Source of the DNA: Leptolyngbyaceae cyanobacterium MAG.088
GTDB taxonomy: Bacteria > Cyanobacteriota > Cyanobacteriia > Phormidesmidales > Phormidesmidaceae
Assembly: GCA_019634055.1 (NCBI GenBank)
Contig: JAHQVZ010000212.1
Coordinates: forward strand, 1-40,304
DNA: 40,304 nucleotides
Direction: 5' to 3'
Shown: piece by piece, positions 1 to 40,304 of the stretch
Position numbering within the stretch: position 1 is the stretch's first letter
Layout: the number at the start of each line of letters is the position of its first letter
The notes under the pieces: model-generated
Database searches by the model: none
Told to the model about the DNA's origin: nothing
What the model saw: the letters and a program-made list of their open reading frames with translations, nothing else
Program-made: the position numbers and the translations under genes

Positions 1-2
1 CC

Positions 3-614
3 TACTCCAATAGCAAAGGCTGTGCAGAACTTGTAGCATCAGCCTATCGCAACTCCTATTTCAATCCAGATAGCTACGCTGAACATCACGTTGGGTTGGC
101 CAGTGTTCGTGCTGGTAACGTCATTGGCGGTGGCGATTGGGCCGGTGACCGCCTCATTCCCGACATCATTCGAGCCATTATTGCAGGGGAATCAGTCCTC
201 ATTCGTAGCCCGAATGCCATTCGCCCTTGGCAGCACGTGTTAGAACCCCTAAACGGCTACATGACTCTGGCTGAGCAAATGTGGGATACCGGCACTGATT
301 TAGCCGAAGGCTGGAACTTTGGCCCCAACGACAGTGATGCCCGACCCGTATCCTGGATTACAGAACAGCTAACCCAGCTTTGGGGAGATGGTGCTAGCTG
401 GCAGCTAGATACCAATGTTAACCCCCATGAAGCCACCTATTTGAAGCTGGACTGTTCTAAAGCTAAAAGTCGTTTGAAATGGACTCCTACGCTAGATCTA
501 GCAACAACACTAGATTGGATTGTTGAATGGTATCGCGGATACATCAGGGAAGAGGATATGCATCAAATGACCGTAGCCCAGATTCAACGCTATGAGTCAC
601 TGAAAGCCAGTTAA
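3..614 (+). CDS. rfbG: CDP-glucose 4,6-dehydratase / SDR-family NAD-sugar dehydratase, C-terminal part (5' truncated by window)
   Basis: Open frame continues upstream of the listed start to position 3 (YSNSKGCAELVASAYRNSYFNP...GLASVRAGNVIGGGDWAGDRLIPD), with the YxxxK motif and GNVIGGGDWA typical of CDP-glucose dehydratases; followed by rfbC. Confidence 0.88.
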   Translation, partial: YSNSKGCAELVASAYRNSYFNPDSYAEHHVGLASVRAGNVIGGGDWAGDRLIPDIIRAIIAGESVLIRSPNAIRPWQHVLEPLNGYMTLAEQMWDTGTDLAEGWNFGPNDSDARPVSWITEQLTQLWGDGASWQLDTNVNPHEATYLKLDCSKAKSRLKWTPTLDLATTLDWIVEWYRGYIREEDMHQMTVAQIQRYESLKAS

Positions 615-688
615 ATTGAGAGGGTGGCATGCCTACCCCGTATTACTCTAACCTTTGTTTCTCAGATCTATTAACGAAGCCAACACCT

Positions 689-1258
689 ATGATTTTTAAC
701 GAAACCTCCATTCAGGGGGTATACATTATTGACCTTGAGCTACTCAAAGATGATCGGGGATTCTTTGCCCGTACCTTCTGTGCTCAAGAATTTGAAGAAC
801 GTGGTCTAAAGCCAGTAGTCGCTCAGTGCAACCTCTCCTTTAATCACAAAAAAGGGACCTTGCGCGGCATGCACTTTCAGATCCCGCCTGCCACCGAAAC
901 GAAACTGGTACGGTGCACCCAAGGCGCTGTTTATGACGTCATTGTTGATCTTCGAAAAGATTCTCCCACCTATCTATCCCATGTCGGTGTAGAACTATCG
1001 GCCGACAACCGACGGGCCCTTTATGTCCCTGAAATGTTTGCCCACGGATATCAAACACTAACCGACAATGCTGAAGTAACCTATCAGGTTACCGAGTTTT
1101 ACACCCCCGGTTATGAACGGGGCCTGCGTCACAACGATCCCAAATTAGCCATTAATTGGCCTATGCCAGTAACCACCATTTCTAACAAAGATGCAAACTG
1201 GCCGCTGTTAGCAGACCAACAAAGTGATCAACCTGTTTCTGTAGGAGCTTCGTCATAA
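689..1258 (+). CDS. rfbC: dTDP-4-dehydrorhamnose 3,5-epimerase family protein (RmlC-like)
   Basis: DDRGFFARTF, GTLRGMHFQ, KLVRCTQGAVYDVIVDLR and PEMFAHGYQTL motifs. The ORF track starts at 629; the internal ATG at 689 (MIFNETSIQGVYII) fits family N-termini better. Confidence 0.9.
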   Translation: MIFNETSIQGVYIIDLELLKDDRGFFARTFCAQEFEERGLKPVVAQCNLSFNHKKGTLRGMHFQIPPATETKLVRCTQGAVYDVIVDLRKDSPTYLSHVGVELSADNRRALYVPEMFAHGYQTLTDNAEVTYQVTEFYTPGYERGLRHNDPKLAINWPMPVTTISNKDANWPLLADQQSDQPVSVGASS

Positions 1259-2553
1259 TGATTATTGTTGATACAGCCCTAAAGGCCCGTGAAGAAGCAG
1301 GCAATCCTGTCCGTGTGGGTATGATCGGTGCAGGTTTTATGGGACGGGGGATTGCTAACCAAATTATCCACTCCGTACCAGGCATGGAGTTAGTGGCAGT
1401 ATTTAACCGTAGCTTGGATGGCGCTAAGCGAGCTTTTGAAGAAGCTGATGTCGATCATATCCAAACAGTCAAAACCGTAGCTGAGCTAGAAGATGCCATT
1501 AATAGTGGCAAACCAGCCGTAACCGACGATGCCTCTCTGTTGTGCAAGGCAGAGAATATTGATGTACTAGTCGAAGTCACTGGCACAATTGAGTTTGGTG
1601 CTCAAATTGTGCTGGAGGCCATCAATAACAGCAAGCATGTGGTGATGATGAATGCCGAACTTGATGGCACCGTCGGCCCTATGCTCAAAGTGTATGCCGA
1701 TAAGGCTGGCGTTATACTGTCAAACTGTGACGGCGACCAGCCTGGTGTAGAGATGAATCTCTACCGCTATGTTAAGAGTATTGGGTTTACCCCTCTCCTC
1801 TGTGGCAATATCAAAGGCCTGCAAGATCGCTATCGTAACCCTACTACCCAGGCAAGTTTTGCTGCCAAGTGGAAACAGGCTGCCTATATGGTGACCAGTT
1901 TTGCAGATGGAACCAAAATCTCTTTTGAGCAAGCTATTGTTGCCAATGCAACTGGCATGAAAGTGGCCCAGCGTGGCATGTTAGGGTACGACTTCCGTGG
2001 CCATGTCAATGATATGACCCACCTATACGATGTGGACCAACTCAAATCCCTTGGGGGCATTGTGGATTATGTTGTCGGTGCTCAACCTGCAGCTGGCATA
2101 TTTGTTTATGCGACCAATGATGATCCTAAACATCAGCATTATCTGAACTACTACAAGCTTGGTGAGGGTCCTCTGTACAGCTTCTATACGCCATATCATA
2201 TCTGTCATTTTGAGGTACCCCTATCCCTGGCCCGCGCCGCTCTCTTTAACGATGCGGTTATGGCTCCTATTAAACCCATGGTAGATGTGGTTGCTACCGC
2301 CAAAATCGACCTCAAAGAAGGTGAGACATTAGATGGTATTGGCTATTATATGACCTATGGCCAGTGTGAAAATGCTGATGTCACCCTGACACAAAATCTC
2401 TTGCCCATGGGGCTAGCAGAGGGTTGCAAGCTTAAGCGACCTGTTGCTAAGGATACTGTTTTAACTTACGACGATGTAATTTTGCCAGAGGGTCGAGTTT
2501 GCGACAAGCTACGAGCTGAGCAAAATGCTTACTTTGCTCCAACCGCTGTGTAG
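1258..2553 (+). CDS. NAD(P)-binding homoserine-dehydrogenase-like oxidoreductase with C-terminal SAF-like region
   Basis: N-terminal GMIGAGFMGRGIANQI Rossmann motif; 431 aa; C-terminus KRPVAKDTVLTYDDVILPEGRVCDKLRAEQ is SAF-like. Start overlaps the rfbC stop (TAATG). Confidence 0.8.
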   Translation: MIIVDTALKAREEAGNPVRVGMIGAGFMGRGIANQIIHSVPGMELVAVFNRSLDGAKRAFEEADVDHIQTVKTVAELEDAINSGKPAVTDDASLLCKAENIDVLVEVTGTIEFGAQIVLEAINNSKHVVMMNAELDGTVGPMLKVYADKAGVILSNCDGDQPGVEMNLYRYVKSIGFTPLLCGNIKGLQDRYRNPTTQASFAAKWKQAAYMVTSFADGTKISFEQAIVANATGMKVAQRGMLGYDFRGHVNDMTHLYDVDQLKSLGGIVDYVVGAQPAAGIFVYATNDDPKHQHYLNYYKLGEGPLYSFYTPYHICHFEVPLSLARAALFNDAVMAPIKPMVDVVATAKIDLKEGETLDGIGYYMTYGQCENADVTLTQNLLPMGLAEGCKLKRPVAKDTVLTYDDVILPEGRVCDKLRAEQNAYFAPTAV

Positions 2554-2580
2554 TCGGTCAGTAGCAATCAGTCAGTAGTT

Positions 2581-2622
2581 AAACTAAAGGGGTTTGCTAC
2601 AAGCAGCAAACCCCTTTAGTTT
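2581..2622. terminator. Bidirectional hairpin terminator between convergent genes
   Basis: Perfect 18-bp inverted repeat AAACTAAAGGGGTTTGCT-acaagc-AGCAAACCCCTTTAGTTT between the stops at 2553 (+) and 2630 (-). Confidence 0.88.
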
Positions 2623-2629
2623 GTCCTAA

Positions 2630-3580
2630 TCAAAGAATGAAATACTCCTCAATACAGACGTCACCTAGAGCAATTTCTATTCTGAAAGGTTCACCTGGAT
2701 AACCTCTAAAGTAAAGTCGGAGATAATCATCCATGCTGCGAGCCTGAGCTGTTAAACAAACAGTATTTTTCTCATCGAGAACTCTAACATTGAGTCCTTC
2801 AGGCAAATATATGTCTTCTTCGAGTGGATAGAGCCCCATCGCAATATCCACGACTGTTGCTTCTGATTGCTCAACTTCAAGTAATAGAGCAATTTTTTCT
2901 GTCCCTAGCCCCAAGTTGAATGGCTTGGCTCGTTTTATCGATAGCTGATGCTGGGATGCAGATACTCTACGCCTAAATGCAGGGACTAAAAGATATTGTG
3001 CTAAAAGATCTTCTGCAGCCTGCCAACCATGGTCAAAATGCCCTTCTAGCCATTGACTAAGGCGAGTTAATCGAGACAATTCTTGATCAGTTACTTGCTG
3101 TCGAATCTGTTGCAGATGATACGGGAAATCATCCATTGCTCTAAGCTGATCTAACTTGAGTTGAGGCTGTGTCGGTGAAATTTCAGCAGTAAACCCTAAC
3201 AGAGCAGCTTCTTCAGCTACTTCATTTAACGCCACAGCGACGTAACCAATACGACCTTCTGTCAATACTTCCGATGGCACCGTACTAGTACTTGTGAGCA
3301 TAGGTCGACATTCTAATCGTCCCACATCAGGAACGACTAGATCAGCGACGTCTTCGGTTAATTGAATGACTGGGTTCCAACTATCACTGGTGGCTAAGTC
3401 TGTGGCAATACCCAAGGCATTTAAAAAGTCATGCATTACCCAAACAGCCAGGGTATTGCGTCTAACTCGCTCAGCAATGGCACTATGGGAATGATGTTGG
3501 GCAAATTGCTGGGCAATTTTTTTACCTTGCTGTGTAATTGGCCAATTTAGAACGGCTGTGTTGGACTGTGAGTAACTCAT
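2630..3580 (-). CDS. DUF1822 family protein
   Basis: 316 aa, N-terminal NWPITQQGKKIAQQFA, central DLVVPDVGRLECRPM and GYVAVALNEVAEEAALLGF; directly downstream of a sigma-like gene, the usual cyanobacterial arrangement. Confidence 0.75.
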   Translation of the reverse strand: MSYSQSNTAVLNWPITQQGKKIAQQFAQHHSHSAIAERVRRNTLAVWVMHDFLNALGIATDLATSDSWNPVIQLTEDVADLVVPDVGRLECRPMLTSTSTVPSEVLTEGRIGYVAVALNEVAEEAALLGFTAEISPTQPQLKLDQLRAMDDFPYHLQQIRQQVTDQELSRLTRLSQWLEGHFDHGWQAAEDLLAQYLLVPAFRRRVSASQHQLSIKRAKPFNLGLGTEKIALLLEVEQSEATVVDIAMGLYPLEEDIYLPEGLNVRVLDEKNTVCLTAQARSMDDYLRLYFRGYPGEPFRIEIALGDVCIEEYFIL

Positions 3581-3638
3581 GGGCAGAGGCTCCGATGGAC
3601 TATGACAGTATTAGTTTGAATAAGAAAGAAAAGCTGGA

Positions 3639-4313
3639 TTAGGAGTTTAAATGTCCTTCAGTACGACCAAACTCTCGTAACCGAGGTTTACACTGGCGAC
3701 GATAGAAACTTTCAAGGGTTTTATAGGAAACACCAAACTCTTTCTCTAATGATTGCCAAGAGGCTTCTGGTGGGAGCCGTCTGCGAATCATTTCATAGCA
3801 GTTAATTTTTGGGTGGTTTGTAATGTGAATTCTGCGAAAGTCATGGGCATTTTGTTCTAGCCAGTCTTGCACTCTTTCTAAAATAGGAGGAATTTCTGGT
3901 TTGGCGGCTAACTTTTCAACAATATCTGTGGTTCCCCCTTCGTCGTTGTAGGCAGAGATATAACGTTTGCGATCGGTCTGAATACCCCGCTCGAAGTCCA
4001 GTAAACGAAACTTAAGATAGGCATTTAACCAGGTAACAACACTGGCAATGTCAGGATTATAGGGCTTGGCCGTTTTTCCTTCGCACAGGTTTTGACATAG
4101 ATAGATCCACGTTTGTTGTAAAGCATCTTGATAGTATGGGCTATGGTCATGCCAAAGGCGAGGTTTGACCAATCGAATCAATTGGGTCAAGCGGCGTTGG
4201 CGTTCTACACTGCCCATATTGTGGCGACAGGCTTCACATGCCAACTGGCATATTTCGTCAGGAAAATAATCCATTGAGCGCCCTGGTTTACTCTGTCTGA
4301 GAACTGTCCGCAT
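3639..4313 (-). CDS. sigma-70-like protein of the DUF1822-associated type
   Basis: DALQQTWIYLCQNLC...NPDIASVVTWLNAYLKFRLLDFERG resembles sigma region 2; C-terminal WQSLEKEFGVSYKTLESFYRRQCKPRLREF resembles region 4. Confidence 0.65.
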   Translation of the reverse strand: MRTVLRQSKPGRSMDYFPDEICQLACEACRHNMGSVERQRRLTQLIRLVKPRLWHDHSPYYQDALQQTWIYLCQNLCEGKTAKPYNPDIASVVTWLNAYLKFRLLDFERGIQTDRKRYISAYNDEGGTTDIVEKLAAKPEIPPILERVQDWLEQNAHDFRRIHITNHPKINCYEMIRRRLPPEASWQSLEKEFGVSYKTLESFYRRQCKPRLREFGRTEGHLNS

Positions 4314-4591
4314 TAGCGTCTTCCCATCTATAGAATTTAATTTATATAGCCACTAAGCCATCGGGGTACAGCGTAAAAATTCTGCAGCCATCTGTAATTA
4401 GTTACAAAAATCAATAAAATCCGTGTTTAAAGCAAAACAGACAGTCTCTGAACCGAAACTCCCTGCTTAAAGGTCTGCATGTTATTAAATAAGCAGACCA
4501 CTATTGCTTACCCTTGCAAATACTCAGCTTAAACGGCGACCCATTGCTATCTCATCATCTGGGACTTTATTTGGGATTTTTTTGCAATTCT

Positions 4592-6571
4592 TTAACCTGG
4601 CTCAGCTAAATCGGCTAAATAAGACTGTAGATGGGGGGTCAGTGCTTTACGAGCCTCCATGGCATGCTCAAAACGCTTACTTTGATTTTGTTGAATCATC
4701 TGATCGAACCAGTCTTCTATTGAGTCTGGGACTGACGCGAACTGACGCCATGATAAATCGCCACTGACAGTCGGCAGTGTAAGCTGGTCTATGGATTGAC
4801 CTGTTAGGGCCTGGAGGCCAATTAAACCGAGGGCATATATATCACTACTCATACCCGGGCGACCAATACGCTGTTCTAAGGGTTGATAGTCGCGTTGCAT
4901 AAGTAGCTGTTTACGATATTCGGCAGATTGCTGACTGACGCCAATCATGACACGTTTGCCTAAACCACTATCCACAAGCACCATGGATGGAGTTAAGGTT
5001 TCTCGACCAGTGGTTTGAATAAAAGAGTCATCCCTTAATCCTGCATGAACCTGCTTATGGCGGTGGAATAACCCTACTTGTTCAAGTAAGCGATCCATTA
5101 GCAGTAGTACTGACTCTAAGGGCCAGGATGTCTGTAACTTGGCTTGTAAAAGGTGATCTTGATCAAAATTTTCTCCCAAGCCATGAACGATGTAAAACGT
5201 ATTGTCTACTTGACCATAGGTATAGCCAGGAAATTGTGAGCGTAAGGGCTCAAACTTTTCCGTTTCTTTTTCCATGACCCGCTTTAAAAGCTCAGCGGTA
5301 TCTTGGGAATAGGCTCTAAGTGTTTGCAGTAAGACTAAGGAATCTGTTTGTCTATCTAGAGCAATTGAGATTGGCCCTAATGGTTCTTGGCGAAGAAAAT
5401 ACTGTACCTGATAGCGTTGAGCTGCAAATCTGGAGAAAGCTGTTTTAGGAACTAGCGAAATATTGGCGGTTCCTGGCTGTGTAGCCGGTTGAGGAGACTC
5501 TACAGCCTTAATAGATTGCACATCATTGGCTATCTGGGAGGATTGTAGACGGCTAGACTCCGGTTGTTGGGATGGCTGTTTTGTGGCTTTGACAATAGCT
5601 AGCTGTGTGCCAACCCGTGCCAGAGTGACAGCAAAGTCAATTGGTTTAGTAATGTAGTCGTTAGCTCCGAGTTCAAAGGCTCTTACCATGTCGTCACTTT
5701 GAGCCTTTGCGGTTACCATCAACACTGGTAGCTGATTGCGAGAATAGGTTTGCCGAATACGGCTTAATGTCTCGATACCATCAATGCCCGGCATCATGAT
5801 ATCTAGCAAAACTAGGGCTACATCTTGATTATTCTGGATGTAGTCTAAGGCGGCTTCGCCACTTTCTACGACAACTGCCTGATAACCACGACGGGTAAGA
5901 CGACGACTCAACATATCACGATTGTCTTCGTTATCGTCAACCACCAGAATGGGAAGTCCGCTGAATTCATTTTCAGTTGTTTCAGCAGCGGGCGTTACCG
6001 CTGCTGAAACAACTTCGGACGTCATTGGGTTGACTGCTGTTGAAGGCACCTCAACTTCTGCATTAATAGGCGTCACTGGCGCGATTGGAGTGACTGAGGC
6101 TGCAGGTTCTGTAATTGGGGCAACGGGTGTAATGGGAATGACTGGCGCAGTGGTTTTGCTTGAAACGGCTGACGCTGTCGAGGTATCTGACGTTTTCTCT
6201 AGCTGTTCAGCAGATAAAAACGACTTAATTTTACCGAGTAATCTTTTGAGATCAATAGGTTTAGTATCATATTCGTCACAACCTGCGGCCAAAGCTTGAT
6301 CGCGATCGCCCCGCATGGCATGGGCCGTCAATGCAATAATGGGCACCTGTTGTGTGTGTGGTTGGGCCTTTAATCGCCGTGTTGCTTCCCATCCGTCAAT
6401 CACCGGTAGACTCATATCCATGAGAATAAGATCAAAGGGCTGAGCGGATGCGATCGCAATCGCTTCAGCACCATCTACTGCAACAGCTAAATCATATCCA
6501 CGACGACGCAGACGTCGACTTAACATATCTCGATTTAACTCGTTATCTTCAACCAATAAGATTCTTGCCAT
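4592..6571 (-). CDS. REC-REC-(pseudo)kinase fusion protein
   Basis: Two receiver domains (ILLVEDNELNRDMLSRRLRRRGYDL...LILMDMSLP...KPID; ILVVDDNEDNRDMLSRRLTRRGYQA...LVLLDIMMPG...KPID), a Pro/Thr-rich linker, and a C-terminal Ser/Thr-kinase-like fold (VHAGLRDDSF, LVDSGLGKRV, SSDIYALGLIGLQALTG). Confidence 0.85.
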   Translation of the reverse strand: MARILLVEDNELNRDMLSRRLRRRGYDLAVAVDGAEAIAIASAQPFDLILMDMSLPVIDGWEATRRLKAQPHTQQVPIIALTAHAMRGDRDQALAAGCDEYDTKPIDLKRLLGKIKSFLSAEQLEKTSDTSTASAVSSKTTAPVIPITPVAPITEPAASVTPIAPVTPINAEVEVPSTAVNPMTSEVVSAAVTPAAETTENEFSGLPILVVDDNEDNRDMLSRRLTRRGYQAVVVESGEAALDYIQNNQDVALVLLDIMMPGIDGIETLSRIRQTYSRNQLPVLMVTAKAQSDDMVRAFELGANDYITKPIDFAVTLARVGTQLAIVKATKQPSQQPESSRLQSSQIANDVQSIKAVESPQPATQPGTANISLVPKTAFSRFAAQRYQVQYFLRQEPLGPISIALDRQTDSLVLLQTLRAYSQDTAELLKRVMEKETEKFEPLRSQFPGYTYGQVDNTFYIVHGLGENFDQDHLLQAKLQTSWPLESVLLLMDRLLEQVGLFHRHKQVHAGLRDDSFIQTTGRETLTPSMVLVDSGLGKRVMIGVSQQSAEYRKQLLMQRDYQPLEQRIGRPGMSSDIYALGLIGLQALTGQSIDQLTLPTVSGDLSWRQFASVPDSIEDWFDQMIQQNQSKRFEHAMEARKALTPHLQSYLADLAEPG

Positions 6572-6610
6572 AATTCCCTTAATTAACCTCAGCCTACAAT
6601 CACTACCGGG

Positions 6611-9484
6611 TTAATCAGATGCACTAGGCACCGGATCGATGCTAGAGACTGAATCTGTTGCACTAGGCATTGAGACTGCTTTAGTTGAAACCATCGCCTG
6701 CAGTTCATCTAGAAGCTCTTGACGATTCAGATCGGCCTTTTGATACACCCGTGCGACACCTTCTAGCTGTTGCTGATCGCTTACCGTTAGTGCCTTAGCC
6801 GTTACCACGATGACAGGTATATCCTGCCAATCGGGATTATGCCGCAACACTTGAATAAACTCAAACCCATCCATTTCAGGCATCATCAAATCCAATACAA
6901 TCAGATTAGGTCGACTGGCATCTAGATACTCCAATGCTTGCCGTCCATTAGATGCTAATTCAACAGTCCAATCTTGCCGTTGCAAGAAGCGCCCCATGAT
7001 CTCCCGTGCATTTACATCATCTTCCACCACTAAAATTTTCGGAGAAATTTGATCTACAAGGTGAGTTTCTAAAACACTTAGCAAACGCTTACGGTCAATG
7101 GGCTTAGTCAGGTAATCAGCCGCTCCTAAGCTATGTCCCATAGGGCGGTCATCTACAATGGACAATAGAATGACTGGAATTTCAGCGACAACTGGCATTT
7201 CTTTGAGTTGTCTTAGCACTGACCAGCCATCCATTTGTGGCATCATTACATCCAGAGTAATAGCATCAGGCAGGATGTCACCGGCTAAAGCCAAACCCTC
7301 TTCACCACTACCTGCACAAACAACATCATAGCCAGCCTCATCTAGAGAACGACGTAAAATTTCGCGGGCATCATCATCATCATCAATGACTAAAACCGTC
7401 TGTTTTAACGATTGAGTCATGGGCAAACTCTTCGATTTTCCGATTTCACTGTCAGCAGAAGAAAGGGGTGGGGCAAAAAATGCTTTACCCTTGGGATTAA
7501 CTGAGTGTACTGTCTGAGGAATGACTAGTGAAAATGTAGTTCCTTGACCGTGGGAGCTTTCTACAGAGATATCACCCCCCATCATGTTAATAAACTGCTT
7601 GGTGATTGCTAACCCTAAGCCAGTGCCACCATATTTACGAGTCGTAGATGCATCAGCTTGGGTAAAGGCGTCAAAAATCTTTTCTATTTGATCCTTTTTC
7701 ATCCCAATACCTGTATCACTGACGATAAAACGGAACCAATGTCCGTCGTATATGGAACTATCAACCGTAGGGATTTGTTCAACCGTTAAGGTAATATCTC
7801 CATCTTCAGTAAACTTACAAGCATTGCTTAGCAAATTAAACAAACTTTGCCGTAGTTTTGTTTGATCTGCATGAAGGTCACCGATATCATCGGGACAGAA
7901 AATTGACAAATGATTGTTATTCTTATGGGCAACAGGAACAATTGTGCCAGAGATATCATCCACCATGTCTCTAATGGCAAAGTTTTCCATAAATAGCTCC
8001 ATGCGTCCCGCTTCGATTTTAGACAGGTCTAGCACCGAGTTAATAAGGCCTAGCAAATGTTTGCCTGCACCTTGAATTTTTTGCAGATCAGGAACAAAAT
8101 CATCTTCACCAACATCGGCCGCTTCTTCTTCCAACATTTCGCTATAACCAATAATGGCATTGAGCGGTGTGCGCAACTCATGACTCATGTTGGCTAAAAA
8201 CTCACTTTTAGAGCGGTTGGCATCTTCCGCTTTAACCCGTGCTTCTTCCGCCTCTTCCATGGCTTTCATGAGCTTGGTTGTACGGTCTTGTACACGACTA
8301 TCTAAATCTCGATTTAGCTCCATTAACTGTTCTTCAGCCTGTTTTCGTTCAGTAATATCTTGCAAGAATAGAGATAATCCATCACGACCGGGATACCCCC
8401 TTACCTGTAACCATCGCTGTGTGGGAGCATAATAGGTTTCGAAACTAACAACCGTTTGCTCGGTCAACGCCCGACGATATTGCTGCTGATAGCGAGTCCC
8501 CAAGGATTCAGGAAAAATCTTCCAGAAGTCCTGATCCAAAAGCCCCTGAATACTACGTTTTAACACTTCAGCCGCCTGAGCATTGACATAGGTTACCTTC
8601 CAACTTCGGTCAACGGCAACAAAGGCGTCGGTAATATTTTCCAGTACACTGGTGGTACGCTGACTAGACTGCCGTAAGCGAGTAACTAACCCATAGGCAA
8701 CTGCAATAATGATGGCTAGTAAAACTAAATAGGCTGCGGTTTTATAGATAGCAGTCCGTTCAAACGCTGCTTGACTTGAGCGATCAAAGGTAGTTTCTAA
8801 CTCACGAATATTGTTAGTCAGCGGTAGATTTACAACCTGATCTAGCAGTGCATCAGCAGATGGCTTATTATCTAGCACTGTTTGAGTTAGTTGAACAACC
8901 AGAGCCACGTCTTCTGAACTATAAAACTCCCCCGCACTGAGTTTAGACTTAACCGTATTCAATTCCTGCTCAATCGTAGTCACCAACTGTTCATCGGTGG
9001 CCATGATGTAGATCAACACATCATCAATTAACTGCTCAAGGTCTGCATTATTGGTATCTTTCAGTTTATTAACTAACCCAGGCAGTTGCATTAAGGCTTT
9101 TTTTAGTTCCCCATTAGTCGCCTGAAACTGTTTAACAAGTTCAGTTTTCTCTTCTAAAAGCTGAGCATCACGGCTAATTAGGCTTTGTAGCTGTTCGCGA
9201 TCTTCTTTTACTACAAAACTGGGAATTTCCTGTGCCAACTCTTGCTGAATGACTAACTCTTCAGCTAAGGCTTCTTCCAGTGGCTCATCATTTTTTAGGA
9301 GTGTGTAGCGTTCTTTAAGTATCGCCAGCTCAACTTCTGTATCGCTTTCAACTTGGCTAGCAATTAAATCTGCATATTCTTGATACTGACTAACGTCAAC
9401 GGATTTTCCTTTAACCCCTAAAAATCCTAATAGCAGAAGAGCTGTAGCTACACCTGCTCCTTTAAATAGAGAGTCTCGATTCAC
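6611..9484 (-). CDS. Hybrid sensor histidine kinase: TM - DAHL-like helical sensor - TM - PAS - HisKA - HATPase_c - REC - REC
   Basis: TM helices near residues 10-25 and 245-265; PAS-like segment [25 protein letters not shown]; His[26 protein letters not shown]-box GTGLGLAITKQF; two REC domains. Confidence 0.92.
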   Translation of the reverse strand: MNRDSLFKGAGVATALLLLGFLGVKGKSVDVSQYQEYADLIASQVESDTEVELAILKERYTLLKNDEPLEEALAEELVIQQELAQEIPSFVVKEDREQLQSLISRDAQLLEEKTELVKQFQATNGELKKALMQLPGLVNKLKDTNNADLEQLIDDVLIYIMATDEQLVTTIEQELNTVKSKLSAGEFYSSEDVALVVQLTQTVLDNKPSADALLDQVVNLPLTNNIRELETTFDRSSQAAFERTAIYKTAAYLVLLAIIIAVAYGLVTRLRQSSQRTTSVLENITDAFVAVDRSWKVTYVNAQAAEVLKRSIQGLLDQDFWKIFPESLGTRYQQQYRRALTEQTVVSFETYYAPTQRWLQVRGYPGRDGLSLFLQDITERKQAEEQLMELNRDLDSRVQDRTTKLMKAMEEAEEARVKAEDANRSKSEFLANMSHELRTPLNAIIGYSEMLEEEAADVGEDDFVPDLQKIQGAGKHLLGLINSVLDLSKIEAGRMELFMENFAIRDMVDDISGTIVPVAHKNNNHLSIFCPDDIGDLHADQTKLRQSLFNLLSNACKFTEDGDITLTVEQIPTVDSSIYDGHWFRFIVSDTGIGMKKDQIEKIFDAFTQADASTTRKYGGTGLGLAITKQFINMMGGDISVESSHGQGTTFSLVIPQTVHSVNPKGKAFFAPPLSSADSEIGKSKSLPMTQSLKQTVLVIDDDDDAREILRRSLDEAGYDVVCAGSGEEGLALAGDILPDAITLDVMMPQMDGWSVLRQLKEMPVVAEIPVILLSIVDDRPMGHSLGAADYLTKPIDRKRLLSVLETHLVDQISPKILVVEDDVNAREIMGRFLQRQDWTVELASNGRQALEYLDASRPNLIVLDLMMPEMDGFEFIQVLRHNPDWQDIPVIVVTAKALTVSDQQQLEGVARVYQKADLNRQELLDELQAMVSTKAVSMPSATDSVSSIDPVPSASD

Positions 9485-10041
9485 TAGAAAAAACCTCCTA
9501 AAGTTTTTATCTATATAAGGAGAATGGTCATGGGCTTGTAATACAAGCTCTTTGCAACACGTGAATATAATCCAAACGATTAACTATTCAATAACCACAC
9601 AAATGAGTGGGGAATTTAAACTGTATAAATAAAAAATAAGGATGCCATAATCTGGCAATTCTTAAAAACTTATTCAACATAGAAATAATTTGGCAACACA
9701 ACTCCTAAAATACTGATGTCCTATTTTGCCCTTAACAAAATAAGGAATTAATCTAATGAGTATCCCTTCTATAAAATAACAAGCTTCCAATAATAAAATG
9801 AAGGTCACCTATGTATATCTGATAAAGCTAGATAATTACCCTGACTATTTGTTTTACAGCACCCAATTGCAGCAAAACTTCTTTATACAGATGCTGGCAA
9901 ACAGGGATAGGTTCCGGAAAATGTATGTCCATAGTTAAGAATACTATATCGATTTTTACCATGCGCGGGGTTAACATCACGTATGAAATGCCAGCATTGC
10001 CTAGGCATCTCAACATTATTTGTAACGTCTAAACGTATTTA

Positions 10042-12855
10042 TTAGCCTGCTACTGGGGTGCTATCGGCTTTGGCGAACACAAGGTTGCGTGCGTCATTCA
10101 GCAGTTCCTGTCGATTGAAATCAGCTTTTTGATACACCCGAACAACACCATCTAGACGTTGTTGATCCTTAACAGTAAGGGTTTTTGCGGTCACAATAAT
10201 GATCGGAATATTTCTCCAGTCTGGTGTTTGGCGTAGAATCTCAATAAATTCAAACCCATCCATACCAGGCATCATCAGATCTAACACAATTAAATCGGGA
10301 ACCGTAGTTTTGACATAGTCCAGAGCTTGCTGGCCATTTGTAGCCAGTACAACAGTCCAATCATGCTGCTGTAGAAAACGTCCCATAATTTCTCTAGCGT
10401 TGACATCATCCTCAACGACGAGAATCTTGGCAGTTTTTGGTTCAGGGATTTGGGCATCTAAGATACTGAGTAAACGAACGTGATCAATAGGTTTAAGCAT
10501 ATGGTCAGTAATACCAAGTTGATATGCTCGGTTAGGCTCTTCGGCCAGAGATAATAAAATGACAGGTACTTGAGATAGCGTTGGCATAGTCTTAAGTTCC
10601 TGTAAGATGCTCCATCCGCTCTGCTCAGGCAACATCATATCCAGAATAATTGCGTCGGGGAGCAGTTCGTTAGCTAACACTAACCCTTGCTGTCCATCAA
10701 CGGCACATACAACGTTGTAACCGGAATTTGATAAATGACCATGTAAGCTTTCACAGGATTCTGGATCATTATCAATAACTAGAATTGTCCTTTCTAAATC
10801 TTGGCCTGATAATTTATGAATTGTTGAAATAGGTTCTCTCTCAATTAAGCGAACAGGGGGAGCAAAGAAGGTTTGATCTGATGGTTTGTTTGGTTTGACT
10901 GTACGCGGGAGGGATAGAGTAAACGTTGTGCCTTGACCATAGATGCTGTCGACAGTTACGTCTCCAGCCATCATGGCAATGAATTGCTTGGTGATGGTTA
11001 AGCCTAAGCCAGTACCACCATACTTGCGCGTAGTCGATGTATCTGCCTGGGTAAATGCCTGAAAAACTTTTCCCATTTGTTCAGGCGTCATGCCAATGCC
11101 AGTATCAGCAACAATAAATTTCAGCCAACTGTTTTCTTGTTCTTGAGGATGGAATTGTTCAACTGTCAGGGTAATGTTGCCGTTTTCAGTAAACTTGCAG
11201 GCATTACTCAATAGATTTATCAAACTTTGCCGCAATTTAACCTGGTCTGCATACATTACTCCAATGTCATTAGGACAAGACATCAATAGCTGATTGCCAT
11301 TTTTTTGAGCTAAGGGTTGAATAGTGCCGATAATCTCATCGATTATAGTGTTAATGCAGATATCTTCTAGGAAAAGCTCCATTCGACCTGCCTCGATTTT
11401 GGATAAATCGAGTACCGAATTAATCAGTCCTAAAAGATGTTTTCCTGCACCTTGAATTTTTTGTAAATCAGGTACAAACTCCTCTTCCCCAATGCTCGTG
11501 ACATCTTCTTCTAGCATTTCGCTATAGCCGATGATGGCATTAAGCGGCGTCCGTAGTTCATGACTCATGTTGGCGAGAAACTCACTTTTAGAACGGTTGG
11601 CATCCTCTGCTTTTATTCGTGCTGTTTCTGCATCTTCCATGGCACTTGCTAATTGAGCTGTGCGGTCTTTAACTCGATTATCCAAATCGCGATTAAGCTC
11701 AATCAGTTGTTCTTCAGCTTGTTTTCGCTCCGTAAAATCTTGTAAAAAGATGGATAGACCATCGGTTCCTGGGTAGCCACGGACCATCAACCAACGTTCG
11801 GTGGGCTCATAATAGGTTTCAAAGCTGACGACATTTAGATTGGTAGCAACTGCTTGACGATAGTATTCGGTAAAGCGTTTGCCGAGGGATTCGGGTAAAA
11901 CTTTCCAAAAATCTTGCCCTAACAAACCTGACTGCTCATATTTAAGAATATCGGCAGCCTGAGCATTGACGTAGGTAATCGACCATTTACGATCTACTGC
12001 AATAAAGGCATCCGTTATGCTTTCTAAGACCTTGACTGTTTTCTGGCTGGATTTTTTTAGACGATTGATAACCCAAAGAGCGACTATCCCCAGGCTAGTA
12101 ATAACCAATATGTAGATAAAGTTTCGATAGATGGCAATGCGTGTACGTGTAGCTTGTTGGATAGCATCAAACTGCTGTTCTAGAGCTCTAATATTATTGA
12201 TCAGAGGTAGATCAAATACTTGAGTAACCAACTCGTCAGCTGCTGGTTTGTTGTCTAAAACTAGTTGAACCGTCTGCTCAAGTTGACGCTGTGTTCCAGA
12301 GTTGCTACCCAGTTGTATTTCTAAACGGCTAAGCTTTGTTTTTATAATAGCGATAAGCTTTTTATCACTGGTGATGGCGTAGAGGGAAAGGTCATCTAAT
12401 AGGGCCTCAACTTCAAGTCTTAGATTGCCATTTAGCCCATTGAGTAAATTAGCTTCCTGGGCTAGCGCTGTCCTGAGCTCGGCGTGGTGAACTTCAAGTT
12501 GTTCAATCAGTTGTCGTTTTTCGTCTAATAATTCAGCATTAAAGGCGAGCTGTCTTTGTAAGCGCGTTGTATCTTTTTTGGATACGGAAATGGGAATTTG
12601 CTCAGTGAGCTGAACTTGAACTTTTTCGGTGTCAAGCAGGGCTGTGTTTAGAGATTGGCCATTTTGTGAAATGGTATAGCGAATATTTTGTAGCGCTAGT
12701 TGTACGGCTGACTCATTGACCAGCTGATCTGAGATTAACGCGCTGTAACTACTATATTGATTGAAATCAACAGCAAAGTTTTTAAGGCCTAAAATGGCCA
12801 GAACTGAGAGTGCAGCGACAGCGGGTACACGCTTTAAAAATTGCTTTCGTCTCAC
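10042..12855 (-). CDS. Hybrid sensor histidine kinase, paralogue of 6611..9484 with the same domain order
   Basis: Near-identical HisKA stretch ([30 protein letters not shown]), [12 protein letters not shown], two C-terminal REC domains, matching N-terminal helical sensor ([33 protein letters not shown]). Confidence 0.92.
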
Positions 12856-13037
12856 CTCAGACTTCCTCTAAAAATTCAAATAAAATGTTCTGACTTATTT
12901 AATTGAGATCTGAATATGCACATGAATCTGAATTAAGTTTTATCTACATCCAGAGCATTAGTTTGTTTGTAGAAGAAGCAACTGGTTGCAGGATGGACGC
13001 CGTGGGTTTAGCCCCCTTTCGTTTTAACCGTTACTAT

Positions 13038-13067
13038 GTGGATTAGAACCTAGTGGATTAGAACCTA
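13038..13067. repeat. 15-bp direct tandem repeat GTGGATTAGAACCTA x2
   Basis: Two exact adjacent copies in the intergenic region downstream of aroF and upstream of the DAHL kinase gene. Confidence 0.85.
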
Positions 13068-13400
13068 GGAGATAAGAGACTGGTTTTTGATACCCCCAAT
13101 CCCTCAAGCAATACATTGGTACTAATTGTCAACAGTTAGTGCAGTGCCTGAATAGTTGTACTACAAAAAACTTAGAAGTCAGAACATCCTGTAAAAAGAG
13201 CACATCCCTCTGGAACGTTAAAGGTCTGCCAAACTCTTGCTCTTAGGGAGTTTAGCGCTTTGACCCAATGCAAGTCTGTAGTTATGGACGTCTTGTTTTT
13301 GGGTGATAACATCCTGATATATTTTTAAGCTTTACAGACTGGGTGCTTTCCTGTGTTGTTCCGGGAAATGTGCTCTAATTTGGCCCATTCATGGTATTGC

Positions 13401-14264
13401 CTAGGACACTAAATTAAATGAATGTTGTGGCTTGATGGAGCGACCAACAGCCTGTGCTATAAGCTCTAGACTGTCCACAAGGTCTGCCATGGCCCCTAAA
13501 CTAATGGTCTGTCTGGCATCGCTTATGGACCTGTCTGGGTCTGGGTGGCATTCAATGATCAAACCATCCGCACCAGCTGCGATCGCAGCCCGAGCTAAGG
13601 CCGCCACCAGTTCCCGCTTACCCGTGGCATGGCTTGGATCAACTAAAACAGGCAAATGGGTAATTTGCTTAAGGGCGACCACAGCCCCTAGATCAAGCAC
13701 GTTACGCGTGTAGGTATCAAAGCTACGAATACCACGTTCGCACAGAATAATATTAGGGTTGCCATGGCTGGCAATATATTCTGCTGCCATGACGAACTCG
13801 GTGACAGTTGCCGCTAACCCGCGTTTTAGTAAAACGGGTTTATCCACATCACCAAGGGCCTTTAACAAATCAAAATTCTGCATATTACGACTGCCTACCT
13901 GCAGCACATCAGCATGGGGAGCTAGCTTTTCAATCTGACTAATAGCCATGACTTCGGTAATTACGGGTACCCCATACCGCTGACGTATTGCTGAGAGAAT
14001 GTCTAACCCAACCTCACCTAGGCCCTGAAATGCGTAAGGGGAGGTACGAGGCTTATAGATCCCCCCGCGTAACCCCTGCAAGGGAAGTTTCGCTTCGGCA
14101 ATAGCTTCCATCTGAGCCATACTCTCGATGGAACAGGGTCCACCCACAATGAAGAGAGCTTTTCCGCCGACTGTGATCGCAGGTGTATTCTCAGTAGCTG
14201 GAGCGATTTCAATTTCACTGGTGTGATCGTTATGGAGTTTGGTGACTAGTTTGGCGTCCTTCAT
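13401..14264 (-). CDS. aroF: 3-deoxy-7-phosphoheptulonate (DAHP) synthase
   Basis: FIVGGPCSIESMAQ, GGIYKPRTSPYAFQGLG, LQVGSRNMQNFDLL, PVLLKRG, ILCERGIRSF and DPSHATGKREL are diagnostic of the AroF/KDO8P-synthase-like DAHP synthase class. Confidence 0.95.
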   Translation of the reverse strand: MKDAKLVTKLHNDHTSEIEIAPATENTPAITVGGKALFIVGGPCSIESMAQMEAIAEAKLPLQGLRGGIYKPRTSPYAFQGLGEVGLDILSAIRQRYGVPVITEVMAISQIEKLAPHADVLQVGSRNMQNFDLLKALGDVDKPVLLKRGLAATVTEFVMAAEYIASHGNPNIILCERGIRSFDTYTRNVLDLGAVVALKQITHLPVLVDPSHATGKRELVAALARAAIAAGADGLIIECHPDPDRSISDARQTISLGAMADLVDSLELIAQAVGRSIKPQHSFNLVS

Positions 14265-14300
14265 AGATTTGGAAAGTAAATAACAGCAAAAAACAAAAAA

Positions 14301-14326
14301 GCCCGTAGCCTTTTGGGGCTCCGGGC
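14301..14326 (-). terminator. Attenuator terminator 2 in the aroF 5' leader
   Basis: Minus strand GCCCGgAGCC-ccaaaa-GGCTaCGGGC followed by TTTTTTGTTTTTT (14300-14288), ending about 24 nt before the aroF ATG: stem, loop and U-tract of an intrinsic terminator. Confidence 0.9.
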
Positions 14327-14349
14327 AAGTCAGTACAGCAAATCAAACG

Positions 14350-14412
14350 CTACCTACCCGGTGGTGGCGTAAAAAAGTAAAAAGTAAATTGCCAGCTGTA
14401 GCAGACGATCAT
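14350..14412 (-). CDS. Predicted aroF leader peptide 2: MIVCYSWQFTFYFFTPPPGR
   Basis: ATG ATC GTC TGC TAC AGC TGG CAA TTT ACT TTT TAC TTT TTT ACG CCA CCA CCG GGT AGG TAG; 7 of 20 residues aromatic; lies between terminator 1 and terminator 2. Confidence 0.78.
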   Translation of the reverse strand: MIVCYSWQFTFYFFTPPPGR

Positions 14413-14463
14413 GGTGGTCAAAATAAATAGTTAAATCCGGGCAGATATTGGTGAATAAAACAA

Positions 14464-14489
14464 AACCGCAGAGCTTACACCCTGCGGTT
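14464..14489 (-). terminator. Attenuator terminator 1 in the aroF 5' leader
   Basis: Minus strand AACCGCAG-ggtgtaagct-CTGCGGTT followed by TTGTTTTATT (14463-14454). Confidence 0.85.
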
Positions 14490-14517
14490 CACCGGCTTCC
14501 CATGCTAGTGCTAGGGT

Positions 14518-14568
14518 TCATTGCCGGTGAACCTGACTAAACCAAAAGTAAAAAAACTGGTGCTGCAT
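14518..14568 (-). CDS. Predicted aroF leader peptide 1: MQHQFFYFWFSQVHRQ
   Basis: ATG CAG CAC CAG TTT TTT TAC TTT TGG TTT AGT CAG GTT CAC CGG CAA TGA; six consecutive aromatic codons (Phe Phe Tyr Phe Trp Phe) just upstream of terminator 1. Confidence 0.88.
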   Translation of the reverse strand: MQHQFFYFWFSQVHRQ

Positions 14569-14610
14569 GGGGTTGAAACTTGTTTTGGAGATATTTGTTT
14601 AGATACTTGT

Positions 14611-14639
14611 ACGGTAACGTGCAAACTCTAAACCGTCAA
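14611..14639 (-). promoter_or_regulatory. Candidate aroF promoter
   Basis: Minus strand TTGACG - 17 nt - TACCGT (TAnnnT-type -10), about 45 nt upstream of the leader 1 ATG. Confidence 0.4.
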
Positions 14640-14696
14640 CCGGTTCAAAAACTAGGCATTAAGGCTAGGGGCATTAATGCAACGCCCCGATAAAAG

Positions 14697-15086
14697 CTAT
14701 TTCACTGCGATGCATTCAATCTCGACTAACACATCTTTTGGCAAACGGGCCACCTCAACACAGGCCCTAGCGGGGGCTGTTGTTTCATCAAAGTAGGTGG
14801 AATAGACACCATTCATGGTGGCAAAGTCATTCATATTTTTTAAGAAAACGGACGTTTTAACCACATCGGCCATGGTGACTCCGGCGGCTGCCAAAACAGC
14901 CTTCAGATTATCCAGGCACTGTTTAGTTTGAGCGGCCACATCGCCTTCACCCACCAAAGACCCGCTGCGTGGATCAAGGGCTACTTGGCCTGATGCAAAT
15001 ACCATTTCCCCTGAAGCAACAACAGCCTGATTGTAAGGACCAACGGGAGCAGGAGCCTGATCAGTTTGAACGATACGACGAACCAT
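14697..15086 (-). CDS. ridA: RidA family reactive enamine/imine deaminase
   Basis: VQTDQAPAPVGPYNQAVVASGEMVFASGQVALDP...TSVFLKNMNDFATMNGVY...PARACVEVARLPKDVLVEIECIA. Confidence 0.95.
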   Translation of the reverse strand: MVRRIVQTDQAPAPVGPYNQAVVASGEMVFASGQVALDPRSGSLVGEGDVAAQTKQCLDNLKAVLAAAGVTMADVVKTSVFLKNMNDFATMNGVYSTYFDETTAPARACVEVARLPKDVLVEIECIAVK

Positions 15087-15273
15087 AACGGCACATAGAT
15101 AACCAGCCTGAGTATTTTACCGGAAGGACCACAAGTTAAATGGCTATCAAGTTAGATGACTAATATATTGCTACTGCCAAAATCGCATAAGATCAATCGA
15201 TGATTAAGCGTGAAGAGTGGAGAGTGATACCTTTAAACACATCAAACCAACCTGCTTAATTTTGCTCTAGACC

Positions 15274-15765
15274 ATGGCTGACTTTAATCGCGTGATTGAG
15301 CGCTATCAAGAATTTCCTGAGAAGTTTCGCAGCATCATGCTGAGTACAGCCAGTGCCGATGGCATACCCCAGGCTAGCTACGCACCTTTTTTAATGGATG
15401 CAGATAGAAATATATATATTTACATCAGTGGTTTATCAGCCCATACGGCTAACCTGAAGCAAACTGGCCGTGTTAGCGTTCTTTTTATCGAAGATGAAGC
15501 CGAGACCAAAGAAATCTTTGCCCGTCGTCGCCTTACCTATGAGTGCGTTGCAAACGTTCTGCCCCGCGACACAGCCCAGTGGCAACCGCTGATTAATCGC
15601 TTTGAGGCGCGCTTTGGCCAGGTGATCGGTTTAATCAAAGGGCTACCCGACTTCCAGCTTTTCCAACTGCAACCCCAGGCAGGACAATTTGTCATGGGGT
15701 TTGGTGCTGCCTATCGGGTGGATGCCAATGACATCAATAATCTAGAGCCAAGGCGTCAGAACTAG
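15274..15765 (+). CDS. Pyridoxamine 5'-phosphate oxidase-like / HugZ-like FMN-binding split-barrel protein
   Basis: RSIMLSTASADGIPQASYAPFLMDADRNIYIYISGLSAHTANLKQTGRVSVLFIEDE. Confidence 0.82.
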   Translation: MADFNRVIERYQEFPEKFRSIMLSTASADGIPQASYAPFLMDADRNIYIYISGLSAHTANLKQTGRVSVLFIEDEAETKEIFARRRLTYECVANVLPRDTAQWQPLINRFEARFGQVIGLIKGLPDFQLFQLQPQAGQFVMGFGAAYRVDANDINNLEPRRQN

Positions 15766-16382
15766 GCTTCTTTGTTGACCAACACACCGTTTAGAAAAAT
15801 ATCAGCCAGGGTTTCAGCCAATTCCTTCATATCTTGGGGGGAACTGGCTTCATCGGCCAGAGTGACCTGACTAAAGCCTGCAATCGTAAACATGCCTAGA
15901 AAAATACGGGCCACAACACGGGGGTTCATCGGGCGATAGGTGCCTCGATCCATGGCTGTCTGAAAGAATGCTTCGGCCACGTCAGTCATTTTTGCAATGA
16001 CTTCAGCTTGTACCCGTTCTCGCAGCTCTGGGTGAAACTGGGCTTCCATAAAACATACTCGCAGCATGTCTGTATTAGCTGACAGATTCAGCATACGCTT
16101 GCGCATAACCTTGGCAATCGCTTTATAGTTAGCCATTTCGCTAAGCTCAGTCAGTAATTCAGTCAGCAAGTCTACCCAACCACGGGTAGCGACCTCAATC
16201 AAAATTGCCTTTTTATTTTCAAAGTGTCGGAACAGTGTGCCTTCTGCCACACCTGCGGCTTGAGCTAAATCTCGGGTGGTTGTCCCCCCGTAGCCATGGC
16301 GAGCAAACAATCGTTGGGCCGCTCCAAGAATTTTCTCTTGCGTATCATCCTGGGTCGACGTCAACGATTTAGCAAATTGCAT
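15762..16382 (-). CDS. TetR/AcrR family transcriptional regulator
   Basis: N-terminal HTH ILGAAQRLFARHGYGGTTTRDLAQAAGVAEGTLFRHFENKKAIL. Confidence 0.93.
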   Translation of the reverse strand: MQFAKSLTSTQDDTQEKILGAAQRLFARHGYGGTTTRDLAQAAGVAEGTLFRHFENKKAILIEVATRGWVDLLTELLTELSEMANYKAIAKVMRKRMLNLSANTDMLRVCFMEAQFHPELRERVQAEVIAKMTDVAEAFFQTAMDRGTYRPMNPRVVARIFLGMFTIAGFSQVTLADEASSPQDMKELAETLADIFLNGVLVNKEA

Positions 16383-16448
16383 AGGGTAGCGCCCTAAAGG
16401 GTATCAATAAAACTGTCGTTATCAACTCTTTTACAAACTAACAACGAC

Positions 16449-16486
16449 ACCCAAAGGCACAGAAATATGGCTCTTTGCCTTTGGGT
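16449..16486 (-). terminator. Hairpin between pfkA and tetR (possible terminator)
   Basis: 11-bp inverted repeat ACCCAAAGGCA...TGCCTTTGGGT with a 16-nt loop downstream of the pfkA stop; no strong U-tract. Confidence 0.45.
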
Positions 16487-16562
16487 TATTGTCTACCGTG
16501 ATCTGCGCAATCACACCATTGGTTAACAGAAGCTTACATTCACCGATCTGTTTCGGGGAGAA

Positions 16563-17702
16563 TTAGGCCTGGGCTAACACAGCTGTATTGCAATGAATGT
16601 GGGTATCTACAACTTGACAACTGTTATCTCCCAAGCAAATGCCCATGCCCCGAGCAGTTTTAACCAGGGTATCTTGAGGGTTAACGGCTCGATACTCGGC
16701 AATGGCTTCGGCAATGGGGACATGAACCACCTGACGATTTTGCCAGCTCACCATATGGTCGTACTTTTCAGCCGCAATTAGATCGACAGCTTCTACACCA
16801 AAGGTAGTAGCCAGTACACGATCTAATGGAGAAGGGGTTCCTCCCCGCTGAACATGCCCCAGGGCGGTTACGCGAGTTTCAGCACCAATGGTTTCAGTGA
16901 TTTGCTCGGCTAAATATTCACCAATACCGCCCAATCGACATTGGCCCAATCGATTGGTTTGAGTGACTTTGTCACCGGCTTCGGTACAAACGGCCTCTGC
17001 CACAATAATGGTGGCAAAGTTGCGTTTGAGTCCCTTAATGGTTTGGCAAATATTATCGATGGTGTAAGGAATCTCAGGAATGAGGACAATATCGGCACCA
17101 CCAGCAATGCCGGCATTTAAGGCAATATGGCCAGCATCACGCCCCATCACCTCTAAAATCATTACCCGAGAATGACTAGCGGCAGTAAAATGCAGTCGAT
17201 CTAAGGCTTCAGTCGCAATATTGACAGCGGTATCAAAGCCAATAGAACGTTCTGTACAGCCCAAGTCGTTATCAATAGTCTTGGGAATCCCGACTAGATT
17301 CAGACCGCCTTGTTGGGCCAGACGACGTAAAATTGCCATGCTCCCATCACCGCCAATTCCAATCAAGGCATCTAGACCTAGCAAATGATAGCCATCGATA
17401 ATTTCCTGGGAGCGATCGCACGTTGTTCCATCTGGTAGGGGAAAGTCAAACGGATTGCCTTTGTTAGTAGTTCCAAGTACGGTTCCTCCAGCTAGGAGCA
17501 AGTTGTGGGTACTGGACACATCAAATTCTACATATTCAGGTGGACGGGCCATTAAACCATGGGTAGCCCGAGAGATGCCTAAAACCTCCCAACCATAGCT
17601 ATTGGCTCGATGAACCACGGCTCGCAAGGCCGCATTTAGTCCAGCACAATCTCCGCCACTTGTCAGTAGACCAATTTTTTTTCTGTCCCGATGCATTCCC
17701 AT
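16563..17702 (-). CDS. pfkA: ATP-dependent 6-phosphofructokinase
   Basis: KIGLLTSGGDCAGLNAALRAVV, IGGDGSMAI, GIPKTIDND, EVMGRDAGHIAL, LGHVQRGGTPS. Likely start is MGMHRDRKK rather than the track's 17723. Confidence 0.94.
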   Translation of the reverse strand: MGMHRDRKKIGLLTSGGDCAGLNAALRAVVHRANSYGWEVLGISRATHGLMARPPEYVEFDVSSTHNLLLAGGTVLGTTNKGNPFDFPLPDGTTCDRSQEIIDGYHLLGLDALIGIGGDGSMAILRRLAQQGGLNLVGIPKTIDNDLGCTERSIGFDTAVNIATEALDRLHFTAASHSRVMILEVMGRDAGHIALNAGIAGGADIVLIPEIPYTIDNICQTIKGLKRNFATIIVAEAVCTEAGDKVTQTNRLGQCRLGGIGEYLAEQITETIGAETRVTALGHVQRGGTPSPLDRVLATTFGVEAVDLIAAEKYDHMVSWQNRQVVHVPIAEAIAEYRAVNPQDTLVKTARGMGICLGDNSCQVVDTHIHCNTAVLAQA

Positions 17703-18242
17703 AATGTCTCCTCTGACTAGCAAGTTGCGATTTTAGACTACAGCTTTTGAGCCATGTCCACGTAGATTTACCCGACATTCTGAAAAATAATTGATACGAA
17801 GATATACTCCGCAATATTTATGTGTATTGCAGTTACGGTTTTTGTGCCTATATCAATGAATCAGATGCGTTTAGATACCCAGAGGGGCAACCCTAATGAC
17901 TTAACGGAACTACTTAATTGGTTAATTAGTCTATATAGGTGCAGTGTAATTACGGATGACTACGATGGACTTCATTAGTTGTTGATTTAGCTTTACCAGA
18001 ACTTGTGATTGCAGCATCAATCAAGCTTAATAAAGCGAGAGCAACAATATTGTTTTAGTAAATGCTTGTCCCTATGTCTGACATTTATGTTTTAGGGAGA
18101 TTATAGTCAGCGTAATGGCAGATTAATGCAAAAAAACACTGATAAGTGCGTGTTAATTTGTACGAATATCAGGTCATCTTCCGGTTAGGTCAACTAATCC
18201 TTGTTAAGTGCAATAGGTTAAGGTTTTTTACTGCGGAATAAA

Positions 18243-19004
18243 ATGGCAAAGGCCATTCTGAATACAGTTTTAGGTACACTTATCGCAACAGCAGCTGTTA
18301 TCAGTACAACTGCTGCGGGCGCAAGTGCTCAAGAAGGATTCACCGGTAGCTTTGCCCCAGAACAATGGGAGCTATTCAATAGTAGTCCGGCATTCCCTGA
18401 TATTGATAATTCACAAATTACCATTGGAGGGATTCCCTTAGCCCCCTTTAATGGCTCAGTAGATTTTACGGATGCACCTGGTTCACTGACGCTACTGGGT
18501 AGTGATCAATCTGCTATTTTGGACGAGTTTGGCCTCAGTTGTAGTACGGTCCCCTTCGAGTTACTGTTCCTTTGTGAAGATAGTATTACAACTGTTTTTG
18601 TGACAGCGCCTGAAGCGATCGATATCTCTTTTAGCTGGAACTACAATACGACAGATAGCCTTGGCGCAGCCTTTGATCCCTTCGGTTTTGCCATTGGTAA
18701 TTTTCCGCCTACTGATCCGCAAACTGATGGAACCTTTACTGAGCTGATTGATCGAGGTGGCCCCAATACGCAATCAGGTACCACCCTCGTATCAATTGAC
18801 GCTAATCAAATATTTGGATTTCAAATTAGCACGGCTGACAATCGCGGTGGTCGCGCCCTGGTCACCATTAGTGATTTTAAGGTGATGCTTACCGAACCTG
18901 ATGAGATGGATCCAGCATCAGTGCCAGAACCTGCATCGACTGTTGCGATCGCACTAGCCGGACTTGGTCTGTGTCTACGCCAAAAGTCTCATATCAGGAA
19001 ATAA
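18243..19004 (+). CDS. PEP-CTERM sorting-domain secreted protein
   Basis: N-terminal signal-like segment and C-terminal VPEPASTVAIALAGLGLCLRQKSHIRK (PEP motif, hydrophobic helix, basic tail). Confidence 0.82.
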   Translation: MAKAILNTVLGTLIATAAVISTTAAGASAQEGFTGSFAPEQWELFNSSPAFPDIDNSQITIGGIPLAPFNGSVDFTDAPGSLTLLGSDQSAILDEFGLSCSTVPFELLFLCEDSITTVFVTAPEAIDISFSWNYNTTDSLGAAFDPFGFAIGNFPPTDPQTDGTFTELIDRGGPNTQSGTTLVSIDANQIFGFQISTADNRGGRALVTISDFKVMLTEPDEMDPASVPEPASTVAIALAGLGLCLRQKSHIRK

Positions 19005-19032
19005 AACATCTTTTCTCTGCATTTAAGCTTAG

Positions 19033-20304
19033 TTAAACGTCAATGTTTAAGGGGTTAGCTGTTTGAGAAATGGTGTTGCCAGTGTCTGGCTCAAATAGAT
19101 GGATATGTTCTACACGCATGCCCAGAGTCAGCTGATCGCCAGAACGAGGAGAGGTTGCTTCAATCCCGTCAAGACGTACCAACAATGTTTTCTCCTCAGG
19201 TGCAGCCTTGTAAGAATCAACATTATTTGATTGATTGTCGGGGACCTCGTTTAAATCTACGGTGAGATAGGTTTCGCTGCCAAGGGCTTCGGTGCGCTGG
19301 ACAGTTACGGCTAAATGTTTAGGTGCTGGGACGGCCAGACGCAAATGTTCTGGCCGAATGCCGAGGGTAAGAACTTGATGGGCATAGTTGGCCAAAATGG
19401 GTTCCCAATGGCTGGGTAATGTGACTCGAAAGGCAGGATGAATAAGGGTTAAGGGAGGCTGTACTTTAACCGTGAGAAAGTTCATCGGTGGTGAACCAAT
19501 AAACGCGGCCACAAATCGGTTGACTGGAGAATGGTAAAGCTCTAGCGGAGCAGCTATTTGTTGAATAACCCCCTGGTGCATAACGGCAATTCGATCCCCC
19601 ATGGTCATGGCTTCTACCTGGTCATGGGTGACATAGATTGTGGTGGTGCCTAACTGACGCTGCAGGGTCACAATCTGGGCGCGCGTCTCAGTGCGCAGCT
19701 TAGCATCCAGGTTTGAGAGGGGTTCATCCATCAAAAACACTTGGGGATTACGGGCCATGGCCCGTCCCAATGCCACCCGCTGTTTTTGACCACCTGAAAG
19801 CTGTCGAGGTAAGCGCTTTAGCAACGGCGTAATTTGCAAAATTTCAGCAATGGCCTTAACCCGTTTGGCAATGGTCTGTTCTCGTTCTGGCCAGTAGTGA
19901 AACCCAGGTGGTAGCAGTCGAGTTAGACCAAATAATACCTGTTGCCAACGGGCAATGGCGGGCAAATCATCAGCAGTGCGCCGTAGGCCAAAGGCGAGAT
20001 TGTCGTAAACGCTCAAGTGCGGATAGAGGGCATAACTTTGGAACACCATGGCCACGTCGCGCTGTTTGGGTGGCAAGGAGTTGACCCGCTGATTACCAAT
20101 GGTAATCGTACCGCCGGTAATACTTTCTAGCCCGGCAATCAGACGCAGTAGGGTGCTCTTACCACAGCCAGACGGCCCCACAAGTACCATAAATTCACCG
20201 TCTTTAACATCCAGATGAATGCGCTTGAGCACCGTTGCTGGCTTAGCATCTGAAGATTGACGAGGAAATGTTTTGTAAACGTTGTCGATAACAACCTCGG
20301 CCAC
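19033..20304 (-). CDS. ABC transporter ATP-binding protein, MalK/UgpC type
   Basis: GPSGCGKSTLLRLIAGLE, QLSGGQKQRVALGRAMARNPQVFLMDEPLSNLDAKLR, C-terminal TOBE-like region with GIRPEHLRL. Confidence 0.93.
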   Translation of the reverse strand: MAEVVIDNVYKTFPRQSSDAKPATVLKRIHLDVKDGEFMVLVGPSGCGKSTLLRLIAGLESITGGTITIGNQRVNSLPPKQRDVAMVFQSYALYPHLSVYDNLAFGLRRTADDLPAIARWQQVLFGLTRLLPPGFHYWPEREQTIAKRVKAIAEILQITPLLKRLPRQLSGGQKQRVALGRAMARNPQVFLMDEPLSNLDAKLRTETRAQIVTLQRQLGTTTIYVTHDQVEAMTMGDRIAVMHQGVIQQIAAPLELYHSPVNRFVAAFIGSPPMNFLTVKVQPPLTLIHPAFRVTLPSHWEPILANYAHQVLTLGIRPEHLRLAVPAPKHLAVTVQRTEALGSETYLTVDLNEVPDNQSNNVDSYKAAPEEKTLLVRLDGIEATSPRSGDQLTLGMRVEHIHLFEPDTGNTISQTANPLNIDV

Positions 20305-20313
20305 GGTTAGTTC

Positions 20314-22806
20314 CTAATTGGGGTCAGATACCAGAATATCGGTAATGGTTTCACCACGGGCAGGCGTAAGGATGCGATCGCAAGGTTGAGAGCGCCCCCG
20401 CAGAGGAACCTTCTTCAGCCGCAAACGAGCCACTCGATCTTGGCTCGTCATGATGGTGAAATCGCCTGGTTCTAAGGCATCCACCAGACTCACTAATTGA
20501 TCAGCATTTTGACTGAACTTAAATGACTGGGAACCAATGCCCCCTCGACTACTCCGCTTAATGGCCCCCACCTGCATCCGTTTGGCATAGCCCTTGGCCG
20601 ACATTAACAACATATAGGTACTGTTTTGAATGGGCAGACACCCAATCACAGATTCTCCCTTAATCACTCGAATAGCCTGAGTTCCTTGAGAATTTCGACT
20701 GGTGTCGGGCAGCTGATCGCGATCAATGGAGAAGCGTAATAACCGTCCACCGGAGGATGCTAGCATCAGATCCTGTTCTAAATCAGCGATTACCGCATAG
20801 GCCAGTTGGTCCTCTGGTTTGAGTTTAATGGCTACCAAGCCGCGTCCAGTAATAGATTCAAACTCAGTGAGGGGCAGACGCTTAATTTTTCCCTGGGTCG
20901 TTACCAAAATTATCTGCTGCTCCATCACCTCATCCGTCATCAAAATCGGTGGCAGCAGCGCATCTGGATCATTACCAATGGCATCGGGGAGCAAATTCAC
21001 TAATGGCCGTCCCTTTGACTGCCGTTGTGCCAGGGGTACGTCGTTTATAGACAAACTGTAGGCTTTGCCATCGCGGGAAAATATCAATAAACTTTGGGTT
21101 GTCCAGGCAAACTCCGTTTGAATGGTGACATCATCCATCTCCGTTAGCTTGGTCGTGGGGGACTCTTGCTTGCCCTGTCGACGCTGATAGGCACGCGGAG
21201 AAACGCGTCTGGCATACCCTTTGCGAGTAAGCTCAACCACGGTTTCTTCTTCCTCGGCTTCGGCGACCAAATTGGCCAGGCGTTCTTCTTCTGCGGCCCG
21301 TTCACTAGCGCTTTGCAGTCGAGTTCTACGCTCATCTCCAAAGGTCTTTTTAAGCTTTCTAAGTTCTTTTTTGAGGGCCTTGAGCCGCTCTTTACGATCC
21401 GATAGTAAACGTTCCAGGTTTTCCTTGATCGTCGATAGCTCATCAAACTCATCCAGCAGTTTTTCCTGCTCTAAGCCCACCAGTCGCCTTAGGGGCATGG
21501 CCAAAATTGCATCGGCCTGTCGGTCACTCAGATCAAACCGCTCGATCAGTTCCAGTTTGGCCGTTGACCCATCCGGTGATGCCCGCAGAATTTCAATGAC
21601 CTCATCAATACTGTCGAGGGCCGTCAACAAGCCTTCGACAATATGCAAACGTCGATCGGTTGTTTCTAGTTCGTTGGTATATTGCCGTACCAGGGTCTCT
21701 TCACGAAAATCTTGAAAAGACTGCAGCATATGGCGCAGAGGCATTTGTACCGGCTGCCCCCCGTCCAGCGCTAGCATAATTGCGCCAAAATTACTTTGTA
21801 GGGGCGTCATCTTGTAGAGGGCGGCCAAAATACTATGGGGTTGAGCCTCTCGCTTTAGCTCAATTACCACCCGCATGCCATCGCGATCGCTTTCATCGCG
21901 AATATCAGCAATGCCGTCCAGCTTGCCCTGGTTAACCAGGTTGGCCACCTTTTCAATCCAGCCAGCTTTATTGACCTGATAGGGCAGTTCAGTCACCACA
22001 ATCGCATTGCGGCGCTGGCGACCTTTACCCGGCTGAACTTCCTCAAAGCTAGCAATGCCTCGCACCGGGATACTGCCACGCCCCGTACGATAAGCATCAT
22101 GAATGCCTTTAGTGCCAGTAATTTCACCTCCGGTGGGAAAATCTGGCCCCGGAATCAACTTAAACAGCGCCTCATCGGAAATGTTGGGACGATCAATAAT
22201 GGCGATCAAACCATCAATCACTTCTCCCAAATTATGGGGAGGAATATTGGTCGCCATCCCCACCGCAATTCCAGAACTACCATTGAGCAGCAGGTTAGGC
22301 AGCTGAGCAGGCAATACGGTGGGTTCCTGCTGAGAGCTGTCAAAGTTATCGGTAAAATCTACCGTTGCATCACTGATTTCCCCCAGCAACGACTCGTGGC
22401 TAACCGGGGCCAGCCGAGTTTCGGTATACCGCATGGCGGCCGGGGGATCGTTATCCACTGAGCCAAAATTGCCATGGCCGTCCAACAATGGGTAGCGACT
22501 GGAAAAATCCTGCACCATACGTACCAGCGCATCGTAGACGGCCTGGTCGCCGTGGGGGTGGTATTTACCCAGTACATCTCCGACGACACGAGCGCATTTT
22601 CGAAAAGGTCGGTCGGGGGTTAACGCCAGTTCGTGCATGGCATAGAGGATACGCCGATGGACGGGTTTAAGGCCATCACGTACGTCGGGCAAGGCTCGCC
22701 CGACAATTACGCTCATGGCATATTCCAGATATGATCGTTGCACCTCTGTATGAAGAGAGGTAACGACAATTTGTTCATCCGAAAATGCGTTTAGCTGGTT
22801 TGCCAT
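20314..22806 (-). CDS. gyrA: Type II topoisomerase A subunit (GyrA/ParC-like)
   Basis: [82 protein letters not shown]. Start [14 protein letters not shown] at 22806 is more plausible than the track's 22875. Confidence 0.9.
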
Positions 22807-23037
22807 GATTTCGTATCCTTGAAAGCTGCCCTCAAGACAGTAATTAGCCTTACCAATGCTGTACCTTATACACAAGCGTCATGGATCCGCAATAGTTCAG
22901 ATCCAAATTGATCAAGAATTCAATAGACTTGCAAACACCTGAGTCATTGTTTTTTGACAAATTTTACATTGACCTGATCAACTGAAGTCAATACCTAACA
23001 ACGGCCATAGTAACTTTGCTGTGTTAACGAAACGCCT

Positions 23038-23433
23038 ATGAAAACAGTTTTAATCGTAGAAGACGACATGATCAACGCCCGCGTTTTCTCGAAAATTTTG
23101 ACCAAGCGCGGTGGCTTAGCGGTCAAACATACGGAAAATGTAGAGGAAGTCATGCAAATTGCTGAAAGTGGCGAAATAGACGTTATTTTAATGGATGTTT
23201 CCCTCTCTCACAGCATTTATCAAGGTAAACCGGTAGATGGTATCCGCATTACCCAAATGCTGAAGGCAAATAGTACCACTGCTGGACTACCCATCATTTT
23301 AGTAACCGCCCATGCTATGGATGGCGACCGCGAAACCTTTTTACAACAGAGTGGAGCGGATGGCTACATTTCAAAGCCTATTGTTGATCATCAGAAGTTT
23401 GTAGATGATGTTAAATCAATGATTGGCGAATAA
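23038..23433 (+). CDS. Single-domain response regulator (CheY/DivK-like)
   Basis: VLIVEDDMINARVF...DVILMDVSLS...PIILVTAHAMDGDRE...GADGYISKPI; no output domain. Confidence 0.92.
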   Translation: MKTVLIVEDDMINARVFSKILTKRGGLAVKHTENVEEVMQIAESGEIDVILMDVSLSHSIYQGKPVDGIRITQMLKANSTTAGLPIILVTAHAMDGDRETFLQQSGADGYISKPIVDHQKFVDDVKSMIGE

Positions 23434-23490
23434 CCTCATGTAATCAGCATGAGTTTCTTTAGAAACTAGATTAGATTTAAATAGTAGATC

Positions 23491-23524
23491 AAATATACTA
23501 CCTAAATGCTTAGGTAGTATATTT
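23491..23524. terminator. Perfect hairpin between convergent genes (likely bidirectional terminator)
   Basis: 15-bp perfect inverted repeat AAATATACTACCTAA-atgc-TTAGGTAGTATATTT between the response-regulator stop (23433) and TPR-gene stop (23573). Confidence 0.75.
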
Positions 23525-23572
23525 CTTAAAGGATCTAAATCCTCGGTTTACCTAGTGAGGTTAAGTTCTGGC

Positions 23573-24442
23573 CTAAAGTCCAGAAAGCACTTCCTGCAGC
23601 CTGGGGGTGCCAAACATGGTTTCAGCCGCTTTCAACAACCGGCTGCCCCAAAGGTTATCTTCTAAAAATTCTAGATCTGAATAACGACTGTCACGCTCTA
23701 GGGCGGCAGTAGCAGCTGAGATCGCAGCTGGTCGGTTAATGTTGGCGGCATACTGGGCGGCTGCGATCGCTAATGTGGGTTCTGGTTCCTCCTCGGATAA
23801 ATTGAGAGAGCGCTCCCACTGTTCAATGGCCGGTTCTAACTGTCCCATTTCATAAAGCACAAGACCAATATTATTAACGGCTGGCCAGAAAGCTTCGTTG
23901 AAGCCAATGGCAGATTCATATTGGTCAATGGCCTTTTCATAGCGATTTAGCTTGTAATAAGCATTACCCAAATCAAAATGGGCTCCGGCATTACCAGGTT
24001 CTAGCCCTAAGCCCTTTTCTAGAGCATTGGCTGCCTGTAGATACTTAGATTCACTAAAGTAGGCCGATCCCAGGGTAAACCAGATAGTGGCATCACTACT
24101 ATTGATGGATTTTGCCGTTTCTAACGCCGTAACGGCTGCCGCACTGTTGCCTACCTGTAAATGCAAACTTCCCATCAATGCCAAAATTTGTGGATCGCGC
24201 GGGGCCAACTGAGCTGCCAGCTGAATTCGAGCTAAGGCCTCGTCATACTGCTGAAATTGAGCCAGTTGAGCGGCTTCCTGGGCCAAGCTAAGTCCCGTTG
24301 CTGTTAGCCGATCCTCATCCAATGGCAACGTGTAAGGCAACAGTGCTTGGGCATTGACGGCACGGGCTGTCCAACCACACCCCAATAAGGCTAGGAGGGT
24401 GGCAAGAGCAGGACGAGTAAGCCGAGATATAAGCTGATTCAT
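23573..24442 (-). CDS. TPR-repeat protein with N-terminal signal/anchor
   Basis: Consecutive TPR-like units (DATIWFTLGSAYFSESKYLQAANALEKGLGLEPGNAGAHFDLGNAYYKLNRYEKAIDQYESAIGFNEAFWPAVNNIGLVLYEMGQLEPAIEQWERSLNL). Confidence 0.9.
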   Translation of the reverse strand: MNQLISRLTRPALATLLALLGCGWTARAVNAQALLPYTLPLDEDRLTATGLSLAQEAAQLAQFQQYDEALARIQLAAQLAPRDPQILALMGSLHLQVGNSAAAVTALETAKSINSSDATIWFTLGSAYFSESKYLQAANALEKGLGLEPGNAGAHFDLGNAYYKLNRYEKAIDQYESAIGFNEAFWPAVNNIGLVLYEMGQLEPAIEQWERSLNLSEEEPEPTLAIAAAQYAANINRPAAISAATAALERDSRYSDLEFLEDNLWGSRLLKAAETMFGTPRLQEVLSGL

Positions 24443-24812
24443 AGGAAGTAGGCGAGGATAGGGAAGGTCTGATAAATGCCTAGGTCGGTGACATTCTTGA
24501 AAGAATTAAATCGCAATCTATGGAACTGGTGTTAGGACGCCTTAGGTTTACTTCATTTGATTTGACTAGTTATCAGTATAGATACACCCTCAGTGAGGGT
24601 AACTAGCAATTTGATAAATTTAAAGGCAATAGGTAGTTCACTGCGCTAGACCGTTCGCTCGTATAGCTCGCTAGGCAATAGAGCATAGAGTTGAAAATAT
24701 TCACTAAAGAAACAGTCTACCGTCAAACACCATTGCCCACTGCCCGGACTTTAGGTCACTGGCCACGGCCCTTCACCACCGACGAACTTTATTTCTGTGT
24801 AGCCCCCTTAGT

Positions 24813-27800
24813 CTAAAAGCGCGTCTCAAACTCTAACAAAATTCGATTTCGATCATCAAAGTTGGTTGTGCTACGAATCGTGAACTCGTCTGTCAGTCGA
24901 TAGCGCAGGTTAAATTCTGTGGGCGTGTTATCGGTCAAAATTTTCACCAGAGACAGGGTAACGTTATCGGTCACATCAAAGCCAACTTCTGTAGCTACAT
25001 CCAGGGTAGAACCACTGTTTTCATCGCTGGCAAAGCGGGAAGAACTGGTCACTGGAAATAGCCGGAACTCACTAAGGTTAAGGGTTCTACCGATGAAGTC
25101 TTGCAGGCTATTAAGCAAAGCCCCACCAAAGAAGTTAAGGACTCCCTGACCTGATTGAAACGCGGCAATATAGCTGCCGCTGAGTAAGTTTACAATTTCC
25201 TGTCTAGAACGGGGAGGGGAGCTAGAAAATTCAATAACGGCATCGCTAATATCTGAGAGAAATAAACTCTCTAGCAAATTACTGGTACTCCCTTTATAGC
25301 TGGCACGAATACGAATCGTTTCTAATCCTGTGGTGCTCTGAAACGGATCAAGAGAGCTGTCATCAACTTCTGATGAGGATGCAAACGTGGTTGCTTCGAC
25401 GATATTGTTTTGCCGAGTTTCTGCCACAGAGGTGCGCAACTGTATATCTAACAGGGGATCAGCAATCCCTCGTTCTGGTATAAATCGGGCCAGGTTATTG
25501 CGACCGGCTAATCGGAATGTGGTGGTTAAAAGATTAATTCGACCAGATCTGAGTCGAATAGTCCCTGCTGGCTGCATGGCACCAAAGGGTCGGAGAGGGC
25601 CTGTGATATTTAAATCACCCTGGGCAACAACATTAAGTAAGTTGCTTTGTTGAATCTGGATATTATTTGCCAGCGTAATTTTAAGGTTTTCAAATCGAGG
25701 GACAAAGGGTGAAATCTCTGGTACTTCTGGGGTCGCTGCATTATTGTTATTACCTTCCGGCAAAAAGAGACGACCATTGCTTAACTCTACGACTCCGCCC
25801 AACTGCGGACCTAGCAGTAGACTCCCCCCCACAACGACTTGACCTTCAACCCCTCCTCGGTAAATCCCACGTAGATCAAGATCAATCTTATCTAGGGTGA
25901 CTGTCAGAGCCCCGGATGAATGTAAAGGGGTGGATTGGGGGGCTCCGTCAGCAGTCTCTGGAATTGTTGGAGTTGTTACAATCTCAGTCTCATTGGTGGT
26001 GCTGGTATTACTACCGTTAAAGACCTCAGAGCCTAAAATTTCGAGCTCCGGCTCATCAATGATAAACGGAAAAGATAACGGAAAACTGCCCGCTGCTCGA
26101 AGTTGGCCATTGCCATAGGTGCCTTGCAGTTCTCTAACATTAATCTGGTTATTTTCAAAAACAACGTTGCCTGAAAAGTTGGTGAGGGGTTCTGGTAGCA
26201 GAGGCGATCGCAACACAGCTTCTTGAACATCCATAGAACCGCTAACAGTGGGGTTACTCAAACGACCACCAATCTCAAGGGCTACTCGTCCTTGGCCTGA
26301 CTCCCATAGCACTTGATTATTGAGGGCATTGAGTAGGGCTAACCCCTCATCAGCAACATCCAAACTCAGGGAAATGCGGTCATCTTCGGGCTGTACCGTC
26401 ATAAAATCAAAGGCATAGGGAATATCCCCCACCAGCGTCAACGGCTGTGGATTATTGACCTGGAGCAACTCACCCTGCACTAATAAACGGGCATTTTCAT
26501 AGAGAAACAATCCTTCGGCCTTTTCAATGGGCTGATTGTTGATGCTGCCATTGGCCAAGATAATGTCTCCACGAACAGTTGGGTTGCCCAGACCACCACT
26601 AAAGTTGGCGATTCCATTTAATCGCCCCTGCAGTCCTATGGGAAGATTAAAGATATCTCGCACTGCTGCCATCGGCAATTTTTCAACCACTAACTGCAAA
26701 CTGGAATTATCCTGCTCGACCAAGGATAAATTACCAGCCAGGTTCACAAAGGCCAGTTGTGGATTGCCATTGACATCAGAGCGTAACGCCGTTTCCAAAC
26801 GCACAGGTTGAAGGGTGAGATTACCGTTGGCCAACTGTCCTTTGGCAATCATTCGGTCCGCTACAAAATCCTGAGTCCAACTCCAATCTTGACCCTCGAC
26901 ATCAAACGTAATTTCGGGTAGTTGTTGCGGATTACCGCTCAATTCGACTGTTGCATCAAACCGCCCTTCTAACTGATCGATGGGGGGAATTGGGTTCTCC
27001 TCTTCAGCGATCGCAACTTGATCCTGAATTCTTTGAATTTCTGCTAATCGACGCAGCTGATCGAGCAAGTCGGAGTCGGCACTGCCAGCGGGCTGAGTGG
27101 CCAAAACCTCTGGAATGTCCTCAGAAGCTGGCTGGTTTACAGGCCATGCTGTTGGTTGGAATGTTTGAATCAGATCCTCTAAATCAATGATGGCAAGGGC
27201 TGTGAAAACCTCTCTAATATCACCATTTTCAACAGCGACATTAGCGTTATAGGCCAAGGTATCTAGCTGCATGTCGGCACTAAACTGATAGATGCTGTCT
27301 GCCACTGGTGCAGAGCCACAATAGCTAGGTTTGGTATTAGTCATGGCCAGCTGCTCTGAACAAGCATTAAATATCAGCTCACCCTGGTCTAAAAAAATAT
27401 AGCGATCGCGATAGGTAATTTGGCCCGTAAATTGCTGCGCATTGAGATAGCCCAAACCAGGGTTATCGATAAATACGCCACCGGTCAACGTTTGACGATT
27501 AAAATCTATTTCCCATTCCCCTTGGGAAGAAACAGTGCCCTTTAAGCCGCCCCCTAATTGAGCCACTGTCGGCAGGCCCAACGCCTGCAAAGGCAGATCT
27601 TGCAAACTGGCTTTCAACACATTTCCATCGGTATAACCAGAGGCCTGAGCTCCCTGCCAGCTAACATCAAAGGCAAGATCGCGCGGCTGTTCAAAACTAA
27701 CGGCAATGCCATCGGCCAGTCCACCTGGCGTCGCAGCACCACTTTGTCCATCCAAATCCACCATTAACCCTGTCTGCGGTTGGTAGCTGACTGGCCCTAA

Positions 27801-30233
27801 GAGGACCGGATCAAACGCAATCTGATTCACCCCAAAGTCTTCTAGTAAAACTGTTCCATCAAATTTAGGATTACTCAAGGTGCCGACCAGACGACCATTG
27901 GCTAAAGAAACAAAGCCATCTAAGGGAACAGGACTGGGTAACAGGGCCAGGGGATAGCGCTGGGCATCTAGTTCAAGGGAAAATCCGCGAATGCCCTGAA
28001 ACTGATTGCCATTTAACTGGGGAGAGACAATACCCCGAGCCTGTAGCTGAGCACTATTGGCTTGCTCGATCAATAATTCTTGGCCAGTCCAGGCAACGCG
28101 ACTAGCTAAAGGGGCATCAAATCCAGCAAGCTGGGGGGAAAATCCGGCCAGCCCTGCTGAGAAGGTGAGATCTCCCTGTCCTCGTAAATCAGCCAGGGTG
28201 CGAGTATCAATATCCCCCGCCAAACTTACGGTGCCGCTAGTCTGGCCCCCCAGTTGAGCAGCAAACTGATTAAGCCCAACAGCATTCAGGTTGGCATCGG
28301 TTCGCCAACTGCCGTTGCTCAGTTCGGCCTGCCCCTGAACTGAACCATTGGCCAGTTGCAAACTGTAGTTGCCTGTGGCCAGCAGTGTTGCTAGGGATGT
28401 GCCCTGCAGAGGACCTGTTAATGCCGCATCAGCCGTAAGCGTCCCCCCGATCGGGAGGTTTTGGGCCAATGCCTGTAAATCAAGGTTGTTGGCCATGATA
28501 TTGGCTTGCCAACTATCCGTCCCCACCTGGCCGTTACCAGTCAATGTGCCTGCGCCTACTTGTACCTGGGCTTGGGGGATTGACAACCCACCATTTGCAA
28601 AGACGGCTGTGGCATTAGCTGGATAAATTTTTCCACCATAACTCAGGGTGGGTGCTTGCACATTAATCTGAGCTGCCAATGCTTCAGGGGGGCCAGTAAT
28701 CGTTGCCGTGGCGTCCACATCACCTAAGGTGACGGGTAGCTGCTCTATGCCGTAAAGGGCTGTAATGTCATCCCCTGATAGATTACTAACATCAGCCTTG
28801 ACGTCTAGTTCTGGTGAGCCCTCAGGCAAATTGGCCAGGTTTAGAACGCCCGAGCCAGTTAGCTGACCGCCCAAATCTGGTGTGGCGCTGAGCTGAGTAA
28901 CTGTGATCTGATTAAATAGCTCCTCAATGTTATCTGCTGCTAATAACACATTGGCATTGAGATTATTAAGCACTACCCGATCGACTACAACTGAGCCGAT
29001 GGCGGCAACATCAGCAGATAGCTGGGGTTGCAACATCGGTCCTGTAATGGCGACATTGCTATCAAAGACACCGCTAAGGGCAATGGGGCTGTCAACGTCA
29101 GAATGCTCTAGCAGCTGTTCGAGATCCACATCTGCCACCTGGGCATTCAGGTTATAGTTCCCTTCCCAGTCAACGGTGCCGGTGGCCGTGGCACTTAGGT
29201 ATTCGTAACGACCCCTGGCTCGATCAACCGTGATCGTAGTGCCCTTAAACCTGGCTGTGGCATCAATGTTTTCAACGGTATTTCCCCAGGGGCCAGTATT
29301 TGGTAAGGCAGTTAGCTGTAGTTCTCCGTTGTCAACGCTACCTTGACCGTCCACGGTGACGGGTTGTTCAGGGAGAAAGGTGATGGCCCACTGACCGCTA
29401 ACGCGTCCCCCTGTTGCTGCCATGGGTAAGTTTTGCTGGCCCAGGGTCGGTAGAAGAAACGCCATGACTGGCTCAGCGGCGACGCCTGTGCCTCCGATGC
29501 CTAGTTTTGTAACGTACTCAATGGGTTGCTCAGTATCGCCAGATGCTCTGGGCTCGACAGCAACCATGACGTTTAGATTGCCGCCTTGGGGAGGGGTGCC
29601 GCTCATATCAACCTCCACCCGCTGACTGTCCTGGTCGTTAACTGTTACTGGAACAATCGCTACGGAGCCATTAACCCCATTGATCACTATAGGCTGAGGG
29701 GCTGCTCCCTCTGCTGGCAGCGGCACCATGGTCACTTGACTATTGACCACATCGATATCATCCATCCGCACCTTGATGACCGGATCTTCAACCGGCTCAA
29801 ATGTTGGCACATCAATGCCCAGCCAGCCATCATCCGGGTGCTGCTCTACATAACCTTTGGCCCCAATTAACCGCAGGTCAATTTCTAGTTCTCGCCGCAA
29901 TAGGACTTGTAGGGTGCTAAACCCAACCTCTACAGCGTCGGCTGTGGCGTAGGAAGGGTCGGTTGCTGTTGAACCTAGTTTAGACGGACCTACCCGCAGA
30001 CCATTGAGGGACAATCCTTCCAGATCTCCCAGCTCTAACTCACGTTCTAATAGGGTAGACAGGCGTTTTTCTAGTAGCGGTGTCAGCCCTTTATTAATAA
30101 ATATCCAGGCACCAATGGCGACTGCTGTGCCAATAACTAGGGTACCTACCCCGAGGGAAATGGCGGCTATTTTCCAAAATCGACGCCCCCCAGAAGGTCT
30201 ATCTGAAGGTCTATCTGTATTGGGCGAAGTCAT
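24813..30233 (-). CDS. tamB: Translocation/assembly module TamB (DUF490) domain protein
   Basis: 1806 aa, single N-terminal TM, long repetitive beta-rich AsmA/TamB-like body, C-terminal EIVNLLSGSYIAAFQSGQGVLNFFGGALLNSLQDFIGRTLNLSEFRLFP...VTLSLVKILTDNTPTEFNLRYRLTDEFTIRSTTNFDDRNRILLEFETRF. Confidence 0.92.
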   Translation of the reverse strand: MTSPNTDRPSDRPSGGRRFWKIAAISLGVGTLVIGTAVAIGAWIFINKGLTPLLEKRLSTLLERELELGDLEGLSLNGLRVGPSKLGSTATDPSYATADAVEVGFSTLQVLLRRELEIDLRLIGAKGYVEQHPDDGWLGIDVPTFEPVEDPVIKVRMDDIDVVNSQVTMVPLPAEGAAPQPIVINGVNGSVAIVPVTVNDQDSQRVEVDMSGTPPQGGNLNVMVAVEPRASGDTEQPIEYVTKLGIGGTGVAAEPVMAFLLPTLGQQNLPMAATGGRVSGQWAITFLPEQPVTVDGQGSVDNGELQLTALPNTGPWGNTVENIDATARFKGTTITVDRARGRYEYLSATATGTVDWEGNYNLNAQVADVDLEQLLEHSDVDSPIALSGVFDSNVAITGPMLQPQLSADVAAIGSVVVDRVVLNNLNANVLLAADNIEELFNQITVTQLSATPDLGGQLTGSGVLNLANLPEGSPELDVKADVSNLSGDDITALYGIEQLPVTLGDVDATATITGPPEALAAQINVQAPTLSYGGKIYPANATAVFANGGLSIPQAQVQVGAGTLTGNGQVGTDSWQANIMANNLDLQALAQNLPIGGTLTADAALTGPLQGTSLATLLATGNYSLQLANGSVQGQAELSNGSWRTDANLNAVGLNQFAAQLGGQTSGTVSLAGDIDTRTLADLRGQGDLTFSAGLAGFSPQLAGFDAPLASRVAWTGQELLIEQANSAQLQARGIVSPQLNGNQFQGIRGFSLELDAQRYPLALLPSPVPLDGFVSLANGRLVGTLSNPKFDGTVLLEDFGVNQIAFDPVLLGPVSYQPQTGLMVDLDGQSGAATPGGLADGIAVSFEQPRDLAFDVSWQGAQASGYTDGNVLKASLQDLPLQALGLPTVAQLGGGLKGTVSSQGEWEIDFNRQTLTGGVFIDNPGLGYLNAQQFTGQITYRDRYIFLDQGELIFNACSEQLAMTNTKPSYCGSAPVADSIYQFSADMQLDTLAYNANVAVENGDIREVFTALAIIDLEDLIQTFQPTAWPVNQPASEDIPEVLATQPAGSADSDLLDQLRRLAEIQRIQDQVAIAEEENPIPPIDQLEGRFDATVELSGNPQQLPEITFDVEGQDWSWTQDFVADRMIAKGQLANGNLTLQPVRLETALRSDVNGNPQLAFVNLAGNLSLVEQDNSSLQLVVEKLPMAAVRDIFNLPIGLQGRLNGIANFSGGLGNPTVRGDIILANGSINNQPIEKAEGLFLYENARLLVQGELLQVNNPQPLTLVGDIPYAFDFMTVQPEDDRISLSLDVADEGLALLNALNNQVLWESGQGRVALEIGGRLSNPTVSGSMDVQEAVLRSPLLPEPLTNFSGNVVFENNQINVRELQGTYGNGQLRAAGSFPLSFPFIIDEPELEILGSEVFNGSNTSTTNETEIVTTPTIPETADGAPQSTPLHSSGALTVTLDKIDLDLRGIYRGGVEGQVVVGGSLLLGPQLGGVVELSNGRLFLPEGNNNNAATPEVPEISPFVPRFENLKITLANNIQIQQSNLLNVVAQGDLNITGPLRPFGAMQPAGTIRLRSGRINLLTTTFRLAGRNNLARFIPERGIADPLLDIQLRTSVAETRQNNIVEATTFASSSEVDDSSLDPFQSTTGLETIRIRASYKGSTSNLLESLFLSDISDAVIEFSSSPPRSRQEIVNLLSGSYIAAFQSGQGVLNFFGGALLNSLQDFIGRTLNLSEFRLFPVTSSSRFASDENSGSTLDVATEVGFDVTDNVTLSLVKILTDNTPTEFNLRYRLTDEFTIRSTTNFDDRNRILLEFETRF

Positions 30234-30436
30234 GGGGGCATGGAACTACGTGCGCGACTACTCTAACAAACTTCCATCAAGGATTTTTGTAAGATTTGGG
30301 GAAGGTATGGCAATCGGGTAAAGAGCTTGCAGTCCCCTAGACAAAAATTATCCAGTAACTAGCCATAGGCCATATCCTCTCTACTATTTATGTTGAAGGT
30401 AGTTGCGGATAGGGCTGCACATATTCCAGAGGTGAG

Positions 30437-31216
30437 CTATCCCAGGCGATATCCAAAACCACGGACAGTTTTCAAATATTTTGGCTTGCTGGGGTCTTCC
30501 TCAAGCTTTTCTCGTAGCCAGCGAATGTGGACATCCACTGTCTTGTTATCCCCCATAAAGTCGTAGCCCCAAACACGATCAATAATCTGGTCGCGGGACC
30601 ACACCCGGCGAGGACGCCCCATAAAGAGTTCAAGGATTTTGAATTCTTTAGGCGATAGGTTGAGTTCTACATCGTTGAGAAAAGCACGACACTCGTTAGG
30701 GTGTAGGGCAATATTCTCAAACCGTAACGCAGAGCTATCTTCTGACTTGGCCTTAGATTGATAACGACGAAGCAGGGCACGGCATCGAGCGATTAACTCA
30801 CGCATACCAAAGGGCTTAGACAGGTAGTCATCGGCTCCCACTTCCAGGCCAACGACTCGATCCATTTCCGTGCCTTTAGCACTCAGAATCAAAATGGGTA
30901 CGTCCAACCCTCGATGCCGCACTAACCGGCATAGGTCTAGGCCATTCATACCTGGCAGCATCAGGTCTAAAATAACCAGGCTAATGTCTGGGATAGCATC
31001 TCTACTACCGTCTGCCGACCCGATCAACTTTTCTAACGCTGTGGGGCCATCAGCAGCTAGAACAATCTCAAATCCTTCTTCAGCTAGGGCTAATGCAACT
31101 GTTTCTCTGATGAGCTCTTCATCTTCAACGACTAGCACTCTACCCAAACCGACCCGCAGTGAGGACTGAACAGGAGCTAATCCGCTAGAAACCATGGCCA
31201 TAAATGTTGCCTTCAT
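30437..31216 (-). CDS. OmpR/PhoB-family response regulator
   Basis: REC (RVLVVEDEELIRETVALALAEEGF...LVILDLMLPGMNG...ADDYLSKPF) plus winged helix (NLSPKEFKILELFM...VWGYDFMGDNKTVDVHIRWLREKLEEDPSKPKYLKTVRGFGYRLG). Confidence 0.94.
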   Translation of the reverse strand: MKATFMAMVSSGLAPVQSSLRVGLGRVLVVEDEELIRETVALALAEEGFEIVLAADGPTALEKLIGSADGSRDAIPDISLVILDLMLPGMNGLDLCRLVRHRGLDVPILILSAKGTEMDRVVGLEVGADDYLSKPFGMRELIARCRALLRRYQSKAKSEDSSALRFENIALHPNECRAFLNDVELNLSPKEFKILELFMGRPRRVWSRDQIIDRVWGYDFMGDNKTVDVHIRWLREKLEEDPSKPKYLKTVRGFGYRLG

Positions 31217-31468
31217 TACCTCTATGGTTGAATCTTATCAGGGATGTTGCCACTGGGAACCCTGCTTGAGTAGATCATTTTCCGTAAATTTAATTACATA
31301 AGCTGGCCTAGAGTCTAAAGTCTAGGCATTTTTATGGAAGATACCCTTTCTAAAGGGCCTGTTGAAACCTTTTTGAGGTGTTAACCAATTTTTTATTTTC
31401 TTGAAAACATCAAAAAATAATCCCGTCTGTAAGCTAAGCAGTGCTAATCAAGATTTCTTGATAATTTG

Positions 31469-32968
31469 CTACGGCCATTGATGGGTGGCCCGTCCGTATA
31501 GTTCGGTAAGCGTCGTGAACTGCTGACATAGGGTGGGGTTTAACATAGCAGCGTCAAATCGCCATTCCCAGTTGCCCTCCGCCAGCCCTGGGGTATTCAT
31601 TCGGGCGGTGGAATCTAGGCCTAGCAAGTCCTGTAGGGGGATGATAGCCAGAGTGGCTATGGATGATAGGGCTAAACGGATCATGGCCCAGTGCACTGAC
31701 TCTGGCCCCACCCCACCAACGAATGTTGTGAGTCGCTGTTTTTCGTAATCATTGGCGCTGTTATACCAGCCCACGGTGGTGTCGTTATCGTGGGTGCCGG
31801 TGTAGATAACGAAGTTGCGATCGCAATTAAACGGCAAATAAGGATTGCGATGATCGGAACCAAAGGCAAATTGCAAAATTTTCATGCCCGGAAACCCAAA
31901 CTGGTCTCGCAATGCTTCCACCTCTGGGGTAATAATGCCAAGGTCTTCTGCCAGGAATGGGAGTTTACCCAATATCTTTTCTACTTGCTCAAATAGGGCC
32001 ACGCCTGGTGCCTCCACCCACTGACCATTAATGGCCGTTTCCTCACCAGCTGGAATCGCCCAATAGGACTCAAACCCTCGAAAATGGTCAATACGAATTT
32101 GGTCTACATAGGCCAACGAGGTTTTAATGCGTTTGAGCCACCAGTCAAACTCGGTTTTCTCCAGCACGTCCCAGTTATAGGTGGGGTTCCCCCAAAGTTG
32201 ACCGGTTTCACTAAAGTAATCCGGTGGCACCCCCGCCATTTCTGATGGCGTCAGTGTTTCTGGATCGATCATAAAAATCTCAGGAAAGGCCCACACATCG
32301 GCACTATCGTGGGCGACATAAATGGGCATATCCCCAATGATCTGAATGTGTCGCTCATTGGCATAGGCTTTGAGGGCAAACCACTGACGACAAAACTCAA
32401 ACTGCAAAAACTTCTGCAAAAAGATGGCATCTGCCAATTTATCGCGCCACATGGCCAGGGCATCGGGTTGCCGCTTAGCTATAGCCGGTTCCCATGCACT
32501 CCAACTCAGGCCATTGTTGGCGTCCTTAAGGGCCATAAACAGGCTGTAGTCCTCTAACCAAAACGCCTGGGCCTGACAAAATTCTTGAAACGCTTGGGAC
32601 TGTTTCGGCTGAAAGGCCTGAGCCGCCTGCTTTAATAGCGCCAACTTATAGGGAATAACCTGTTCATAGTCCACTCGTTCGGAAGGCCCCTCGGGCACAT
32701 TCACCAGGTCTGCTTTGTCCAATAATTCCTGCTCGACTAACATATCCAGGCTAATGAGCATGGGATTACCGGCCATGGCTGAATAGCACATGTAGGGAGA
32801 GTTACCGTGCCCCGTTGGCCCCAGAGGCAAAATTTGCCAAAGCTGTTGTTTTGTTTTGACCAGAAAATCAACAAATCTATAGGCTGGCTGTCCTAAATCT
32901 CCAATGCCATAACGACCGGGTAGCGACGTGGGATGAAGCAAAATACCGCTAGCTCTAGTGAATGACAT
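31469..32968 (-). CDS. malQ: 4-alpha-glucanotransferase
   Basis: RASGILLHPTSLPGRYGIGDLGQPAYRFVDFL, LWQILPLGPTGHGNSPYMCYSAMAGNPMLI, RIDHFRGFESYWAIPAGEETA, EDLGIITPEVEALRDQFGFPGMKILQFAFG. Start at MSFTRAS is likely; the track starts at 33034. Confidence 0.94.
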   Translation of the reverse strand: MSFTRASGILLHPTSLPGRYGIGDLGQPAYRFVDFLVKTKQQLWQILPLGPTGHGNSPYMCYSAMAGNPMLISLDMLVEQELLDKADLVNVPEGPSERVDYEQVIPYKLALLKQAAQAFQPKQSQAFQEFCQAQAFWLEDYSLFMALKDANNGLSWSAWEPAIAKRQPDALAMWRDKLADAIFLQKFLQFEFCRQWFALKAYANERHIQIIGDMPIYVAHDSADVWAFPEIFMIDPETLTPSEMAGVPPDYFSETGQLWGNPTYNWDVLEKTEFDWWLKRIKTSLAYVDQIRIDHFRGFESYWAIPAGEETAINGQWVEAPGVALFEQVEKILGKLPFLAEDLGIITPEVEALRDQFGFPGMKILQFAFGSDHRNPYLPFNCDRNFVIYTGTHDNDTTVGWYNSANDYEKQRLTTFVGGVGPESVHWAMIRLALSSIATLAIIPLQDLLGLDSTARMNTPGLAEGNWEWRFDAAMLNPTLCQQFTTLTELYGRATHQWP

Positions 32969-33086
32969 GGTGGGGTAGGAAAAATTAGTAAGGAAATTAA
33001 GCTTTGCCAGTGGCTTGGCGTTAATCCTGGCCAATAGACTTTAGCATGGTTACTCGATGCAATACTGTCTTGTTAAAGATGTCCCT

Positions 33087-33509
33087 ATGACCTATCGAAA
33101 TCCTGCACCCACCGTTGACATTATTATTGAGCTAATTGATCGGCCTCAGCGACCAATCATTCTAATTGAGCGCTTAAATCCACCCTTAGGCTGGGCCATT
33201 CCCGGTGGTTTTGTGGACTATGGTGAGTCGGTGGAAACAGCTGCAATCCGCGAGGCAAAAGAAGAGATTGGTCTAGAGATTGAACTGTTAGAACAATTTC
33301 ATGTTTACTCAGATCCCAGTCGGGACGTTCGTAAACATACGATCAGCATTGTTTTTCTAGCTAAGGCCATCGGAGAACCGGTCGCGGGAGACGATGCGAT
33401 AAACTTCAAAATAGTTGAACTGTGGGAGCTGCCTGACAACCTTTGTTTTGATCACGGCAAAATTTTGCAAGATTATTGGCTCTATCGGAACTATGGCAAA
33501 CGACCCTAA
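33087..33509 (+). CDS. NUDIX hydrolase
   Basis: Nudix box [37 protein letters not shown] start at 33087 preferred. Confidence 0.92.
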
Positions 33510-33823
33510 CTTTCAAAAAGTTGTCTAGTGCATCATCAACGCTAAAAGTGCGGGTTAGGTCAATGGTTAGTGAGTCGTAATTGGCGAGAAATGAAACGTT
33601 TTATCAATAATCTCGCCATCTTCCAAAACGGCGTAGGTCTCATTGTCCATAGAAGCTTTAGAGAAAATTAAATTAACGTTGCTTTATTACTTCCAAAATT
33701 TCAGATGATTTTAAGTAAGTAGGTTGACCCCATTAGTTCTCAGATGTCGAGACCCCCTCTTTCCTTTCTTGAATGCCCCTTGGGCTATAGCTTGGGGGAG
33801 ACTAGACTCAAAGTGGAGGGAAA

Positions 33824-34169
33824 ATGCATTCCCGAACTGACATATTGGCGATTTTTTTCACCTTGATGCAGGTCACACGCGATCGATTTGACCCATGGGT
33901 ATCTAGTCCACGGTTGGCAAAGGTCATGCAGCAGCATTTGCTGCATGACAACCAAGCTGAGCGATCGGAAAAATTTTGGATGGTTTATTGGTTGCATATC
34001 CCATAAACTTAGCCAGATTCGTCAGCAACGACTACTCGCAGTGATTACTTGGGGACAAAAAATCTTGCATATCCCCACCAAACCTGCCGTAATTGCTAAT
34101 GTTAGTGAAGTGATTCACGCATGGTTACAGCGTCACCATGCGCCAGGGCCATCAGAGGTATCCGAATGA
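33824..34169 (+). pseudogene. Decayed sigma-70-like gene (DUF1822-associated type), with frame break and probable internal deletion
   Basis: 5' frame (33824-34006) encodes DILAIFFTLMQVTRDRFDPWVSSPRLAKVMQQHLLHDNQAERSEKFWMVYWLH; after about 34000 homology appears to continue in another frame (HKLSQIRQQRLLAVITWGQKILHIPTKPAVIANVSEVIHAWLQ), whose TGA stop overlaps the DUF1822 start (ATGA). Confidence 0.6.
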
Positions 34170-35308
34170 GTGTGTTATTTGACAACCCGGTACAGCCTAT
34201 TCTGACAATCCCCGTTGGCCCAGTCCATTGGAACCGTAGCGAATCCATCTCAGACCCGGCTGCCCGCTGGCGGATCTATTTACATCAATTGGCCTCAGAG
34301 GCAATTATGTCATGGTTTCAAGCAGAATTTACTCAGGCCGTTTTGCCATGGCCCCATACTGAACCGCTTGATTGTTGGCACTTTGTCGATGGGTTAACGC
34401 TGACTTTGGGGCATAGCCGCATAGTGATCATGCTTTCTGAAGCTCTAGATGCTGCGGAGCTAACGGTTCCCCAAGAATGGGTTGATTTGCCTGGGTTATC
34501 TGCAGATTATTATCTGGCCGCTTATATGGATGTAGATGCACAGCAGTTAGTGCTGTGGGGCTATACTACCTATGGGCAGCTTAAGGCTGAGGGCACTTAT
34601 GATATTAGCGATCGCACCTATTGCCTGAAAGATACAGACCTGACTCAAGATTTCTCTGCCTTTTGGGTAGCTCAACACCTAAATCAGCCAACATCTAGCC
34701 CATCAAATGAGATATTTCATTTATCGACTGCCCAAGCTGAACGCCTGGTGAGCAGTCTGGTCAAGTCTCCTGAGCCGAGACTAGCTCTGCCATTTGAGCA
34801 GTGGGGCCCTCTTTTTAGTAGCGATCATTGGCGACAACAACTATATTGCCAGCGGCACAACAATCTCCCTGTCAGCATCGATGACTGGCTGGAACAAATT
34901 TTTGAGCAGGGCTGGCAAAGTTTGCAAATATTAGGATCAAACTTACCTCAGACTGTTGTTTCAAAGTTACGGTCAGTCACTAGCGAAACGGCTGTTCTCA
35001 CCTGTGGTAAAAAGATTTCCTTAAATACGACTGAGGAAAGTTTGTTACTAATGTTTAGTGTGGATATTGAGACGAATAAACATCGCAATATTCGAATCCA
35101 ACTGTATCCATCGAGTAATACCATATTGCCCAATGACATAATGTTAGCCCTGGAACTGTCAGACACTGGAGAGGTACTAAAATCTGTAAAAGCTGGGCCC
35201 CATGATGCCTATATCCAAATCCCTCCTTTTAGCTGTTCCGCAGGGCAGCGGCTTAGGGTCCATATCCAGCTTGCCGATAGCGTCTGTCAGGAAGAATTTA
35301 TCAGCTAA
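34166..35308 (+). CDS. DUF1822 family protein
   Basis: ELTVPQEWVDLPGLSADYYLAAYMDVDAQQLVLWGYTTYGQLKAEGTYDISDRTYCL is typical of DUF1822; start MSVLFDNPVQ at 34166 overlaps the upstream stop. Confidence 0.8.
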   Translation: MSVLFDNPVQPILTIPVGPVHWNRSESISDPAARWRIYLHQLASEAIMSWFQAEFTQAVLPWPHTEPLDCWHFVDGLTLTLGHSRIVIMLSEALDAAELTVPQEWVDLPGLSADYYLAAYMDVDAQQLVLWGYTTYGQLKAEGTYDISDRTYCLKDTDLTQDFSAFWVAQHLNQPTSSPSNEIFHLSTAQAERLVSSLVKSPEPRLALPFEQWGPLFSSDHWRQQLYCQRHNNLPVSIDDWLEQIFEQGWQSLQILGSNLPQTVVSKLRSVTSETAVLTCGKKISLNTTEESLLLMFSVDIETNKHRNIRIQLYPSSNTILPNDIMLALELSDTGEVLKSVKAGPHDAYIQIPPFSCSAGQRLRVHIQLADSVCQEEFIS

Positions 35309-35711
35309 GGGAACGGCGTAAACATAACGTCCTCAGTAAGGGCAGAGAATCATGATTCGTAGTTGACGTTAAACAGCATCGAACTCACCAGTGGAGTGAA
35401 GCACCATTTGTAAGGTCTTGTGGAACCTATAATTTTTTTGCAACCAAGTATCATATCTAGTGGGCCACATAAGTGAATATACGGTTGTTTAGTTTTAGGA
35501 AACTGCGCCCAGTTTCTGGAATAACTACGCTCAGGTTTTACTTTTCATTTAAGGGGCTGACAGTCGCCCCTGTAGTAACTAACTGTGTCAAGTAAGCTAT
35601 ATCTGTATGATGGCTCAGGGTACAATTATATAAGTATGAGAAAATTCATTGCTCCTTGCCTTAGTTATCCTTCTGGAGTGAGGAACGCGGAGGAATAAGT
35701 GCGCTGCGGAT

Positions 35712-38700
35712 ATGACACTATCACTGTCTTTTAATAGCCCTGAATCACAACAGGCAGCTTTACTCAAGGTTGTAACCCGCATTCGACAATCTCAAGATCT
35801 GCACCGCATTTTTAAGACAACGACCAATGAGGTTCGGCAGCTTTTGGAAGCTGACCGGGTAGCCATCTTCCATTTTTATCCCCATAAAGACTGGGAGGGA
35901 GAATTTGTATCGGAATCAGTAGGTCCTTCCTGGAAATCGGCCCTGGCAAATCCAGTGTATGACCATTGCTTTAGCAATGACTTTGCCCCTCTATACCAGC
36001 AGGGCAAAACCCACACAATTGCTGATATCTATGAACATGGTCTACAAGATTGTCATATTCAAATTTTAGAGCGATTTGAAGTCAGGGCGAATATGGTGGT
36101 CCCCATTCTCAAGGGTAAAACCCTGTGGGGATTGCTGTGTGCGCATCAGTGTGAATCTCCTAGAGATTGGAAAGCGGATGAAATTGAGTTTGTCAGCTCC
36201 ATTGGTGAACAACTTGGTATTGCGATTCAACAGGCCGAATATTTGCAAGCGGTTAAGGCTCGTTCTGATCGGCAAAAAGTGTTGGTTCGAGTATTAGGGC
36301 AAGTGCGAAAATCCCAGGATTTGATGCGCACCTTCAAAACCACTGCTCAAGAGGTGCGTTATCTTCTGGATGCAGATCGCGTTGGTATTTTTAAATTCTA
36401 TCCGAACAAAGATTGGGAAGGGGAATTTATTGCTGAATCCGTTGGGGCTCCCTGGAAGTCGGCCCTGGCGAACTCGGTTTATGATCATTGTTTTAGTAAC
36501 GACTTTGCTCCGCTTTATAAACAGGGAAGAATCAGTACAATCGCAGACATTTATGACCAAAATTTACAGAATTGCCATATTCAAATTTTAGAGCGCTTTG
36601 AAGTTAGGGCAAATATGGTGGTCCCCATTCTCACCAGCCAGACTGATTTATGGGGGTTGTTTTGTATCCATCAATGTGAAGAGCCCCGCTACTGGCAAGA
36701 GGATGAAGTTGAGTTTGTCAGCTGTATTGCGGAACAGTTAGGGGTGGCTATTCAGCAGTCAAAATACTTACAGGATGTCAAGGAACGCTCTGAGCGACAA
36801 CGAATTTTTGTACAGGCCATTTCACGGATTCGTCAGTCCCAAGACATTGACAAAATCTTCAAAACCACAGCAAAAGAAGTTCGTTATTTGATGGATGCTG
36901 ACCGTGTTGGCATCTTTAAGTTTGATGCAGAACAAGATTGGGAAGGAGAGTTTATTGCGGAGTCAGTGGGGGCTCGTTGGCAATCTGCGCTTAACCAAGG
37001 TATTCATGACCACTGTTTTAGTGAACGCTTTGCTCCACTCTATAAACAAGGAAAATACAGCGCTATTGAAAACATTGCTACAGAAGACATACAAGATTGT
37101 TATCGAAAAATACTTAAACAGTTTGAGGTTCAAGCCAACTTGGTTGTTCCTATTATCATTAAAGAACAATTTTGGATTAAAGAACCCCTTTGGGGTTTAT
37201 TTTGCATCCATCAATGTGAAGGGCCTCGACAGTGGAAAAAGGAGGACATCGAGTTTGTGCAGCTTTTAGTTGAGCACATGGGTGTTGCGATTCAGCAAGC
37301 CGACTACCTTGAGAGAATGAAGCAGCAGAGCGCTCTTGCCGCTAAAGCCGAAGTCCGTGAAAAACTGTTGGAACGCCAAAATCTGACTGCCCGTACCGTA
37401 AATAAAATTCGGCAATCCCTTGATATCGAAACAATTTTTCAAACAACGACTCAAGAAGTTCGTTTTTTACTTCAGTTAGATCGAGTAGCAATTTATCAAT
37501 TTGACTCAAATTGGGGCGGTTGTTTTGTAGCAGAGTCCGTTGCCCAAGGTTGGAATTCACTTTTAAAAATAATGCCTGTTGTTGCCGATACTTACTTACA
37601 GGATACGCGCGGTGGACGCTATCGTTATCAAGAGACGTTTACAGTCGATGATATTTATGAAGCGGGTTATACCGATTGCCATATTGCCCTTTTAGAACAA
37701 TTTCAGGCTAAAGCCTATGCGATCGCACCGATTTTTCAAGGGGAAACCCTATGGGGGCTGTTAGCTTGTTATCAAAACGATGCACCTCGTCGCTGGTTGT
37801 TAGAGGATACGGACCTTTTAGCTCAAATCGCTGCTCAAATAGGATTAGCCATTCAACAGGCAAATTTATTAAAAGAGACCCGTCAGCAGGCTCACGAATT
37901 AATGCAAACCCTGGAAACATTGCGAACAACTCAATTACAGCTTGTCCAGGGAGAAAAAATGTCAAGTCTTGGTCAGCTTGTAGCAGGCATTGCCCATGAA
38001 ATTAATAACCCTGTGACCTTTATTCATGCCAATATTGCACATCTCAATGACTATGTAACCGAGCTATTAGGGTTAGTTAAGGCCTATCAGGATTATGAAG
38101 GATTACCAGCCCCCTTAGTCAACTTAGCCGAAGAAACTGACCTAGAGTTTTTAAGCGAAGACTTACCCAAAATGCTGACCTCGCTCTCGAACGGCAGTAC
38201 GCGAATTTTTGAGCTAGTTTCATCATTGCGAAATTTTGCCCGCCTGGACGAAGCTGAGGTCAAGGCTGTGAATTTAGTGGAGGGTATTGAAAGTACCCTG
38301 TTAATTCTTCAGCATCGCCTTAAGGCTAATGGGGATATGCCAGAGATTGTACTTGTTAAGAACTACAACAATATCCCTGAGTTGGAATGTTATCCAGCCC
38401 AGCTAAATCAGGTGTTTATGAATATTATTAGCAATGCCATCGATGCCATGCGAGAGCATCAGGTAGAGTCACCAACCGTTGAAATCAGCCTGCAGTCAGA
38501 CAATACCAATATTAAGGTAGATATCAGTAATAATGGACCAGCGGTACCAGAAAAGGTGCGTCAGCGTATGTTTGATCCATTCTTCACAACCAAACCGCCT
38601 GGTAAAGGAACAGGATTGGGGCTATCGATTTCGTATAAAATTATTGTAGATCATCATCATGGTCAACTGACCTGTGAGTCAGGCAACAATTTAACAACGT

Positions 38701-38738
38701 TCTGTATACAAATCCCTATCAAATTAACCAACAAGTAG
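35712..38738 (+). CDS. Four-GAF sensor histidine kinase, candidate cyanobacteriochrome
   Basis: Four tandem GAF domains (each starting RIRQSQDL/VRKSQDL/RIRQSQDI/KIRQSLDI) then coiled coil, HisKA (GEKMSSLGQLVAGIAHEINNPVTFI) and HATPase (GTGLGLSISYKII). GAF1-3 have DHCF plus a Cys 28 residues later; GAF1, 2 and 4 have Cys-His. Confidence 0.9.
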   Translation: MTLSLSFNSPESQQAALLKVVTRIRQSQDLHRIFKTTTNEVRQLLEADRVAIFHFYPHKDWEGEFVSESVGPSWKSALANPVYDHCFSNDFAPLYQQGKTHTIADIYEHGLQDCHIQILERFEVRANMVVPILKGKTLWGLLCAHQCESPRDWKADEIEFVSSIGEQLGIAIQQAEYLQAVKARSDRQKVLVRVLGQVRKSQDLMRTFKTTAQEVRYLLDADRVGIFKFYPNKDWEGEFIAESVGAPWKSALANSVYDHCFSNDFAPLYKQGRISTIADIYDQNLQNCHIQILERFEVRANMVVPILTSQTDLWGLFCIHQCEEPRYWQEDEVEFVSCIAEQLGVAIQQSKYLQDVKERSERQRIFVQAISRIRQSQDIDKIFKTTAKEVRYLMDADRVGIFKFDAEQDWEGEFIAESVGARWQSALNQGIHDHCFSERFAPLYKQGKYSAIENIATEDIQDCYRKILKQFEVQANLVVPIIIKEQFWIKEPLWGLFCIHQCEGPRQWKKEDIEFVQLLVEHMGVAIQQADYLERMKQQSALAAKAEVREKLLERQNLTARTVNKIRQSLDIETIFQTTTQEVRFLLQLDRVAIYQFDSNWGGCFVAESVAQGWNSLLKIMPVVADTYLQDTRGGRYRYQETFTVDDIYEAGYTDCHIALLEQFQAKAYAIAPIFQGETLWGLLACYQNDAPRRWLLEDTDLLAQIAAQIGLAIQQANLLKETRQQAHELMQTLETLRTTQLQLVQGEKMSSLGQLVAGIAHEINNPVTFIHANIAHLNDYVTELLGLVKAYQDYEGLPAPLVNLAEETDLEFLSEDLPKMLTSLSNGSTRIFELVSSLRNFARLDEAEVKAVNLVEGIESTLLILQHRLKANGDMPEIVLVKNYNNIPELECYPAQLNQVFMNIISNAIDAMREHQVESPTVEISLQSDNTNIKVDISNNGPAVPEKVRQRMFDPFFTTKPPGKGTGLGLSISYKIIVDHHHGQLTCESGNNLTTFCIQIPIKLTNK

Positions 38739-38870
38739 GCAGTACTTGCCATTTTTAGCGTATCAATAGCTTTATTTTACATAGCCTTATAAAAGCCTTA
38801 AACATACTGTCCTGGAAGGGGTTATCGGACTAGTAAGCCTAAGAATAGGCATCCAGTATAGGTACAGTTT

Positions 38871-39413
38871 ATGAAACCTATTTTTACTAGAGGTCGGCTA
38901 GTCACCTGGAAAGAAGATAAGGGGTTTGGTTTTATCAAAGCACATAATGATGGGAAAGACGTTTTCCTTCATATCAGCGTGTTTCCAGACAATAGCCGTC
39001 ACCCCAGGGTTGGGGATACTATTCTGTATCAAAGAACAACGACCCCAAAAGGCAAGGTGCGTGCCGCAAAAGCATCCATCGTAGAAACAAACGCAAAGCT
39101 CACACCATCAAATAACCACAAGTCTAGACACTGTAGACGAATTTTAACGGTAGCTAGTTTAGTCGTTTTATCAACCGTGGCTTTAATAGCTATGGAGTTT
39201 AGAGCTAGCCGTTCTCCTGGTTTGATTACAGCGATTACCAGGCAAGGTTGTGCTATTAAAGGCAATATTTCCAGGCATACGGGCAACAAGACCTACCATC
39301 TGCCTGATATGGAAAATTACGAAACCACCATTATCAGCCCAGGAAATGGAGAGAAGTGGTTCTGTACTGAGACAGAGGCCATTGCCAATGGATGGAACAA
39401 GGCGTCTAAGTAA
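38871..39413 (+). CDS. Cold-shock-domain protein with a TM segment and a small C-terminal GNIS/YHLP/WFCTE domain
   Basis: CSD RGRLVTWKEDKGFGFIKAHNDGKDVFLHISVF; TM RILTVASLVVLSTVALIAMEF; C-terminus GCAIKGNISRHTGNKTYHLPDMENYETT...GEKWFCTETEAIANGWNKA. Confidence 0.85.
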   Translation: MKPIFTRGRLVTWKEDKGFGFIKAHNDGKDVFLHISVFPDNSRHPRVGDTILYQRTTTPKGKVRAAKASIVETNAKLTPSNNHKSRHCRRILTVASLVVLSTVALIAMEFRASRSPGLITAITRQGCAIKGNISRHTGNKTYHLPDMENYETTIISPGNGEKWFCTETEAIANGWNKASK

Positions 39414-39416
39414 ATG

Positions 39417-40304
39417 TCAACTCACTTGCCTGGCTTGACGAATGAGAAACCCTCGAACAGCAGCATCTTCTGTTAAGCCGATGGCCTGGGTGTAGGCTGA
39501 TTGGGCCGCAGAGTTGTTGCCGAGCTGTTTTAACAGATAGGCGCGCAGTGCCCAGTAGGGTTGATAGTTTTGGATTGTTTTAGTAGGCATGGCATCAAGT
39601 AAGTCGAGACTTGTGGCCATGCCCTGGGTATGTGCGATCGCAACCGCATGGCCCACTCTGGCCCCAATGGTCGGTGACATCTGAATTAAGCCAGTGTATA
39701 GCTGGGCCAGGGCATACCAATCGGTTTGCTGGGTCACAGCTCGCTGCGCATGGACTGACTGAATAGCGGCCTCTAGCTGAAATCGGCCCATTTTCCCAAA
39801 TGTTGAAGCCTGGTGCAGTTCTCTCTCTGCCTGCTGAATTATGGTTTGTGACCAGAGAGATATGTCTTGTTCCGACAGGGGCACATAGTATCCTGTAGAG
39901 GACCGTCGAGCCTTACGACGAGAGGCACAATAAAGCATTAGTGCTAGCAACCCCCGCGCTTCTGGTTCCTCTGGCATTAGCTGTACACAGAGCTGTGCCA
40001 GCCAGATCGCTTCATCAGCTAACCCTGTGTGACATGGATCGCCGCCTGTTACCGTATCCCACCCCGTTGTGTAGGCGGCATAGATAGCCTCTAGCACAGC
40101 CTCTAACCGAGTGGGTAGGTCTTGAACTTTGGGCAATCGAAAGGGAATGCCCGCATCTCGAATTTTAGCTTTGGCTCGTACTAAACGCTGTCCCATGGTT
40201 GTCGGTGCCACCAAAAAGGCAGAGCCAATCTGAGCGGCATTTAACCCCATAACTGTTTGCAACATCAGCGGTGTGCGAATAGTCATATTGATGGCCGGGT
40301 GGGC
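39417..40304 (-). CDS. ECF-type RNA polymerase sigma factor (SigJ/YlaC-like, DUF6596-type C-terminus), N-terminus beyond window
   Basis: Frame stays open to the window end (AHPAINMTIRTPLMLQTVMGLNAAQIGSAFLVAPTTMGQRLVRAKAKIRDAGIPF), then a long helical C-terminal domain (EAIYAAYTTGWD...LADEAIWLAQLCVQLMPEEPEARGLLALML). Confidence 0.85.
   Translation of the reverse strand, partial: AHPAINMTIRTPLMLQTVMGLNAAQIGSAFLVAPTTMGQRLVRAKAKIRDAGIPFRLPKVQDLPTRLEAVLEAIYAAYTTGWDTVTGGDPCHTGLADEAIWLAQLCVQLMPEEPEARGLLALMLYCASRRKARRSSTGYYVPLSEQDISLWSQTIIQQAERELHQASTFGKMGRFQLEAAIQSVHAQRAVTQQTDWYALAQLYTGLIQMSPTIGARVGHAVAIAHTQGMATSLDLLDAMPTKTIQNYQPYWALRAYLLKQLGNNSAAQSAYTQAIGLTEDAAVRGFLIRQARQVS

Follow-up and report, generated by a model that had tools for sequence, protein, structure and literature searches.

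Predicted tandem leader-peptide attenuators upstream of a DAHP synthase gene in Cyanobacteria

Background

Attenuation by translation of a leader peptide is textbook knowledge in Proteobacteria and Actinobacteria. In the E. coli trp and pheA attenuators, a short leader ORF with many codons for the sensed amino acid is followed by an antiterminator that competes with an intrinsic terminator, and the position of the ribosome decides between them.

Outside these classical cases, a few described systems come close to the arrangement reported here. The Corynebacterium glutamicum aroF gene, encoding DAHP synthase, is preceded by one putative leader peptide containing Phe-Tyr-Phe (PMC4046766); the uORFC-13-1 motif upstream of Acholeplasma aroF joins one uORF with Phe codon(s) to one terminator stem before the DAHP synthase gene, and its 24 examples come from Acholeplasma and environmental sequences only (PMC8632094); and Salmonella mgtCBR carries tandem attenuators, with two leader ORFs in one 5′ leader that respond to different signals, ATP and proline (PMC3641672). 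For cyanobacteria, a 2016 paper stated that reliable data for attenuation were absent (PMC4833913).

The locus described here lies on the minus strand of a 40,304-nt stretch of a Leptolyngbyaceae cyanobacterium genome (the whole of this stretch is called the window below), where two tandem leader and terminator units are flanked by a RidA-family gene (14697-15086) and a DAHP synthase gene (13401-14264). It resembles E. coli trp and pheA in having a leader ORF and a competing antiterminator and terminator, with control by the ribosome predicted, but differs from them in that i) the antiterminator has its 5′ arm within the leader ORF, ending shortly ahead of the stop codon; ii) there is no firmly supported protector stem, and the naked RNA is predicted to be antiterminated; and iii) two modules are arranged in series, in the phylum Cyanobacteria. 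By description it is also set apart from C. glutamicum aroF (another phylum, and one putative leader rather than two), from uORFC-13-1 (the cyanobacterial system has two leaders and two terminators), and from mgtCBR (the same three amino acids are encoded in both cyanobacterial leaders). A search of the open-licence literature for cyanobacterial, DAHP synthase, or tandem leader-peptide attenuation, with most subscription papers and preprints outside its scope, found no description of this element. The kind of mechanism is already known from the trp and phe leaders and the mgtCBR tandem attenuators; what appears to be new is the phylum, the tandem layout with a single kind of signal, and a predicted default-ON state of the naked RNA.

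Results

The gene downstream of the two modules (13401-14264, minus strand) encodes a 287-residue type I-beta DAHP synthase (3-deoxy-7-phosphoheptulonate synthase), with profile matches to NF006421 (E 1.7e-110) and TIGR01361 (E 1.1e-100) that both exceed the cut-off; it belongs to the pathway of the amino acids that would be sensed, and the same linkage is seen in relatives. The closest named relatives of the source genome are Leptolyngbya sp. PCC 7375, Adonisia turfae, and Leptothoe species. The source genome has another gene of the DAHP synthase family (PF00793; locus L142, G000:C52:3641-4525); no leader with an aromatic run is seen in the 450 nt ahead of that gene. Downstream of the DAHP synthase gene in the window, two large hybrid sensor histidine kinases that match similar families follow one another (6611-9484 and 10042-12855, minus strand).

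Leader ORF 1 (14518-14568, minus strand; ATG at 14568, TGA at 14520-14518) encodes MQHQFFYFWFSQVHRQ. The consensus of 77 sequences is ..YFYFWF..VHRE-stop, with an aromatic run that is kept in frame; in the window, the presumptive sensing codons are codons 5-10 (FFYFWF, 14539-14556). Among 36 distinct 18-nt segments, the reading frame contains a mean of 5.4 aromatic codons out of 6, compared with 2.0 and 1.25 in the other two frames, and codon use within the run varies among relatives (TAC and TAT are about equally frequent, and both TTT and TTC occur). The frame of leader 1 thus looks to be under selection. A promoter-like pair, TTGACG (14639-14634) and TACCGT (14616-14611) with a 17-nt spacer, is found 42 nt ahead of leader 1 (14611-14639, minus strand), and the motif TTGACn-N17-TAnnnT recurs upstream of leader 1 in 51 of 75 loci as opposed to 0.4% of shuffles; no obvious Shine-Dalgarno sequence precedes leader 1 in the window.

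The earlier note on this DNA had described an 11-nt perfect complementarity between the end of leader 1 and a downstream segment that overlaps the terminator. The complementarity is real, and the 3′ arm (segment C, GCCGGTGAACC, 14496-14486) is placed as the note had it; the 5′ arm (segment A, GGTTCACCGGC) was placed one nucleotide off and occupies 14533-14523 rather than 14532-14522, running from the third base of codon 12 to the first base of codon 16. The overlap also holds, segment C sharing AACC (14489-14486) with the terminator 5′ arm AACCGCAG (14489-14482). Terminator 1 (14454-14490, minus strand) is a hairpin of 12 pairs with a loop of 4 followed by a T-rich tract; an independent terminator scan also finds the hairpin, at 14490-14463, so that an intrinsic terminator is present between leader 1 and the structural gene. 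Of 1000 dinucleotide shuffles of the 117-nt region, none contained a perfect inverted repeat of 11 nt, and the folded segment is stabler than shuffles (z = -3.6).

Both stems covary. In a MAFFT alignment of 49 loci made without structural guidance, 93.3% of antiterminator 1 cells are paired, with two-sided changes in 8 of 11 pairs, and 98.4% of terminator 1 cells are paired, with two-sided changes in 5 of 10 pairs; neither covariation score was matched by any of 500 shuffles. The two stems compete for the same bases, having alignment columns 86-90 in common. Within a single genus the antiterminator arms read CCGGC/GCCGG, CCGAC/GTCGG, CCAGC/GCTGG, and TCGGT/ACCGA, and at one locus (L076) a joint change runs through all three segments, GGTCC in A, GGACC in C, and GGTC in D, the segment that pairs with C in the terminator. 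In each of the 66 scorable loci, which carry the exact motif, the distance from the start of the antiterminator arm to the stop codon of leader 1 is exactly 13 nt.

Folding with ribosome footprint masks, which the earlier note had proposed as a check, switches as predicted both in the window and across species; the footprint limits were the usual E. coli values. Specifically, i) with the A site at codons 5-8, segment A is free and A:C forms (0.89); ii) with the A site at codon 9 the A:C stem is shortened, and at codon 10 or beyond the base of terminator 1 re-forms, stalling at W9-F10 freeing segment A only in part; iii) with the ribosome at the stop codon, terminator 1 alone remains (0.97), and the terminator is favored at this position in 74 of 74 species; and iv) with a stalled ribosome and the terminator 3′ arm not yet transcribed, which is the order of events that matters physically, the antiterminator forms in 76 of 76 species. 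Once the whole terminator is present, equilibrium folding with the ribosome on the first aromatic codons still favors the terminator in 17 of 74 species. Because A:C displaces only the lowest 4-5 bp of terminator 1, and the upper stem can coexist with A:C, antitermination may be incomplete. Taken with the covariation of both competing stems, the constrained folding backs the note's proposal that a ribosome stalled on the aromatic codons would free the antiterminator whereas a ribosome at the stop codon would permit termination.

Naked RNA from module 1 of the window folds as the antiterminator (0.98). Unless a protector hairpin has a kinetic effect, termination is therefore predicted to require translation, in contrast to E. 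coli trp. Overlooked in the earlier note, GGTTCA (14533-14528) in segment A can alternatively pair with TGAACC (segment B, 14515-14520, minus strand), which holds the stop codon of leader 1; this A:B pairing is conserved (91.5% paired) but shows no covariation in the alignment of relatives, and it was dropped as a claimed element. A second candidate, alignment columns 36-42 with 75-81, corresponds in many relatives to GGCGGTT:AACCGCC; about 73% of its cells are paired, and its 28 two-sided cells outnumber those of every one of 500 shuffles, which gives it partial support in the alignment. Either hairpin could make untranslated RNA terminate, in the manner of the 1:2, 2:3, and 3:4 stems of E. 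coli trp. We regard such a protector, a refinement of ribosome-mediated attenuation more than a full rival to it, as rather unlikely: the pairing frequencies of both candidates and the two-sided changes of the second speak for it, but A:B does not covary, and naked RNA folded before the terminator 3′ arm has been made adopts the antiterminator in 75 of 76 species.

Module 2 is built on the same plan as module 1, with a different sequence. Leader ORF 2 (MIVCYSWQFTFYFFTPPPGR, 14350-14412, minus strand) follows module 1 in tandem; the 5′ arm of antiterminator 2 (segment A2, CCGGGTA, 14355-14361, minus strand) lies near its end, as indicated by covariation analysis and folding; and terminator 2 (14301-14326, minus strand) consists of arms at 14326-14317 and 14310-14301 followed by a T-tract. 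Antiterminator 2 is 86.5% paired and terminator 2 is 92.5% paired, and both compete for one segment. The covariation of terminator 2, examined in 48 loci, provides solid comparative support; antiterminator 2 outscores every shuffle and has more two-sided cells than any of them, but its count of covarying pairs does not stand above them all. The switch of the window's module 2 is less clean in folding than that of module 1: in the full-length RNA, the antiterminator wins only with the A site at Y12. Leader 2 (14412-14350) ends in PPPGR in the Leptothoe group (TPPPGR in most members) and mostly in SG in other cyanobacteria. Three prolines in a row may in themselves be enough to slow the ribosome, in an EF-P dependent manner, and a second signal could be added in this way.

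A covariance model of module 1 has a single match in the source genome, with no second copy, and matches 150 of 393 Cyanobacteriia genomes, once each; among sampled genomes with a close ortholog of this DAHP synthase, 145 of 149 have module 1 and 149 of 149 have module 1 or module 2. Since the models derive from sequences of this same class, these counts demonstrate linkage and spread rather than independent discovery. Inspection of 30 module 1 matches showed each of them immediately ahead of DAHP synthase, with leader 1 and leader 2 both present. Five genomes, G151 and G039 among them, have a module 1 match without a full-length DAHP synthase match; in G039 the DAHP synthase match is split over two contigs. 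In G151 (locus L145, G151:C48:72600-74400), the one of the five whose locus was inspected, module 1 runs into a truncated remnant of DAHP synthase that lacks the start of the gene, and module 2 is absent; this is a decayed copy of the system. Three loci have module 1 only (L144, L147, and L148), one has module 2 only (L149), and in another (L146) module 1 has diverged beyond recognition by the model while keeping a similar layout. The one-module genomes and the diverged locus together suggest that each module may be a self-contained unit.

Discussion

We conclude, with a probability of about 0.92, that module 1 is a ribosome-mediated transcription attenuator which, together with module 2, sets DAHP synthase expression according to the supply of charged tRNA-Phe, tRNA-Tyr, and tRNA-Trp. 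Sequence analysis supplies the alternative stems and their covariation, the conserved aromatic frame, the fixed geometry relative to the stop codon, and the linkage to DAHP synthase; we infer translation of the leaders, ribosome stalling, the efficiency of termination, and the response to the amino acids. RNA polymerase would start about 35 nt upstream of leader 1. When aromatic aminoacyl-tRNAs are plentiful, the ribosome would reach the stop codon and cover segment A, leaving C free to pair with D, and transcription would end; when an aromatic amino acid is short, the ribosome would stall in the FFYFWF run and A would pair with C as C emerges, blocking the base of terminator 1 and allowing the polymerase to proceed to leader 2, where the same test would be repeated ahead of the DAHP synthase gene.

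Attenuation might instead be independent of the leaders, with a ligand, a tRNA, or an RNA-binding protein choosing between A:C and C:D. The competition between the two structures is as expected on this account, and since naked RNA strongly favors the antiterminator, a factor other than the ribosome could drive termination; but the element matches no Rfam family at the gathering score, the sole match at a relaxed threshold (E <= 1) being a weak, partial tmRNA match on the opposite strand (E 0.018), and this account would leave unexplained both the frame of the aromatic codons and the constant distance of 13 nt to the stop codon, so that we consider it highly improbable. Still less credible is the proposal that the short ORFs encode conserved micropeptides with functions of their own and that the hairpins are ordinary terminators, for although both leaders keep their frame throughout the class, only the aromatic run and the codons of the antiterminator arm are conserved while the N-termini vary, the last codons covary with a downstream non-coding segment, and leaders 1 and 2 have little in common beyond their aromatic richness.

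We wish to distinguish ribosome-mediated attenuation itself from a more specific proposal, which we advance tentatively and at somewhat less than even odds: that these are two attenuators for the same signal in series, that untranslated RNA is ON, and that translation itself is needed for termination. If this were true, the DAHP synthase gene would be opened by aromatic starvation and also by any failure of leader translation, for example under severe translational stress; the two gates would multiply the dynamic range; and Cyanobacteria would possess a class-wide, undocumented attenuation system whose default in the absence of translation is opposite to that of E. coli trp. The natural occurrence of one-module and two-module genomes makes the purpose of tandem attenuators testable. 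More generally, ribosome-mediated attenuation at this locus could explain how entry into the shikimate pathway is adjusted in these cyanobacteria, a point of relevance to engineering them for aromatic products.
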